NCBI GenBank assembly: GCA_016931855.1
Contig: JAFGDZ010000003.1
Coordinates: 45,171-109,170 of the forward strand
From: Bacteroidales bacterium
GTDB taxonomy: Bacteria; Bacteroidota; Bacteroidia; Bacteroidales; Tenuifilaceae
Reading direction: 5' to 3'
Length of the DNA stretch: 64,000 nt
The translations under genes were made by a program, and so were the position numbers. Shown here in pieces: positions 1-64,000 of this stretch. The stretch's first letter is position 1. Each line of letters opens with the position of its first letter. The notes beneath the pieces were generated by a model, which was not told the origin of the DNA, did no database searches, and saw nothing but the letters and a program-made list of their open reading frames with translations.

Positions 1-184
1 CGTGCTGAAGCAGGTAGTTTATGGCCTCAGTAAGCAAATCGCCAGAGCGGCACGTGTTAATAATTATGTAGTGCCCAGCCTTTTTTAAGCGGGGAATGTA
101 AAGCTTTGCATCGGGTACTAGGCCATCTATGTTTGGGAATTTGCCCCTCACAATAGTTCCATCAAAGTCTATTGCTAGTATCAT
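1..184 (-). CDS. HAD-family phosphatase, C-terminus cut by window edge
   Basis: Reading leftwards from an ATG at 184, the protein opens with a hydrophobic beta strand followed by DFDGT (residues 6-10), the first HAD motif, with Asp6 as expected nucleophile and Asp8 as acid/base. A second strand ending IIINTCRSG (about residues 44-52) fits HAD motif II, where Thr normally sits. Only about 61 residues are inside the window. The start overlaps the stop of the upstream gene by four bases (ATGA), so translation is probably coupled. Small HAD proteins occur in phage genomes; substrate is unknown. Confidence 0.75.
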   Translation of the reverse strand, partial: MILAIDFDGTIVRGKFPNIDGLVPDAKLYIPRLKKAGHYIIINTCRSGDLLTEAINYLLQH

Positions 185-432
185 TGCTTTATTGTTTCAA
201 TGTTAATAACGCGATGGTTTAAAACTGTAATTTCATCGCCATGTGCGGGTATTCTCACCTCTGGGCGTAGCCCTATGGCTAGTTCAAAAATATCAACCCA
301 AACACCAACCCACACTTCTTGTTGGAATGGTTCTGAGCGAACTACGTAACCTTCTGCATCAATAGTCCATGTTAGAAAGTCCTGCCCGTTGTCTTCAAAT
401 TCTATCTTGAGAAATTCGTTGGAGTGTGCCAT
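181..432 (-). CDS. hypothetical phage protein (83 aa)
   Basis: No family recognised. The protein is acidic and aromatic-rich, beginning MAHSNEFLKIEF and carrying a Trp-Val-rich centre (EVWVGVWVDIFELAIGL, about residues 39-55) likely to form a beta strand or amphipathic segment. There is no signal peptide or obvious membrane helix. It lies in the leftward phage early operon, overlaps the HAD gene by four bases and starts one base after the stop of the upstream membrane-protein gene, so it is surely cotranscribed with its neighbours. Confidence 0.6.
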   Translation of the reverse strand: MAHSNEFLKIEFEDNGQDFLTWTIDAEGYVVRSEPFQQEVWVGVWVDIFELAIGLRPEVRIPAHGDEITVLNHRVINIETIKQ

Positions 433-433
433 T

Positions 434-721
434 TTAGCTAAGTATAAAGTGGTTAGATTGTCCTATGTATTCAATGATTCCATTGTTTAGGATGTGTATG
501 TCAAATATCTCTCCGCGCTTTGTGGCGTTGCCTATAAAGAAGTTAGCATCGCATGAGCGCTCAAAGAATATGGTGCTGTGCCCCTTTTTGGAGAGGATAT
601 AGCCGTTTTTGCCAAATTCAACAGCCCTGTTAAACCTAAGTAGGGCTTTTGCTACTATGGCACACGCTGCAATGGCTACGCATATGGTAATGATTGCGCT
701 TAGTATTTTTACTGCTACCAT
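434..721 (-). CDS. small phage protein with one N-terminal membrane helix (95 aa)
   Basis: Residues 4-26 (KILSAIITICVAIAACAIV) form a single strong transmembrane helix or uncleaved signal anchor, followed by a basic stretch and a soluble C-terminal domain of about 65 residues that looks beta-rich. No known domain is recognised. It is packed between the gp16-like gene (two-base gap) and the 83-aa gene in the phage early operon. A role at the membrane during early infection or lysogeny is possible but not shown. Confidence 0.6.
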   Translation of the reverse strand: MVAVKILSAIITICVAIAACAIVAKALLRFNRAVEFGKNGYILSKKGHSTIFFERSCDANFFIGNATKRGEIFDIHILNNGIIEYIGQSNHFILS

Positions 722-723
722 GT

Positions 724-1221
724 TTAGTTTTTTAGGGTTAAGTTTTTTATTTCCTTGGCCTTGGCCATCTCGTTATCCCTAATGTTTGCCAGCTGCTTAA
801 ACAGCTTAACTAGAGATTCAACGGTGTTGAATGCGTACAGCCCTTTGTGGTTTACAAGCCCTTTGCTTCGCTGCTCTTCTGTTAGAATCCACTGGTACTG
901 TTTCTTTTCCAGCTCCTTGTTAACTGGCGACCAGTCCTTGGGTGTTGCCGTAATGCCCCTTTGGTTAAGCAGTAGGAGGCATTTGTTTCGCCATCTTTTT
1001 AGCTGAAGTTCATCTTCGCTTTTAGCAGCCTTTGGGCTTACCTTGGCAAGCCGTTGTTTCGCTTCGGTAATAAGAGCATCCAGCTGCGGAGCGGATAGCT
1101 CCTTTGTGCTGTTAACGTTAAACCTAGTGCTAACTATAACATCTTTGTACTTAGCCTCTCCTAGGGCCAAGAGCAAACGATGATAGTGCTGCCGCTTTTC
1201 TTTGAGTGTTGTAGTGGTCAT
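724..1221 (-). CDS. Mu gp16/GemA-like protein (DUF1018-type)
   Basis: The 165-residue protein is basic and helical. Its central part, which includes RWRNKCLLLLNQRG and then PVNKELEKKQYQWILTEEQ (about residues 76-118), resembles the GemA/gp16 family of Mu-like phages, whose members are early regulatory proteins of about this length; in Mu, GemA affects host gene expression. Position also fits: it lies downstream of the transposition genes in the early operon. The assignment rests on remembered family features and context rather than an alignment. It is followed downstream, after a two-base gap, by the 95-aa membrane protein. Confidence 0.65.
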   Translation of the reverse strand: MTTTTLKEKRQHYHRLLLALGEAKYKDVIVSTRFNVNSTKELSAPQLDALITEAKQRLAKVSPKAAKSEDELQLKRWRNKCLLLLNQRGITATPKDWSPVNKELEKKQYQWILTEEQRSKGLVNHKGLYAFNTVESLVKLFKQLANIRDNEMAKAKEIKNLTLKN

Positions 1222-1270
1222 TTAAGTAGTGTTTAAATGATTATTTAGCGGTTAAAAAAAAGTTTCTTTG

Positions 1271-1313
1271 TTCCTATGGGCGGAATCGAACCGCCCCGAG
1301 AACCGTTTAGGAA
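1271..1313 (-). other. tRNA-like acceptor/T-arm minihelix
   Basis: Read on the minus strand, TTCCTA at the 5' side pairs with TAGGAA at the 3' side. Inside is a perfect 6-bp stem GGGCGG/CCGCCC closing a 7-base loop TTCGATT. The inner hairpin matches a tRNA T-arm (G-TTCGA-TT-C) and the outer stem is placed like an acceptor stem, but there is no D-arm or true anticodon arm, only a 13-base linker (1295-1307, minus strand). It lies in the only sizeable gap of the early operon, between the gp16-like gene and the next upstream gene. It may be a tRNA remnant, a transcript-processing element or a plain hairpin. Confidence 0.5.
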
Positions 1314-1315
1314 GG

Positions 1316-1561
1316 TTATTTGTTTTTGCTAACAGCAAAGTCAATGCGCTTGCGCTGGATTGTGACCCTGTAGGTCATTGATAGGTCTGAGTCTTGCGGG
1401 TTAAGATTTTCGTTAAGAAAGTCTTTAACGTGCTGTTCTATCAATTCGTGCTTTTCGCCATTCCCAGCAGGGTTATAAACCCCAGTAAGGTATTTTGCTT
1501 TGTACTTCTGGTTGGGGTTGGCTTTGCTTTTAGCCGTTACTTTAACTTTAACTAAGTACAT
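1316..1561 (-). CDS. hypothetical phage protein (81 aa)
   Basis: A small, very basic protein beginning MYLVKVKVTAKSKANPNQ. Alternating hydrophobic and charged residues suggest a small beta-sandwich or OB-like fold. The C-terminal half has YRVTIQRKRIDF, again strand-like. No family recognised. It lies in the leftward early operon, 12 bases downstream of the 62-aa gene, and its stop abuts the tRNA-like hairpin. Confidence 0.55.
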   Translation of the reverse strand: MYLVKVKVTAKSKANPNQKYKAKYLTGVYNPAGNGEKHELIEQHVKDFLNENLNPQDSDLSMTYRVTIQRKRIDFAVSKNK

Positions 1562-1573
1562 GATTTTAATGTG

Positions 1574-1762
1574 TTAGAATAGAGTTGGGTTCTGGTTCTG
1601 TTCTTTCTCTGTGGCCATTTCAAGAAGGGCTTTATCCACTTTGTTCTCAAAGTCTTTGGCATATCGCAAGCTGGTGTGCTGCCTGTTTTTAAAGTACTCC
1701 TTCTGGTATTTCCTCATTTGTTCTACAAGCTTAACAAACGATTCTATTTCTGTCTTTCTCAT
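1574..1762 (-). CDS. small helical phage protein (62 aa)
   Basis: A highly charged, helical small protein rich in Lys, Glu and Gln, with heptad-like spacing in residues 5-50. No family recognised. It sits four bases downstream of the DUF3164-like gene in the early operon and is followed by the 81-aa gene, so it is probably expressed with them. Confidence 0.5.
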   Translation of the reverse strand: MRKTEIESFVKLVEQMRKYQKEYFKNRQHTSLRYAKDFENKVDKALLEMATEKEQNQNPTLF

Positions 1763-1766
1763 GGCA

Positions 1767-2423
1767 TTAAGCTTGGCTCATGGATAGGTTAAGCCAAATA
1801 TCTTGGCCATTATCCCCTTTCATTTTAGCCTTAACAAATGTTGTTGTTTTCTTAGGCCTATAGCCAGCCTTTATCTCCTCAATGGCTTCTATTAGCTCGC
1901 GGTCGCCGTGTTCTACGGCGCTGTTGTGTAACTCAATAACTCGCGAGGCCTTTAGCACTCCGTCCTTGTTGGGCTTAAGCATATTCTTTAGGCTGTTTAC
2001 TAAAAACTGATTTTGCCCTGTTAGCTGCTTGTCCACCCACGCCTTTGTTTTGCTAAGCCCTGCGGTGGTATAGTCGGGATCCCAACCATCAACAATGTTA
2101 TGGCCCAGGATTATTGTTTTAGAGAAATCCTTGTTGCTCAACGAGTGCGATTGCTGAGCGTTAAAAGCCTCTTCGGACATTCCAAACACCTCTCTCTTGA
2201 TGTTTAAAACGGTGTTGGCGTTTTCAAATAGTTCTGCCTTGGCCAGCGTTAGTCTTGATGCTATCTCAACTAGCTTAGGGAAGAAAGCATCAACAAACTC
2301 GTCGGTGAGCTGCTTAAGGGTTTCACGTTCTGTTCTAATTTTCTCCCTGTTGGCCTTTTCTTCGGCGTCAAGTTGCGCTCTTAGCTTTGCCTTTTCTTCG
2401 GCTGATAGTTTTGTTAAGTCCAT
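1767..2423 (-). CDS. DUF3164-like protein of Mu-type phages (218 aa)
   Basis: The N-terminal 40 residues form a charged coiled coil. A helical middle follows, and then a C-terminal region containing ASRVIELHNSAVEHGDRELI (about residues 158-177) and a final strand KAKMKGDNGQDIWLNLSMSQA-like tail. This layout and length are those of the DUF3164 family, a conserved early protein of Mu-like phages found near the transposition genes. Its biochemical role is not established; it sits where Mu-type phages carry Gam-like or helper genes. The assignment comes from remembered family features and position. Confidence 0.6.
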   Translation of the reverse strand: MDLTKLSAEEKAKLRAQLDAEEKANREKIRTERETLKQLTDEFVDAFFPKLVEIASRLTLAKAELFENANTVLNIKREVFGMSEEAFNAQQSHSLSNKDFSKTIILGHNIVDGWDPDYTTAGLSKTKAWVDKQLTGQNQFLVNSLKNMLKPNKDGVLKASRVIELHNSAVEHGDRELIEAIEEIKAGYRPKKTTTFVKAKMKGDNGQDIWLNLSMSQA

Positions 2424-2434
2424 TGTTTAAAGTG

Positions 2435-2653
2435 TTAATGGTTAGTTGTTTTTTGCTCTACCTCATTCCAAACAATTTCCGATAGGTCGCATTCCCAATC
2501 GTCAACATTAGCAGCCGCCTTTATTAGCATGATAAGGGCAATTAATGCGTTTGCGGAGGCTGGGTGGTTGCTTAAAATTTCATTCTTTTCTTCAATGGTT
2601 AGCTTATCGGCCTGCTTAACCATTTCTGCATAATATTCGTTGTTAAAGTCCAT
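2435..2653 (-). CDS. hypothetical acidic phage protein (72 aa)
   Basis: A small acidic helical protein (many Glu and Asp, central ANALIALIMLIKAAANVDDW). The hydrophobic centre is too short and interrupted for a confident membrane helix and more likely packs a helical core. No family recognised. It is in the phage early operon, 11 bases upstream of the DUF3164-like gene and 22 bases downstream of the 69-aa gene. Confidence 0.5.
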   Translation of the reverse strand: MDFNNEYYAEMVKQADKLTIEEKNEILSNHPASANALIALIMLIKAAANVDDWECDLSEIVWNEVEQKTTNH

Positions 2654-2675
2654 CGTTTTTGCGTTTAAGTGGTGT

Positions 2676-2885
2676 TTAAATCTTTGTTTTTAGCGACTGT
2701 AATTCTACAGTGAGTTCGTTATGCTGCCATGAAAGCTCTAGCGTATCCCTTTTCACAGCCTCGTATGTTGGCATTGACTTGTTGCTGTCGTTTTGTAGCC
2801 ACTCATTACGCGCCTTAATTAGCCGCTCCAGCGCCTCTGCCTCATCTCTAATGATGTCAGCAGTTCTTTTCTTTGTTGCTACCAT
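2676..2885 (-). CDS. hypothetical phage protein (69 aa)
   Basis: A charged, helical protein beginning MVATKKRTADIIRDEAEALERL with predicted coiled-coil character through most of its length. No family recognised. It begins two bases after the stop of the MuB-like ATPase gene, so translation is very likely coupled. Small basic/helical proteins in this place in Mu-like phages are usually of unknown role. Confidence 0.5.
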   Translation of the reverse strand: MVATKKRTADIIRDEAEALERLIKARNEWLQNDSNKSMPTYEAVKRDTLELSWQHNELTVELQSLKTKI

Positions 2886-2887
2886 GT

Positions 2888-3823
2888 TTAAAAGGTTATT
2901 GATGAGTAATCAATTGCTGGTAGTTCTGCCATCTTAAGCAGATCGATACAGTCTCTAATCCCTCTAAAGGTTCTTTTGGCAAGCCATGAGTGAGGAATGA
3001 ATTCGGGTTTTCTGCCAAGAAGGATATCGAGTTCTTCTTTTGAGGTAATGCCGTTTGCTCTGAATATTGCTTCGGCCTCCTCTGCAGTTGGTTTATTTAG
3101 CTGTTCGGGAAGCATGAAAATGCGATCCCGTGTTTCGGAGAATAAGTGCTTATCCCTGATTGCTCCCTTGTTTAAGTTATTTATAAAATATGGAGTTCCA
3201 GTAAATACAATGCCGCAGATGTCTTTAAGAGCGGTCATTACATCTTTAATTATGGTGATGCTATGTCCCTCCCTGGCGCTTACCTCATCAATACAAACTA
3301 GTAAGTCCTTGGAGGTAGCATAAGCCCTCATTTCTTTTAACTGAAAAGCCATTGTGCCAGGCTTGTAGCAGTCAAGCGCTCTCATAAGCCCTTCTATGAA
3401 CTGTTTGTTTGTTTTTACCATAGAGGCATCAAACAGAACAACCTTAAAGCGGCGCTGGCTCTCTATGTACTCCTTGTACTTTTCCAGTGCGGTTGTTTTG
3501 CCAAAACCACCTTCGCCAACAACAGCCATTGGCTTCTTAAGGGCGTAGGCACGCTCACATGTTTCCCACACTTTCTTTAGATTAGCAGTTGGGATAATTC
3601 TGTAGTTCTCTGTCTTTTGAACGTACTTTTCTATAACCTCCCATGTTTCTATGCCAACTAGGCCTTGTTTGTCCCAGTTGTTTCGAACGTGACTAAACTT
3701 AGAGCCGTTGGTAAACCCAAGCCGCGATGTTGCAAACTCATTGCCGCTTAAACCGCTTTGTTCCTGCAGCGCAATAATCTTGTCTCTCAGCTCTTTTTTT
3801 TGCTCTAGACTGTAATCTTTCAT
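2888..3823 (-). CDS. MuB-like AAA+ ATPase, transposition target selector
   Basis: In Mu-type phages this ATPase coats target DNA, delivers it to the transposase and gives target immunity. The 311-residue protein has an N-terminal helical region (residues 1-70) that resembles the HTH-like part of MuB, a Walker A motif GEGGFGKTT (103-111), a Walker B motif LLVCIDE (174-180), a sensor-1-like TGT (208-210) and an arginine-rich segment after 225. Length matches MuB (about 312 residues). It lies 68 bases downstream of the transposase gene, the standard A-B order. It is not a general replication ATPase: no DnaC or clamp-loader features are seen. Confidence 0.88.
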   Translation of the reverse strand: MKDYSLEQKKELRDKIIALQEQSGLSGNEFATSRLGFTNGSKFSHVRNNWDKQGLVGIETWEVIEKYVQKTENYRIIPTANLKKVWETCERAYALKKPMAVVGEGGFGKTTALEKYKEYIESQRRFKVVLFDASMVKTNKQFIEGLMRALDCYKPGTMAFQLKEMRAYATSKDLLVCIDEVSAREGHSITIIKDVMTALKDICGIVFTGTPYFINNLNKGAIRDKHLFSETRDRIFMLPEQLNKPTAEEAEAIFRANGITSKEELDILLGRKPEFIPHSWLAKRTFRGIRDCIDLLKMAELPAIDYSSITF

Positions 3824-3891
3824 ACTTTTGTGTTTTGAGTGTTAAACATTTATTTACAGAGCGTACCGTTGTAGTGGACGGTGCGCTTTTT

Positions 3892-5958
3892 TTATTTGCC
3901 AATACTTAAAATGCGACGTTGTTTGTCGGTCAATCCATCGCCTATGCCATTAGCGGCATCTTCCTGAGTGGATTGCCTGTTGTTTTCTGATGTCTTAGTT
4001 GTATCCCACCAGCCAAAACCATTTGTGCCAGTAGCTTTAAGTTCACCTAGTATTGACAGCTGCCTGTCCAGTTCCTTAAGTGCGTATTCCTGCCCAAACT
4101 CTTCTTGCTTTGCTTTAAATAGCACCTGCTTAGCCTTTTCACCATCCTTTAAGTCCGCAGCGCAAGCAGCGTATTTCTCCTTGTTGTATGCATGTGCTAT
4201 AAATACCTTGTCCTTTCCTTTGCCTTTATCTGTGTATAGGGCTATCATGTCTGGCCTTTCCCTGTCCAGTTTTATTTTAAACTTCTGGCCCAGGTGTTGC
4301 GCTGAGAAAATAAAGTCGCCTACACCGTCGCCATCAGGAACGATGTAGTTCCTCTTTACCCCATTTACTTCCAACTCAATGCCGTTAACCCCATATGAGT
4401 ACGGTTTGCGTTGCTCAACAAAGAATAGGCTTATGCGATCGAAGTAGTTAAGCTTTACTCGCTTCTCATGCTTCGTGTTAACATACCGTGACATCTTGCT
4501 TTCGCCTACAAATCGGCCAAGGTTGTCGCGCTTTTCACCTCTTGAGTTCCATTCGGCTATTGCATCGGCAAAGGCTTTTAAAACCTCGTCACGAGAGGGA
4601 ACTTTGTTGTTTTTTGTTATTGACTCAAGAAGCTCTGGATTGGCTTTTGAGTTAAGGCTCTTTGATGTTATGTTGCCGCCTTTAAAGAATTCAAACTTGC
4701 GTAGAACCCGCTGTTGGAAGTGACCGATAATTCCTTCCACATACTTTGAGCGTCCTTTGCGCGGTTCGCATGGAAAGTGAACGCGACTCATGTTGCTCAT
4801 AACGTTTTGTATGGCAAATGAGACGTTTGCGCTACTATTATCGTATTGCAGCTGATATGGCTTGTTCTCGTGGGTGTATATTGCATTTCTAAGTGCAGCC
4901 TCTACTAGTTCGGCTGTTTCTGCAAATGCAATGCTGTAGCCAACAATGGCGCCTGTATTGGCATCGGTGATGAAGTAAACATAAAGGTCGCTCTTAATTA
5001 CTCCGTTCTCGTGATAGTACAGCTGCATTGTTGTACCATCTATTGACCATAGAGCATCAGGGAATGATGGTTTCTCTCTATTTATAAGCGGCTGTAGGTC
5101 ATTGTCGGCTGCTAGCTTTCCATGCCGTTTATAGTACCATGATCGTTTTACTGAAGGAGTGTTTAAGTACTTCTTAACTGCTGATGTGGTCAGATTTGCC
5201 AAGCCTTGCTCATCAGCCCAGTCGTTAAACATCATGGCAATGTCTTCAAAGCTGTATTTAACTGGATTTGATGCTAGCTGGGTTAGCTTTGCGTGAACAA
5301 GTGTGTTTGATTTTTTTCTGTTCACATTGCCAGCGCCTCCATGTATTAAGCAACTTGAGCCTTGCTCTTTGTACTTCTTTGCGTTTCTAAGCAGTACCCG
5401 CTCGCTAGTTATTATCCCTTTGCTAAACCTTACAAGGCCGCTGTTTTGTTCGTTTAAACAGCGTTTAAATAGTTCTCCACGTAGCGTTTCTATGCTGCTA
5501 AAGCCAAGTTTTCTTGCTTTTTTTACGTCAATGCTATTTATTAATCGTAACCATGCTGCGCCTCTTGCTAGTTGATTTGCTTCAATTGTGCTATAAATAC
5601 CGCTGTTTGCAAACAGTTCAATATCATCTGCACTTGTGTCTAGTAAATGCGTTATTTGGTCTGTAGATTGGCTTATTGATGCCTCGGATTCGCTCTTTCT
5701 CTTTCTTCTTACAAATTCATCAGGCTCAATGCCATTGCATAGAATAGCCTTTATCAGAGCCTTATATTTTGTCTTTAGCGAATTGTAATGAATGTAAACC
5801 TTAGAACCCTCTTTGTGATGCTCCCAACAGTACACTTCGCCTTTGCGCTGTCCTGCTAGGGCGCGCTTTAAGTAGCCATAGGATAGACCGCATTGCTCTA
5901 GCTCTTCGGCTGTAATACAAAGTATATTGTTGTGATAGTCTGGCATGAGTGAAATCAA
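3892..5958 (-). CDS. MuA-like DDE transposase
   Basis: This enzyme cuts phage ends and joins them to target DNA for integration and replicative transposition. The 688-residue protein has N-terminal DNA-binding regions, including a helical domain that starts near residue 15, a central RNase-H-like core and a basic C-terminal beta-barrel region. The catalytic triad is visible as Asp307 (SIDGTT), Asp373 (QYDNSSAN) and Glu408 (KYVEGIIGHF). Length is close to Mu A (663). The first ATG at 5958 overlaps the preceding gene by four bases; a second in-frame Met at residue 5 is an alternative. It is followed by the MuB-like gene. Confidence 0.92.
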   Translation of the reverse strand: MISLMPDYHNNILCITAEELEQCGLSYGYLKRALAGQRKGEVYCWEHHKEGSKVYIHYNSLKTKYKALIKAILCNGIEPDEFVRRKRKSESEASISQSTDQITHLLDTSADDIELFANSGIYSTIEANQLARGAAWLRLINSIDVKKARKLGFSSIETLRGELFKRCLNEQNSGLVRFSKGIITSERVLLRNAKKYKEQGSSCLIHGGAGNVNRKKSNTLVHAKLTQLASNPVKYSFEDIAMMFNDWADEQGLANLTTSAVKKYLNTPSVKRSWYYKRHGKLAADNDLQPLINREKPSFPDALWSIDGTTMQLYYHENGVIKSDLYVYFITDANTGAIVGYSIAFAETAELVEAALRNAIYTHENKPYQLQYDNSSANVSFAIQNVMSNMSRVHFPCEPRKGRSKYVEGIIGHFQQRVLRKFEFFKGGNITSKSLNSKANPELLESITKNNKVPSRDEVLKAFADAIAEWNSRGEKRDNLGRFVGESKMSRYVNTKHEKRVKLNYFDRISLFFVEQRKPYSYGVNGIELEVNGVKRNYIVPDGDGVGDFIFSAQHLGQKFKIKLDRERPDMIALYTDKGKGKDKVFIAHAYNKEKYAACAADLKDGEKAKQVLFKAKQEEFGQEYALKELDRQLSILGELKATGTNGFGWWDTTKTSENNRQSTQEDAANGIGDGLTDKQRRILSIGK

Positions 5959-6266
5959 AAAAGGATGTAACTGCTCAACATAACGCCGATTAAACCGCCA
6001 ATTGTAGCACCTGTGCTATAGGCTATTTTCTCGGAGATGCTCCCTGTCTTTATTCTTATCACATTCATAGTCCATGTGTAAGAGACAAAAAACGAAGTTG
6101 TAGCAATTCCTAACCATGATAGTTGTGATATGAAATAGGTGTTTGCGCTTACCAATAGAACTTGAATGAACCCACCTGCAAAAAGAGGGAAAAGCCTTGC
6201 TTTTTTTGACTCAAGCAACGCTATTGGCTTTGCGTTTTCTTCTATTATTTTGCCTAGTTCTTTCAT
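5955..6266 (-). CDS. small phage membrane protein (103 aa)
   Basis: After a charged N-terminus of about 25 residues, three hydrophobic segments are visible at about residues 27-47, 50-68 and 82-103, so this is a small polytopic membrane protein. No family recognised. It is wedged between the Ner-like regulator (one-base overlap) and the transposase (four-base overlap), so it is translated as part of the earliest transcript. In Mu itself ner and A are adjacent, so this gene is an addition. Superinfection exclusion or another membrane role is a guess from position only; a holin would be unexpected so early. Confidence 0.7.
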   Translation of the reverse strand: MKELGKIIEENAKPIALLESKKARLFPLFAGGFIQVLLVSANTYFISQLSWLGIATTSFFVSYTWTMNVIRIKTGSISEKIAYSTGATIGGLIGVMLSSYILF

Positions 6267-6463
6267 TAGGCAACGTTTGTGGATGCACCATTGCCATGAG
6301 TTTCGGCAAGTTGCTCAAGGCGCTTTTTAACCGCGAGTCCTTTGCCTCGAAGAGCCTTACGCTCACCTCTGGCAATCATTCCAACAAATTTTGCACTAAC
6401 ACCAAACTCTCGCGCAACGCGCTTGTAAGGAGTTTCTTTAATTAATTTGTCGCTTAGTCTCAT
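6266..6463 (-). CDS. Ner/Cro-like HTH regulator (65 aa)
   Basis: This small basic protein contains a helix-turn-helix in YKRVAREFGVSAKFVGMIARG (about residues 13-33). It is the first gene of the leftward early operon, directly facing the repressor gene, the position of ner in Mu, where Ner limits early and repressor transcription. It overlaps the next gene by one base (TAATG type junction). The early promoter and operator lie just upstream. Function as a Cro/Ner-type switch protein is inferred from size, HTH and location. Confidence 0.75.
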   Translation of the reverse strand: MRLSDKLIKETPYKRVAREFGVSAKFVGMIARGERKALRGKGLAVKKRLEQLAETHGNGASTNVA

Positions 6464-6493
6464 TTTTTTATAAATTTGTTTGCTGACTTGCTA

Positions 6494-6524
6494 CAAATAT
6501 ATTTCACATATTGTGAATGTGCAA
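6494..6524 (-). promoter_or_regulatory. leftward phage early promoter
   Basis: On the minus strand, TATATTTG (6494-6501) matches the Bacteroidota -7 consensus TAnnTTTG, and TTG (6522-6524) lies 20 bases upstream as the -33 element. The promoter would drive the ner-like gene and the transposition operon. The repressor operator palindrome fills the spacer, so bound repressor should block polymerase directly. Confidence 0.7.
6503..6517. promoter_or_regulatory. phage repressor operator palindrome
   Basis: TTCACA-tat-TGTGAA is a perfect inverted repeat with 6-bp arms. A second half-site TTCACA is at 6533-6538, eight bases before the repressor start, and another TTCACA lies within the repressor gene near 6683. 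This is the type of dyad bound by XRE/CI-type repressors. It lies between the -33 and -7 elements of the leftward promoter. Confidence 0.65.
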
Positions 6525-6540
6525 GTAAATAATTCACAAA

Positions 6541-7227
6541 ATGCAAACATCCGATATATTAAATAGACTTTATGCTTATTTTCAGGTAGATAGTTCCGCT
6601 AAACTTGCGGAAAAACTTGGAGTACTCCCTTCAACTATATCGAATTGGAAGAAAAGAAACAGCATAGATTGGGAGTTAATATTCACAAAATGTAAAGATG
6701 CTGATTTAAATTGGCTTGTTTTGGGTTATGAAAAAAACCAATATGGGTCGTTTTGTGAAATTATAGCTGAGCCGCTTAATATTTTTTGGGGTGAAAGGGA
6801 CGGCAAAAGAACACAACGGGTTCCTTTGTATAGAATAGAAGCAGCGGCGGGGATTGTTTCCGTTTTTGAGACGCTGCAGAAGCAAACGCCAGTTGATTAC
6901 TTGTCAATACCCAATTTACCTAAGTGCGATGGAGCTGTTTACGTTACAGGGGATTCTATGTATCCTTTGTTAAAAAGCGGAGATATAATAGTGTATAAAG
7001 TGCTTCATGATATATCCAACATCTTTTGGGGCGAGATGTACTTGTTATCTATAGTTCACAATGGAGATTCTTATATTACGGTTAAGTATGTTCAAAAGTC
7101 AGAACAAGAAGGGTATGTTAAACTAGTCAGCCAAAACCAACATCACCAAGAAAAAGAACTACCCATTGATTCTATTCGATTTGCAGCATTAGTTAAAGCC
7201 TCTGTCCGAATAAACAGCATGGGCTAA
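6541..7227 (+). CDS. phage repressor, HTH plus S24 (LexA-like) peptidase
   Basis: Keeps the prophage silent and can inactivate itself after DNA damage. Residues 1-60 form an XRE/CI-type HTH (KLAEKLGVLPSTISNWKKR). The C-terminal half is an S24 peptidase: catalytic Ser139 in GDSMYP and Lys182 in YITVKYVQ. An Ala103-Gly104 pair in EAAAGIV is a plausible self-cleavage site at the usual distance before the serine. It is transcribed divergently from the early operon. The S24 repressor suggests SOS-type induction, unlike Mu's own c repressor, which has no such domain. The ATG follows directly on an operator half-site with no Shine-Dalgarno. Confidence 0.88.
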   Translation: MQTSDILNRLYAYFQVDSSAKLAEKLGVLPSTISNWKKRNSIDWELIFTKCKDADLNWLVLGYEKNQYGSFCEIIAEPLNIFWGERDGKRTQRVPLYRIEAAAGIVSVFETLQKQTPVDYLSIPNLPKCDGAVYVTGDSMYPLLKSGDIIVYKVLHDISNIFWGEMYLLSIVHNGDSYITVKYVQKSEQEGYVKLVSQNQHHQEKELPIDSIRFAALVKASVRINSMG

Positions 7228-7251
7228 AAAAGTGCTTTTTTTGCTGTTTTG

Positions 7252-7271
7252 TTGCCTTTTCTTAAAGGCAA
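7252..7271 (+). terminator. hairpin after repressor gene
   Basis: TTGCCTTT-tctt-AAAGGCAA is a perfect 8-bp stem with a 4-base loop, 24 bases after the repressor stop. There is a T-rich tract before it but no clear T tract after it, so terminator function is likely but not certain. Confidence 0.45.
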
Positions 7272-7320
7272 TAATACCCCACGATAACAACAAAACTATA
7301 TTTACATGGCATAAATAAAA

Positions 7321-7373
7321 AATCGTGCAAATACCAAATTTGCACGATTCGATTAGAAAAATTTGCACGATTC
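7321..7373. repeat. three copies of a putative transposase end-binding site
   Basis: AATCGTGCAAAT at 7321-7332 faces an inverted copy AAATTTGCACGATT at 7336-7349, and a third copy AAATTTGCACGATTC sits at 7359-7373, in the same direction as the second and 23 bp from it. Multiple copies of one motif, near the end of the phage and downstream of the repressor, match the layout of MuA-binding sites at Mu ends. The inverted pair alone could also form a terminator hairpin; the third copy favours protein binding sites. Confidence 0.6.
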
Positions 7374-7430
7374 AAAATCCCAAATACACAAAGGCATGAA
7401 CCAGATTTTACACTAAAATCAAACAGAATA

Positions 7431-7503
7431 ACATGGATCCCTGCGCGAGGGTGTTTTCAGAGTTCAAACAAGATAATCTAAAGGTGCCACAGGGAATCCA
7501 TGT
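7431..7503. repeat. long-spaced inverted repeat between prophage and Sus operon
   Basis: ACATGGATCCCTG (7431-7443) pairs with CAGGGAATCCATGT (7490-7503) with one bulged A, leaving a 46-base loop. It lies between the last putative phage end site and the stop of the lipoprotein gene. It could be a transcript-end structure of the leftward operon or a sequence at the phage-host junction. No T tract is evident. Confidence 0.4.
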
Positions 7504-7514
7504 ATTCTATTTAC

Positions 7515-8414
7515 CTAAAACTGAAACTTAAGCGTGAATAAGTAGTTATGCGCCCACGATGTATTGGTTACCGTATAAGGCAGTTCCAAGTATCGCCCGC
7601 ACACGTCAATGGTTAGCGGCTCATTGTTAACCTCTTTAACAAATACGCCCCAAGCATCGGCGTTATTCTCTTCGAAAACCTTATCGGGTGCCAGAGAATA
7701 TGTTGGCGCAGCTGGATTGGATAAGTTAATGGTTACCCTAACTGGGAGGAATGTAATTTCGCTCTCGCTGCTGTACCAGCTATTGCTACCAGAGTTTAGA
7801 GCCTGAGCATACCAGAAACCCTTAACGGTGAATACAAACACACCATTATTCTCTGATACAAACTCCCACTCGCACTTACTCTCGGCATCTTTCCACCAAC
7901 CACCGGTTGTGGCATCCTCTAGTCCAGTTATTTTTCCAGAGAACAGCTCAGGCTTTAACGCACAATCATCCTCCTTAATGGTTACAGTGCACTTGGCAAA
8001 CTTGGCATCGGGACCAGGTACACCAATCCTATAGTTCTTTGAGTTTGACACAATGGCCACCTCAATTACCTTATCGCCAGTTTCGGCTAAATCGTCAACA
8101 GGAGCAATTTGGATATACTTTACTCCCTCCTCGGGCAAAAAGGTTAGCGTTGTGCTTGAGTTTAGTACAGTAAAGTTCACCCCTTCGGTAGCACCCACTT
8201 TCCCCTCAACGGAGAAGGTAACGGTAACCTCTTCGGTTCGCTTATCGGAAACCATAACGGGGATACTAATAACTTTGGCATTCTCTTTCTCCGAAACCGA
8301 TTCCGAATTAAAGGAAACAAAAAAGTCACCAGTGTACGAATGATCCATATCCTCACAGCCAAAAAGCATTGAGGCTAACAATAGCATTGAAATATATTTG
8401 AGTGTTTTCATCAT
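7515..8414 (-). CDS. surface lipoprotein of the Sus-type operon
   Basis: A 299-residue lipoprotein: signal peptide with lipobox ending at Cys20 (SMLFGC). Residues about 30-145 form a beta-rich region with a Calx-beta-like pattern (repeated strands, TFLPEEGVKYIQIAPVDD). A second beta domain follows and the protein ends in an aromatic tail. It is the third gene after SusC and SusD, 9 bases downstream of SusD, which is the position of SusE/SusF-type glycan-binding lipoproteins. It is not homologous to SusE by anything I can see. Likely outer-membrane, facing out, helping bind the nutrient. The prophage lies immediately downstream, but the gene looks complete. Confidence 0.7.
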   Translation of the reverse strand: MMKTLKYISMLLLASMLFGCEDMDHSYTGDFFVSFNSESVSEKENAKVISIPVMVSDKRTEEVTVTFSVEGKVGATEGVNFTVLNSSTTLTFLPEEGVKYIQIAPVDDLAETGDKVIEVAIVSNSKNYRIGVPGPDAKFAKCTVTIKEDDCALKPELFSGKITGLEDATTGGWWKDAESKCEWEFVSENNGVFVFTVKGFWYAQALNSGSNSWYSSESEITFLPVRVTINLSNPAAPTYSLAPDKVFEENNADAWGVFVKEVNNEPLTIDVCGRYLELPYTVTNTSWAHNYLFTLKFQF

Positions 8415-8423
8415 CGTTCTGGT

Positions 8424-9848
8424 TTAAAATCCAACATTCTGTTCAATATTCTTGTTGCGTTGAATCTCGGCAGCAGGAATAGGAAATATGTACAAGTGGC
8501 TAGGGTATGCAACCTTAGGTGTAATGCTATTGCTCCTAACATTATCCTTCTTGCTACGGGCTAAGTCAAATACCCTATGCCCCTCGCAAGCAAGTTCCTT
8601 TCTTCTTTCAAGAGTAATGCTTACCGAGTTTATGGGAACACTAGCTAGCCCACGGGTTTGGCGCAACTCGTTAAATCGGGTTTGAGCCTGCGCTGGATCT
8701 ACGTACATGTTAGCCTCGGCGCTGATTAGGTACATCTCGGCCACCCTTAACACCTTAATGTTATTCTCGTATGGGCTGGTGTTCTTTTGCTTTGGAAGGA
8801 ATTTTTTAACCCTAATCTCACCGTTCACATCGGTGTAGTACAGATTTTTCCTAAGATCATTATTGTCAAACAGGTTAAACAATTCGGGCTGAACTATTAA
8901 ATCGCTATAGGGGAAATCTGTTCCAATATTGAATAGGCTTCCAAGGCTTTCGTTACCAGGAAAGTAGTCTTCGGTGCTAATGGATGGTAGCTGAAAAATA
9001 GTTTCATCTCCGTCATCTTTCACCCAAAAATCAACTACATCATCGTTCTCAGAAAGTGGGTATTCACCAGATGCGATAACCTCCTCGGCATACTTAGCGG
9101 CATTGGCCCAATCCTCCTTGTATAGGTAAACCCTTGCCAAAAGGGCTTTAACTGCATTAGCCGTGGCAAACGCCCTTCCCTTATCAAAAGTAATAAGCTT
9201 TTCGGCACGGGTTAAATCAGCAATAACCTGATCGTAAACCTCTTTAACCGTATTACGAGCAGGGAAGCTAGTAATATCGTGCTTGGTTATAACGGGTACT
9301 CCAAGGTGGCCGCCTTGACCATTGGCACCCAGAGCCAGCGCGGCATCGGTAAAGGTGTAGTGATGAGCAAAGCTACGGCATAGATCGAAATGGCACAGCG
9401 CGCGAATAAAAAGCGCCTCGCCCAAAAGCTGATCGACCTGCGCGTCGGTTGCCGATCCCCTATCAAAATCACCCTTATCAATGGTGTTGATTACCTGACA
9501 AGCAGAGTTAATTATGGAGTAAGGGCGAGTCCATAGGCCAGAGTAGTAGCCAACGCTTGGCCCCATGGTTAGGTCAAACTCCTGAATGTACCGTGAAGAA
9601 CTTTTCACTGATGATCGGCCAACATTATCGGCCATAACATCACCAGATATAATTAGCTGTGCACCATAGTAACTACTAGAGCGAAGAGGAGCATAAAGCC
9701 CGTTTGTTGCTTTGCTCAGGTTGGCGTACGAGCCAAGTGCAAGCTCATTGCTTATGGCATCGTACGGATCGGTTTCTAGAAAATCCTTGCAGCTTGTAGC
9801 ACATACAGCCAAAAGTGCAACCGCAATATATTTATGTAATGATTTCAT
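8424..9848 (-). CDS. SusD/RagB-family nutrient-binding lipoprotein
   Basis: The outer-membrane lid partner of SusC transporters. The 474-residue protein has a lipobox ending at Cys20 (CATSC), the typical KDFLETDPYDAISN start, TPR-like helices in the middle (ALLARVYLYKEDWANAAKYAEEVI, here about residues 233-256) and the C-terminal motifs RRKELACEGHRVFDLAR and YPSHLYIFPIPAAEIQRN. All are standard for RagB/SusD. It begins 12 bases after the SusC stop. No glycosidase is linked, so the substrate could be a glycan or a peptide/other polymer. Confidence 0.95.
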   Translation of the reverse strand: MKSLHKYIAVALLAVCATSCKDFLETDPYDAISNELALGSYANLSKATNGLYAPLRSSSYYGAQLIISGDVMADNVGRSSVKSSSRYIQEFDLTMGPSVGYYSGLWTRPYSIINSACQVINTIDKGDFDRGSATDAQVDQLLGEALFIRALCHFDLCRSFAHHYTFTDAALALGANGQGGHLGVPVITKHDITSFPARNTVKEVYDQVIADLTRAEKLITFDKGRAFATANAVKALLARVYLYKEDWANAAKYAEEVIASGEYPLSENDDVVDFWVKDDGDETIFQLPSISTEDYFPGNESLGSLFNIGTDFPYSDLIVQPELFNLFDNNDLRKNLYYTDVNGEIRVKKFLPKQKNTSPYENNIKVLRVAEMYLISAEANMYVDPAQAQTRFNELRQTRGLASVPINSVSITLERRKELACEGHRVFDLARSKKDNVRSNSITPKVAYPSHLYIFPIPAAEIQRNKNIEQNVGF

Positions 9849-9860
9849 TTGGTTCAGGTT

Positions 9861-12800
9861 TTAGAAAGATATATCGACACCTAAAGAGAATGACCGAGTA
9901 GCAGGGTAGGTAAATGTTCCTGTACCCCAAGCGCTTCGCTCAACATCAAGTCCATTTACCGATGCTAGAGTCCACAGGTTATTTCCCTTTGCATACACAG
10001 TTAGCCTACTCACATTAACCCTCTTGGTAAGGGCCGAAGGAAGTGTATAAGAGAGGGTAACATACTTTAACCGCAGGTACGATCCATCGTCAACCCAACG
10101 GGAGCAGCTCCAATCGTAGGCACCAGTTGCGTTGTTAACCATTGGCTTTGGAGTGTCTGTAATATCTCCAGGCTTTTGCCAACGATTAAGCTGATTCTCG
10201 TTCGCATTTGATCCCCAGTTATTCCCATCGTGCTCAGAGTAGCGACGCTCATTGTAAATAGCCTCATTACCATACATAAAGTAAAACATGAAATCGAGGG
10301 CAATCCCCTTCCACGATAGGTTGTTGGTTACACTACCAAAGAAATCGGGCTCAGGGCTACCCACATTATACCTAGCTGCACTGCCATAATCAAAGGTGAT
10401 ATTTCCCTTTGCATCGTACCACATGGGCATTCCGTTGGCAGGGTTTACTCCAGCATACTTGTACATCCAGTACTCGGCATACTTACCTCCCACTCGCTGA
10501 CGATAGGTTGAGCTACCCACATACTCAGAACCACCCAAGTCAAGAATCTCACTTGATGGAAGAGAAACGTTGATACCAGTTGACCACTTAAGCTCACCAT
10601 TTAGGTTTACCGTATTAATGGCTATCTCCCAACCTGTGTTGCGTAGCGATCCTACGTTTGTCATAATGCTACCAAAGCCCGATGTGTAGGAAAGCTCCTT
10701 GCTAAGCAGCATGTCCGATGTTTTATTATTGTAGTACTCAATTGTACCGGTAATGCGGTTGTTTAGAATGGCGTAATCAATAGCCACATCAAACGATGCT
10801 GTTTTTTCCCAGCGCAAATCGGGGTTAGCAATGGTATTGGGTTGCAAACCACTACCACCAGCGTATGATACCGATGAGTAGTTACCCTTTGACTGGTACC
10901 AGCCTATATCGCTATTACCCGTTGTACCATAGCTTAAGCGTAACTTTAAATCGTTGATCTGATCAACCTTAAAGAACTCTTCCTGTGATATTCGCCAGCT
11001 AGCCGAGGCGGAGCCAAATACGCCATACTTATGGTTCGCGCCAAACACAGAGGCACCGTCACGACGAACACTAGCCTGCAAGTAGTAGCGGCTATTGTAT
11101 GAGTACGAAGCAAATCCGAACAGGGAGAAACGAGTCAGATCCGATGGGTTACCGCCAATAAACTGGCCATCGGCAACAAGCGAGGTTAGGTACGGAAGCT
11201 CATGGGTAGTCCCCTTTCCGCCACCACTTATGTAGCTATACTTATCCTTTGTAGCCTCTTGTCCGGCAATAACGCTAACCGAGTGCTTTTCTGCAAAAAC
11301 CTTAGTAAAGGTTAGCAGGTTAGAGCTGGTAAGGCTAGTCATAAACCTATGGCTTTCCCAAACCGAGCCCTGATCGCCGGCATAAATTAACGCACGTGGA
11401 TCCTGAAACTCATAGTTTTTGGTATAGCCATAGTCTAAACCAAAGGTTGATTTGGCCTCAACCATATCAAAGAACTTATAGCTAACATAGGCCGATGATA
11501 GCGCCTTTGTGTAGTTCTGATACTTATCCTGGTACTTCTCAACAACAAAGGGGTTGTAGTTTCCGTGAATTCCTTTTAGATCCTGATTAACGGTTCCATC
11601 TGCATTAAAAGGCGCGTAGTACGAAGGAATTACCATTGCGGCAAACACAGGATTTTCCCAAGGAAGCACACCATCAGAGTTATCCAAAACAAAGTTTTGG
11701 GTTGAGAATGAGCCACTAGTTTTTGCTCCAACCTTAAACTTATTATCCTTTGAAGTATGATCAAGCTTAGCGGTTCCTGTGTAGCGCTTAAAACCAAAAT
11801 TCATAATGGCACCATCGTTATTGTGGTATCCACCAGAAACAAAGAACCTGTTCTTGCTATCGCCTCCAGTTACAGAAACATTCAGGTTCTCCATTTTACC
11901 AGAGCGGCTAATCTCATCCCACCAGTTTGTATTGGTGTTTGCAAGCGCATCGGGAAGGTAGTATTCACTAGTTGGGTTTGTCCAATCAAACTTACTGCTA
12001 CCAGTCATCTGGTAGGAGTTCTGAACCGCCTCACGCTGAAGCATAAGTAACTGCTGAGAGTTCAGCATTTTGATTCCATCGTTATTTACAACAGAAACGC
12101 CATTTTCATAAGATACATCAATCTTTGTTTCGCCATCGGCGCCAGATTTGGTCTCAATAATAACAACACCATTGGCAGCACGAGCACCATAAATGGCCGT
12201 AGCACCCGCATCCTTTAGAATGGTCATGCTTTTGATATCGTTGGGGTTTAACGATGAAAGCACGCTAAAAGACTGAGCCGCACCTGTAGTTCCCGAAACA
12301 ACCGGAACACCATCAATAACATACAACGGTTCTGTTCCCGCATTTATTGATGAAGCACCACGAATGCTAATGCTTGCAGCGCTACCAGGGTTTCCTCTTG
12401 AGCTAGATACTAGCACACCAGGGGCATTTCCCTGAAGCAGCTTCTCTACGTTAGAATCGGATACCTTTGTAAGCTTCTCGGCCGATACCGTTGATACCGA
12501 ACTAGTAAGCGCCTCTTTGCGCTGTACGCTATAGCCCACAACCACAACCTCATCAAGTTCTTTGGAATCGGCAAACATGGTTACTTCAACAAAGGTTTTT
12601 CCTTTGATATCAACATCCTGGGTAACCATACCAACAAAGGTAAACCTAAGGCCAGTAGCATCGGAAGGTACCATAAGCTGGAACTTACCATCAAAATCAG
12701 TTGATGCTCCGCTTGTTTTTCCCGATGGGGAAATAGCAATAACGTTAACACCCGGAAGTGTTGAGTTGTCGTCTGCTGAACGAACAATACCAGAGACCAT

Positions 12801-12878
12801 CCGATCTTGGGCGAAAAGGTGACTCGACACCAAAAGAAGGGGGACGATCAGTAGTACATAAAGAAATTTTTGTCTCAT
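9861..12878 (-). CDS. SusC/RagA-family TonB-dependent outer-membrane transporter
   Basis: A 1005-residue TonB-dependent importer. The chosen start is the Met that begins MRQKFLYVLLIVPLLL, giving a clean signal peptide ending near AQ; an upstream in-frame ATG at 12986 would add a 36-residue tail without signal character and is rejected. Domains in order: carboxypeptidase-regulatory-like domain (DGKFQLMVP), TonB-box-like ELDEVVVVGY, plug domain with the SusC signature ISIRGASSINAGTEPLYVIDG-like segment, then a 22-strand barrel ending in an aromatic residue. It is the first gene of the SusC-SusD-lipoprotein operon, with a direct-repeat operator candidate about 100 bases upstream. Confidence 0.95.
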   Translation of the reverse strand: MRQKFLYVLLIVPLLLVSSHLFAQDRMVSGIVRSADDNSTLPGVNVIAISPSGKTSGASTDFDGKFQLMVPSDATGLRFTFVGMVTQDVDIKGKTFVEVTMFADSKELDEVVVVGYSVQRKEALTSSVSTVSAEKLTKVSDSNVEKLLQGNAPGVLVSSSRGNPGSAASISIRGASSINAGTEPLYVIDGVPVVSGTTGAAQSFSVLSSLNPNDIKSMTILKDAGATAIYGARAANGVVIIETKSGADGETKIDVSYENGVSVVNNDGIKMLNSQQLLMLQREAVQNSYQMTGSSKFDWTNPTSEYYLPDALANTNTNWWDEISRSGKMENLNVSVTGGDSKNRFFVSGGYHNNDGAIMNFGFKRYTGTAKLDHTSKDNKFKVGAKTSGSFSTQNFVLDNSDGVLPWENPVFAAMVIPSYYAPFNADGTVNQDLKGIHGNYNPFVVEKYQDKYQNYTKALSSAYVSYKFFDMVEAKSTFGLDYGYTKNYEFQDPRALIYAGDQGSVWESHRFMTSLTSSNLLTFTKVFAEKHSVSVIAGQEATKDKYSYISGGGKGTTHELPYLTSLVADGQFIGGNPSDLTRFSLFGFASYSYNSRYYLQASVRRDGASVFGANHKYGVFGSASASWRISQEEFFKVDQINDLKLRLSYGTTGNSDIGWYQSKGNYSSVSYAGGSGLQPNTIANPDLRWEKTASFDVAIDYAILNNRITGTIEYYNNKTSDMLLSKELSYTSGFGSIMTNVGSLRNTGWEIAINTVNLNGELKWSTGINVSLPSSEILDLGGSEYVGSSTYRQRVGGKYAEYWMYKYAGVNPANGMPMWYDAKGNITFDYGSAARYNVGSPEPDFFGSVTNNLSWKGIALDFMFYFMYGNEAIYNERRYSEHDGNNWGSNANENQLNRWQKPGDITDTPKPMVNNATGAYDWSCSRWVDDGSYLRLKYVTLSYTLPSALTKRVNVSRLTVYAKGNNLWTLASVNGLDVERSAWGTGTFTYPATRSFSLGVDISF

Positions 12879-12974
12879 ACGTTTAGGGTTAATATGAAGG
12901 TTTTTGGGGGCAGAAAAATGCCTTACCCGAAAGTATCCTTGCAACCTAATTAGCCCTAATAAAAGGTAGTCACT

Positions 12975-13009
12975 ACAACGGTACACATACCAAAAAACAG
13001 CGGTACACC
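12975..13009. promoter_or_regulatory. 22-bp-spaced direct repeat upstream of SusC, candidate activator site
   Basis: ACAACGGTACACA (12975-12987) and ACAGCGGTACACC (12997-13009) share 11 of 13 bases and start 22 bp apart, two DNA helical turns, so a dimeric activator could bind both on one face. They lie about 100-130 bases upstream of the SusC start and downstream of the SusR-like regulator gene on the same strand. Confidence 0.5.
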
Positions 13010-13131
13010 AGAACGTATAAAACTATGTATCTTTAACTTAAAGTTTAAAAAAGAGTTTAAAATACCATTGAGATATAGCTCCAAAAAGTGAGTTTTTTGT
13101 GCAAGCCACATTGCATTGCAACAGTTCAACC

Positions 13132-14763
13132 CTAAAACTGAGCAATAAATGATGCCAGTTCAACAGAGGTGCTATCAATTCCGAACTTTTTTCGCAGCCG
13201 TTTCCGCGCAACCTCTGTGCTATTAACCGGCTGATGGGTTAATGCAGCAATATCCTTACAGTTCATCCCCATTCTAATAAAAGCGCAAAGCCGCAAATCG
13301 TTGGGCGTTAGCACAGGATATGCAGCGTTCAGCTTCTGGTAAAACTCGGGGTATATCTGAGCAAACCGCACCTCAAACTCTTTAATCACATTTTCATGCG
13401 ATTTTGCTCTAAGCTCCTGTATTACACCCTCAATTACTGGCTGGTTGTTCTTTTTCAGATTTGGAAGTATTAACCGCAACTTATCTATAACCTGCTTAAC
13501 CAGCTCATTGCGCTCCAAAAGATTCATTGTAGTTACAACAATCTCTCGTTTTTTTGACTCCAGCTGCTCTTGCAACATCTTAGACTCCACCTCAAACTTC
13601 TCCATTCTTAGGCGTTCCTGCTTTTGCTTGCTCACAAAAATAATCCCATAAATAACGGAGCTGATTATAGCAACCGCCATAGTTACAATAAGTAGCCACA
13701 GCCTACGACGGGCTGTACGCTCTAGGTTAAGAGACTCCAACTTCTTTTCCGCAGCCAGCTTCTCGTGAAGATGCTGCAGCTCTAGGTACTTCATCTTACT
13801 CGCATTGCTTGACTCACCCAAAGAATCTAAATAGCAGTTATAGGCCGTTTTATACTCAAAAGCCTCCTTGTAACTGCCCCTCCTAGCATAAACCTCGGCA
13901 AGCGATTTGGCTACATCCTTACTATAGAACCAGAATTTATTTTTTATCGATATGGAATATGCCCTTATTAAATAGATTGATGCGGAGTCCAAGTTACCCA
14001 CCCACAACCAGTAATCGCCAAAGTTATTGTACACTAACGCCGTTGCCCAATTATCGTTTGCCATTGGCAACGTATTAATGGCTTCACGAAAATGATCGAG
14101 AGCAAGAGAATCCTTCAAATGCTTATACAGTAAATTCGCAATGTTATTATGCGAAACGGCAATGTCAACATAATCGCCTACGGATTTGTGAAGACTTAGG
14201 CCCTTATCATAGTAGAACCTAGCGTTTGCAACATCCCCCCTAGACTCGGCAATATTCCCAAGATTAGTGTAGATATTCCCCAAGCCCTGCTGATCATCCA
14301 AATCCTGATAAACACTAGCACTTTGCTGATAGTAGCCATCGGCTTTATCATAATCCTGTACCGAATAGTATATATTACCCAAATAGTTATAGCTCCAGGC
14401 AACATCTCGCTTGTAGTTTAAGGAATCATCAAAATGCACCTTGGTTAATAGAACAACAATGGCATCCTTAAAATTATTAAGGCTATAGTACCTATAGGCC
14501 AACGCAGCCAATGCTTTAGAGTAGTTGCTAGCGCTTGCCGATTTTTGTGCTATCTCTACAGCCATTTTTGCAAACTCAACCGATGTGCCCTCATTTGATT
14601 TAGCATATTGATTAGAGAGGGATAGTAAGAAATCAACGCGCTCATCCACATCAACAAACTTGGCCAACTTATTTGCAATTGTATCATTAGCATTACCAAT
14701 GTCAGCAGCAAAAACATTAGCCGCAACAAATACTTGAAGTAAAAGCAAAGCAATCCTCTTCAT
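13132..14763 (-). CDS. SusR-like membrane-spanning TPR/HTH regulator
   Basis: Domain order: signal peptide (residues 1-19), tetratricopeptide repeats in the periplasm (about 45-310), a coiled coil, one transmembrane helix (about 355-377), a cytoplasmic coiled coil (380-420), and a C-terminal LuxR-like HTH (about 485-535, containing LTPNDLRLCAFIRMGMNCKDI). This is the layout of SusR and similar regulators in Bacteroidota, which sense a nutrient outside the inner membrane and activate SusC/D operons. It is encoded immediately upstream of SusC on the same strand, 253 bases away, which makes it the likely activator of that operon. Confidence 0.8.
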   Translation of the reverse strand: MKRIALLLLQVFVAANVFAADIGNANDTIANKLAKFVDVDERVDFLLSLSNQYAKSNEGTSVEFAKMAVEIAQKSASASNYSKALAALAYRYYSLNNFKDAIVVLLTKVHFDDSLNYKRDVAWSYNYLGNIYYSVQDYDKADGYYQQSASVYQDLDDQQGLGNIYTNLGNIAESRGDVANARFYYDKGLSLHKSVGDYVDIAVSHNNIANLLYKHLKDSLALDHFREAINTLPMANDNWATALVYNNFGDYWLWVGNLDSASIYLIRAYSISIKNKFWFYSKDVAKSLAEVYARRGSYKEAFEYKTAYNCYLDSLGESSNASKMKYLELQHLHEKLAAEKKLESLNLERTARRRLWLLIVTMAVAIISSVIYGIIFVSKQKQERLRMEKFEVESKMLQEQLESKKREIVVTTMNLLERNELVKQVIDKLRLILPNLKKNNQPVIEGVIQELRAKSHENVIKEFEVRFAQIYPEFYQKLNAAYPVLTPNDLRLCAFIRMGMNCKDIAALTHQPVNSTEVARKRLRKKFGIDSTSVELASFIAQF

Positions 14764-15330
14764 AACAAAACCAGTAGTGATTACAACAGGATAAACAATG
14801 ATAATGAAACAAACCCAACAGCTAAATTAACCCGTTCTATTCCAACAAGAAGAGAGAGTCACAAAGTAGCATATAAGATTCCAGCAATGAAAAAGAGTAG
14901 GTATTCAGCAGAGGTAGAGGCAGCAAGCCTCATTCATGATTTGTATAGGACTCAGCATATCCAGCAAGAGAAAAGTCCCTTGCCGTTATTGTGGTAAAGA
15001 GTGGATATTGATCTATGCTCCATGCTCATTATTGCAATACAAACTGCCACAAATTAAAAAGCTTATTTCAACCAAAACATGACAATAGTCATATCAACCC
15101 GCATGAAACATAAACAGGTTAACAAAACATCAGAATTGGACTCAAGCAAATCAAAACTCATAATACAAGTAGATTACACAGATAACACTCTAGGACTGCA
15201 ACTCTTTTACGCTAGATTCAGGGCTCCTCAATAACTATCTTGAAATAATTAAAAATTTTGCACTACTTATATCACTGTATTTATGACACTTGCACAACCA
15301 CAACGCACTTTACACGCTCATTTTTATTTT
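14764..15330. other. intergenic region, no gene supported
   Basis: AT-rich spacer between the SusR-like gene (leftward) and ohr (rightward). It should hold the promoter of the regulator. A 36-codon ORF beginning MKKSRYSAE at 14887 is present but has no homologue I recognise and poor support. No RNA gene, repeat or IS end was seen. Confidence 0.5.
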
Positions 15331-15346
15331 ATATCGCTTGCGATAT
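15331..15346. promoter_or_regulatory. palindrome in the ohr promoter
   Basis: ATATCGC-tt-GCGATAT is a perfect 7-bp inverted repeat. It covers the -33 element of the ohr promoter, so a protein bound here would block or alter transcription. Together with the 15364-15376 site it may be a two-site OhrR operator. Confidence 0.5.
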
Positions 15347-15367
15347 TGTTTTTAATTCATACATTTG
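15338..15367 (+). promoter_or_regulatory. ohr promoter
   Basis: TTG at 15338-15340 and TACATTTG at 15360-15367 are 19 bases apart, matching the Bacteroidota -33/-7 promoter. The -7 element overlaps the start of the OhrR-like operator motif. Confidence 0.65.
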
Positions 15368-15376
15368 TATCGCAAA
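15364..15376. promoter_or_regulatory. OhrR operator motif, copy at ohr
   Basis: TTTGTATCGCAAA here and TTTGTATCACAAA at 15932-15944 before ohrR differ at one base, and in both places the first four bases belong to the -7 element. A near-identical 13-mer in the promoters of ohr and its MarR-family regulator is strong circumstantial evidence for an OhrR binding site. Confidence 0.6.
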
Positions 15377-15411
15377 CGACATACATTTACAAACACAAAA
15401 CAATATAAACG

Positions 15412-15852
15412 ATGAACACTATTTACGAAACTAAAGTAACCGCAACTGGCGGAAGAGACGGAAGAGTAACCAGCGAAGATGGAATTCTAGACCTTAACGT
15501 ACGCATCCCAAACGCAATGGGCGGCCAAGGTGGAAACTACACAAATCCAGAACAGCTTTTTGCTGCAGGGTATTCCGCTTGTTTTGATAGCGCATTAAAC
15601 CATGTAGCCAGATTACAGCGTCAAAAAATCACCTCAAAAACCACAGCTAAGGTTGGCCTACAAGCCTCTGAAACCGATGGCTTCAACATAGTGGTAACGA
15701 TAGACGTTGAGATTGGTGGCGTTGACACCCAAGTGGCAAACGAGCTACTAATTAAAGCTCATGCAACCTGTCCATACTCAAAAGCCATAAGAAACAATGT
15801 AGTGGTAACACTAAACCTTGTTGACTCAAACGTGATAGTTCACAACGAGTAA
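15412..15852 (+). CDS. ohr: organic hydroperoxide resistance protein Ohr
   Basis: Thiol peroxidase that reduces organic hydroperoxides in the cytoplasm using a lipoyl-type reductant. The 146-residue protein is a standard Ohr/OsmC: catalytic Cys57 in AAGYSACFDSAL and resolving Cys120 in AHATCPYSKAIRNN, plus the conserved Arg18 and Glu47 (PEQLFAAGY) that activate the cysteine. Length is typical. It lies 121 bases upstream of ohrR, with its own promoter and operator and a hairpin after the stop, so it is expressed separately from ohrR. Expected to be induced by organic peroxides. Confidence 0.95.
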   Translation: MNTIYETKVTATGGRDGRVTSEDGILDLNVRIPNAMGGQGGNYTNPEQLFAAGYSACFDSALNHVARLQRQKITSKTTAKVGLQASETDGFNIVVTIDVEIGGVDTQVANELLIKAHATCPYSKAIRNNVVVTLNLVDSNVIVHNE

Positions 15853-15862
15853 GCACAAAAAC

Positions 15863-15905
15863 AACTCAGAGTAGTGATGCTAATGCTGCGCCCCTACTCT
15901 GAGTT
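15863..15905 (+). terminator. hairpin between ohr and ohrR
   Basis: AACTCAGAGTAG (15863-15874) pairs perfectly with CTACTCTGAGTT (15894-15905), a 12-bp stem with a 19-base loop, ten bases after the ohr stop. There is no T tract, so it may act as an mRNA end-stabiliser or weak terminator. Confidence 0.6.
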
Positions 15906-15935
15906 GATTATCACCAGAATGATTTGATATATTTG
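15904..15935 (+). promoter_or_regulatory. ohrR promoter
   Basis: TTG at 15904-15906 and TATATTTG at 15928-15935 are separated by 21 bases. The operator motif TTTGTATCACAAA (15932-15944) overlaps the -7 element, predicting autorepression by OhrR. Confidence 0.6.
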
Positions 15936-15973
15936 TATCACAAATCACTGGTAGTAACCCAAAATAACTAGAG

Positions 15974-16429
15974 ATGGAATTTGAACAGCTAAAACTAAGC
16001 AATCAGCTTTGCTTTCCCGTTTACGCCGCATCTAGATTGATTACAAGAGAGTACAAACCTCATCTCGAAAAACTTGGGATAACCTACCCTCAGTACCTTG
16101 TACTAATGGTACTATGGGAAAACGACAGCCTATCGGTTGTTGAGATAGCACACAAGCTAATACTAAACACAAATACCATAACTCCTCTGCTAAAGAGGAT
16201 GGAAAGCCAAGGGATACTAACCAGAACCCGTTCCGAAACCGACGAGCGAAAGGTTATAGTCTCATTAACCGATAAGGGGAAAGAGATGCGCATTCAGGCC
16301 GCCTCCATTCCTGAAGAACTGGCCAAGAACATAATAAACGACTTGCTAAAAGCAGAGGATATTATCACGCTTAGGAATACTCTTAATAGCCTAATTGACA
16401 TCCTAATAGAAAAGGACAGCAACTTCTAA
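15974..16429 (+). CDS. ohrR: OhrR, MarR-family organic peroxide sensor
   Basis: Repressor that senses organic hydroperoxides through an N-terminal cysteine. The 151-residue protein has the OhrR signature LSNQLCFPVYAASRLITR with Cys13, and a winged HTH in the middle (VEIAHKLILNTNTITPLLKRM). Cys13 is the only cysteine, so this is the one-cysteine type (as in Bacillus), which needs a low-molecular-weight thiol or overoxidation to switch off. It is downstream of ohr in the same direction and both genes carry the same operator motif, so it should repress ohr and itself. Confidence 0.92.
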   Translation: MEFEQLKLSNQLCFPVYAASRLITREYKPHLEKLGITYPQYLVLMVLWENDSLSVVEIAHKLILNTNTITPLLKRMESQGILTRTRSETDERKVIVSLTDKGKEMRIQAASIPEELAKNIINDLLKAEDIITLRNTLNSLIDILIEKDSNF

Positions 16430-16485
16430 ACGGCTTAGCATCGCAGATTCAAAGAAATTAGCACATCCAGAGCATAAAAACTAAA

Positions 16486-16515
16486 GAAAAAAGGATTGCC
16501 CGTTGGGCAATCCTT
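16486..16515 (-). terminator. terminator of the methyltransferase gene
   Basis: AAGGATTGCCC-gtt-GGGCAATCCTT (16491-16515) is a perfect 11-bp stem. On the minus strand it is followed by a T tract (A-rich 16486-16492 on the plus strand), so it ends the leftward methyltransferase transcript. It may also stop read-through from ohrR. Confidence 0.85.
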
Positions 16516-16526
16516 AGTATCAGAAG

Positions 16527-17303
16527 CTAAACCTTTTTACCGATGTAAAACACGTAGCCATAGTACTCCTTGTACTTTTGGTACAGCTCAGCCTCATGGC
16601 GTTCATTGGCTACAAGCTCCTCAGCAACCCTATTGCCAGCATGCTTGCTCAAGAAAAGCTGTTGCGCCTTAGCTTGTGGAACATAATAATGCTCGGTCCA
16701 GCAATTCTCTGGCAGAATAAATGTAGCAATGGGAATATAACCTGCGGCTTGCAACTGAGCTACCTTGTTTTGAATGGTGTCAACTTCAGGATATGCACTA
16801 TTCCAAAAATCAGCTATTTCGGTAGGGCGCTCCTGGGTAAACCACGATACTTCAGAAACAACAACGTACCCACCTCTCTTAAGGAATTGATGCCACTCAG
16901 CAAGCCCACGCTTAAAGCCAATGTTGTAAATGGCGCCCTCGGACCAAATTAAATCTAGCTCCTCGGATTCAAAGGGAAGGCTCTCCATGGAGCCAACAAC
17001 ACCCTTTACCCTATTGTGGAGGTTTAGCTGCTGCGCATTGTCGCAAAATTTATCAATAAAGGCAGGGAACAAATCGATACCCGTTATACTTCCCAATGTA
17101 TTCTGCGCCAAAACCATTGTTTGCCCCCCAGTACCGCAGCCAATATCGGCTATGCGCGATTCAGAGGAAAGATTATCAACAAAGCTCAGAGCCTTTAGAG
17201 TTACCTCGGGGCTACCTGGCCCTTGGCGCTCAACGCCTAAAAAGTATTCGCAGATTAGGTTAAAATCGAAATCGTGAATTGTTTTATTACTATCGTTACT
17301 CAT
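16527..17303 (-). CDS. class I SAM-dependent methyltransferase, substrate unknown
   Basis: A 258-residue cytoplasmic methyltransferase. The SAM-binding motif [12 protein letters not shown] is at residues 51-62, followed by an acidic residue at the end of the second strand ([10 protein letters not shown]), as usual for this fold. The later segment [15 protein letters not shown] fits motif III. The whole protein is similar in layout to UbiE/MenG-like enzymes but lacks features that would name a substrate. It is a single-gene unit with its own terminator; its neighbours do not indicate a pathway. Confidence 0.8.
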
Positions 17304-17661
17304 GATGTAATACGTTTATGGCTAAGTCTGGGTAAAAACCAAGAATCAGCATACAATTAAAAAAAGTGTATAAGATATGTGTCCAACAAGAACTGCTGGG
17401 TAAGAATGAAGGGACAACCCCGATTTACACCAAGGGTTGTTTACTTAACCGAATCCAAGTTACGTAGTAACATCCAAAAGTATTAGTGGGACAAAGATAA
17501 CCATTTTCTCTCTGCAAAGTACTAGAGCAGCCTCATTCTAACACAGCACAACGTTACAACTACCAGAATTGCCAAACAAGGTTTGGCTTTGACTTTTTAT
17601 CTTTAAGCAGGAATGCTAACTTTGCATACATTGTTAAATATCAATAAAATTCATTTTGTTT
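17304..17661. other. intergenic region with a hairpin and the mscS promoter
   Basis: Spacer between the leftward methyltransferase and rightward mscS genes. ACAACCC (17414-17420) and GGGTTGT (17434-17440) form a 7-bp hairpin of unknown role. The mscS -7 candidate lies at 17617-17624. Nothing else was recognised. Confidence 0.5.
17617..17624 (+). promoter_or_regulatory. mscS promoter, -7 element
   Basis: TAACTTTG matches TAnnTTTG, 37 bases before the chosen start. The nearest TTTG upstream (17588-17591) is 25 bases away, longer than usual, so the -33 element is uncertain. Confidence 0.5.
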
Positions 17662-18489
17662 ATGGAAGAGATTACATCGATGCTACCATCAACCGATTTG
17701 CTTGTAAACTACGCAATAACCTATGGCGGTAAAATTATGCTCGCCGTACTTACGCTACTAATTGGGCTTTGGCTCATAAAAAAATTCACCAAGATGCTAA
17801 GGCGCGTGTTTGAAAAGCGCTCCTTTGATAAATCGCTGCAAACTTTCCTTATTTCGTTTATTGGGATAACACTAAAGCTTCTGCTTATAATTAGCGTTAT
17901 TACAATGGTAGGAGTACAAATGACCTCGTTTATTGCACTACTAGGTGCAGCAGGACTAGCCTTTGGCATGGCACTATCGGGCACGTTGCAAAACTTTGCA
18001 GGTGGAGTTATGCTTTTAATACTCAAACCCTTTAAAGTTGGCGACTACATTGAGGCGCAAGGATTTGCAGGAACAGTTAAGGAGATGCAAATTTTCCATA
18101 CCATACTAAACACTCCCGACAAGAAGCTAATAATTATTCCAAACGGAGGGCTAAGCACTGGCTCACTTATTAACTACTCCACAGAGCCAACCCGAAGGGT
18201 TGACTGGACCTTTGGCATTGGATACTCCGATGATATTGACAAGGCAAAGAGAGTTATACTAGAGGTACTTAGTGCCGACGAAAGGATACTAAAAGACCCT
18301 GAACCATTTGTGGGAGTAAGTAGCCTTGGAGCAAGTTCTGTTGATATTGCAACAAGAGTATGGGTAAATGCAGCCGATTACTGGGATGTTTTCTTTAAAA
18401 TGAACGAAGATGTTAAAAAGGCCTTCGATAAACAAGAAATATCTATTCCCTTCCCACAGCACGATGTGCACATTTACCAATCGAAGTAA
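17662..18489 (+). CDS. mscS: small-conductance mechanosensitive channel MscS
   Basis: Inner-membrane channel that opens under osmotic downshock. The protein (275 residues from the ATG at 17662; a TTG two codons earlier is a less likely start) has three membrane helices (about 19-43, 60-84, 88-120). The third, pore-lining helix carries the Gly/Ala-rich pattern LLGAAGLAFGMALSGTLQNFAGG typical of MscS (key residues Gly and Ala spaced along it). A beta domain follows (KVGDYIEAQGFAGTVKEM, then PNGGLSTGSLINYS) and a C-terminal alpha-beta domain. Length is close to E. coli MscS (286). Confidence 0.95.
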   Translation: MEEITSMLPSTDLLVNYAITYGGKIMLAVLTLLIGLWLIKKFTKMLRRVFEKRSFDKSLQTFLISFIGITLKLLLIISVITMVGVQMTSFIALLGAAGLAFGMALSGTLQNFAGGVMLLILKPFKVGDYIEAQGFAGTVKEMQIFHTILNTPDKKLIIIPNGGLSTGSLINYSTEPTRRVDWTFGIGYSDDIDKAKRVILEVLSADERILKDPEPFVGVSSLGASSVDIATRVWVNAADYWDVFFKMNEDVKKAFDKQEISIPFPQHDVHIYQSK

Positions 18490-18514
18490 AACGGATTTTG
18501 TAGAGATTACACTA

Positions 18515-18543
18515 GGGCGCATTACTCTTAATGCGCCCTTTTC
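18515..18543 (+). terminator. mscS terminator
   Basis: GGGCGCATTA-ctct-TAATGCGCCC is a perfect 10-bp stem followed by TTTTCTTT, 26 bases after the mscS stop: a classic intrinsic terminator. Confidence 0.9.
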
Positions 18544-18848
18544 TTTGGTGTAAATACAACACAAAACAGGTAATATCCTCTTATTTTGCAACTAGGCACT
18601 TCAGCATCATGCTATGCTGTTGCCACGCTCCACACTTGCCTAGCACAACAAAGAAAAGGCACGACTGGCTCAGCAAAACAACAACTAAACCACACCAAAT
18701 AAAAGCGATGCAAAGGAAAAAGTTACATTTGCGTACGAGACAATCACCCGGAAAAACATCAACAAAAAGGAATAGTGAAGTAAAATAACCTGAGTGGGAA
18801 CAAGGCAACAAGGAGCATAAAAGCAAACCTAACTAAACGGCTTACGGT
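18544..18848. other. intergenic region, no gene supported
   Basis: Spacer between the mscS terminator and the lipoprotein gene. An 85-codon ORF at 18531-18788 overlaps the terminator and has random-looking composition, so it is not accepted. No RNA or repeat was recognised. Confidence 0.5.
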
Positions 18849-19532
18849 ATGAGAAAGAACCTTGCAATTCTTATAGCATCGCTAACAATTATGTCGTGCT
18901 CGCAAAACAACTCCGAACTACAAGGAGCATACACATCAACCTACGCAGAGGTAAATCCCATTAGGCTCTTCACTAGGAACGGAGAGGTTAAGGATGAGGC
19001 TAAAGCCGTAGAGTTTATTACAAGACACGGACTTAGTGAGTTTGTACCCCATTATGGGATAGACAACAGCCATGCCAACGAGGTTTCCATCACCTTTAAT
19101 CCAGACAACACAGCTATTGTAACATGCATTGGCAAAACAGATGCTAGGAACGTTGTTAAAAGCAACGGGTATATTTACCTTGAGACAAGCGACATAACAA
19201 CAATTTACTCCTTTGCCAACGAATCTAGAATAACACAAGCACTGCTATTATCACCTCTATACAGCAAGACTACCACAATACCCACATCATCGGGCTACTC
19301 GAACAAAACGGAACTAAAGCACTGCTACTTTGCTAAGGAAACCAGCGGCCGCATTAGCCTGCCGTTACTTAACATTTGCATTGTAACGCACATACCAGAC
19401 CAAATTTACGCAAGAGAAACCGCCTATAACCTCAACAACGTATTCAACCCCGAGATTAGCCAAAGTCTTTCCGACGTAGATACCATTGCTGTACAACGGA
19501 TTGATGTGGAGTTGGAGCGAGAGAGAAAGTGA
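18849..19532 (+). CDS. hypothetical lipoprotein (227 aa)
   Basis: A lipoprotein with a lipobox ending at Cys17 (LTIMSC). The mature part is polar, without a recognised domain; it contains a Thr/Ser-rich middle and ends in a charged tail VELERERK. No family recognised. It stands alone between terminators (18515 and 19547), so it is its own transcription unit. The mature lipoprotein starts with CSQNNSE, without an obvious surface-export signal of the Lys-Asp-Asp/Glu type. Function unknown. Confidence 0.65.
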   Translation: MRKNLAILIASLTIMSCSQNNSELQGAYTSTYAEVNPIRLFTRNGEVKDEAKAVEFITRHGLSEFVPHYGIDNSHANEVSITFNPDNTAIVTCIGKTDARNVVKSNGYIYLETSDITTIYSFANESRITQALLLSPLYSKTTTIPTSSGYSNKTELKHCYFAKETSGRISLPLLNICIVTHIPDQIYARETAYNLNNVFNPEISQSLSDVDTIAVQRIDVELERERK

Positions 19533-19546
19533 AGAAGAACCAAAAA

Positions 19547-19570
19547 AGGGCCACTAAATAGCGGCCCCTT
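19547..19570 (+). terminator. terminator after the lipoprotein gene
   Basis: AAGGGCCACT-aaat-AGCGGCCCCTT forms a strong GC hairpin with minor mismatch. Short A and C/T-rich flanks on either side suggest it can end transcripts. Confidence 0.6.
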
Positions 19571-19663
19571 CCCCTGTTAAACTAACTAAACCTAACTTAT
19601 TACCACTGTTTATTTCTATCTAACTTTGGATTTGTTTCGTACTCTGAAGTCAGATAATTTAAA

Positions 19664-19681
19664 TACTGGTTAGTACTGGTA
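19664..19681. promoter_or_regulatory. direct repeat upstream of the GH63-like gene
   Basis: TACTGGT-tag-TACTGGTA: two copies of TACTGGT with a 10-bp period, 73 bases upstream of the GH63-like gene. The inverted complement TACCAGTA occurs at 23346-23353, 22 bases before the GntR-family regulator. A shared regulator site is possible but an 8-bp match can occur by chance. Confidence 0.3.
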
Positions 19682-19741
19682 TGTTTTTATTAATATTTTT
19701 GTACCGATAGTTTATGCTTACCTTAGCAACTGGCACACTAA

Positions 19742-21724
<1,983 letters not shown>

Positions 21725-21730
21725 CAAAAA

Positions 21731-21756
21731 GGGGTGCTCCAACGGGCACCCCTTTC
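21731..21756. terminator. terminator between GH63-like and GNAT genes
   Basis: GGGGTGC (21731-21737) pairs with GCACCCC (21746-21752) and is followed by TTTCTT; A-rich sequence on the other side allows it to work for the convergent GNAT gene as well. Confidence 0.8.
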
Positions 21757-21777
21757 TTAATATCGTAAAAACCAGCA

Positions 21778-22215
21778 CTACTCATTTTCCCATACCATAA
21801 TAACCTCGGGCATTCCAGTGTGCTTATCAACCTGCTCCTGAACGGTCTCAAACCCTTGCTTGCGGTAAAAATCCATGGCACGCTTATTCTCCTTGTAAAC
21901 CGATAGTACAAGCGAATCGCTCTGTTCCATTGCAAACTGCAGCAGCTGCTTACCAATTCCGTTCCCCTGAAAGAAGGGGTGAACAAACAGCGCAGCCAGC
22001 ATCTCCTCGTTAAGGGATACGAAGCCAACAAGCATCCCCTCGTAATCGGCTACCCAAGTATCGGCCGAAGGGATGTACACCTCGCGCATGGCATTAACCT
22101 GCCCTTCCCAAAATGAAGCCTCGATAAAACTGTGCGCCTTTATAGAGGATTTTAGCCACAAGTCAACCACAGTCTCCAAATCGGCTTCCTGCAGCGGGCG
22201 AATTGATATCTCCAT
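21778..22215 (-). CDS. GNAT-family N-acetyltransferase, YjaB/YiaC-like
   Basis: A 145-residue acetyltransferase with the acetyl-CoA binding segment LFVHPFFQGNGIGKQLL (about residues 81-97; consensus Q/RxxGxG/A) and the C-terminal NKRAMDFYRKQGF motif. The N-terminal part (ADLETVVDLWLKSSIKAHSF) resembles E. coli YjaB and YiaC, which acetylate proteins or small amines. Substrate is unknown. It is a lone gene, convergent with the GH63-like gene and sharing its terminator. Confidence 0.85.
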   Translation of the reverse strand: MEISIRPLQEADLETVVDLWLKSSIKAHSFIEASFWEGQVNAMREVYIPSADTWVADYEGMLVGFVSLNEEMLAALFVHPFFQGNGIGKQLLQFAMEQSDSLVLSVYKENKRAMDFYRKQGFETVQEQVDKHTGMPEVIMVWENE

Positions 22216-22457
22216 TATCTACTTAATTATGGTGCAAAGATATATCTAATAAGAAAATCTATAGAATCAATCTAGAACTAACCATCTGTTTTTTGCATAT
22301 TACACCAAAAGAAACTACAGCAATAAGATGCAACGCCACCACGAAATATTAAACCAAAGCAGTTCACCAAAAATTTTATCCAATTACATTGAATACATGT
22401 AAATTTATTTTTATAGTAGTATTTTTACTACTATCCTTGCATCAAACCCCAAATCTA

Positions 22458-22637
22458 ATGAAGTCAACTGAACCGCACCGGCTAATCAAAAAGAATGGTT
22501 GGCAATTACTTAAAGCAGAAGGAAGCCATTACTCTTATGAGTTGAACGGGAAAAAGGTCTCCGTTCCATTCCACGGAAGTAGCGAAGTACCCAAAGGGTT
22601 GGAAAAGAAGTTGAGAAAAGAGATGGGACTAAAATAG
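22458..22637 (+). CDS. hicA: HicA-type mRNA interferase toxin
   Basis: Small toxin that cuts mRNA when free. From the ATG at 22458 the protein is 59 residues, the normal HicA size: MKSTEPHRLIKKNGW, then the dsRNA-binding-like fold with catalytic His24 in EGSHYSYEL and the end VPKGLEKKLRKEMGL. A longer reading from 22389 adds 23 hydrophobic residues that do not belong to the family, so it is rejected. hicB follows 42 bases later, in the toxin-antitoxin order usual for this family. Confidence 0.9.
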   Translation: MKSTEPHRLIKKNGWQLLKAEGSHYSYELNGKKVSVPFHGSSEVPKGLEKKLRKEMGLK

Positions 22638-22679
22638 CCACAGTTTGTAACCCACGTAGAACATATAAATCGGTATAAA

Positions 22680-23078
22680 ATGAAGAAGTTGAGAATAATA
22701 ATAGAACGCGGGAACGACCTTTTTGCTGCTTATGCAGAAAATTGTGAGGGCGTATATGGAGAGGGTTACTCCGTTGAAGAGGCAAAGGCTTCCGCATTAA
22801 AAGGGTTAGAGTTCTTGGTAAACAACAATGACCCTAAAAATCTGCCTTCAATACTTAACTCCGAGTATGAGATTGTATATCGCTTTGATGTGGAGAGCTT
22901 TCTAAACTACTACAGAGGGATATTTACTAATGCTGCGCTGGAGCGTATTACAGGAATAAACCAAAGACAAATTCAGCATTATGCCAGCGGAGAAAGCAAG
23001 CCCCGCCGTCAACAAATAGAGAAAATTCAAGAAGGATTACATAGGCTAGGGCAAGAGCTAACTGCGCTAGAACTTTAA
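22680..23078 (+). CDS. hicB: HicB-type antitoxin with HTH
   Basis: Neutralises HicA and represses the operon. The 132-residue protein has an N-terminal partial RNase-H-like fold (residues 1-50, with AYAENCEGVYGEGYSVEEA) and a C-terminal HTH (about 80-115, including ALERITGINQRQIQHYASG). It is directly downstream of hicA and ends at a strong terminator. Autoregulation through the HTH is expected from the family. Confidence 0.9.
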   Translation: MKKLRIIIERGNDLFAAYAENCEGVYGEGYSVEEAKASALKGLEFLVNNNDPKNLPSILNSEYEIVYRFDVESFLNYYRGIFTNAALERITGINQRQIQHYASGESKPRRQQIEKIQEGLHRLGQELTALEL

Positions 23079-23101
23079 TCAAGTCTTTGATTTTTTGAAC
23101 T

Positions 23102-23122
23102 CCCGCTTCGGCGGGTTTTTTT
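23102..23122 (+). terminator. hicAB terminator
   Basis: CCCGC-ttcg-GCGGG followed by seven T residues, 23 bases after the hicB stop: a textbook intrinsic terminator with a UUCG tetraloop. Confidence 0.95.
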
Positions 23123-23375
23123 GTACCTATTTCAATGATACTCTATTACAAAATAAAGAACACCCGTTGCTACAGAATGAACTAAACAAGCAACATCCAA
23201 AAGAGGTTAACGCAAACAAAACACAAAATCGCCCAAACGCCGAAAAACCTACAACACAAACACCCTCTCCCATCAAAACTGGCCATAACAGCAAATCTTT
23301 TTTTGCATCTCTTTTTGATTTTCAGAAAATAGCACTAATATTGCCTACCAGTACAGCACAGTTTACACTACAAAA

Positions 23376-27562
<4,187 letters not shown>

Positions 27563-27564
27563 GA

Positions 27565-28467
27565 ATGAAACCAACTCTAGTTGTTTTGGCTGCCGGTATG
27601 GGTAGCCGCTATGGAAGTTTAAAACAGGTTGATGGACTAGGTCCAAATGGCGAAACTATTATTGATTACTCCGCTTTTGATGCGCTACGCGCCGGATTCG
27701 GAAAGGTAGTCTTCATTATTCGCAAAAGCATTGAGGCCGATTTTGTTGGTGCCTTCGCAGAGCGATTCAAGGGGAAAGTTCCATACGAGGTGGTTTTTCA
27801 GGAGCTGGATATGCTTCCCGAAGGGTTTACCTGTCCTGCCGACAGAACCAAGCCTTGGGGAACGGCACATGCGGTTTGGGCGGCACGCAATGCTGTTAAT
27901 GAGCCCTTTGCCGTAATCAACGCCGACGACTTTTATGGTGCCGACTCGTTCCAAGTTATGGCCAAAGCGCTATCGGAGCCAAACCTTAAGCCCGGAACCT
28001 ACTTTATGGTTGGTTACCGCTTGGGTAACACCTTATCGGAAGAGGGCTCGGTATCAAGGGGCGTTTGCAGCACCAACGCGCAATCGTACCTAGAAACCGT
28101 GGTTGAGCGCACCAAAATACAGCGCGTTAACGGCACCGTTTGCTACACCGATGAGAATGGCAACGAAGTGGCAGTTGACGAGAATCTACCTGTTTCTATG
28201 AACTTCTGGGGATTCACCCCCGACTACTTTGAGCACACCGAAAGGATGTTCAGCGAGTTCCTAAAAACATCAATAGACAACCCAAAATCGGAATTCTACA
28301 TTCCGCTTGTAGTGAATACTCAAATTGAGAGTGGCAGCGCAACCTGTAAAGTGCTACCCACCTCGGCAGAGTGGTTTGGAGTAACCTATCCTGGCGATAA
28401 GCCCATTGTGGTTAGCCGCCTAGCGCAGCTTGCCAAGGATGGTATATACCCCTCGCCATTGTGGTAA
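27565..28467 (+). CDS. sugar nucleotidyltransferase, candidate GalT substitute
   Basis: A 300-residue nucleotidyltransferase-fold protein. The N-terminal LAAGMGSRYGSLKQVDGLG is the NTP-binding loop (GxGxR), and NADDFYG (about residues 113-119) is the metal-binding Asp motif. It belongs with GalU/RmlA-like enzymes that make NDP-sugars, but the substrate cannot be read off. It lies within the galactose operon between the beta-galactosidase (two-base gap) and the symporter. No galT is present here, so it may make UDP-galactose (or UDP-glucose) from the sugar 1-phosphate. That role is an inference from position. Confidence 0.8.
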   Translation: MKPTLVVLAAGMGSRYGSLKQVDGLGPNGETIIDYSAFDALRAGFGKVVFIIRKSIEADFVGAFAERFKGKVPYEVVFQELDMLPEGFTCPADRTKPWGTAHAVWAARNAVNEPFAVINADDFYGADSFQVMAKALSEPNLKPGTYFMVGYRLGNTLSEEGSVSRGVCSTNAQSYLETVVERTKIQRVNGTVCYTDENGNEVAVDENLPVSMNFWGFTPDYFEHTERMFSEFLKTSIDNPKSEFYIPLVVNTQIESGSATCKVLPTSAEWFGVTYPGDKPIVVSRLAQLAKDGIYPSPLW

Positions 28468-28494
28468 AATAATCAAACCAAAAAACCAAGAGCT

Positions 28495-30093
28495 ATGTCA
28501 TTTTCAACCATCGATTACATTGTGTTCATAGCCTACTGCTTACTAGTTGTAGGGCTAGGGCTATGGATATCGACCCGAAAAAAATCGGGCGAGACCGACT
28601 CCGGCGACTATTTCCTTGCCGGACGTGCCCTACCTTGGTGGGCCATTGGTGCATCGCTAATTGCGTCCAACATCTCGGCCGAGCAGTTCATTGGCATGTC
28701 GGGCTCAGGGTACGCTATTGGATTGGGCATTGCCTCCTACGAGTGGATGGCAGCGCTTACGCTAATTCTTGTAGCCGTATTCTTCCTTCCCATCTTCCTT
28801 GAAAAGGGAATTTACACCATGCCCCAGTTCCTTGAAGTTAGGTTCGATAGGCGCGTTAAAACCGTAATGGCCGGATTCTGGTTGGTAGTTTACGTTTTTG
28901 TAAACCTAACCTCGGTTATATACCTTGGCGCGCTGGCCATGGAGCGAATAATGGGCGTTCCCATGTACTACGGAATAATTGGGCTGGCACTTTTTGCCGC
29001 CATCTATTCCATCTATGGCGGACTAAAGGCAGTTGCATGGACCGATGTTATTCAGGTGGTTTTTCTTGTGGGTGGCGGTTTAATAACCACCTACATGGCT
29101 CTTAAAGCTTTGGGAGGCGAAAATGGCGTTCTAGCAGGTTTTGTGAACCTACTAGAAAAGGCTCCCGAGAAGTTTGATATGGTTCTTGAGAAAGGGCTAC
29201 ACATGGTTCCCGATGGTAAAGGCGGCACCAAGGATGCCTACCTCGACCTTCCCGGAATAAGCGTGCTTATTGGCGGTATGTGGGTGGCAAACCTTTACTA
29301 CTGGGGATGCAACCAGTACATCATTCAGCGCGCACTTGCCGCTAAAAATGTTGGCGAAGCGCAAAAGGGATTGGCCTTTGCTGCCTACCTAAAGCTGCTG
29401 CTTCCGCTAATTGTGGTTATTCCAGGTATTGCTGCGTTTGCCCTTAGCGCCGACATAGCCAAATCGGACGAGGCATACCCATGGCTGCTGCACACCTTTG
29501 TCCCCAGCGGGGTTAAAGGACTTGCTTTTGCTGCGCTGGTTGCAGCCATTGTAAGCTCGCTGGCATCTATGATGAACAGCGTGTCCACTATCTTCACCAT
29601 GGATATCTACAAGGCGTACATTAAGAAGGATGCATCGGAGCGTAACCTTGTTTCCACAGGACGAATTGCCAGTACCGTTGCGCTGATTATTGCCGTTGCG
29701 GTAGCACCTATGCTATCCAACCTAGACCAAGCGTTCCAGTACATACAGGAGTTTACCGGCTTTGTTAGCCCCGGTGCGCTAGCCATTTTCCTAGCGGGAT
29801 TCTTCTACAAACGGGCAACGGCCAACGGAGCGCTTGCTGCTGCTGTGGGTACGTTTGTGTTCTCAACGCTGCTAAAGGTATTTGCTCCTGCCCTTCCATT
29901 TATGGATAGAATGGGCATTGTGTTTATCCTTTGCTTTGGGTTGATATGGCTATTCGCCATAATCGAGAACAAGGGCGTTCACCCAAAGGCAATAACCTTG
30001 CACAAAGGGCTATTCCAATCTAGCAAAGGCTTTAAAATTGCCTCTGCTGGGGTTATCGTTATCCTAATTGCTCTTTACTCCATTTGGTGGTAA
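28495..30093 (+). CDS. sodium/galactose-type symporter (SSS family, vSGLT-like)
   Basis: Sodium-driven sugar importer of the inner membrane. The 532-residue protein has about 14 transmembrane helices and the SSS signatures: GRALPWWAIGASLIASNISAEQFIG near the first helices and SSLASMMNSVSTIFTMDIYK in the middle (with Ser residues of the sodium site). It resembles Vibrio SGLT in length and motif order. It follows the nucleotidyltransferase in the galactose operon, so galactose or glucose is the expected cargo after the beta-galactosidase splits its substrate outside. Confidence 0.92.
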   Translation: MSFSTIDYIVFIAYCLLVVGLGLWISTRKKSGETDSGDYFLAGRALPWWAIGASLIASNISAEQFIGMSGSGYAIGLGIASYEWMAALTLILVAVFFLPIFLEKGIYTMPQFLEVRFDRRVKTVMAGFWLVVYVFVNLTSVIYLGALAMERIMGVPMYYGIIGLALFAAIYSIYGGLKAVAWTDVIQVVFLVGGGLITTYMALKALGGENGVLAGFVNLLEKAPEKFDMVLEKGLHMVPDGKGGTKDAYLDLPGISVLIGGMWVANLYYWGCNQYIIQRALAAKNVGEAQKGLAFAAYLKLLLPLIVVIPGIAAFALSADIAKSDEAYPWLLHTFVPSGVKGLAFAALVAAIVSSLASMMNSVSTIFTMDIYKAYIKKDASERNLVSTGRIASTVALIIAVAVAPMLSNLDQAFQYIQEFTGFVSPGALAIFLAGFFYKRATANGALAAAVGTFVFSTLLKVFAPALPFMDRMGIVFILCFGLIWLFAIIENKGVHPKAITLHKGLFQSSKGFKIASAGVIVILIALYSIWW

Positions 30094-30209
30094 CAGCTGG
30101 TATTAGCGATACAGAAACAACATTCATCCATTCACGTTTAGCAACGCTGAACATTTAGCCTATTGACTAATTGGTTCACGCAAAACGTACACTCTACACG
30201 TACGCATTA

Positions 30210-31364
30210 ATGATAAAAGCACAAGTAAAAAAGATTTTCGCACAGGAGTTTGGCAGTAGCCCAAGGCTATTTGCCGCTCCTGGGCGCATAAATCTTATTG
30301 GGGAGCACACCGATTATAACAACGGCTTTGTGCTACCCGCATCAATTGACAAACGCATTTACCTAGCCATTGCACCCAACCAAACAGAGGGGTTCAACAT
30401 CGTATCAACCGATTTTAATGAGCGGGTAAGCTTCACCGCCAACCACAATACGCAAAGCCTGCCACACTGGGCGCGTTACCCCTTTGGCGTTATTAAGGAG
30501 ATGCAAAAGCTGGGCTGCACCATAAATGGGTTCAATGCCGTTTTTGGTGGCGATATTCCTGCAGGAGCGGGATTATCATCGTCGGCAGCGCTGGAAAGCG
30601 CATTTGCCATTGCACTAAACGAGCTAAACGCCCTAAACCTGGATAAGTTTACCCTTGCAAAGATTGGGCAAAGCGCAGAGCACAACTACGTTGGGGTGCG
30701 CTGCGGAATAATGGACCAGTTTGCATCCATTTTTGGGAAGGATGAGCAGGTGGTGCTACTCGATTGCCAAACGCTTGAGCACCGTCACTTTCCGCTACAC
30801 CTAAACGGGCACAAGCTAATACTTACCGATACACAGGTAAAGCACAGCCTTGCCTCATCGGAATACAACAAGCGCCGCGCCGAGTGCGAGGAGGGCGTAC
30901 GTATTGCCGCCACAAACGAGGTGGGCATGAAAAGCCTTCGCGATGCCACCATCAAACAGATTGAGCCCTACAAGGCGATGATGGGAGAACAGGTTTACAT
31001 GCGCTGCGAGTATGTGATTGAGGAGAACGAGCGCGTGCTGGCCACCTGCAAAGCGCTATCCAACGATAATCTGGAGGCCGTTGGGGCGCTAATGTACCAA
31101 TCGCACCAAGGGCTACAGCACAAGTATCAGGTTAGCTGCGCCGAGCTGGATTGCCTTGTTGATGCGGCCAAATCGGCCCAAGGCGTTTTAGGCTCCCGCA
31201 TGATGGGCGGCGGCTTTGGCGGATGCACCATCAGCCTAGTTAAGGAGAGCGCCGTTGATGCCTTTAAAAAGAGCCTAACCGATGCATTCGGCCAGCAGTT
31301 TAACCGCCAACCCATTTTCTACTCCGTTACCATTGGCAACGGAGCGGGAGAGGTTACCGAGTAG
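30210..31364 (+). CDS. galK: galactokinase
   Basis: Phosphorylates galactose to galactose 1-phosphate. From ATG 30210 the protein is 384 residues, the size of E. coli GalK. All three GHMP signatures are present: GRINLIGEHTDYNNGFVLP near the N-terminus, AGLSSSAALESA (ATP loop) and GSRMMGGGFGGCTISL near the C-terminus. A longer reading from a TTG at 30171 is possible but adds 13 residues not seen in the family, so it is rejected. Last metabolic gene of the galactose operon; 117 bases separate it from the symporter. Confidence 0.95.
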   Translation: MIKAQVKKIFAQEFGSSPRLFAAPGRINLIGEHTDYNNGFVLPASIDKRIYLAIAPNQTEGFNIVSTDFNERVSFTANHNTQSLPHWARYPFGVIKEMQKLGCTINGFNAVFGGDIPAGAGLSSSAALESAFAIALNELNALNLDKFTLAKIGQSAEHNYVGVRCGIMDQFASIFGKDEQVVLLDCQTLEHRHFPLHLNGHKLILTDTQVKHSLASSEYNKRRAECEEGVRIAATNEVGMKSLRDATIKQIEPYKAMMGEQVYMRCEYVIEENERVLATCKALSNDNLEAVGALMYQSHQGLQHKYQVSCAELDCLVDAAKSAQGVLGSRMMGGGFGGCTISLVKESAVDAFKKSLTDAFGQQFNRQPIFYSVTIGNGAGEVTE

Positions 31365-31401
31365 GCCAACAGAAATCACGCAATAACAATATCAACATAA
31401 A

Positions 31402-31689
31402 ATGCTAACTGTAGTACTTATAATGACCGCAGGAATGGTTGCGGGATACTTCCTTAGGCAGAAGCGAAAGCTCATTAGCCTATCGGAGAGGCTTACCACA
31501 TGGGCAATATACCTTTTGCTATTCCTGCTAGGAATTGCCATTGGCACCAACGACGAGATAATTAGAAACCTGCACACCCTAGGTGTAAAGGCATTAGCAA
31601 TAACCATTGGAGGGGTTTTGGGCAGCATCCTACTGGCATGGGTAACCTACCACTTTCTGTTTAAAAAGGATGAGGAGAAGCAGCAATGA
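31402..31689 (+). CDS. LysO-like exporter, N-terminal half as separate gene
   Basis: A 95-residue membrane protein with three hydrophobic segments (about 2-20, 32-48, 60-85). It corresponds to the N-terminal part of the LysO (YbjE, DUF340) family of lysine exporters: RLTTWAIYLLLFLLGIAIGTND is the family's conserved stretch. The stop overlaps the start of the next gene by four bases (ATGA), so the halves are translated together. It follows galK by 37 bases, but a link to galactose use is not evident. Confidence 0.8.
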   Translation: MLTVVLIMTAGMVAGYFLRQKRKLISLSERLTTWAIYLLLFLLGIAIGTNDEIIRNLHTLGVKALAITIGGVLGSILLAWVTYHFLFKKDEEKQQ

Positions 31690-32291
31690 GAGGGAGCTTA
31701 ATAATTCTGGCATTCTTTGCCGCAGGCGTTCTGCTGGGCTATGGCGGCCTACTTCCGCAGTGGCTAACTGGCAGCGACTATAGCAGCTACGCCCTTTACC
31801 TGTTGATGTTCCTTGTGGGAGTGGGCATTGGTGGCGACGAGAAGGCGCTAAAGGCGCTACGTGGCTTCAGCTTTCACATTCTGCTAGTTCCACTAACCAC
31901 CATTGTGGGAACACTAATTGGCGTTGCAGCCGTTTACCTTTTCCTTAATCAGATTACGCTAACCGATGTGCTAGCCGTTGGCTCAGGGTTTGGGTACTAC
32001 AGCTTATCGAGCATTATTATTACCGACCTTAGAAGCCCTGAGCTTGGCGTGGTTGCGCTGCTTGCCAACGTTATGCGCGAGATTATTACGCTGCTAATGG
32101 CACCGCTATTTGTGAGGTTCTTTGGCAAGCTTGCGCCCATATCATCGGGAGGGGCAACCAGCATGGACACAACGCTACCCATTATCTCGGCATCATCGGG
32201 AAAGGAGTACGCCATTGTATCGCTATTCCACGGCATTGTGCTAACCATTCTGGTGCCGTTTTTGGTTACGTTTATACTGTCGTTGGGGTAG
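31686..32291 (+). CDS. LysO-like lysine exporter, main part
   Basis: A 201-residue membrane protein with about five to six helices. It repeats the family motif YALYLLMFLVGVGIGGDEKAL and has the C-terminal region GSGFGYYSLSSIIITDLRSPELG and ANVMREIITLLMAPL, both typical of LysO (lysine export in E. coli YbjE, about 299 residues). With the preceding 95-aa protein the two add up to the length of the one-piece family. Its membrane role is clear; lysine as substrate is a family-based inference. Confidence 0.85.
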   Translation: MRGSLIILAFFAAGVLLGYGGLLPQWLTGSDYSSYALYLLMFLVGVGIGGDEKALKALRGFSFHILLVPLTTIVGTLIGVAAVYLFLNQITLTDVLAVGSGFGYYSLSSIIITDLRSPELGVVALLANVMREIITLLMAPLFVRFFGKLAPISSGGATSMDTTLPIISASSGKEYAIVSLFHGIVLTILVPFLVTFILSLG

Positions 32292-32339
32292 TACCTCCAA
32301 GCATGTTAGTTTAAATGCTGAAATCCGACAAAATAAATT

Positions 32340-33443
32340 ATGAGCAAAAATGACACAATTTTTACTTTAAATGCAAGAGACAATATATACTTGGAGTTAT
32401 CTTATAAAGATTCTTCACCTGAAGAAATTTATAAGGAAGTAAATAGTGTCTTTGACATATTTATTGAATCTTTGGAGTCCATTAACATTGATTATAGAAA
32501 GCTTAAAAACGGCTTAATTCCAAGCAAACAAAGAAATGAGATAGCCCTAATCTTTGATATTCCTCAAAGTGGTCTTTCTGTTTATGACTATAATATACTT
32601 TCAAAAATTTTCCCGTTATTAGAAAAGCAAAGTACTCATAGTATTTTAATTGGTGATTACACAGGTGGCCATAGTCTAAAACATATGCTCCATTCTTTAT
32701 TTTTTGAACACATAATTCAAATTAATCCTACAATCTATCAGTATCACAATCAATATTTTTTGGTTTATATAAACAATCTTTCAAAATCAATGGTGCAAAA
32801 CCTGGTTGACAGATTGAAAAAGTACAAATACTTTACAGGATACTTTGACCTTACATATTCAAGTAGAATAAAAACATATTTATCAACGATCCTTATACCA
32901 AAATTCATAAAACATAAAACCACCCTAATTTTACCTGACCCTTATGAGACTTTAATTATTGATGAAATAGAGGCTGACGAATTAACCTGTGACTATGAGG
33001 AACTTGGATTCAAGTGTAAATTTGTACATTCTGCATATTACAATATTTTCCTTAGTTATAAAATTGAGAGAAAGGTTTTAAAAAATCTTGAAAAAGACAG
33101 AACCTTTTCGCTAAACACATTAACTAGTAGCGTCATTGATATAAGTGAATGTGATATTGAAATTGAACCTTCAAAACTAGATTACTTGCACGAAAAGAAA
33201 ACGAACAATATTGAAAGAGCAGGTTTTCTAAATTCTACAACTAACGAATTAGCCGAAATAATAAAGGAAAAATTAGAGCAAAATTATATTTATAATCTAT
33301 CATTTTTAGAAAATTTTAACACTATGAAGTTCAATATTATAATTGAGGTTCCCAGATTTGGCCCACATAAATTAATGAAACTTTTACTCGCGTTAGAATA
33401 TAAACCAGAACAACGGACACTAAGATTAATTACAATGTATTAA
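32340..33443 (+). CDS. AT-rich orphan gene, soluble protein of unknown function (367 aa)
   Basis: No family recognised. The protein is soluble, acidic to neutral, rich in Ile, Asn, Lys and Tyr, with no signal peptide or membrane helix and no recognisable catalytic motif. The coding sequence is visibly richer in A and T than its neighbours, with frequent ATA, AAA, TTA and AAT codons, and breaks the style of the surrounding genes, which suggests recent transfer. It is followed by paired structured repeats and a small membrane-protein gene. It could belong to a mobile or defence-type cassette but nothing proves that. Confidence 0.65.
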   Translation: MSKNDTIFTLNARDNIYLELSYKDSSPEEIYKEVNSVFDIFIESLESINIDYRKLKNGLIPSKQRNEIALIFDIPQSGLSVYDYNILSKIFPLLEKQSTHSILIGDYTGGHSLKHMLHSLFFEHIIQINPTIYQYHNQYFLVYINNLSKSMVQNLVDRLKKYKYFTGYFDLTYSSRIKTYLSTILIPKFIKHKTTLILPDPYETLIIDEIEADELTCDYEELGFKCKFVHSAYYNIFLSYKIERKVLKNLEKDRTFSLNTLTSSVIDISECDIEIEPSKLDYLHEKKTNNIERAGFLNSTTNELAEIIKEKLEQNYIYNLSFLENFNTMKFNIIIEVPRFGPHKLMKLLLALEYKPEQRTLRLITMY

Positions 33444-33473
33444 AAGAGAATGCACATGTCGCTAATACCCCCT

Positions 33474-33518
33474 CTGCCTCACGAGTCCACTCGTGTGGCT
33501 TTTTGCGAAAGCAAAAAA
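33474..33518. repeat. structured repeat, copy 1
   Basis: CTGCCTCACGAGTCCACTCG-type sequence with two adjacent hairpins: CACGAGT-cc-ACTCGTG (33480-33495) and GCTTTTTGC-GAAA-GCAAAAA (from 33498), the second with a GNRA-type loop. The same elements recur at 33914-33991 in the same direction, on the far side of the small membrane-protein gene. Confidence 0.7.
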
Positions 33519-33627
33519 CTTCCTCACCACCGCGAACCTTGGGCTTATAAAGCGAATGGAACCAATTACTTTACTTCGTTATCGTACAATGCAATTGTTC
33601 AGCAACAGGGCTTCACAACCTAATCAA

Positions 33628-33897
33628 TTAGTCCTTTTGTTTTTTATAAAAGAAATAAGACACGACTAGAAATACAATGCCTAATAAATAAAACATACTG
33701 GCATTTAAGACGCTTGGTTGTAAATACTTTAAACTAACCCCAACTTTAACGATGTTATTTATATCATACACAACTCCGCCAGAGACAATGATTACCCCAA
33801 AGAATAATGATATCCAAAAGGCATCTCTTATGTCTCTTTTCTTCTGTTTGTCAATTTCCTTCTTTAAACTACCCATTTTATTATTCAAATCATTCAA
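33628..33897 (-). CDS. small two-helix membrane protein (89 aa)
   Basis: A small protein with a charged N-terminus of about 27 residues (MNDLNNKMGSLKKEIDKQKK, coiled-coil-like) and two membrane helices (about 28-46 and 66-85), ending KKQKD. No family recognised. It is transcribed opposite to the AT-rich orphan gene and shares its AT-rich composition. Structured direct repeats lie on both sides (33474-33518 and 33914-33991), so gene and repeats may move as one cassette. Confidence 0.6.
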   Translation of the reverse strand: MNDLNNKMGSLKKEIDKQKKRDIRDAFWISLFFGVIIVSGGVVYDINNIVKVGVSLKYLQPSVLNASMFYLLGIVFLVVSYFFYKKQKD

Positions 33898-33913
33898 TCC
33901 CTTCTATTTCCCG

Positions 33914-33991
33914 CTGCCTCACGAACCGAGCGTACTTTGCGAGCTCGGCATAGCCAATCAACTCGTGTGACTTTTTGCGATAGCAAAAAGC
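33914..33991. repeat. structured repeat, copy 2
   Basis: Shares CTGCCTCACGA, ACTCGTGTG and CTTTTTGC-GATA-GCAAAAAG with copy 1. Between the first two blocks it carries an extra segment that itself forms a hairpin (CCGAGC and GCTCGG arms, 33926-33948). The CACGA/TCGTG outer stem is kept, so base-pairing rather than sequence seems to be conserved. Confidence 0.7.
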
Positions 33992-34029
33992 TGCAACCTA
34001 GCCACCCCTTTCTCTTTACATCAAAACAA

Positions 34030-35163
34030 CTAAATCCCTTCTAAAAACCGAAGCGAAGCGCTCATCTTCTCCTGGGCGGACGCGTCCTTTTCGTTGCTAA
34101 CGGCAGCACGCAAATCGGGTAGGTAGTGGGTAAACTCAGAGTTGGCAATGTACTCTGCCGCCCTCACCCTTACGGCTACTGACGAGTCGTAAAGCAGACC
34201 CTGAACCCAGCGCTTGGCATCCCACGATACGTTGCTTTCAAGCCAGTTCAAAGCCTCAAGCTTCTCCTCTGATGTACCATATAGGAATGTGGTATAACAT
34301 GCCGATTCGTGCTTTAGCATATCCACGCTAAACAGAATTTCACGCTCAAATAGAGCAGGGCGCACGGCACTCTGGCTATAGGTAACATACTCCTTGCCCA
34401 AAGTCCAGCGAACCATTCTTGGAATGAGCCAACGCATACCCGGAGTAGCCTCTGGATGGGCTATAGAACTAAAAACGCGTCCCTTACCAAAGGTGTTCCC
34501 AATAAAGAAGGGCTTGGCGTTGGTCATGTTTGCAGGAGCGTTGCCCTCCTCGTGCACATCGCTTTCCATTGTGGCAAAGGAGGTGAAGGATATAGAATCG
34601 GGAGCATCAACAAAAACAGGCCCTTCATAGTACACAACAAAGTTGGTATCGCGTGAGGCCAGCTCAGGAAAAATACTCTTGCCCTCGTCAGAAAGGGTGA
34701 GCTTTGCTAGGCCATGACCGCGGTTATCGTGTTCAATATCTATTGCTTGAGCACCATTCATGGCCATACTAGCATAGCCTAGTGTGTTGGAGAAAAGGTA
34801 AGCCCCAGCGCAAATGCCCACAGCGCCACCGCCATTGGTAACAAAGGTGCGAATGCGCTGCTGATTCTCATGCCCCAAATTCAGGTACTGGCGACTACCT
34901 CCCCCGCCGGGAATAATAATGGCATCGAGGGAATCCAAGCATCCACGGGCAATATCGGATGTTGTTATAAGCCTTACGGCCATCCCCTTATCAATCTTAA
35001 TGGCCTCAACGGTTTCCCAAACGCATGTTTGCGCGCCGCCATGCCCATCGAATACGCCTACTCTAATTAGGCTGGACTCAGAACTGAACTGTGGGGCGTT
35101 TTGGCTGCTACACGAACAGCCCGAAATTGCAATTGCAATTGCTATAGCACCTAAATACCTCAT
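34030..35163 (-). CDS. lipoprotein with BPL_N/glutamine-amidotransferase-like domain
   Basis: A 377-residue lipoprotein with a lipobox ending at Cys16 (AIAISGC). Residues about 33-255 resemble the BPL_N family, a class I glutamine-amidotransferase-like fold: IIIPGGGGSRQYL, then GGGAVGICAGAYLFSN with likely nucleophile Cys118, a later HPEATPG segment. The C-terminal 110 residues look like a HEAT-repeat-like helical region. An enzyme of this fold exported to the envelope is unusual; substrate unknown. The signal peptide is encoded by a short repeat of GCAATT units. Confidence 0.75.
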   Translation of the reverse strand: MRYLGAIAIAIAISGCSCSSQNAPQFSSESSLIRVGVFDGHGGAQTCVWETVEAIKIDKGMAVRLITTSDIARGCLDSLDAIIIPGGGGSRQYLNLGHENQQRIRTFVTNGGGAVGICAGAYLFSNTLGYASMAMNGAQAIDIEHDNRGHGLAKLTLSDEGKSIFPELASRDTNFVVYYEGPVFVDAPDSISFTSFATMESDVHEEGNAPANMTNAKPFFIGNTFGKGRVFSSIAHPEATPGMRWLIPRMVRWTLGKEYVTYSQSAVRPALFEREILFSVDMLKHESACYTTFLYGTSEEKLEALNWLESNVSWDAKRWVQGLLYDSSVAVRVRAAEYIANSEFTHYLPDLRAAVSNEKDASAQEKMSASLRFLEGI

Positions 35164-35252
35164 AAAACAAAATTTGTTGTACTAACAGTGGTTTAATACA
35201 CCAAAGTTAGCACAACAAATCAAGTTATATAAATAATAAACCCTAGGGTTTG

Positions 35253-36395
35253 CTACTTTACCTTTTTAAAGCGCTCGGCGGCTAGGCGGATGTCCTCCTC
35301 CGACTTACCTATGCACACACGAACCTGCTTGTTATCATTGGAATCGTGGTAGAACACCGACATGGGCATTGCGGTTACGCCGTACTCCTTGGCAAGTCGT
35401 TTAACAAAGTCAACATCGCGCTCGGTAGATATTTTATCGTACCCAAGCACCTGAAAATAACCTCCTGCTGTTGGGTGAAGCGTAAAGGCAGAATCGCTCA
35501 TAAGCTGAGCAAACAGTGCTTTACACTCGTTTATCTCTGCCAGATAAGGGAACAGGGTCTTTTTGCCGCCAACATAATCGGCCATTGCGTACTGCATGGG
35601 GAGGTTTACAGAGTAAACCTGATAGCTGTGCGCAATTCTAACCTCGGCAGATATTGCTGCAGGAGCCAAACAGTAACCTATTTTCCAACCCGGAACACAA
35701 AGCGATTTGCTTAGCGAGCCAACCACCACTGCCCTTTCGGCCAGCTTTGGGTAACAGGCAATACTGCGCTTATCGGCTGGATTATGGTACAAATCGCCAA
35801 ACGACTCGTCGCTAAGAATCATAATCTTAGTCCCGTTAACAATCTTCTGGAGCTTATCAAAATCCTCATCGGTTAGAATGGCTCCGCTAAGGTTATGGGG
35901 CGAACTAAGAATGATTAGCTTTGTGCGAGTGGTAATCATCTTCTGCACATTGCTCCAGTCAATGGAGAAATCGGTTGGCCTAAGCTGAATGAATACTGGG
36001 CGCGCACCCTTCGACTCAATTGCTGGGATATAGGTCTCGTAAGCAGGTTCAAAAACAACTACCTCATCGCCCTCTCTAACAATAGATGAGATTGCGGTAA
36101 AAATTGCCTGGGTTGCACCTGCCGTTACGGTTACCTCCGTTTCGGGATCGTACGTGTAACCACTCAAATCGCTAATATACGCCGAGATAACATTCCTCAA
36201 CTCAGCAATTCCCTCACTCTGTGCGTATTTATTATGCCCATCGCGGATATGCGATATTAGTACATCCAAAAGGCCATCAGGGCAAGCAAAGTCGCTAAAA
36301 TCATTTGCAAGGTTAACCGCATTATTCTCAGCTGCTAGCTGCGACATGAAGTTAACCATTGATGTGTTATTTACTATTCCTGTAAGTTTTGCCAT
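35253..36395 (-). CDS. class I/II PLP-dependent aminotransferase, methionine-aminotransferase-like
   Basis: A 380-residue cytoplasmic aminotransferase. The PLP-binding Lys230 lies in GSLSKSLCVPGWKIGY; Asp196 (ILSDESFG) and Asn168 (SSPHNLSGA) are the usual PLP contacts. The overall pattern matches the YbdL/methionine aminotransferase type, which acts on methionine and aromatic amino acids. It is 89 bases upstream of the BPL_N lipoprotein gene on the same strand, but has no clear functional link with it. Confidence 0.88.
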   Translation of the reverse strand: MAKLTGIVNNTSMVNFMSQLAAENNAVNLANDFSDFACPDGLLDVLISHIRDGHNKYAQSEGIAELRNVISAYISDLSGYTYDPETEVTVTAGATQAIFTAISSIVREGDEVVVFEPAYETYIPAIESKGARPVFIQLRPTDFSIDWSNVQKMITTRTKLIILSSPHNLSGAILTDEDFDKLQKIVNGTKIMILSDESFGDLYHNPADKRSIACYPKLAERAVVVGSLSKSLCVPGWKIGYCLAPAAISAEVRIAHSYQVYSVNLPMQYAMADYVGGKKTLFPYLAEINECKALFAQLMSDSAFTLHPTAGGYFQVLGYDKISTERDVDFVKRLAKEYGVTAMPMSVFYHDSNDNKQVRVCIGKSEEDIRLAAERFKKVK

Positions 36396-36669
36396 TGCAA
36401 TTACAGCATTTATATAAAATGGAGTGCAAATTTAGGATTAATAAGGGTTAAGAAAAGCAACGCCCTTCGAGTTCATCAATAATTTAGGGCTGTTTAACAA
36501 AAAGCAACATTTTACGTCACTCATAAACCTTAATATCAAGCACTTAAAAGTTACATGATTAGAAACATATTGACTTGAATCAAATTCACTAACACGCTAA
36601 TTGTCAGTCAATATACCCAAGCAACCGCGCAACAAAAGCGGCATGCGAATGCCCATACAACTGTAGAGG

Positions 36670-37401
36670 CTAATCGTCGAAAACCTGTGTAAGTACGGGC
36701 AACGACCTTATACCGCCCATACCGCTAATGTGAACAGCATAGTAGCTAAGCAGCGCGTCGAGAAATGCGCTTCGCTGGCTGTGGCTTAGGCCAATATCGC
36801 CAACATCGTTATAAGAAAGGGACAGGAGGCTACCAAGCAATTCGCTATTCCCCGTTGAGAAGGAAAGCGGGTGCGATGGCTCACTAGCCACAAAGAGGCC
36901 GTTCTTAAAATCGAAGTAAGGGCGTAACGTGCTCCATGAGTTTCCTGGGGAGAAGCCCAAGTATCGCGTTAGCTGAACAAGAAATAGCAGGTGAAAATTG
37001 GATGCACCCTTTGATAACAGATCCAGCACTTGAATTGTATTGTTTAGGAAAACGTATAACGGCTGGTTCTCCTCCTCCTCGCGAACCACCCTGTAAACAA
37101 TTTCGCCAATGAATAGCGCTATTGCCCTTTTTACGGGGTCGTAGGGAATTGTATGAAACGTTATTTCGGGGGCTACCTCTTTAAGACGGTGCATCCCCTT
37201 TTTTTCGGAGTGATAAAAGACGGTGCTAAGAATGCTCAGCGGCTGAAAGAAGATGGACTTACCTCCCGACTTTGATTTACCAAAAGCGCTATTTACCATA
37301 AGGGTTAGCCGGCCATACTGTTGTGAGTAAACGTAGGCAACAAGGCTCTTCTCGCCATATCGTACGGAGTGCAGGGCTATTACACTTGATTTTGCCAGCA
37401 T
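36670..37401 (-). CDS. recO: DNA repair protein RecO
   Basis: Helps load RecA on gapped DNA in the RecFOR pathway. The 243-residue protein has the N-terminal OB fold (VIALHSVRYGEKSLVAYVYSQQYGRLTLMV) and the helical C-terminal domain typical of the family. A zinc-finger Cys cluster seen in many RecO proteins is absent here. It is the last gene of the leftward group usp-rdgB-porZ-recO and starts 31 bases after porZ. Confidence 0.92.
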   Translation of the reverse strand: MLAKSSVIALHSVRYGEKSLVAYVYSQQYGRLTLMVNSAFGKSKSGGKSIFFQPLSILSTVFYHSEKKGMHRLKEVAPEITFHTIPYDPVKRAIALFIGEIVYRVVREEEENQPLYVFLNNTIQVLDLLSKGASNFHLLFLVQLTRYLGFSPGNSWSTLRPYFDFKNGLFVASEPSHPLSFSTGNSELLGSLLSLSYNDVGDIGLSHSQRSAFLDALLSYYAVHISGMGGIRSLPVLTQVFDD

Positions 37402-37432
37402 AACAAACTTTTGATGATTTTGCAGCGCTACC

Positions 37433-39742
37433 CTAGTTCACAAACAGCACCTTTGCAGTGGCCGTTTGCTCTCCGCTACTATCGGAGCAAAGAATTAGGT
37501 ACACACCTGTGGCCACACGCCTACCGCGAAGGTTTTTCCCATCCCAAGTAGCCTGTCCGCCCACCGATTTTGTTTCGTAAACCAGGTTGCCCGCGATATC
37601 GATAATCTTAACGGTAGTGTTCTCCATAAGCCCAGCAATGGTTATAACCCCCATAAAATTGGGGCGAACGGGGTTTGGGAAAGCGTACACCTTGCCAAAA
37701 GCCTGATTGGGCAGCGTTGACTCTGCTCTATAGCTCACCATGCCCTCGTCGGTGGCAAAAAACACCTCTCCTGTTGTTGGGTGAACCTTAATATCGAGGA
37801 TATTATTTGAGGGCAGCGGGCTATTATCGATTGTAAAGTGGAGTACTTGCTTGGAGCCATCGGCCGATTGTAGGTACGCCCCCGACTTTGCCGTTCCAAG
37901 CCACTTCCTATTACCACCATCAATGGCAATAGAGTTAATTGTTTCACTCTCTAAAAGATATACGGCTAAACCAGGAACCACATCGGGCACCTTTATGCGC
38001 TGGGCGTAGAACTGGTTTGCCTCAAAAACCTTGTCGGGGTTATAGCTCACAAGCACACCCTCGCTGGTTCCCACCCAAAGGTAGCCATCCCCATCAAAAG
38101 CAATGCTGTAAATGTCGTTTGGCAAAACATTCCCCTCGCGGGTGTAAAGCTTAAGTCGGCGGTACTTATCGTCGGTAGCCAATGTAACGTCTCCACCAGG
38201 ATTCAGCGCAAAAAGTCCCTCGCCACGAGGAATGATAAGCCATAGCACACCCGTTGGGGAGCACACCAAATCCGATAGCCTATCGGCATTAATAACACTA
38301 GCGTAAGAAAAACTATACCACTCGCTTCCAGTTGTTTTAACAGATAATGGTTCACCAACCATTACATTGGAAGCCCACAAATTCCCCTTAGGGTCGAATG
38401 CCAATCCGCTAATTCTACAAAAAGCACCATCGGGGAAAATTGATTGCAGCGACGAGTTACTCTGATCGAACTGCTCCTTGAACTCGCCACCCTCAAACCG
38501 GAAAATGCCGTTACCCCAGCTTGCTACGTAAACCTCCTCGGGATTTCGCGGATTGGCTACTGCTCTAACCGCATCGAATGCGCTGTAGCGCTCAATGCTT
38601 CTCCACCGCTCATTGGTAAAGGAGTAGATTGTTAGCGGGTAGTACATGTTACCCCACGCAGCATTCCGAGATCCCGCCGCAACAGTTACCCTAGCAGAGC
38701 TAGCAGCGATGCTATAAACCCTATTTGAACTTGGCCCATTGGGCAGGATTTGCTTAAAGCTACCCAAAGTCCCTACGGCCATACCAAGTGAATTATCGGC
38801 AACGGCAAATTCTGTTGTAGAGATGGGAATAGCAACATTAGGCCTAAACGCCCAAAAGTTATAGGTACTTATGGTTTCGGATACCACTCCTGGCAACGAA
38901 CTGTAAGTATCAATCCCCTCCCGAGACGTTACAACAACTTTCCCATACCCCCATACTACTGATAGCACATTGCCATAGCGGGTTTGCATTACATCCCAGC
39001 TGGTTCCATTAAAGTAGTGCAGCAAATCAGGGTTCCCGTCCAGCGTATTTTCAAGAACCACAACACCATTACTATATGTGGCGATATCGCCTAGAGTTGC
39101 TCCTGTGCTTAGTAGCAGCGGCTCATTAACCCATCGGTTGTAGTGAATTAGCAATGGGTCGTTAGCATCGGCACTTAGCAAACCAGTACTGGTTGAAGCG
39201 TAAATACGCGAGTTCCAAAAGGCCAAGCCAAATACGGGAACCTGCGCCCCACCATTGCCCACAAAGTAGGTGTCGCGAACCTCCCTGCGCTTCAGGTTAT
39301 ACTCTACAACACCAAATCCTGTGGCAATAAGCAATCTGTCGTCAATAAACAGAAAATCGGTAATCTCTTTAGACCCCTGCAGCAGCTTATTCCTAATATC
39401 AACAATGGTTGTAACCCCATCGTTCTGCACAAGGTCAATGGTTCCATCGGCATAGCCAACTGCAAGAATCGATAGGCTCTCGCTATAGGCAATGGACGAT
39501 ATGCCCACACCCGAAAGGCCTTGAACCTTAGAAAAGGTTGACACCTCGTTTGTTGCTGTACGGTAAATTGAAATCCCATTGTGCGAAGCACAGTAAACAT
39601 TGCCGTTACCAAAAGCAACATCAATGCCTGTGTTGTATGAGAAGTGATCGCGCCACGATCCAACAGGGGGTTGCGCCATTGCTGCTATGGAGAAAAGAAG
39701 CAGTAGTAGCAGCCACACCCTTTTGCTGTGTAATATCATCAT
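37433..39742 (-). CDS. porZ: PorZ-like type IX secretion protein
   Basis: Part of the attachment complex of the type IX secretion system at the cell surface. From the Met at 39742 the protein is 769 residues: signal peptide (MMILHSKRVWLLLLLLFSIAAMAQ region), two beta-propellers made of short WxG-type repeats (about 25-330 and 335-690, for example GYLWVGTSEGVLVSYN), and a C-terminal sorting domain (about 695-769, containing GNLVYETKSVGGQATWDGKN). P. gingivalis PorZ has 776 residues and the same layout. The reading from 39793 adds 17 residues without signal character. Confidence 0.9.
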   Translation of the reverse strand: MMILHSKRVWLLLLLLFSIAAMAQPPVGSWRDHFSYNTGIDVAFGNGNVYCASHNGISIYRTATNEVSTFSKVQGLSGVGISSIAYSESLSILAVGYADGTIDLVQNDGVTTIVDIRNKLLQGSKEITDFLFIDDRLLIATGFGVVEYNLKRREVRDTYFVGNGGAQVPVFGLAFWNSRIYASTSTGLLSADANDPLLIHYNRWVNEPLLLSTGATLGDIATYSNGVVVLENTLDGNPDLLHYFNGTSWDVMQTRYGNVLSVVWGYGKVVVTSREGIDTYSSLPGVVSETISTYNFWAFRPNVAIPISTTEFAVADNSLGMAVGTLGSFKQILPNGPSSNRVYSIAASSARVTVAAGSRNAAWGNMYYPLTIYSFTNERWRSIERYSAFDAVRAVANPRNPEEVYVASWGNGIFRFEGGEFKEQFDQSNSSLQSIFPDGAFCRISGLAFDPKGNLWASNVMVGEPLSVKTTGSEWYSFSYASVINADRLSDLVCSPTGVLWLIIPRGEGLFALNPGGDVTLATDDKYRRLKLYTREGNVLPNDIYSIAFDGDGYLWVGTSEGVLVSYNPDKVFEANQFYAQRIKVPDVVPGLAVYLLESETINSIAIDGGNRKWLGTAKSGAYLQSADGSKQVLHFTIDNSPLPSNNILDIKVHPTTGEVFFATDEGMVSYRAESTLPNQAFGKVYAFPNPVRPNFMGVITIAGLMENTTVKIIDIAGNLVYETKSVGGQATWDGKNLRGRRVATGVYLILCSDSSGEQTATAKVLFVN

Positions 39743-39860
39743 CCTTGCGTGTTGGATTACTAAACTTGGGTGGAAACAAAAAGAACAATGCATACCAGAA
39801 TAAATAAATTTAGGTATGATAAGTATAACTCCAAAAATGGACGAATAGTATAGCCTGTTG

Positions 39861-40442
39861 CTATTTAGAGTTAAGGAACGACACCAACTTGCTAACAGCT
39901 CTTCCTCTGTGGCTTATGGCATTTTTTGCATCCAGCTCCATTTGGGCAAAGGAAACGTTGTAGCCATCGGGCATAAAGATGGGATCGTATCCAAACCCCG
40001 CCTCGCCATGCTTGCGGGTTAGGATTTGCCCCTCAACCAAACCCTCAAAAAGGCTTTCCTCACCATTAATAATAAGCGATATAACCGTTCTAAAGCGAGC
40101 CTTCCGATTATCAATACCCGTGAGCTCCGCCAGTAGCTTTACAATATTATCCTGAGGGTTCTTTTGCTCACCCGCATAGCGGGCAGAGTAAACGCCGGGT
40201 GCTCCATTAAGCGCATCAACCTCAAGACCAGTATCATCGGCAAAGCAATCTATACCAAACCTATTGTAAATGTGCCACGCCTTTTGCGATGCATTTAGCT
40301 CCAGGGTGTCGAAATCCTCGGGTATCTCCTCGGTAAAACCAATATCGGAAAGCGATAAAAGCTTAAACCTACTGTCAAGCAAATGCTGAACCTCCTGAAG
40401 CTTATGGAGATTATTGGTTGCAAAAACAAGTTTGTGCTGCAT
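39861..40442 (-). CDS. rdgB: XTP/dITP diphosphatase RdgB/HAM1
   Basis: Removes non-canonical purine NTPs such as dITP and XTP. The 193-residue protein has all family signatures: ATNNLHKLQEV at the start, FADDTGLEVDAL, GAPGVYSARYAG, GEAGFGYDPIF and SHRGRA. It lies six bases downstream of the universal stress gene and about 118 bases upstream of porZ, in the same direction, so the four genes may be transcribed together. Confidence 0.95.
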   Translation of the reverse strand: MQHKLVFATNNLHKLQEVQHLLDSRFKLLSLSDIGFTEEIPEDFDTLELNASQKAWHIYNRFGIDCFADDTGLEVDALNGAPGVYSARYAGEQKNPQDNIVKLLAELTGIDNRKARFRTVISLIINGEESLFEGLVEGQILTRKHGEAGFGYDPIFMPDGYNVSFAQMELDAKNAISHRGRAVSKLVSFLNSK

Positions 40443-40448
40443 TTTGCG

Positions 40449-41246
40449 TTACCTAGGGTTTATGCTCATTACGGGAATGTGACGGGCATTACCAATTATA
40501 TACTGTTCCTGTGGCTGCATGGTATATTCGCCATTGCCCGATGTTTTGGTGGTCATCAGCACAACAAGGTCGGCACGAATATTAACGGCAGCATCAAGAA
40601 TTTCCTCGGCGTACTGCTTTTTCCCTGGCACGGTGTACACCTCGTACTTAGCGCCACGATCGTCCAAGTACCTAATGGCAGAGGCCATGTTTAAATCGAC
40701 CTTGGCAAGCTGCTCAGGATCGGTAACAAAAGGTTTTATAAGGTGGAAACGAGAAACGTAGTAATCGCAGAAATACGAAATCCAGGTGTGCTTCTCTTTA
40801 TTCTCAAGGGTAAAGTCAACGGGAAAAACGATATCGTCGTACCGCTTATTAACAGGAGGCTCCTGAATGGTTATAAAGGGAACGGGAGAGCTGGTAATAA
40901 CCCTAAGGGTATTGGTGCCCGTAAGCTCATCTTTACCCCTAACGGTATGAGAGCCCATAATAACAAGGCTACAATTTAAAGTCCTTGCGGTATCGGCTAT
41001 ATCAGTAAAAATTGTTCCTATTTTTACAATAGTACTTGGGCGAATACCATGCTTTTGCTCGGCCGCAGCGGCAATAGCCTCAATGTGTTCCTTTGCGGCA
41101 CTTACCTTATCGGGAGAGTCAACAACGTGAAGAAGCGCTACCGGCTCGCCAACAACCCCAGAAACCCTAATAGCATGCTGCAAGGCGTAATCTGCAACAA
41201 CCGAAAAATCGGTAGGAACCAGTATCGTTTTATCTATATTCTTCAT
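40449..41246 (-). CDS. tandem universal stress protein (UspA type)
   Basis: A 265-residue cytoplasmic protein with two UspA domains in tandem: the first is complete (KTILVPTDFSVVADYALQHAI at the start, VIMGSHTVRG near 95-104), the second is more divergent (DIVFPVDFTLENKEKHTWIS). The glycine-rich ATP loop (GxxGxxxGS) is partly altered in both. It is divergent from the propeller-cyclase gene across a 178-base gap. It is likely the first gene of the rdgB-porZ-recO group. Confidence 0.88.
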   Translation of the reverse strand: MKNIDKTILVPTDFSVVADYALQHAIRVSGVVGEPVALLHVVDSPDKVSAAKEHIEAIAAAAEQKHGIRPSTIVKIGTIFTDIADTARTLNCSLVIMGSHTVRGKDELTGTNTLRVITSSPVPFITIQEPPVNKRYDDIVFPVDFTLENKEKHTWISYFCDYYVSRFHLIKPFVTDPEQLAKVDLNMASAIRYLDDRGAKYEVYTVPGKKQYAEEILDAAVNIRADLVVLMTTKTSGNGEYTMQPQEQYIIGNARHIPVMSINPR

Positions 41247-41326
41247 CTGTACAAAAATTTATTTAAAAAGATCAGATGTAACTCACAATGAATTTTATAC
41301 ACGCCCTAAATTACTACTTGGCACAA

Positions 41327-41334
41327 CAAAATTA
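41327..41334 (-). promoter_or_regulatory. candidate -7 element of the universal stress gene
   Basis: On the minus strand TAATTTTG matches TAnnTTTG, about 81 bases upstream of the usp start. No clear -33 element. It lies in the 178-base divergent region shared with the propeller-cyclase gene. Confidence 0.4.
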
Positions 41335-41424
41335 TTGTTCGTTTCATAAAATATTTTGTTTAAGCCGATTTTTTCTGAACTTTATGCAAGCTTGAAAGCT
41401 GTTGCACTAAAATTTGTCTAAGGT

Positions 41425-44400
41425 ATGAATTTTCTAAGATTTTTGTACAAATACTATATCCTTTTTTTACTATTTACAGTGTCTTTAACCCCGTCGGCGC
41501 TAGGCTTTCAGGAAGTTAATACAAGCGGGGGGCAGCCAGTATGCATTGCATCGTACACATATAATGGCTTAGCATCGGGGGCGTTTAATCAGCTTATTAT
41601 TGACTCGGAGTACAGGGCGGTTATAGCGGGGGCTAATGCGGTTCACATTTTTGATGGGCATACATGGAATAGCTTTGAAACGCCAGGGGCTCCTGTTTTA
41701 TCATCAACTAGTACGGGAATACTCATTGGGGGCAAGTCGTTCCTAGCCAAGCTAATCCCAATTGGTTCTGGCAGGTACTTTTACAATACCATTCTAAATG
41801 ACTCCACCCTTAACTTTGGCCAAATTACCCACCTAGGTGCCGACAGCAATGGGAACACCATCTTTTCTACGGGTAAAAAGCTTTGGCTATTCAACTCGCA
41901 GCTAGTTGCCATAGACTCATCGGAACAAGCAATAAAAATATTTAATACTGGGCACACATCCATAATACACAGCGTAGAGAGGGGTTTATTTGAGATACAG
42001 AACCATAAAATTGTACAAGTAGAGCAAGGCTCTACCTTTGCAAACATAGCCATTAGCAATATAGTACCCCTTGGTAACGATTTGGTAGTTATTACCAGTA
42101 ACAACCAGTGGATCCAGGTGGGCAATGGAGGAACAACGCCCCTTACTATTCCTAATCTAAATGAGCCTTTTGTAAACGCATGGAGCTATGGAGCCAACTT
42201 AATTATATCAACGCCAACTAAACTGGCAATTATTAACCACAACAGGGAGGTGGTAGGCACCATAAAAAGCAGTAATAAACTGCCTATTAACAGCATAAAA
42301 CAAGTTGCATCGAAAAAGGGAGCATTGCTTTATGCCATTACCAACGAGTCCCTACTGCACATGCTGTTCCCCCAGAACATGCTTGTTTACTCGTTTGAAG
42401 ATGGCATAAAGGGCGACATTAACGATCTTTACTTTGACGGAACAAGGTTAATGGTTGCCACATCAACAGGCATTTTTGCTGCAACCTACTCACAAAAGCA
42501 CAAGTTTTTCAACAGGTTTGAGCCACTACATGGCAGCAACATCAGCATAAAATACATAACCAGTACCAGCAGCGGACTACTAGCACTTGGCGCTAGCGGC
42601 ATTTACCCTATTAACGCAACAATGCAAAGGATAGAAAAGCCGCTTTATACCACAAAATCCAATGGCGTGGCAATAGTAAACAACACCCCATTGGTAACAG
42701 TATTTATCAATCAGCAAAATGTAACAATAGTAAAAGAGGTTAACGGCAAGCTAAAAGTCGAACCCTACAACACGCCCAGCAATAGCACAATAGTATCGTG
42801 GACACAACTTAACTCCTTTGTTATTATTGAAACCCAACAGGGCGATAGGTATAGGCTAACTACGAGTAGCAACCGTGATTTTGCGGCTAACTGGGAACGC
42901 CTTTCGGCCCAAGAGCTAGCTCCAGAACAGCTGGTTAACATTAGGCAATTTGGACAAAAATCGTTTATATACTCAAACAAATCGTGGTACACCTACTCTA
43001 ACAACAGCCACTTTACCAGAATACTTAACGAAAGCACCCAATACGCAACCCAGCCCATAGGCGTAACATCCACAAATAGCCTTATTGTATCCAACCAGGA
43101 CACCACCCTTGGTGGCATACAATCCATCCATTTAATGGATAAGCAAAAAATAATAGCAGTAGTACCTAATGGGTATAGGGTAACAAAAGCGCAGCTGCTG
43201 CCAGACTCAACTGTGGTTATTGTTACAGACAAGGGGCTAATTTCTGTTCCACCATCCTTTATGAAAACCCAGTTTGCCCCCCCATCAATATTCATCAATA
43301 AGATTTATAAGCTAAAAGATGGAGAAGAGGCTCAGGTAATTGTAGGGAAAACCATAAACAACAAAATTGTTGAAAGCGCAATACCAGTAGAACAAAAACA
43401 CGCTGTTGTATTTGTAGTGGGCAGCTCAGGCATTACCAGCTTTAACAACATTGCGTACAGCGCTAAACTTGAAGGCTATAGCAACAACTGGTCCAACTGG
43501 AGCACAAACAATCATTTCAAATACGCCAACCTAAGTGCAGGAGAGTACACCTTTAGAGTAAAAGCGCTAGATGTGCTGGGAGGAAAATCGGTAGAGCTTA
43601 CCGAGGTTGTAACAATACCCCCAACCATTTACCAGAACAGCTATGTTCAAATAGCCTTTTTTATACTCCTAGTGCTAGCAGCCCTTACTACAATTGCATG
43701 GAGAAAATACCGACACGCAAAAGAGAAGCATAAGCTGGAAAGTATTATTAGCCTACGCACAGAGGAACTGGTTAGAGAGAAGGAAAAAACGGACAACCTG
43801 CTTACCCGAGTTTTGCCAAAGGAAACGGCAACCGAACTAAAAGAAACGGGAAAGGTAAACACCCAACGGTTTAAAACCGTAACCGTGCTATTCTCCGACA
43901 TACAAGGCTTTACCAGAATAACCGACGAAACAAATCCCGAAGAGCTAATAGACCAGCTGGATAAGTTTTTCCTAAACTTTGATGCTGTTGTTGACAAGTA
44001 TAAGATTGAGAAAATTAAAACCATTGGCGATGCGTACATGTGTGCCGGCGGAATACCCAAGAAGAACAGAACAAATCCAGTAGAAGTTGTTCTTGCCGCC
44101 ATTGAAATGATGCACTTTATGAGACGGCTAAAGGAGAAGAGCACCAACAAAAGCAACATATGGGATCTGAGGATTGGCATTGATACTGGCCCCGTTATTG
44201 CAGGCGTAGTGGGGCGCAACAAGCTTACATACGATATTTGGGGAAGCACCGTTAACACGGCAAGCCGAATGGAATCCAGCGGAGAACCAGGAAAAATAAA
44301 CATATCGGAAAACACCTATATGTTTGTAAAGGACTACTTTATTTGCACTTACCGCGGTAAGATGCCAGTAAAAAACAAGGGCGACATACAGATGTACTTT

Positions 44401-45069
44401 ATTGAGGGCATACTACCCAGCTTATCGCACAACCTTGAGGGAGTAATACCCAACCACGACTTTTTAGTACAGCTACAGCTACTAAGGCTAGGCGATTTAG
44501 AGGAATTTGTACTTGAAAAACTAGACAAAGGACTACCCAAAAACCTTCATTACCACAACCTTAAACACACAATTGACGTTTACACACAGGTAGAACTTAT
44601 TGGACGATCGGAGAGCTTAACCAACGAGGAGCTGCTGATTATAAGAACCGCAGCCCTTTTCCACGATGCTGGACATTTAATTGACTACGACACACACGAG
44701 GAAATGAGCGCAAAGCTTGCAAAGGAAATTCTACCCGAATATCTTTACTCCTACGCACAAATTGATGCCATTTGCGAAATAATTATGGCAACAAAGCTCC
44801 CTCCTAGACCCAAAAATCTACTTGAAAAAATTATTTGCGATGCGGATCTTGACTATCTAGGACGCTCCGATTTTATCCCCGTTTCCAACAACCTGTACAA
44901 GGAGCTGCACGAACACGGCCGTTTAGGCACGCTACAGGACTGGAACGAGCTACAGATTAAGTTTATAGAGCAGCATCAGTACTTTACACAAACAGCACAA
45001 CAATTAAGAAATGTTAATAAAAATACCCAGTTAAGTAACATTAAAGCATGGATGGAAAAAAATAAGTGA
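41425..45069 (+). CDS. propeller sensor - adenylate cyclase - HD phosphodiesterase fusion
   Basis: A 1214-residue inner-membrane protein. In order: signal segment; beta-propeller-like repeats outside (about 30-640); Y_Y_Y domain (672-722); membrane helix (about 739-757); coiled coil; class III cyclase (about 815-995); HD domain (1025-1190). Cyclase residues are intact: metal Asp825 (LFSDIQGF) and Asp869, base-selecting Lys in EKIKTIGDAY (863/865) and Asp937 (YDIWG), Asn944 and Arg948. The Lys/Asp pair indicates ATP, giving cAMP. The HD domain has LHYHNLKHTIDV (His1048) and LFHDAGH (His1080, Asp1081), a class I PDE-like pattern. Synthesis and possible breakdown on one chain is unusual. Divergent from one universal stress gene and upstream of another. 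Confidence 0.9.
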   Translation: MNFLRFLYKYYILFLLFTVSLTPSALGFQEVNTSGGQPVCIASYTYNGLASGAFNQLIIDSEYRAVIAGANAVHIFDGHTWNSFETPGAPVLSSTSTGILIGGKSFLAKLIPIGSGRYFYNTILNDSTLNFGQITHLGADSNGNTIFSTGKKLWLFNSQLVAIDSSEQAIKIFNTGHTSIIHSVERGLFEIQNHKIVQVEQGSTFANIAISNIVPLGNDLVVITSNNQWIQVGNGGTTPLTIPNLNEPFVNAWSYGANLIISTPTKLAIINHNREVVGTIKSSNKLPINSIKQVASKKGALLYAITNESLLHMLFPQNMLVYSFEDGIKGDINDLYFDGTRLMVATSTGIFAATYSQKHKFFNRFEPLHGSNISIKYITSTSSGLLALGASGIYPINATMQRIEKPLYTTKSNGVAIVNNTPLVTVFINQQNVTIVKEVNGKLKVEPYNTPSNSTIVSWTQLNSFVIIETQQGDRYRLTTSSNRDFAANWERLSAQELAPEQLVNIRQFGQKSFIYSNKSWYTYSNNSHFTRILNESTQYATQPIGVTSTNSLIVSNQDTTLGGIQSIHLMDKQKIIAVVPNGYRVTKAQLLPDSTVVIVTDKGLISVPPSFMKTQFAPPSIFINKIYKLKDGEEAQVIVGKTINNKIVESAIPVEQKHAVVFVVGSSGITSFNNIAYSAKLEGYSNNWSNWSTNNHFKYANLSAGEYTFRVKALDVLGGKSVELTEVVTIPPTIYQNSYVQIAFFILLVLAALTTIAWRKYRHAKEKHKLESIISLRTEELVREKEKTDNLLTRVLPKETATELKETGKVNTQRFKTVTVLFSDIQGFTRITDETNPEELIDQLDKFFLNFDAVVDKYKIEKIKTIGDAYMCAGGIPKKNRTNPVEVVLAAIEMMHFMRRLKEKSTNKSNIWDLRIGIDTGPVIAGVVGRNKLTYDIWGSTVNTASRMESSGEPGKINISENTYMFVKDYFICTYRGKMPVKNKGDIQMYFIEGILPSLSHNLEGVIPNHDFLVQLQLLRLGDLEEFVLEKLDKGLPKNLHYHNLKHTIDVYTQVELIGRSESLTNEELLIIRTAALFHDAGHLIDYDTHEEMSAKLAKEILPEYLYSYAQIDAICEIIMATKLPPRPKNLLEKIICDADLDYLGRSDFIPVSNNLYKELHEHGRLGTLQDWNELQIKFIEQHQYFTQTAQQLRNVNKNTQLSNIKAWMEKNK

Positions 45070-45153
45070 TATTTTCGTGGCGAATTATGGAGTGAATAAA
45101 TTATAATTGCTACATTTAACGGGGTTTTTGTCGAAATAACAAAACGGATCCTT

Positions 45154-45990
45154 ATGGAAACGACTAAAAAAACGATTCTTGTTCCATGGGACTTTTCTGA
45201 AGGAGCAGAAAATGCCATTCTTCATGCAAAGCAATTAGCGAATGCAGCCGATAATGATATTATGCTTTTGCATATTATCCCTCGCTCATTCTTTTACAAG
45301 TACTTTGGGAACAAGAACTCAGCTAAAGAAATTGATACCGCCCGCCATAAAATGGAAGAGGCGGCTATAGATATTGAGCGGAAATATGGTTTCAGGCCTC
45401 AAACCCTAGTTCTTGAGGGAAGGCTTAACCATGTTATAAAAGATATGGTTGTGGATACTAACATAAACCTTGTTGTTGCCAACAAGATTTATAGTTACGA
45501 TAAAAAACCCATTGAATCGTCCAACTTCTTAAGGCACCTTTACTCGCCAAAGTTCTCTGTACCGTTTATCATCACCAAGTCGGCTCCGCTCCACTCCCAC
45601 TACATTGAGATTGTTGTACCACTTGACCACGACAAAAAGTACAAGGAGATTTTGCACTGGATTATTTACCTTTCAAAGTACTACAAGTGCAACATCAACC
45701 TTATTAAACCCTTTATTAACGATGAGGGGAAGAAAAAGGACATGGCAAACAACATCTACTTCACCAAGAAGATGCTTGATGGCAGCAAAATTATTTACGG
45801 TATAAAAACTGCCAAGAAAAAGAATACCTTTAAGGACGAGGTGTTTAAATTTGCCGAAAACATTGATGCAGATCTAATTCTTATTATGGCCGACAAGTAC
45901 GATAATTACATCTCGGAGAATAAGGACGGAACCAGCGTTCCAATAATGTGTATCAATCCTAGAGCACGCAAATACCAAAGCTTCTACTAG
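45154..45990 (+). CDS. tandem universal stress protein (UspA type), second copy
   Basis: A 278-residue protein beginning METTKKTILVPWDFSEGAEN, the normal UspA start, with a second weaker UspA domain after about residue 150. It is a paralogue of the usp gene at 40449, with the same two-domain form and same end CINPRA (here IMCINPRARKYQSFY). It lies 85 bases downstream of the propeller-cyclase gene. Having usp genes on both sides of the cyclase suggests a stress-related role, but this is inference. Confidence 0.88.
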   Translation: METTKKTILVPWDFSEGAENAILHAKQLANAADNDIMLLHIIPRSFFYKYFGNKNSAKEIDTARHKMEEAAIDIERKYGFRPQTLVLEGRLNHVIKDMVVDTNINLVVANKIYSYDKKPIESSNFLRHLYSPKFSVPFIITKSAPLHSHYIEIVVPLDHDKKYKEILHWIIYLSKYYKCNINLIKPFINDEGKKKDMANNIYFTKKMLDGSKIIYGIKTAKKKNTFKDEVFKFAENIDADLILIMADKYDNYISENKDGTSVPIMCINPRARKYQSFY

Positions 45991-46045
45991 GTTTTAGTTC
46001 TAATGCCGAACATGGTTCGGCTATTTCTTTTTAAATGCGGGTACT

Positions 46046-48352
46046 ATGTTTCGAAATATAAGCCTACAAGCTAAAATACAAACCCTTGTAATTAGCATCT
46101 CTGTTGTTATTTACATCCTTGCCATTGGGTATATTAGCGTTAAAGCGCGCAAAATCTCCTTTAATAGCGCCATAACCCTAACCAACGAAACGGCAAATAA
46201 ACATGCACAGCAAGTACGCACCCTGCTAGAAAAAGATTTAGTTACGGTTAAAACCCTATCGGAGTCCGTTCTAATATACAAAGACCTACCCTCCAATAAG
46301 TGGAAAGACATTATTTCCAAAATGTACCATGAAGTCTTTAAGCAAAACCCTCAGTTCTTTGCCATCTGGGACTCATGGGAATTACGGTTTATTGACTCTA
46401 CATACAAAAAGGACTACGGCCGGCTAGTTATTGAGTTCTATAGGGACAATGGAGACATAAAGAAATCGGAAACTCTAAAAAGCATGACTGGCGACCCCGC
46501 AGATTATGCTCGCATAAAAGGAAACGCAAAGGAAAGCCTAGAAAACCCCTACTTCTATAGCTACACAGGCAAAGACGAGGATAACAGACTAATGACCAGT
46601 CTTATATCGCCCATAATCCAGAATAACCAGTTTATTGGAGCAGTAGGTGTGGATATTATTCTTGACAGCTATCACCCAATCATTAACCAAATAAAACCAT
46701 TTGAGGATAGCTACGCATTTCTAGTTTCGCACGACCTTAAGTATGTTGCCCACCCCGACAAGTTACTAATTGGCGAAAGCATTCTTGACGATTACGAGAA
46801 CATATTTTACTCAAATAAGGTTTTAGACAAAATTACAAATGGGGAAGAGGCATCGTTAATAACCAAAGACATCAATGGTGTTGAATCGTACTTTACGTTT
46901 AGCCCCATTATTGTAGGTGACACAGAATGGGCGTGGTCTCTTGTTGTTGTAGTTCCCACTAAGGTAATTCTTGAAGAAGCCAACACAACCCTTTTCCTAT
47001 CCCTCTTAATGGGATTAATTGGCCTTTTGGTTCTTTCTGCGGCCATATACTACGCATCAAAATACCTAATTAACCCAATTAACAAGATAACCCTAACCCT
47101 TAACAAGCTAGCATTAGGCCATATTGGAACCGACATGCTAATTGACGTTAAGGAAACCGATGAGATTGGACAAATGGGTAATGCGCTAAACGTTTCCATT
47201 AAAGGGTTACTTAGCAAGGCTGATTTTGCTCGTAATATAGGTAAGGGTAACCTAGAATCGGACTTTGACCTGCTAAGCGACGACGATAGCCTTGGACAAG
47301 CACTTATTACCATGCGCGAAAGTTTAAGCGAGGCCAAAGAAGCAGAAGAGCACAGAAAAATAGAGGACAAAAAACGCCAATGGGCTAATGAAGGGATTGC
47401 TAAATTCAGCGATCTTCTTCGCCAGAACAACAATAACATAGAGGCATTAGGATCAGAGATTATTAAGAGCATTGTTTACTACCTAAACGCAAACCAAGGC
47501 GGGCTATTCCTTTATAACGATGACGATAGCTCCGACATCCACTTTGAGCTTATAGCCGCTTACGCCTATAATAGACAGAAGTTTATTACCAAAAAGATAA
47601 TTCCTGGCGAAGGGCTAGTTGGAACATGCGCTATAGAGAAACAAACCATTTACCTAAAGGAAATACCCGATAGCTACGTTGAAATTACATCGGGACTTGG
47701 CGCGGCAAAACCCACATCGCTACTAATAGCACCATTGCTAAATGAGGATGTAGTGCTAGGCGTTCTGGAGCTGGCCTCGTTCAGCGAGTTTGAACCATAC
47801 CAAATAGAGTTTATTGAGAAGCTAACGCAAAGCATAGCCTCAACCCTTATGGCGGTAAAAATAAACATAAGAACCGCCATGCTGCTTGAAAAAACGCAGC
47901 AACAGGCTGAGGAAATGGCGGCACAGGAAGAGGAAATGCGCCAGAACATGGAGGAGCTGCAAGCAACCCAAGAAGAATCGGCACGAAAGGGTGGCGAAAT
48001 GCAAGGATTTATTGACGCCCTAAACCAATCATGCTATGTTATTGAGTATGACCCCATGGGATACATTACCTCAATTAACAACGCATACCTTGATTTGCTG
48101 TCTCTTCACCGCGAGAATGTTTTGGGTACTCACCACTCTGAGGGAATGGAAATGGATCCATCAATGCAAAAGGAGTACGACAATTTCTGGCAAGACCTAC
48201 GCAATGGTATTACCCGTAAGCAAACATCTAAGGTTACCATGAACGGCAAGTCGTTCACCTTTGAAGAGACCTACACCCCAATTAGGGACGATATGGGTTC
48301 TGTGTACAAGGTGCTAAAGATTGCCAATAACATTACAAACCTTATCCATTAA
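46046..48352 (+). CDS. dCache-HAMP-GAF-PAS sensor without output domain (768 aa)
   Basis: A 768-residue inner-membrane sensor. TM1 at about 13-32, dCache periplasmic domain 35-310 (GVDIILDSYHPI pattern), TM2 about 315-336, HAMP 337-392, GAF about 465-615, coiled coil 616-650 (EEMAAQEEEMRQNMEELQ), and a final PAS domain 655-765. I see no kinase, cyclase, GGDEF, PP2C or methyl-accepting output domain. The coiled coil is of the signalling-helix type. A closely related paralogue lies at 51696. It may act with a separate partner. Confidence 0.85.
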   Translation: MFRNISLQAKIQTLVISISVVIYILAIGYISVKARKISFNSAITLTNETANKHAQQVRTLLEKDLVTVKTLSESVLIYKDLPSNKWKDIISKMYHEVFKQNPQFFAIWDSWELRFIDSTYKKDYGRLVIEFYRDNGDIKKSETLKSMTGDPADYARIKGNAKESLENPYFYSYTGKDEDNRLMTSLISPIIQNNQFIGAVGVDIILDSYHPIINQIKPFEDSYAFLVSHDLKYVAHPDKLLIGESILDDYENIFYSNKVLDKITNGEEASLITKDINGVESYFTFSPIIVGDTEWAWSLVVVVPTKVILEEANTTLFLSLLMGLIGLLVLSAAIYYASKYLINPINKITLTLNKLALGHIGTDMLIDVKETDEIGQMGNALNVSIKGLLSKADFARNIGKGNLESDFDLLSDDDSLGQALITMRESLSEAKEAEEHRKIEDKKRQWANEGIAKFSDLLRQNNNNIEALGSEIIKSIVYYLNANQGGLFLYNDDDSSDIHFELIAAYAYNRQKFITKKIIPGEGLVGTCAIEKQTIYLKEIPDSYVEITSGLGAAKPTSLLIAPLLNEDVVLGVLELASFSEFEPYQIEFIEKLTQSIASTLMAVKINIRTAMLLEKTQQQAEEMAAQEEEMRQNMEELQATQEESARKGGEMQGFIDALNQSCYVIEYDPMGYITSINNAYLDLLSLHRENVLGTHHSEGMEMDPSMQKEYDNFWQDLRNGITRKQTSKVTMNGKSFTFEETYTPIRDDMGSVYKVLKIANNITNLIH

Positions 48353-48367
48353 GATAGATTTTAGACG

Positions 48368-48412
48368 CTAGACGTTAGGTTTTAGACAAGAATCTAACGT
48401 CTAGTGTTTTTT
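48368..48412 (+). terminator. terminator after first sensor gene
   Basis: CTAGACGTTAG (48368-48378) pairs with CTAACGTCTAG (48394-48404), an 11-bp perfect stem, followed by TGTTTTTT, 16 bases after the stop. Confidence 0.8.
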
Positions 48413-48755
48413 GGATAGAACACAGATAACACGGGTTTTACGAATTAGCACGGAAGGAAAACTTCTTTTACTTCTTCATATTCCTTCAATTGGTGACATG
48501 TTACTGGTTACAAGGAACACAGATAACGCAGGTTTCACAAATTAGCACAGAAGGAAAACTTCCTCTACTTCCTCACATTCCTCACATTCCTCACATTCCT
48601 TCAATTCTTTTATAGCATTCCGATGACTTCCGTTAACTTCCGAGTCTTCCGAGAACCCCATCTGCTACCCCACTTCCTTATACTCCCTCCACTCCCTCCT
48701 CTTCTCCCTCCTCCAACTAAAAAAGCTATATTTACACCACGCAAAACCTAGTGAA
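48405..48755. repeat. intergenic repeat array A, upstream of dgt
   Basis: Two copies of a ~107-bp intergenic unit begin at 48418 and 48525 (each starting GAACACAGATAAC and running through GGAAAACTTC to CCTTCAATT). The second copy holds three tandem copies of a 9-base unit (CCTCACATT, 48571-48597). The same unit is repeated in the opposite direction at 54503-54966. The remaining sequence up to 48755 is C/T-rich and gene-free. Widespread intergenic repeats of this kind occur in Bacteroidota; no ORF is supported. Confidence 0.75.
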
Positions 48756-50105
48756 ATGCAAAGAATGAAATGGGAGGCTCTACTTTGCCCCAACAGATGG
48801 GGTAGCACACCACAAAAGGTAGAGTCGTTAGACGAAACAAGAACACACTTTCAGCGCGACTACGACAGGCTTATATTCTCATCGCCATTTAGGCGGTTGC
48901 AGAATAAAACGCAGGTATTCCCACTTCCAGGCAGCGTGTTTGTTCACAATAGGCTAACCCATAGCCTAGAAGTAGCAAGCGTTGGCCGTTCGCTAGGCAA
49001 TAATATAGTAAAGGTTATCCGCGAGAAGGAAGGTAATATCCATAATCACCTTATTGAGGAGATTCCAACCATTGTATCTACCGCATGTCTTGCACACGAT
49101 ATGGGGAATCCCCCATTTGGACATAGCGGCGAGGATGCCATTAGAACCTTTTTTAAGGAGCATGCCCACAAGCTGCAAGCACAGGTTAGCGAAACTGAGT
49201 GGACCGACCTTATCCGATTTGAAGGAAACGCCAACGCGCTAAGGCTTTTAACCCAAAAACTAGAAGGGCGAAGAGAGGGTGGCTTTAGATTAAGCAAGGC
49301 TATTCTTGCCACAATTCTTAAATATCCCTACCCATCGAGCGTAACAGATAGGAAAAAGTTTGGCTATTTTCAATCGGAGCAAGAGACCTTTATTGATATT
49401 GCTACCAACACAGGCTTAGTTGCCACCGATGCTACAAGGAACATATACGCCCGCCATCCGCTTGTTTACCTTGTAGAGGCTGCCGATGATATATGCTACC
49501 AAATAATGGACATTGAGGATGCCCACAAGCTAAGCATCCTGTCGCACGAGTTTGTGATGGAGCTATTCCTTGGATTCTTTGATAAGGAACTGGAAGCATC
49601 TAGAATTAAGCAAATAGAGGAAACGCTTACGGAGGTTACCGATAAGAACGAGCAAATAGCCTTTCTGCGCGCCCTAGTTATTGGAAAACTGGTGGGTGAG
49701 TGTACCGAAGCCTTCCGAAATAGCTACGAGGCAATTATGCACGGAGAGAAAGTTGCTGCGCTAGCCGACCAGCTTAGCCCAGTTGCAAGCAAAGCAATGG
49801 GTAAAATTGCAAAAACCGCAGTTGCTCAGGTTTACAGCTACCGCTCGGTTGTTGAGATTGAGATTGCAGGCTTTAAGATTATGGGAACACTACTTGATGC
49901 GCTAACCGATGCTATAAACAACCCTGAGAAAACTCTTTCAAGAAAGATTTTTAGCATAGTTCCTGCTCAGTACAACCTAAAAGAGGGAAGCTACTACCAG
50001 CGGTATATGTCGATGCTTGATTTTGTATCGGGGATGACCGATGTGTACGCCCTAGAATTTTACCGAACCATACAGGGCATTAGTATCCCTGGAATCCCCC
50101 ATTAA
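48756..50105 (+). CDS. dgt: dGTPase-family deoxynucleotide triphosphohydrolase
   Basis: Splits dNTPs into nucleoside and triphosphate. The 449-residue protein has the HD-domain signature set: FSSPFRRLQNKTQVF, VHNRLTHSLEVASVGRSLG, CLAHDMGNPPFGHSGEDAI and the distal HD-type Asp in VEAADDICYQIMDIEDAHK. Length is a little below E. coli Dgt (505). Its 3' end overlaps the convergent exonuclease/GIY-YIG gene by 26 bases. No Shine-Dalgarno precedes the ATG. Confidence 0.95.
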   Translation: MQRMKWEALLCPNRWGSTPQKVESLDETRTHFQRDYDRLIFSSPFRRLQNKTQVFPLPGSVFVHNRLTHSLEVASVGRSLGNNIVKVIREKEGNIHNHLIEEIPTIVSTACLAHDMGNPPFGHSGEDAIRTFFKEHAHKLQAQVSETEWTDLIRFEGNANALRLLTQKLEGRREGGFRLSKAILATILKYPYPSSVTDRKKFGYFQSEQETFIDIATNTGLVATDATRNIYARHPLVYLVEAADDICYQIMDIEDAHKLSILSHEFVMELFLGFFDKELEASRIKQIEETLTEVTDKNEQIAFLRALVIGKLVGECTEAFRNSYEAIMHGEKVAALADQLSPVASKAMGKIAKTAVAQVYSYRSVVEIEIAGFKIMGTLLDALTDAINNPEKTLSRKIFSIVPAQYNLKEGSYYQRYMSMLDFVSGMTDVYALEFYRTIQGISIPGIPH

Positions 50106-51468
50106 TAGGAACTACGCTTCCGCGAGGCGCTTTCCGCTTAAACGATTTCACTAACTGGTGAACCGCTCTGTTATCGGGGCAGGTTGTGAGGCAATCATCA
50201 ATTAGCGACATATCGCCCGACACGTACGTTGGGTCGAAAAAGCCGTAACCGATAACCTTGCCATGCAGAACCTTAAGCACCGAGCGCTCCTCTGCCGAAC
50301 GCCCTTTATCCAATAGCAGAAAGCTATCCGCCCCTAGGCCAAAGCTATCGAGAGCACGTTGCGCCCTAATGTTATATGATTCGGGTGGCTCAATGCCAAG
50401 ACAAGCACCCTTGCACTGCCTTATCTCGTAATGGAAGCAACCACCCTGACTCTGGTATAGCCCGCACAACTTTTGGCACAACCCAAACTCCTCAAGCGCT
50501 TGTTCCACAACCGCAACAGCATCGGCCTTTGCCGTGAATGAGGTTAAAGGCGTATCGTCATCGCCATTTAGCTTATCAACGTTAAAGCAGATATAGCCAC
50601 GCTTATCAGTAGAAGTAAATATGCCATACCGAGACATGTTTCGCCGCCCCACTCTATTAAACACGGGTTTATGCTCGCCAATCTCCGCCAACTCCTTAAC
50701 AAGGGCAATGAGCTCACTGCCTGTTAGCTCGTAGCTAATATCAACAACCCGGCTGCGCATCTCGTCGGCCTTGCGCTTTTTGGCTCCCGCAAAATGCTGC
50801 AAAACCCTTTTCCTTATGTTGATACTTTTACCGATGTATATAATTACGCCGCGCTCATCGTACATGTAGTAAATACCAGTCTCCTCAGGTAAATCGTAGA
50901 TTTGCTTGGGGTTAAAGTTGGGGTGCAGGCCCTTTGTATCAATATCATCATCAAAAATTGATGGGCTTATCTGGTTTCCAACCGATAGCAGCAGCTGAAA
51001 CAGCTTAACGGTAGCAAACGCATCGCCCGATGCCCGGTGACGGTCGGTTAGACTAATGCCCAACTCTGCACATAGGTTTCCTAAGCTGTAGGATGCCTTA
51101 CCGGGAATAAGCCTCCGGCTGAGCTTAACGGTACACAAAGTTTTTCTATCGAAGGTATAGCCAAGCTGTTTAAACTCGCTTTGAATAAATCGGTAGTCGA
51201 ATGGGGCGTTATGTGCAACAAAAATCATCCCGTCGGTCTTTTCTACCAAGGTTTTTGCAATTTCGTAGAAACAGGGTGCGCCAGCAACCATATCATCAGA
51301 AATACCCGTTAGGCGAGTAATGTAACTTGGGATGGGGCGCTCGGGATTAACAAGGGTAACCAGCTCATCAACTATTCTTGTGCCATCAAAAACGTAAACG
51401 GCTATTTCGGTTATCTTATCGCGTTCGGGATTTCCCCCTGTGGTTTCGATATCAACAATTGCGTACAT
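50080..51468 (-). CDS. DEDDh exonuclease fused to UvrC-like GIY-YIG nuclease
   Basis: A 462-residue nuclease. Residues 1-165 are a DnaQ-like 3'-5' exonuclease with Asp6 and Glu8 (IVDIETTG), HNAPFDYRF and HRASGDAFATV as the remaining catalytic residues. Residues about 198-280 are a GIY-YIG nuclease (GIYYMYDERGVIIYIGKS). A Cys-rich segment near 345-375 (GGCFHYEIRQCKGACLG) resembles the UvrC site after the GIY-YIG domain. The UvrC RNase-H-like endonuclease and helix-hairpin-helix parts are absent, so it resembles Cho and DnaQ-UvrC fusions; repair on one side of a lesion is a plausible role. Convergent with dgt. Confidence 0.88.
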   Translation of the reverse strand: MYAIVDIETTGGNPERDKITEIAVYVFDGTRIVDELVTLVNPERPIPSYITRLTGISDDMVAGAPCFYEIAKTLVEKTDGMIFVAHNAPFDYRFIQSEFKQLGYTFDRKTLCTVKLSRRLIPGKASYSLGNLCAELGISLTDRHRASGDAFATVKLFQLLLSVGNQISPSIFDDDIDTKGLHPNFNPKQIYDLPEETGIYYMYDERGVIIYIGKSINIRKRVLQHFAGAKKRKADEMRSRVVDISYELTGSELIALVKELAEIGEHKPVFNRVGRRNMSRYGIFTSTDKRGYICFNVDKLNGDDDTPLTSFTAKADAVAVVEQALEEFGLCQKLCGLYQSQGGCFHYEIRQCKGACLGIEPPESYNIRAQRALDSFGLGADSFLLLDKGRSAEERSVLKVLHGKVIGYGFFDPTYVSGDMSLIDDCLTTCPDNRAVHQLVKSFKRKAPRGSVVPINGGFQGY

Positions 51469-51695
51469 GAGCTATAGAGATGGTATTGAGAGGGGTAAAA
51501 GTAAGAAATAAAATAAACTAGGATAATTGTAAAAAAAGGAAAAATAAGTTAGTACTACGAAAGAAGTACTACAATTCACATAAAACGATAACAATACCAC
51601 GCTAAATGCCCTCTTTATAAAAACATTTCTTATTTTTAACGGTGATTTGGCTAAGTGTAGGCAATTGGGTGTTTTCACTTGAAATATGAATATCA

Positions 51696-54443
51696 ATGAA
51701 TAGATTCTTCAAGTTGCGCATAAGAACTAAGGTTCTAGTGTTTGTACTAATAACTACCATTGGCGTTTTTGCGCTTATTGGTGCTTTCATCTCGCTAAAA
51801 ACAAGCAAACTTGCTGTTGACAATGCCCTAAGCATTGCTAAGGGACACGCAGAAAAGGTAGCCAATGCTGCAAAATCGGAGATTGAGTTAGACTTGGGGT
51901 TCTCCCGTGCGTTAGCTCAGTCGTTTGCTACATATCATCTTTACGACACAACAACCAGAGACTCTATTTTTTACAACATTATAAAATCTCAGGCAGAAAA
52001 CAACCCCCGATATGTATCGGTATGGACAAGCCTAGAGTACTTTGCGTTTAAACCCAACTACACCAAATCCTATGGTAGGCGCTCCGTTACGGCATACCTA
52101 AAGCATGGCACAACTCTTATAACAGAGGAGGATAAAAACCTTACTGGCGATGTTGTAGGGAGCGGATATCAAATTGCAAAAGCACTTAACAAAGAAATTG
52201 TACTAGACCCATACACATTCACCCTTGATGGGAATACTGAAATTTTAGGTACTAGCGTTTGCGTACCCGTTCAACGAAACGGGCTGTTTGTTGGCCTTGC
52301 AGGTGTTGATATTGAGCTAACTAAGTTTCAAAAAAGCATTGAGCAGGTTCAGCCCTACAAAAACACCATTGCGTTTTTACTATCGAACAACGCCACCATA
52401 ATTGCCCACACCAACCCAGCTATTGCAAACCAGCTATTTGGACATGCTTACCCACAAATAGAAGCGGAGCAGCTTATACAGAACAAGGTTAGGCGCGGAA
52501 CTGGAGCTAACTTCTACAGCGAAATAAATGGTATTGAGTACGATGTGCTTATTGAGCCCATATCGCTTGGCAGCTCCAACACCCCATGGGCCATTGGGCT
52601 GCTTATTCCAACAAAGGAAATAAAGGCCGAGGCACAGCGTACCATTATGTGGGGAATACTAGTTGCAGCAATAGGTATAGCGCTGCTGGGCTATGTACTA
52701 TGGATTATAGCCGGATCAATAACCAACCCAATTATTCACACAACCGAACTGCTTAACAACCTTGCACAAGGCGATATTGACCAATCGAAAAAGCTCGACA
52801 TAAAAACAGGCGATGAGCTGGAGAGCATGGCCAGCTCAGTTAATAAACTTATTGACGGGCTAAATACTACTGAGATTTTTGCACGCGAAATAGGAAAAGG
52901 GAACCTTGATGCAGAGTTTAGTCTCCTTGGAGAAAAGGATATTCTTGGCATATCGCTTCTTGAGATGCAGAAAAGCCTAAAGCATGCCCGCCAACTTGAG
53001 CAGGAGCGTAAAGAGGAAGAAGAGAAGCAGAACTGGGCTACCCACGGAATTGCAATATTTGGCGATATCCTACGCCAAAACAACAATAACCTAGAGGAGC
53101 TATCGTACAGCATTATACAAAACCTTGTTAGCTACGTTAACGCTAATCAGGGCGGACTGTTTGTGGAGAACAAACTGGAAGGAGAAGAAACCAAGTTGGA
53201 AATGACTGCTTGCTACGCATTCGATAGGCGTAAGTTCCTAGAGAAACACGTTATTCCTGGAGAGGGACTTATTGGACGATGTTTCCAAGAGGGCAAAACC
53301 ATTTTCATGACCGACCTCCCCAAAAACTATATCAACATAACCTCTGGCTTAGGAAAAGAGAACCCACGATGCCTAATTCTTGTTCCCCTAAGAATTAACG
53401 ACGATATTTTGGGTGTTATTGAGATTGCATCGTTCACCATTCTTGAAAAGCACCAAATTGAGTTTATAGAGAAAGTTGCTGCCAGCATAGCCTCAACGCT
53501 AAGCTCAGTAAAAATAAACATTAGAACAGCCGAGCTGCTTGCCAAATCGCAGCAGCAAGCTGAAGAAATGGCCGCGCAGGAAGAAGAGATGCGCCAGAAC
53601 ATGGAGGAGCTGCAAGCTACCCAAGAGGAGATGGAGCGCAAAAAGTTTGAACAGGAACAAATACAGGAAAGCCTCGGGCAGGAAAAAGCCCTGCTTGATG
53701 CCCTAATGTACAACATCCCCGATTTTGTTTACTTTAAAGATGAGAATAGCCGATTCCTAAGAATAAGCTCATCAATGGTTAAGCTGTTCCACGCAGAAAA
53801 CCCTGAGGATTTAATTGGCAAATCGGACTTCGACTTCCACTCACGGGAGCACGCCGAGAAGGCCTTTACCGAGGAGCAGGAGGTTATTAGGAGCCAAGCC
53901 CCAATTGTTGACCATGTGGTAAAAGAAACCTTTGACGATGGTCGCGAGCAGTGGGTCTCTACTACTAAAATGCCTCTGTTTGACGCACTTGGCAACGTTA
54001 TTGGCGTTTGGGGTATTAGCAAAATTGTTACCGACCTTAAAAAGGCCGAGATGGAGGCTAACCAACGCGCCAACGAGGCCATGGAGCTACAGAAGAAAAT
54101 CGACAGTACACAAGGCGAGTACAAAGCGCTTGTTAAGGCTATTGATGCAACAACCTACGTTGTGCACTACACCCCCGATGGCTTTATTAGCCTAGCAAAC
54201 GACCAAATGGTTAACATCCTAGGCACAAACGTTACCGATATAGTGGGTAAGCACCAATCTGAAATATTTGGCATGGGCGAAAGTCCCGAGCAGCAGAACG
54301 AGTTCTGGAACGACCTTCGTAACGGTGTTGTTCGCCAGCGGAACTTCAAGAGCAAGAGGGTTGCCCTTTCCGAAACCTACTCGCCAGTTACCAACGCCAA
54401 GGGCAAGGTTGAGAAGATTATCTGCATAGCAGTAAGGGGCTAG
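51696..54443 (+). CDS. dCache-HAMP-GAF-PAS-PAS sensor without output domain (915 aa)
   Basis: A longer paralogue of the 46046 protein. TM1 about 12-32, dCache 35-312, TM2 about 313-340, HAMP 340-395, GAF about 465-615, coiled coil 620-655 (same EEMAAQEEEMRQNMEELQ sequence), then a PAS domain 665-790 (FVYFKDENSRFLRIS), another coiled coil, and a final PAS 812-915. No kinase or other output domain is seen. It is divergent from the exonuclease gene. The extra PAS is the main difference from the first protein. Confidence 0.85.
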   Translation: MNRFFKLRIRTKVLVFVLITTIGVFALIGAFISLKTSKLAVDNALSIAKGHAEKVANAAKSEIELDLGFSRALAQSFATYHLYDTTTRDSIFYNIIKSQAENNPRYVSVWTSLEYFAFKPNYTKSYGRRSVTAYLKHGTTLITEEDKNLTGDVVGSGYQIAKALNKEIVLDPYTFTLDGNTEILGTSVCVPVQRNGLFVGLAGVDIELTKFQKSIEQVQPYKNTIAFLLSNNATIIAHTNPAIANQLFGHAYPQIEAEQLIQNKVRRGTGANFYSEINGIEYDVLIEPISLGSSNTPWAIGLLIPTKEIKAEAQRTIMWGILVAAIGIALLGYVLWIIAGSITNPIIHTTELLNNLAQGDIDQSKKLDIKTGDELESMASSVNKLIDGLNTTEIFAREIGKGNLDAEFSLLGEKDILGISLLEMQKSLKHARQLEQERKEEEEKQNWATHGIAIFGDILRQNNNNLEELSYSIIQNLVSYVNANQGGLFVENKLEGEETKLEMTACYAFDRRKFLEKHVIPGEGLIGRCFQEGKTIFMTDLPKNYINITSGLGKENPRCLILVPLRINDDILGVIEIASFTILEKHQIEFIEKVAASIASTLSSVKINIRTAELLAKSQQQAEEMAAQEEEMRQNMEELQATQEEMERKKFEQEQIQESLGQEKALLDALMYNIPDFVYFKDENSRFLRISSSMVKLFHAENPEDLIGKSDFDFHSREHAEKAFTEEQEVIRSQAPIVDHVVKETFDDGREQWVSTTKMPLFDALGNVIGVWGISKIVTDLKKAEMEANQRANEAMELQKKIDSTQGEYKALVKAIDATTYVVHYTPDGFISLANDQMVNILGTNVTDIVGKHQSEIFGMGESPEQQNEFWNDLRNGVVRQRNFKSKRVALSETYSPVTNAKGKVEKIICIAVRG

Positions 54444-55055
54444 AACGAATAGGGGAAGTAGTAGGAAGTTTGGGGAGAATCGGAAGTTAGCGGGAGTCAA
54501 GAATTGAAGGAATGTGAGGAATTTGATGAAGTAGAGGAAGTTTTCCTTCTGTGCTAATTCGTTAAACCTGCGTTATCTGTGTTCTATGTAACCAGTAACA
54601 TGTCGCCGATTGAAGGAATGTGAGGAATATGAAGAAGTAAGAGGAAGTTCTCCATCTGTGCTAATTCGTTAAATCTGTGTAATCCGTGTTCTATGTAACC
54701 AGTAACATGTCACCAATTGAAGGAATTTGAAGAAGTAGAGGAAGTTTTCCTTCTGTGCTAATTCGTTAAATCTGTGTTACTCGTGTTCATGTAACTCGTA
54801 ACATGTAACTAGTCACTGATTGAAGAAGTAAGAGGAAGTTTTCCTTCTGTGCTAATTAGTAAAACCTGCGTTATCTGTGTTCCATGTAACTCGTCACCAT
54901 TTTTCCCAATCCGTGCTAATTAGTAAAATCTGTGTTATTTGTGTTCAATGTGTTATTCGTGTTCTATCCCCATTTTTCCATAAATTTGGTAACAGAACTA
55001 TAATCCGCTAATTATTCCAAAATATCTTCCCCAACTAACCAAAACACAAGTACCC
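54444..55055. repeat. intergenic repeat array B, opposite orientation
   Basis: Copies of the ~107-bp unit seen in array A, here inverted, begin at 54503, 54609, 54716 and 54829 (each starting ATTGAAG and running through CCTTCTGTGCTAATT to TCTGTGTT), and a partial one at about 54898-54966. Periods are 106, 107 and 113. The region has no supported gene; the S9 peptidase promoter lies at its right end. The two arrays flank the dgt, exonuclease and second sensor genes in inverted orientation. Confidence 0.8.
54981..54988 (+). promoter_or_regulatory. candidate -7 element of the S9 peptidase gene
   Basis: TAAATTTG matches TAnnTTTG, 67 bases before the start. The -33 element is not clear in the repeat-derived sequence upstream. 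Confidence 0.45.
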
Positions 55056-56957
55056 ATGAGACTGAAATGCCTAGCAACCGTGGTAGCCATTGCATTTATG
55101 GCAATGGCCTGCCAGCAAGAGAAACCCATTGAAGTGCCCAAGTACTCCATTGAGCAGTTCTACAAAAATCTACAAATATCAGGAGGGCAATTCTCAACCG
55201 ACGAGAGTAAGCTCCTTGTAACCAGCAACGAATCGGGGATATACAATCTTTACGAAATTACCATTGCCGATGGCACCAGAAAGCCGCTTACGCAATCAAC
55301 CCAAGAGTCGTACTTTGGAATAGCCTACGTGCCCAACACCAACAAGGTACTTTACTCGGCCGATAAGGGAGGAAACGAGATTAACCACATCTACCTGCTA
55401 AATGAGGATGGAACCTCGGTTGACCTAACCCCCGACGCAAAGGAGAAAGCAAACTTTGGCGGTTGGAATATCGATAAAACCGCCTTTTACTACCTATCCA
55501 ACAAGCGCGATAACCGTTTCTTCGACCTGTACAAGATGGATGTTGGCACATGGAAATCGAAGCTAATATTCAAGAACGAAACGGGATTCGACATAGCAGG
55601 ATTATCGTGGGACGAAAGCGTTATTGCCCTAGGCAAAAGCGTAACTACCAGCGAGAATAAGCTGTATCTACAAAACATCAAAACAAAAGAGACCATAGAG
55701 ATATCTAACCCAGAGAAGCCAGCCCAGTACAGCGCATCAGGATTTAGTCGCGATGGCAAGTACTTATACTACACAACCAATGCCGATAAGGACTTCCAGT
55801 ACCTAATGAAGTACAACCTAGCCGATAAAAAAAGCGAGCTAGTTTTTGAAACCAGCTGGGATGTTATGTACAGCTACCTATCGGAAAACGAGAAGTTCCA
55901 AGTAATTGGCGTTAATGAGGATGCAAAGAACACCCTACACATCACCGACCTTACCACCAACACAAAGGTTGAGTTTCCTGCCATACCCGATGGCGACGTA
56001 CTTGCCGTGAACATATCGCCTAGCGAAAAGCAGATGCGCCTAACCATTGGCTCATCAAAGGCACCTGCAAACATCTACGTTTACAACTTTGAAACAAAGG
56101 AGCTAAAGCAGCTAACCAACACCCTTAACCCAGAGATTGACCCCAACTTCCTAGTTTCGGCTGAGGTAGTTAGGTACAAATCGTTCGATAGCCTAGATAT
56201 CCCCGCCATTCTTTACAAACCGCTAAACGCAACTAAGAACTACAAAGCCCCTGGGCTTGTTTGGGTGCATGGAGGCCCTGGCGGACAGTCAAGGGTAGGC
56301 TACTTTGCCCTAATCCAGTACCTAGTAAACAATGGCTATGCTGTGCTTGCCGTTAACAATAGGGGTAGCAGCGGTTACGGTAAAGAGTTCTACAAAATGG
56401 ACGACCAAAACCACGGCGAAAAGGACCTTATGGACTGCGTTTATGGCAAAAAGTACCTACAGGGATTAGAGTATATCGATGCTGAGAAGATTGGTATTAT
56501 TGGAGGCTCTTACGGCGGATATATGACCATGGCAGCCATGGCATTCCAGCCACAGGAGTTTAAGGTTGGCGTAAACATCTTTGGCGTTACCAACTGGCTA
56601 CGCACGCTAAAAAGCATTCCTCCATTCTGGGAATCGTTCCGTAAAGCGCTTTACGCAGAGATGGGCGACCCCAACACCGCCGATTCTGTGAGACTTTACA
56701 ACATATCTCCACTATTCCACGCCAAAAACATCGTGAATCCGGTAATGGTGCTGCAAGGGGCCAATGACCCACGCGTTTTGCAGGTAGAATCGGACGAGAT
56801 TGTTGAGGCTGTTCGCCAGAACAATGTACCCGTTGAGTACATCGTTTTCCCCGACGAGGGACACGGATTTGTGAAAAAGGAGAACGAGATTAAGGGTTAC
56901 GGAGCCATTGTAACGTTCCTTGACAAGTACCTAAAGGGCAACGTTGCCGAGAAGTAA
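55056..56957 (+). CDS. S9-family prolyl-oligopeptidase-like peptidase, lipoprotein
   Basis: A 633-residue lipoprotein (lipobox ending at Cys19, MAMAC) made of an N-terminal beta-propeller (about 35-370, WD40-like PD40 strands) and a C-terminal alpha/beta hydrolase. Catalytic residues: Ser485 in GGSYGGYM, Asp571 (GANDPRV) and His603 (EGHGF). This fits dipeptidyl-peptidase/acylaminoacyl-peptidase types of the envelope, which release short peptides from longer ones. Likely used for peptide nutrition. Has its own terminator downstream. Confidence 0.9.
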   Translation: MRLKCLATVVAIAFMAMACQQEKPIEVPKYSIEQFYKNLQISGGQFSTDESKLLVTSNESGIYNLYEITIADGTRKPLTQSTQESYFGIAYVPNTNKVLYSADKGGNEINHIYLLNEDGTSVDLTPDAKEKANFGGWNIDKTAFYYLSNKRDNRFFDLYKMDVGTWKSKLIFKNETGFDIAGLSWDESVIALGKSVTTSENKLYLQNIKTKETIEISNPEKPAQYSASGFSRDGKYLYYTTNADKDFQYLMKYNLADKKSELVFETSWDVMYSYLSENEKFQVIGVNEDAKNTLHITDLTTNTKVEFPAIPDGDVLAVNISPSEKQMRLTIGSSKAPANIYVYNFETKELKQLTNTLNPEIDPNFLVSAEVVRYKSFDSLDIPAILYKPLNATKNYKAPGLVWVHGGPGGQSRVGYFALIQYLVNNGYAVLAVNNRGSSGYGKEFYKMDDQNHGEKDLMDCVYGKKYLQGLEYIDAEKIGIIGGSYGGYMTMAAMAFQPQEFKVGVNIFGVTNWLRTLKSIPPFWESFRKALYAEMGDPNTADSVRLYNISPLFHAKNIVNPVMVLQGANDPRVLQVESDEIVEAVRQNNVPVEYIVFPDEGHGFVKKENEIKGYGAIVTFLDKYLKGNVAEK

Positions 56958-56981
56958 ATTGATTACGATATAGACATAGCA

Positions 56982-57017
56982 AAAGCGGCTTCCTCATTCA
57001 GGGGAAGCCGCTTTTTT
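56982..57017 (+). terminator. terminator after S9 peptidase
   Basis: AAAGCGGCTTCC (56982-56993) pairs with GGAAGCCGCTTT (57003-57014), with T residues following; likely bidirectional because the convergent nfo gene ends just beyond. Confidence 0.9.
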
Positions 57018-57032
57018 ATTTTTGATGATACT

Positions 57033-57878
57033 TTACTTACCTATCATTCCATAAAGCATACTAATTTCCTGCGCCCAGATAGACTCATCGGGAGTCTCAA
57101 GGATTAGCGGAATATTATCGAACCGAGGGTCGTTCATCAGCATGCTAAACATCGACTCGCCAATAAATCCAGCTCCAACGCTATCGTGCCTATCAACACG
57201 GGAGCCATGCTCCTTCTTGGAATCGTTAATGTGCATCCCCTTAAGGTAGCCAAAGCCAACAACGCTATCGAACTTGGCAAAGGTGCTGGCAAAGCCCTCA
57301 GCCGATTTAACATCGTACCCCGAAGTAAACGCATGGCAGGTATCAATGCAAACACCAACACGACTCTTATCATCAACAAAATCAATAATGTACTTTAGCT
57401 GCTCAAAGGTATGCCCAAGGTTAGTGCCCTGCCCCGCAGTATTCTCTATTACCGCCGTAACGCCCTTGGTTTTAGCAAGCGTGATGTTTATTGACTCCGC
57501 AATGGTGCGCAGGCACTCCTCCTCCAATACTTTTCCCAAATGGCTGCCCGGATGAAAGTTTAGCCTATCAAGCCCCAGCTGCTCGCAGCGCTGCATCTCA
57601 TCGAGGAACGCTGCGCGCGACTTCTCCAAGGCCTCAGCCTCCGGATGCCCTAGGTTAATTAGGTAGCTATCGTGAGGGAGGATTTGGCTTGGTAAATACC
57701 CCAACCGCTGGCAGTTATCCTTAAATGCAGCAATGCTCTTTGCCGTTAGCGGCGCGGCAACCCACTGACGCTGATTCTTTGTAAAAAGGGCAAAAGCCTT
57801 TGCTCCTATGGCGTGCGCATTTAGCGGGGCATTCTCTACCCCACCCGATGCGCTAACATGTGCACCAATGTATTTCAT
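57033..57878 (-). CDS. nfo: endonuclease IV (AP endonuclease)
   Basis: Cuts DNA at abasic sites in base excision repair. The 281-residue protein has the AP endonuclease family 2 signatures: [13 protein letters not shown] at the start, [72 protein letters not shown] and ILETPDE, which provide the three-zinc site. Length matches E. coli Nfo (285). Convergent with the S9 peptidase gene. Confidence 0.97.
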
Positions 57879-58028
57879 CGCAATCTGATTTTACAGCATA
57901 AAACTAATGAAAAAACAGATTTACGGGGCTATTGTTTTGGGGTGATTACAAATTGGCCTGGTAGAAACGAATAATAGCTCGCCCCCAACGGATAGTAGCT
58001 GTGTGTTTATAGCCACATACAAAGCCCA

Positions 58029-58036
58029 TACTTTTG
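58029..58036 (+). promoter_or_regulatory. candidate promoter of the LytTR-like gene, -7 element
   Basis: TACTTTTG matches TAnnTTTG, 19 bases before the LytTR-like start. A TTT at 58005-58007 is 21 bases upstream and could serve as -33. It implies a short leader. Confidence 0.5.
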
Positions 58037-58055
58037 ATTTAAACAACCCAAAGCC

Positions 58056-58544
58056 ATGGCGATAGTAATACTAACACGGGAGGTTGAGCAATCGGAACTG
58101 GATAGCCAAATCCTTGATAATGCCATTTTATGGTTCACATGCGAAGACCTACCCAGCACTCTACCCTTCTTTATTTACAACGATAGCAAAACCCTCCACC
58201 TCCAATCAAAATGGGAAAAAGTAGATGTTAGCAATGGCTGTGAGTACCTTTTTTTAAAGTTTGAGCATGTTGTTAGGCTTGAAGCAAAAACGGCTGGAAC
58301 AGCAATCTACCTAAGCAGTAACGAAAGCTTAAGATCCAAGCTCCCCATAACCATTTTTGCCGATGCTCTTAAAGAGGAACAGTTCTACTTGGCAAACCCA
58401 CAGCACCTTATCAACCTAAGGTTTACCGAGCAGCTTACCCAGAAACAGGCATATGTAACCCTTTCTAACCACGACCAAATTCCGGTATCGGCTGAAGCCG
58501 AGGAGCAGCTAATAAAAATCCTAAAAGATTGCACCATAATATAA
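58056..58544 (+). CDS. LytTR-like DNA-binding protein without receiver domain
   Basis: A 162-residue cytoplasmic protein. Residues about 65-160 have the LytTR pattern: FEHVVRLEAKTAGTAIYL, then a central helix-and-strand segment ending FYLANPQHLINLRF (where LytTR usually has the F-x-x-x-H-x-S-x-x-V-N motif) and the final strand QIPVSAEAEEQL. The N-terminal 60 residues show no receiver domain. It lies 28 bases upstream of the secreted-protein gene on the same strand, so the two may be cotranscribed. Confidence 0.7.
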   Translation: MAIVILTREVEQSELDSQILDNAILWFTCEDLPSTLPFFIYNDSKTLHLQSKWEKVDVSNGCEYLFLKFEHVVRLEAKTAGTAIYLSSNESLRSKLPITIFADALKEEQFYLANPQHLINLRFTEQLTQKQAYVTLSNHDQIPVSAEAEEQLIKILKDCTII

Positions 58545-58558
58545 CCAAAACTAAACTT

Positions 58559-58565
58559 AAGGAGG
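58559..58565 (+). promoter_or_regulatory. unusually strong Shine-Dalgarno of the secreted-protein gene
   Basis: AAGGAGG, seven bases before the ATG at 58573. Such sites are rare in Bacteroidota and none of the other genes here has one as clear, so it may raise translation of the small secreted protein. Confidence 0.6.
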
Positions 58566-58572
58566 AACAACC

Positions 58573-59244
58573 ATGACCAAGTCCCTACAACTACTCACAG
58601 CGCTGCTTTTTGCAGGAATCCTAGGTGCAAATGCACAGCTATTCCCAAAGGTTAGCAAGCCCGAATCCAATGAAGCAAGCATGCTGGTTATTCAGTTTGG
58701 GCACACCAACGATGGAAAGTTGGAAACCATAACGAACCTAAACTTTTCAGGCTGGGCTCCTGCGGTACTAAATGCCAACGGGGAGATTGTTCCCTTTAGG
58801 AAGTACGATGCAGGTGCCGATTTCACAAACATTTACTACGCAGAGAACCTTGCAGCAGGCACCTATAAGCTAGTAGGTTTCTACCATGTGTATATCGATT
58901 ACTCTAAGCTAGATGAAATGCGCAAAGGGGATCCAGACAAGATGACCAAGTACGCACCCTACGAGAATCTATCCTACCACGTTAAGCAGCTTTTCCCGCT
59001 ACAGGATACCGTTACCGTTCAGCTGGAAGCCAACAAGGTAATGACATTTGGAACCTATGCCGTTAAGTATGCTTGGGTTGGTGGACTAGCGGGAACAACT
59101 GACGACAGGTGGAAAGCGAACGAGGAGAAAACAGAGGTAACAACATCAAAACCTGATGATAACACCGTGCTACGCTACATTAAAACATGGGCAACCCCAG
59201 CATGGAAAAAGTGGAACGCAAAGAATAATGTTAGTCCATTGTAG
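58573..59244 (+). CDS. secreted protein of unknown function (223 aa)
   Basis: A signal peptide (residues 1-21, ending ANAQ) precedes a mature domain with a jelly-roll-like beta pattern (VIQFGHTNDGKL, NIYYAENLAAGTYKLVGFYHVYIDYSKL) and a C-terminal Trp-rich tail. The mature N-terminus shows no lipobox. The strands AGTYKLVGFYHV resemble outer-membrane or surface beta-sandwich domains, but no family is recognised. It is downstream of the LytTR-like gene and upstream of the giant adhesin gene. Confidence 0.65.
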   Translation: MTKSLQLLTALLFAGILGANAQLFPKVSKPESNEASMLVIQFGHTNDGKLETITNLNFSGWAPAVLNANGEIVPFRKYDAGADFTNIYYAENLAAGTYKLVGFYHVYIDYSKLDEMRKGDPDKMTKYAPYENLSYHVKQLFPLQDTVTVQLEANKVMTFGTYAVKYAWVGGLAGTTDDRWKANEEKTEVTTSKPDDNTVLRYIKTWATPAWKKWNAKNNVSPL

Positions 59245-59356
59245 CAATCTGAAACATAAAAAGGAATATCCATGCTACGCAGCAGCGGCCAAGGCATGTG
59301 TGATCCTATTCTATATCAAGTTTAAACATTGCGGTAAAAACATAAATCACACACCT

Positions 59357-62300
59357 ATGAAACAATTTTACAAACTACTAGCAATTGTCCTAATAGCACT
59401 TATGCCAAGCATAGTACAAGGACAAACAGCGGTGGCACCTACTGTGGGCGACGGCTCGGCAGGTAGCCCATACGAAATTGCTACCCTAGAAAATCTCTAC
59501 TGGATTGCAGAGGATAATACCCGCTGGGGTTTTAGCTATAAGCAAACAGCCGATATTGATGCATCAGAAACATCAACTTGGTTTAGCGGTGCCGGATGGA
59601 CACCAATAGGTAACGAATCCGTCAAATTCACTGGGACTTACAACGGAAGTGGGTTTACTATTAATAGTTTGCGTATAAATAGGCCAAGTATTAAGTGGCA
59701 GGCACTTTTTGGATACACTGCGAGTGCTACAATTACAAACCTTGGAGTAACCAATGTAAATATTAATGGGAACGAGGGTACAGCAAGTTTAGTGGCAGCA
59801 AACACTGCAATTACCGATATCGTTACGAACTGTTATTCATCGGGCACTGTTATTTCTGGCCAATCGGGTTATCCCTACTACGCGGGCGGATTAGTTGCGC
59901 TCAACTACGGCACAATCTCCCATTGCCACAGCAGTGTAAATGTTACTGCTCGTCAGTATCTTGGCGGTCTTGTTGGTGCAAACGTTGGTACTATTACAAA
60001 TTCATTTGCAGCTGGAATTATTACAGCGCAGTCTGTAAATAACTTTTCGGCAGGAGGCTTTGTTGGGAATAATGGTGCCGATGGTTTAATAGAGAACTGC
60101 TACAGCACAGGAAATGTAACTCGTATTACAACTGCTAACATCGCTTTTGGCGGTTTTGTGGGACTAAATAATGCAAAAATACGCTACAGCTACTCAACAG
60201 GAAAAGTTATATACGGTTCAACAGTACAACCCGACAAAGGCTTTTGCGGTGAAGTACAAGATTACACAAAATACGAAATGACAGGTAACTTTTGGAATAT
60301 AACAACATCCGAAGCAACCTCAACATTTGGCGATGCTGTAGGAATAGCGACTGCTCAAATGCAAACGCAATCGACTTTTACCGATGCTGGATGGGACTTT
60401 ACCACAGTTTGGGTGATAGGAAACGCTAACAATAGTTTTCCTCAAATTAAAACTTCCGAAACACCATTAGGAGAAGGAACTGTTGCAAACCCATATAAAA
60501 TTCAAACACTAGATAATCTTAACTGGGTATCCCAAAACTCAATTTCGTGGGACAAACACTTTGTGCAAACTGCCAATATTGATGCGTCAGAAACATCAAC
60601 GTGGAACAGCGGTGAAGGTTGGGCTCCAATTGGGAACTCAGGCGTATCCTTTTCTGGTAAATACGATGGGCAGAATCACATTATTTCTAATTTGTTTATA
60701 AACCGACCTTTAGTTGATAATGTTGGTCTATTTGGAATTACTGATGGCTGTACAATTAGCAACACGCACCTCGATAATGCGAATGTAACTGGGAGGCATG
60801 CAACAGGTGCAGTTGTTGGCGCTTTGAGCAATTGGAGCAATTTGACAGGATGCTCATCATCGGGTACGGTTAATGGGAATATTAACGTTGGGGGGCTTGT
60901 AGGTGCAAACTCCGATGCAAACATTTACAACTCGTATAGTGCAGCAAATGTTACCGCTGTTTTAAATGCAGGGGGACTAGTTGGGGGGCACTCTAACTCT
61001 GTAGAAAGCGGTCCCGATGGTGGAACTATACAAAACTGTTACACAGCAGGTAACGTTTTGGCCACAGGGTCATCATCAAGGGCTGGCGGAATAACCTCAA
61101 TTACAAGAAAATCATATATAAAGAATTCTTATGCTACAGGTACTATTAATTCTACTGGAGCAAAGGGAGGAGTTGTAGGCGTAGAATCCTATGCTGGATA
61201 TACCGACAACACCAACTTCTGGGATACGCAAACTACAGGATTATCAACATCGGGAGGACAAGCAGTGGGTAAAACCACAGCAGAAATGAAAACAGCAACA
61301 ACCTTTACCTCTGCTGGTTGGGATTTTACAAGCCTTTGGGGAATTGGAAATCTTAACAACGGTTATCCATTTTTCTCAGCCTCGCTAGAGCCACAAGGCG
61401 ACGGAACCCTTGAAAATCCTTATAAAATTCAAACACTTGCCAATCTTTACTGGCTATCGCAAACTCCAACGCACTGGGATAAGCACTTTGAACAAACTTC
61501 TGATATTGATGCATCAGAGACTACAACATGGGATAGCGGTGCTGGATGGGCTTCCATAGGTAATAGCACTGTTAAGTTTACAGGAAGTTATGTAGGCAAT
61601 GCGCACACCATTACAGGTCTATTTATCAACAGGCCATCAACCTCATCTATTGGTTTATTTGGATCTACTGAAGGAGCCTCAATTTCATATCTTAACTTAG
61701 AAGGTGTTGATATTACAGTATTAAATAGTTCTGCAGGATTAGTTGGCGACGCCAACTCAAACACCAACATTACAGGATGTCATGTTCAAGGCAATATATA
61801 TGGAGATCAATCAGTTGGAGGCATTGCAGGCTTTTCAAATAATTCGACAACAATTAGAGAGTGCTCTTCAAATGTAAACTTAACAGGGAGAGGCACTATA
61901 GGAGGAATAGTAGGAACCAACTATGGTCTCTCAATTGTTGAGCAATGCTACTCAAAGGGAGCTATTACAGCCTCAACTAGCGAGGAGTCATCGAGATTTA
62001 GCGGTTTAGTGGGAGCCAATTTCGCTTCAGTGATTAATTGTTACAGTAATATCAAAGTTGTATCAGGAATGGAATCTGGGGGAGGATTAGTAGGCAATAA
62101 TTACTCCAGTGGAAGTATATATAATTCCTATAGCACAGGAAATGTAAGTTTACTTGATTATGGCAATTATATTGGTGGATTAGTCGGAATAAACGATGGC
62201 ACAGTAACAAGCTCATACTGGGATACAGAGGCCTCTGGCAACCCAACTTCGGCTGCTGGAATAGGTAAAACCACTGAAGAGATGAAGGCTTACGAGACTT

Positions 62301-64000
62301 TCTTTAACGCTTTGTGGGATTTTAAGGGAGAAACGGCCAATGGGGTTGATGATGTTTGGAATATTGGCAACAGCACCAACGATGGATACCCTTACTTTAA
62401 CTGGACTTCGCCAAGCGACTTGGCCCCTCAATTTATTACCTTTAGCGATATAGCCGATAAAACCTACGGTGATCCTTCCTTCGAACTAACTGCAAGCGCC
62501 TCATCGGGTTTGGCCGTTTCGTTTAGCTCTTCGGATGAAAACGTAGTATCAATTAGCGGCAATACAGCAACTATTGTTGGAGCAGGAAGCGTTACCATTT
62601 ACGCTAATCAGTCTGGCAACGAGACGTATAGTCCCGCACAAACAAAAACCAAACAGATTACCATAGCCAAAGCACTCCTTTCTATTACTGCTGAGGATAA
62701 GTCTAAGTCGTATGATGGTAGTGGTTTTACCGCATTCACATCAACCTACAGCGGCTTTGTAAATGGGGAGGATGAAACAGCACTTACTGGAACACTTACC
62801 TACACTGGAACTGCAGCTACAGCGGTTAATGGGGGAAACCACACCATTACCCCACAGGGCATTACCAGTAATAACTATGAAATTGATTTTGTAGATGGAA
62901 CCCTTGTGATTAGTAAAGTTCCGCTAACTATCACTGCTGAGGATAAGTCTAAGTCATACGATGGTATTGCGTTTACTGCGTTCACATCAACCTACAGCGG
63001 TTTTGTAAACAGCGAGGATGCAACTGTTCTTGGTGGTGCCCTAACCTACACAGGAACTGCAGCCACAGCAACCAATGCGGGAACCCACACAATCACCCCA
63101 CAGGGCGTTACCAGCGATAACTACGAGATTACCTTCGCGGATGGCTCGCTGGAAATTGGAAAGACTGCACTTACCGTTACCGCTGAAAACAAGACAAAAA
63201 CCTATGATGGTAGCGCATTTACCACATTCACATCAACTTTCGCTGGACTTGTAAATGGTGAAGATGAAACGGCACTTACAGGAACACTTACCTACACAGG
63301 AACAGCAGCCACAGCAGTTAATGCGGAAACCTACATCATTACCCCACAGGGCGTTACCAGCGACAACTACGAGATTTCGTTTGTGAATGGCTCACTGGAA
63401 ATTGGTAGAGCTCCGCTTACCGTTACCGCTGACGATAAAGCCAAAACCTACGATGGTAGCGCGTTTACCGCGTTCACATCAACCTACAGCGGCTTTGTAA
63501 ACAGCGAGGATGCTACTGTTCTGGGTGGTGCGCTAACCCATACAGGTGCTGCAACCACGGCAACCAATGCTGGAACTTACACCATTACCCCACAGGGTGT
63601 TACCAGCGATAACTACGAGATTTCGTTTGTGAATGGCTCACTGGAAATTGGTAGAGCACCGCTTACCGTTACCGCTGACGATAAAGCCAAAACCTATGAT
63701 GGTGGCGCGTTTACCTCGTTCACGGCTGCCTACTCAGGCTTTGTAAACAGCGAGGATGCTACTGTTCTTGATGGTGCGCTAACCTATACAGGTGCTGCAA
63801 CCACGGCAACCAACGCAGGAACCTACACCGTAACCCCACAAGGCGTTACCAGCGATAACTACGAGATTACTTTCGTGAATGGCTCGCTAGAAATTGGCAA
63901 GGCTCCACTTACAGTTACTGCTGACGATAAAGCCAAAACCTACGATGGCAGTGCGTTTACCGCATTCACATCAACCTTCTCTGGACTCGTAAATGGTGAA
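59357..64000 (+). CDS. giant surface protein with GLUG-type and MBG repeats (partial, runs past right edge)
   Basis: A continuous reading frame from the ATG at 59357 to the window end (1548 codons, no stop). It starts with a signal peptide (MKQFYKLLAIVLIALMPSIV region, ending GQ). Three long GLUG-type blocks follow, each opening with a GDGT-like motif and a PYKIQTL-type repeat (near 59447, 60475, 61396). An MBG-like Ig domain follows (62430-62672), then tandem MBG repeats of 82 residues from 62678 to the edge. Such proteins are usually surface adhesins, often ending in a type IX sorting domain, which would lie outside the window. Confidence 0.88.
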   Translation, partial: MKQFYKLLAIVLIALMPSIVQGQTAVAPTVGDGSAGSPYEIATLENLYWIAEDNTRWGFSYKQTADIDASETSTWFSGAGWTPIGNESVKFTGTYNGSGFTINSLRINRPSIKWQALFGYTASATITNLGVTNVNINGNEGTASLVAANTAITDIVTNCYSSGTVISGQSGYPYYAGGLVALNYGTISHCHSSVNVTARQYLGGLVGANVGTITNSFAAGIITAQSVNNFSAGGFVGNNGADGLIENCYSTGNVTRITTANIAFGGFVGLNNAKIRYSYSTGKVIYGSTVQPDKGFCGEVQDYTKYEMTGNFWNITTSEATSTFGDAVGIATAQMQTQSTFTDAGWDFTTVWVIGNANNSFPQIKTSETPLGEGTVANPYKIQTLDNLNWVSQNSISWDKHFVQTANIDASETSTWNSGEGWAPIGNSGVSFSGKYDGQNHIISNLFINRPLVDNVGLFGITDGCTISNTHLDNANVTGRHATGAVVGALSNWSNLTGCSSSGTVNGNINVGGLVGANSDANIYNSYSAANVTAVLNAGGLVGGHSNSVESGPDGGTIQNCYTAGNVLATGSSSRAGGITSITRKSYIKNSYATGTINSTGAKGGVVGVESYAGYTDNTNFWDTQTTGLSTSGGQAVGKTTAEMKTATTFTSAGWDFTSLWGIGNLNNGYPFFSASLEPQGDGTLENPYKIQTLANLYWLSQTPTHWDKHFEQTSDIDASETTTWDSGAGWASIGNSTVKFTGSYVGNAHTITGLFINRPSTSSIGLFGSTEGASISYLNLEGVDITVLNSSAGLVGDANSNTNITGCHVQGNIYGDQSVGGIAGFSNNSTTIRECSSNVNLTGRGTIGGIVGTNYGLSIVEQCYSKGAITASTSEESSRFSGLVGANFASVINCYSNIKVVSGMESGGGLVGNNYSSGSIYNSYSTGNVSLLDYGNYIGGLVGINDGTVTSSYWDTEASGNPTSAAGIGKTTEEMKAYETFFNALWDFKGETANGVDDVWNIGNSTNDGYPYFNWTSPSDLAPQFITFSDIADKTYGDPSFELTASASSGLAVSFSSSDENVVSISGNTATIVGAGSVTIYANQSGNETYSPAQTKTKQITIAKALLSITAEDKSKSYDGSGFTAFTSTYSGFVNGEDETALTGTLTYTGTAATAVNGGNHTITPQGITSNNYEIDFVDGTLVISKVPLTITAEDKSKSYDGIAFTAFTSTYSGFVNSEDATVLGGALTYTGTAATATNAGTHTITPQGVTSDNYEITFADGSLEIGKTALTVTAENKTKTYDGSAFTTFTSTFAGLVNGEDETALTGTLTYTGTAATAVNAETYIITPQGVTSDNYEISFVNGSLEIGRAPLTVTADDKAKTYDGSAFTAFTSTYSGFVNSEDATVLGGALTHTGAATTATNAGTYTITPQGVTSDNYEISFVNGSLEIGRAPLTVTADDKAKTYDGGAFTSFTAAYSGFVNSEDATVLDGALTYTGAATTATNAGTYTVTPQGVTSDNYEITFVNGSLEIGKAPLTVTADDKAKTYDGSAFTAFTSTFSGLVNGE
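59447..62420 (+). repeat. three GLUG-type repeat blocks in the surface protein
   Basis: Block 1 starts near 59447 (GDGSAGSPYEI), block 2 near 60475 (GEGTVANPYKI), block 3 near 61396 (GDGTLENPYKI); lengths are about 1.0, 0.9 and 1.0 kb. Each repeats a set of shared motifs (DIDASE-T, GWxxIGN, GGLVG, NCYS/NSYS) in the same order, so the blocks are likely duplications of one ancestral unit. Confidence 0.75.
62675..64000 (+). repeat. tandem MBG repeats of exactly 246 bp
   Basis: The repeat start (the Leu codon in LSITAEDK/LTITAEDK/LTVTADDK) lies at 62678, 62924, 63170, 63416, 63662 and 63908, a constant 246 bp (82 residues). The copies fall into two subtypes by the segment NGEDETALTG or NSEDATVLGG; the order is A, B, A, B, B, with the sixth copy cut by the window edge starting as NGE. 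Exact period and subtype mixture suggest recent duplication or gene conversion. Confidence 0.9.

Follow-up and report, generated by a model that had tools for sequence, protein, structure and literature searches.

A propeller-type sensor, a class III nucleotide cyclase and a phosphodiesterase-like HD domain predicted on one chain in a Bacteroidales genome

Results and Discussion

In this study, we report the in silico analysis of a gene from a Bacteroidales bacterium (Tenuifilaceae; assembly GCA_016931855.1, contig JAFGDZ010000003.1, positions 45,171-109,170 of the forward strand; these 64,000 nt are hereafter called the window). Its product is probably a sensor-gated adenylate cyclase which carries its own class I-like phosphodiesterase, that is, a predicted cAMP switch with a built-in off enzyme. 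The reading frame (41425-45069, plus strand) encodes 1214 residues and has no inner stop. Its features are as follows.

41425..45069, plus strand: whole gene, sensor, membrane helix, class III cyclase and HD domain, 1214 aa (translation, Pfam, model)
41542..43344, plus strand: beta-repeat sensor, residues about 40-640, modelled with the BT4663/BT3049 sensor fold and predicted to be periplasmic (model, Foldseek)
43441..43596, plus strand: Y_Y_Y domain, residues 673-724 (Pfam PF07495, 41 bits, cut-off 26.6, E 2e-10)
43645..43701, plus strand: predicted transmembrane helix, residues 741-759, within a long helix of residues about 739-790 (hydropathy scan, model)
43858..44409, plus strand: class III nucleotide cyclase domain, residues 812-995 (Pfam PF00211, Guanylate_cyc, 193.2 bits)
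44512..45066, plus strand: HD domain, residues about 1030-1214, modelled with a class I PDE-like fold (model)
44554..44568, plus strand: HNLKH, in which H1044 aligns with the leading His of the PDE4D motif HNxxH and H1048 is a proposed metal ligand
44662..44667, plus strand: H1080 and D1081, the HD pair
44845..44847, plus strand: D1141, proposed fourth metal ligand, pairing with the Asp of PDE4D CADL in a forced alignment
44953..44964, plus strand: Q1177-x-x-F1180, proposed counterpart of the glutamine switch and clamp Phe, a pairing which depends on those residues themselves

An earlier note on this DNA had proposed this order of domains on a single chain, and translation, Pfam and the structure model bear it out. 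In the model (residues 30-1214, mean pLDDT 77.5) the beta repeats extend to about residue 630 and are followed by the long helix across the membrane segment, the cyclase and the HD domain; given its pTM of 0.54, the packing of the domains relative to each other is unreliable. The hydropathy scan gave residues 741-759 as the single membrane helix of the protein. The N-terminus resembles a signal peptide, as judged by eye only.

Sensor region

The best match of the modelled sensor was the periplasmic domain of BT4663 (4a2m, Foldseek E 2e-23, TM-score 0.60 normalized by target length), and 3v9f was also matched (E 4e-19). The predicted shape of this region resembles that of a sugar receptor, and its predicted location is external to the inner membrane. 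As to the propeller and Y_Y_Y sensor described previously, the Y_Y_Y domain and the BT4663 fold agree with it, but Pfam found no Reg_prop repeat in the window protein, although many of the listed relatives have it. Sequence identity with the window protein, taken as the median over 39 aligned propeller relatives, was 18% in the sensor region vs. 70% in the cyclase-HD core, which indicates that the inputs diverge while the core is kept.

Cyclase domain

The Guanylate_cyc match (residues 812-995) exceeded its cut-off of 21.9 bits (E 4e-57), and the cyclase part of the model matched both bacterial and mammalian class III cyclases in Foldseek. Class III adenylate cyclases use two Asp residues for metal binding, a Lys/Asp pair for adenine recognition and an Asn/Arg pair for catalysis, and dimers are their working form. 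All the corresponding residues listed in the earlier note, namely D825, K865 (in KIKTIG), D869, D937, N944 and R948, were confirmed to be present. K865 and D937, which we take to be the Lys/Asp pair of the adenylate type that marks the use of ATP, are kept in 81 and 79, respectively, of 82 distinct fused sequences. From its residues, the domain is likely to make cAMP.

HD domain

Pfam identified an HD domain (PF01966) at residues 1046-1141 with an E-value of 2e-8, above the cut-off. The score for PDEase_I was 14.7 bits with the whole protein and 16.7 bits with the domain alone, below the cut-off of 24.8, and membership in that family is not claimed; by the Pfam curated score, the domain belongs to a separate, smaller HD family outside PDEase_I. 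The Pfam searches suggested beforehand thus placed Guanylate_cyc, HD and Y_Y_Y above their cut-offs, while PDEase_I remained sub-threshold and Reg_prop gave no match. It must be noted that the likeness to class I phosphodiesterases, as previously claimed, is nonetheless upheld by the fold match, by the paired catalytic residues and by the cyclase fusions and neighbours of the family, but not by the PDEase_I score.

In this regard, the HD model has the fold of a class I phosphodiesterase catalytic domain in about 185 residues, vs. 328 in the PDE4D catalytic chain. The residues H1044, H1048, H1080, D1081 and D1141 are all present and were paired with those of PDE4D in 60 of 60 forced alignments, from which the C-terminal pairing of the two domains also derives. 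Class I phosphodiesterases have an invariant glutamine that binds the base. Q1177, at the position proposed for this role, pairs with a PDE4D glutamine in the forced alignment, the register shifting once Q1177, or Q1177 together with F1180, is masked; F1180 is a proposed counterpart of a clamp Phe. With default settings, hhalign aligned just 52 columns, from HN..H to HD (59% probability), and its global mode did not give a useful alignment. A profile of the last 82 residues searched against the PDB found no phosphodiesterase and returned one unrelated hit (E 0.91), so that sequence searches by themselves lend no support to the C-terminal half.

Other HD families must also be considered, since 2pq7, a Cas10 HD domain, 2hek, an HD-GYP protein, YedJ and BH2835 all ranked above the best class I phosphodiesterase in the PDB profile search. 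Accessible parts of the literature describe the bacterial YpgQ and YedJ proteins as (d)NTP pyrophosphohydrolases (PMC6692503) and plant YpgQ-like HD proteins as phosphodiesterases, AtCN-PDE1 being reported for cGMP and BDPDE1 for cAMP (PMC6692503, PMC8431786). Accordingly, the domain might be a YpgQ-like nucleotide phosphohydrolase with NTPs, pyrophosphate or an alarmone as its substrate, in which case its link with the cyclase would reflect general nucleotide metabolism. In Foldseek, 2pq7 (E 5e-4) and YpgQ (E 6e-4) were among the top matches of the HD model, level with or above PDE5, and 2pq7 was the top PDB profile match (E 2e-8); the comparison with YpgQ, which is missing from the 50 VIA rows listed, concerns the fold only. 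Against this, structural coverage was greater with PDE10A, the single-sequence search found solely phosphodiesterases among solved chains (though with E-values of 0.56-1.1), and, unlike the YpgQ-like proteins with which it shares the HD domain, the family has its own fusion partners, cyclases and PycTM among them, and its own gene neighbourhoods, in which cyclase genes occur far above expectation. We consider this explanation unlikely.

Conservation and loss of the two active sites

Both residue sets were kept in all 39 aligned close propeller relatives (alignment A3, a selection from the 119 listed besides the window), which indicates that neither domain is a chance resemblance. The broader set comprised 82 fused sequences scoring above 35 bits, with identical ones counted once, the window included and L091 and L098 being near copies. 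Both sites were intact in 60 of them, the cyclase was changed and the HD domain intact in eight, and the HD metal site was changed with all cyclase residues intact in 14, the full metal site thus being kept in 68. No sequence had lost both sites; given that about 1.4 such sequences would be expected by independence, this is not significant, and a rule that both are never lost together was rejected. In 10 of the 14 changed HD domains H1048, H1080, D1081 and D1141 had been lost together, which supports these four residues as the metal site. Alignment A2 omits most degenerate HD domains (L077 is included) as well as many other sequences.

These 14 sequences indicate that hydrolysis is not the sole use of the domain. 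They retained the glutamine at 1177 in 12 cases, H1044 in 13 and D1139 in all 14. The domain can thus persist after loss of its metal site, perhaps as a binding module. Extended to the window protein, this would make the HD domain a product sensor, regulating the cyclase by feedback through bound cAMP, instead of a working phosphodiesterase. The damaged domains beside intact cyclases favour such a role, whereas all HD residues are intact in the window and in its 39 relatives and the full metal site prevails among the fused sequences; for the window protein it seems improbable.

We return to the preferred reading, in which the HD domain is predicted to hydrolyse cAMP. A ligand outside the inner membrane would bind the sensor, and the long helix would relay this event to the dimeric cyclase; the cAMP produced would be broken down alongside by the HD domain, and this hydrolysis would limit the signal in time or space, provided that nothing holds back the HD activity itself. 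We infer from this a self-limiting cAMP switch.

Distribution of the cyclase-HD core and of its inputs

The 120 listed homologues of residues 780-1214, out of 4031 passing the E-value, all had Guanylate_cyc and HD in the precomputed Pfam column. Of the 198 genomes of the order, at least 73 have the fused core, taking a best match of E <= 1e-120, a threshold beyond the best listed match lacking the HD part (3e-117); this is a lower bound because three candidates per genome were scored. Among 80 named loci, 50 were fused, five had separate genes on the same strand within 175 bp (including those of Taibaiella koreensis, Aestuariibaculum suncheonense and a Rufibacter), two had the HD gene further off and 23 had the cyclase only; the proportion fused is not a rate because the loci were ranked by their match to a cyclase-HD query. 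Fused genes also occur in the cultivable relatives Carboxylicivirga and Marinifilum. The survey of this domain order which the earlier note had called for therefore rejects its uniqueness: the core is frequent in the order, and its inputs vary. In 51 complete fused proteins (frames open at a contig edge were left out), Pfam found the cyclase in 51, HD in 36, Y_Y_Y in 25, Reg_prop in 14, a receiver domain in five and TPR in two. This core takes several inputs, of which the sensor of the window protein is one of the larger; a receiver domain, TPR and shorter forms are others.

HD family across the phylum

Members of the HD family were matched in 131 of 395 genomes of the phylum. In the 80 places sampled, which were the best-scoring listed ones after that of the window, the HD domain was alone in 40, fused to PycTM in 31, to YitT in four and to a cyclase in two, with three other arrangements. 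The PycTM and YitT fusions were called by home-made profiles, and Pfam confirmed three of three PycTM examples and the one YitT example. Cyclase fusion is thus common in the order of the window and rare in the phylum-wide sample. PycTM acts as the effector in Pycsar, where pyrimidine nucleotides are the signal. HD-effector fusions may be described in a comparative-genomics survey of 2015 on nucleotide-centric conflict systems.

A cyclase gene was located within 5 kb of 20 of the 78 HD places not fused to a cyclase, against an expectation of 0.65 based on genome sizes and the numbers of cyclases; the other 58 had none within that distance. These 20 places came from 13 of the 51 sampled genera, and 12 of the cyclase genes were within 600 bp. 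None of 200,000 simulations reached 20 neighbours; they used candidate numbers as the cyclase counts of rich genomes, entered zero for genomes listed or implied to have no match, and treated the places, which were the best-scoring ones, as independent though several genera recur.

Position 1177 was compared, and a tree and the forced alignments were made, with HD matches of at least 100 bits (the weak HD domains of L119 and L120 were excluded). Glutamine was found at this position in 54 of 56 cyclase-fused domains, four of four YitT fusions, 23 of 49 others and none of the 31 PycTM fusions, in which Asn (16), Ser (seven), Thr (six) or Asp (two) occurred instead. The 31 PycTM fusions and 26 other sequences formed one group in the tree of 140 sequences (100/100 support, the bootstrap being not fully settled), outside of which fell the two cyclase-fused domains without the glutamine. 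Unfused places of the glutamine type had a cyclase within 5 kb in 12 of 22 cases vs. eight of 56 for the rest. A clean split, with the glutamine type beside cyclases and the other type beside PycTM, is imperfect, given these eight places of the other type and an unfused glutamine-type domain (L150) with a PycTM-like gene 1.8 kb away. The fusion of sister HD domains to a pyrimidine-nucleotide effector might suggest that the window domain hydrolyses a different cyclic nucleotide (cGMP, cCMP or cUMP), the chain converting between two messengers, but the distribution of the glutamine, present in nearly all cyclase fusions and in none of those with PycTM, and the co-evolution of both domains on one chain, which would better fit a common substrate, make this very unlikely.

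Genomic context

The genes around the cyclase-HD gene include conserved neighbours.

37433..39793, minus strand: porZ, a type IX secretion gene whose position beside cyclase-HD genes is conserved (644.6 bits with NCBIfam PorZ, cut-off 260; synteny)
40449..41246, minus strand: divergent universal stress protein gene, conserved neighbour (Pfam Usp, synteny)
45154..45990, plus strand: universal stress protein gene, 84 bp past the stop codon, possible operon partner (Pfam Usp)
46005-46021: terminator-like site after the downstream usp gene (from a scan in which the number of sites was not clearly above that in shuffles)

The opposite strand facing the gene carries usp-rdgB-porZ-recO, and the second usp gene follows it. 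PorZ was present in 18 of 55 loci (L068-L122), which points to an old neighbourhood. The scans for promoter-like sites (11 vs. 11.0 in shuffled sequences) and terminator-like sites (seven vs. 4.8, sd 2.0) were uninformative. In the source genome there was one other cyclase match elsewhere, and the window HD domain was the only member of its family matched. Eight cNMP-binding-domain matches were found in the same genome, with fusions that include an aspartase and a histidine kinase (identified by reading); these proteins would be candidate receivers of the cAMP.

Significance and comparison with known systems

In the window protein, the type of sensor that drives two-component signalling is coupled to a cyclase instead, with a likely built-in eraser. 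A 2005 census, in its accessible part, reported many histidine kinases and no adenylate cyclases in the four Bacteroidetes genomes of that time (PMC1183210). If the predicted HD activity is true, it would constitute a class I-like cAMP phosphodiesterase in Bacteroidota, of a family recognisable by sequence, and a single residue (Gln vs. Asn, Ser or Thr) would test which cyclic nucleotide each branch acts on, including the branch attached to a Pycsar effector. A wider reading, which we offer tentatively and regard as possible at best, is that a minimal and so far unrecognised relative of class I phosphodiesterases serves as a common off switch in Bacteroidota, its branch with the purine-gripping glutamine erasing cAMP and its sister branch another messenger, perhaps a pyrimidine one, thereby resetting Pycsar-like membrane effectors, and that the window protein is a sugar- or envelope-sensing writer and eraser of cAMP. 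In that case the glutamine branch would act on the same chain or operon as cAMP synthesis, the sister branch would be the one whose residue at this position is Asn, Ser or Thr and of which about half has PycTM as its fusion partner, and the receptor of the window would handle cAMP instead of phosphorylating a regulator.

With respect to known systems, the window protein shares the sensor fold and the Y_Y_Y domain with the hybrid two-component sensors (HTCS) of Bacteroides, of the BT4663 type, and has the propeller/Y_Y_Y sensor that characterizes them, whereas its output is the cyclase-HD pair. Pfam and NCBIfam searches (E <= 0.1) found neither a histidine kinase nor a receiver or DNA-binding domain in it. 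Pycsar (PycC and PycTM) is related through the sister HD branch, fused to PycTM in 31 of the 80 sampled places, but the source genome has no PycTM (0 matches) and the window cyclase has residues of the adenylate type. RelA/SpoT and GGDEF-EAL proteins likewise join the synthetase and the hydrolase of one messenger on one chain, either site being sometimes lost, although their messengers and synthetase families are others. A literature search of titles and abstract openings, with subscription papers mostly outside its reach, found no bacterial cyclase-HD fusion with measured activities, which is weak evidence of absence.

The nearest known system is that of the plant CAPE proteins. According to the accessible parts of the reports on Marchantia MpCAPE, it joins a class III adenylate cyclase and a class I phosphodiesterase, and recombinant domains showed both activities in vitro (PMC5159850, PMC8115329). 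The window chain also joins a class III cyclase and a predicted cyclic-nucleotide phosphodiesterase domain modelled with a similar fold. The differences are that in CAPE the phosphodiesterase precedes the cyclase, the opposite order, and is of class I, that those parts of the reports do not mention a propeller sensor, that the HD domain of the window, whose PDEase_I score falls short, comes from a smaller bacterial family, and that both activities of the window chain are predicted ones. If the HD activity is true, the window protein would be a bacterial analogue of plant CAPE.

Genomic setting of the cyclase-HD genes

A conserved recO-porZ-rdgB-usp array adjoins cyclase-HD genes in the window (36670-41246) and among loci L068-L120, and this setting may connect them with type IX secretion or with control of the envelope. 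In the loci L074, L079, L083 and L109, porZ-rdgB lies between two cyclase-HD genes, the second of which has intact cyclase residues and a degenerate HD metal site. Two genes were annotated downstream in the window:

46046-48352 (+), Cache-HAMP-GAF-PAS protein, with dCache below its cut-off
48756-50105 (+), dGTP triphosphohydrolase (NCBIfam), near the cyclase-HD gene

No output domain was recognised in the Cache-HAMP-GAF-PAS protein, whose gene also adjoins the cyclase-HD gene in L068.

Candidate cyclic-nucleotide receivers

Two cNMP-binding domains of the window's genome are fused to other proteins:

L231 (G000:C58:43725-43967), aspartase-like enzyme, identified by reading the sequence
L235 (G000:C28:16010-16246), histidine kinase

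Judged from sequence, the former is a candidate for an enzyme under cyclic-nucleotide control and the latter a candidate cAMP receptor. The phosphate-binding cassette of the kinase fusion is GEYSLVDSSVRSTSV, which looks canonical for this motif.

HD domains on other proteins

A YitT membrane protein and an HD domain share one chain in L149, L151, L156 and L159, and in all four a class III cyclase gene lies within 600 bp of the fusion. Two TPR-rich proteins (L161 and L164, 859 and 880 aa) also end in an HD domain of the window protein's family; the L164 gene has a cyclase gene at 20 bp.

Among the 80 best-scoring listed HD places (L148-L227), 31 carry this HD fused to PycTM, the Pycsar effector domain (e.g., L168, L176 and L180). 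PycTM-HD fusions were also located at:

L056:1480-2694
L067:1438-2673

The PycTM-fused HDs have Asn, Ser, Thr or Asp where the window protein has Gln 1177, and they could possibly be erasers of Pycsar-type messengers.
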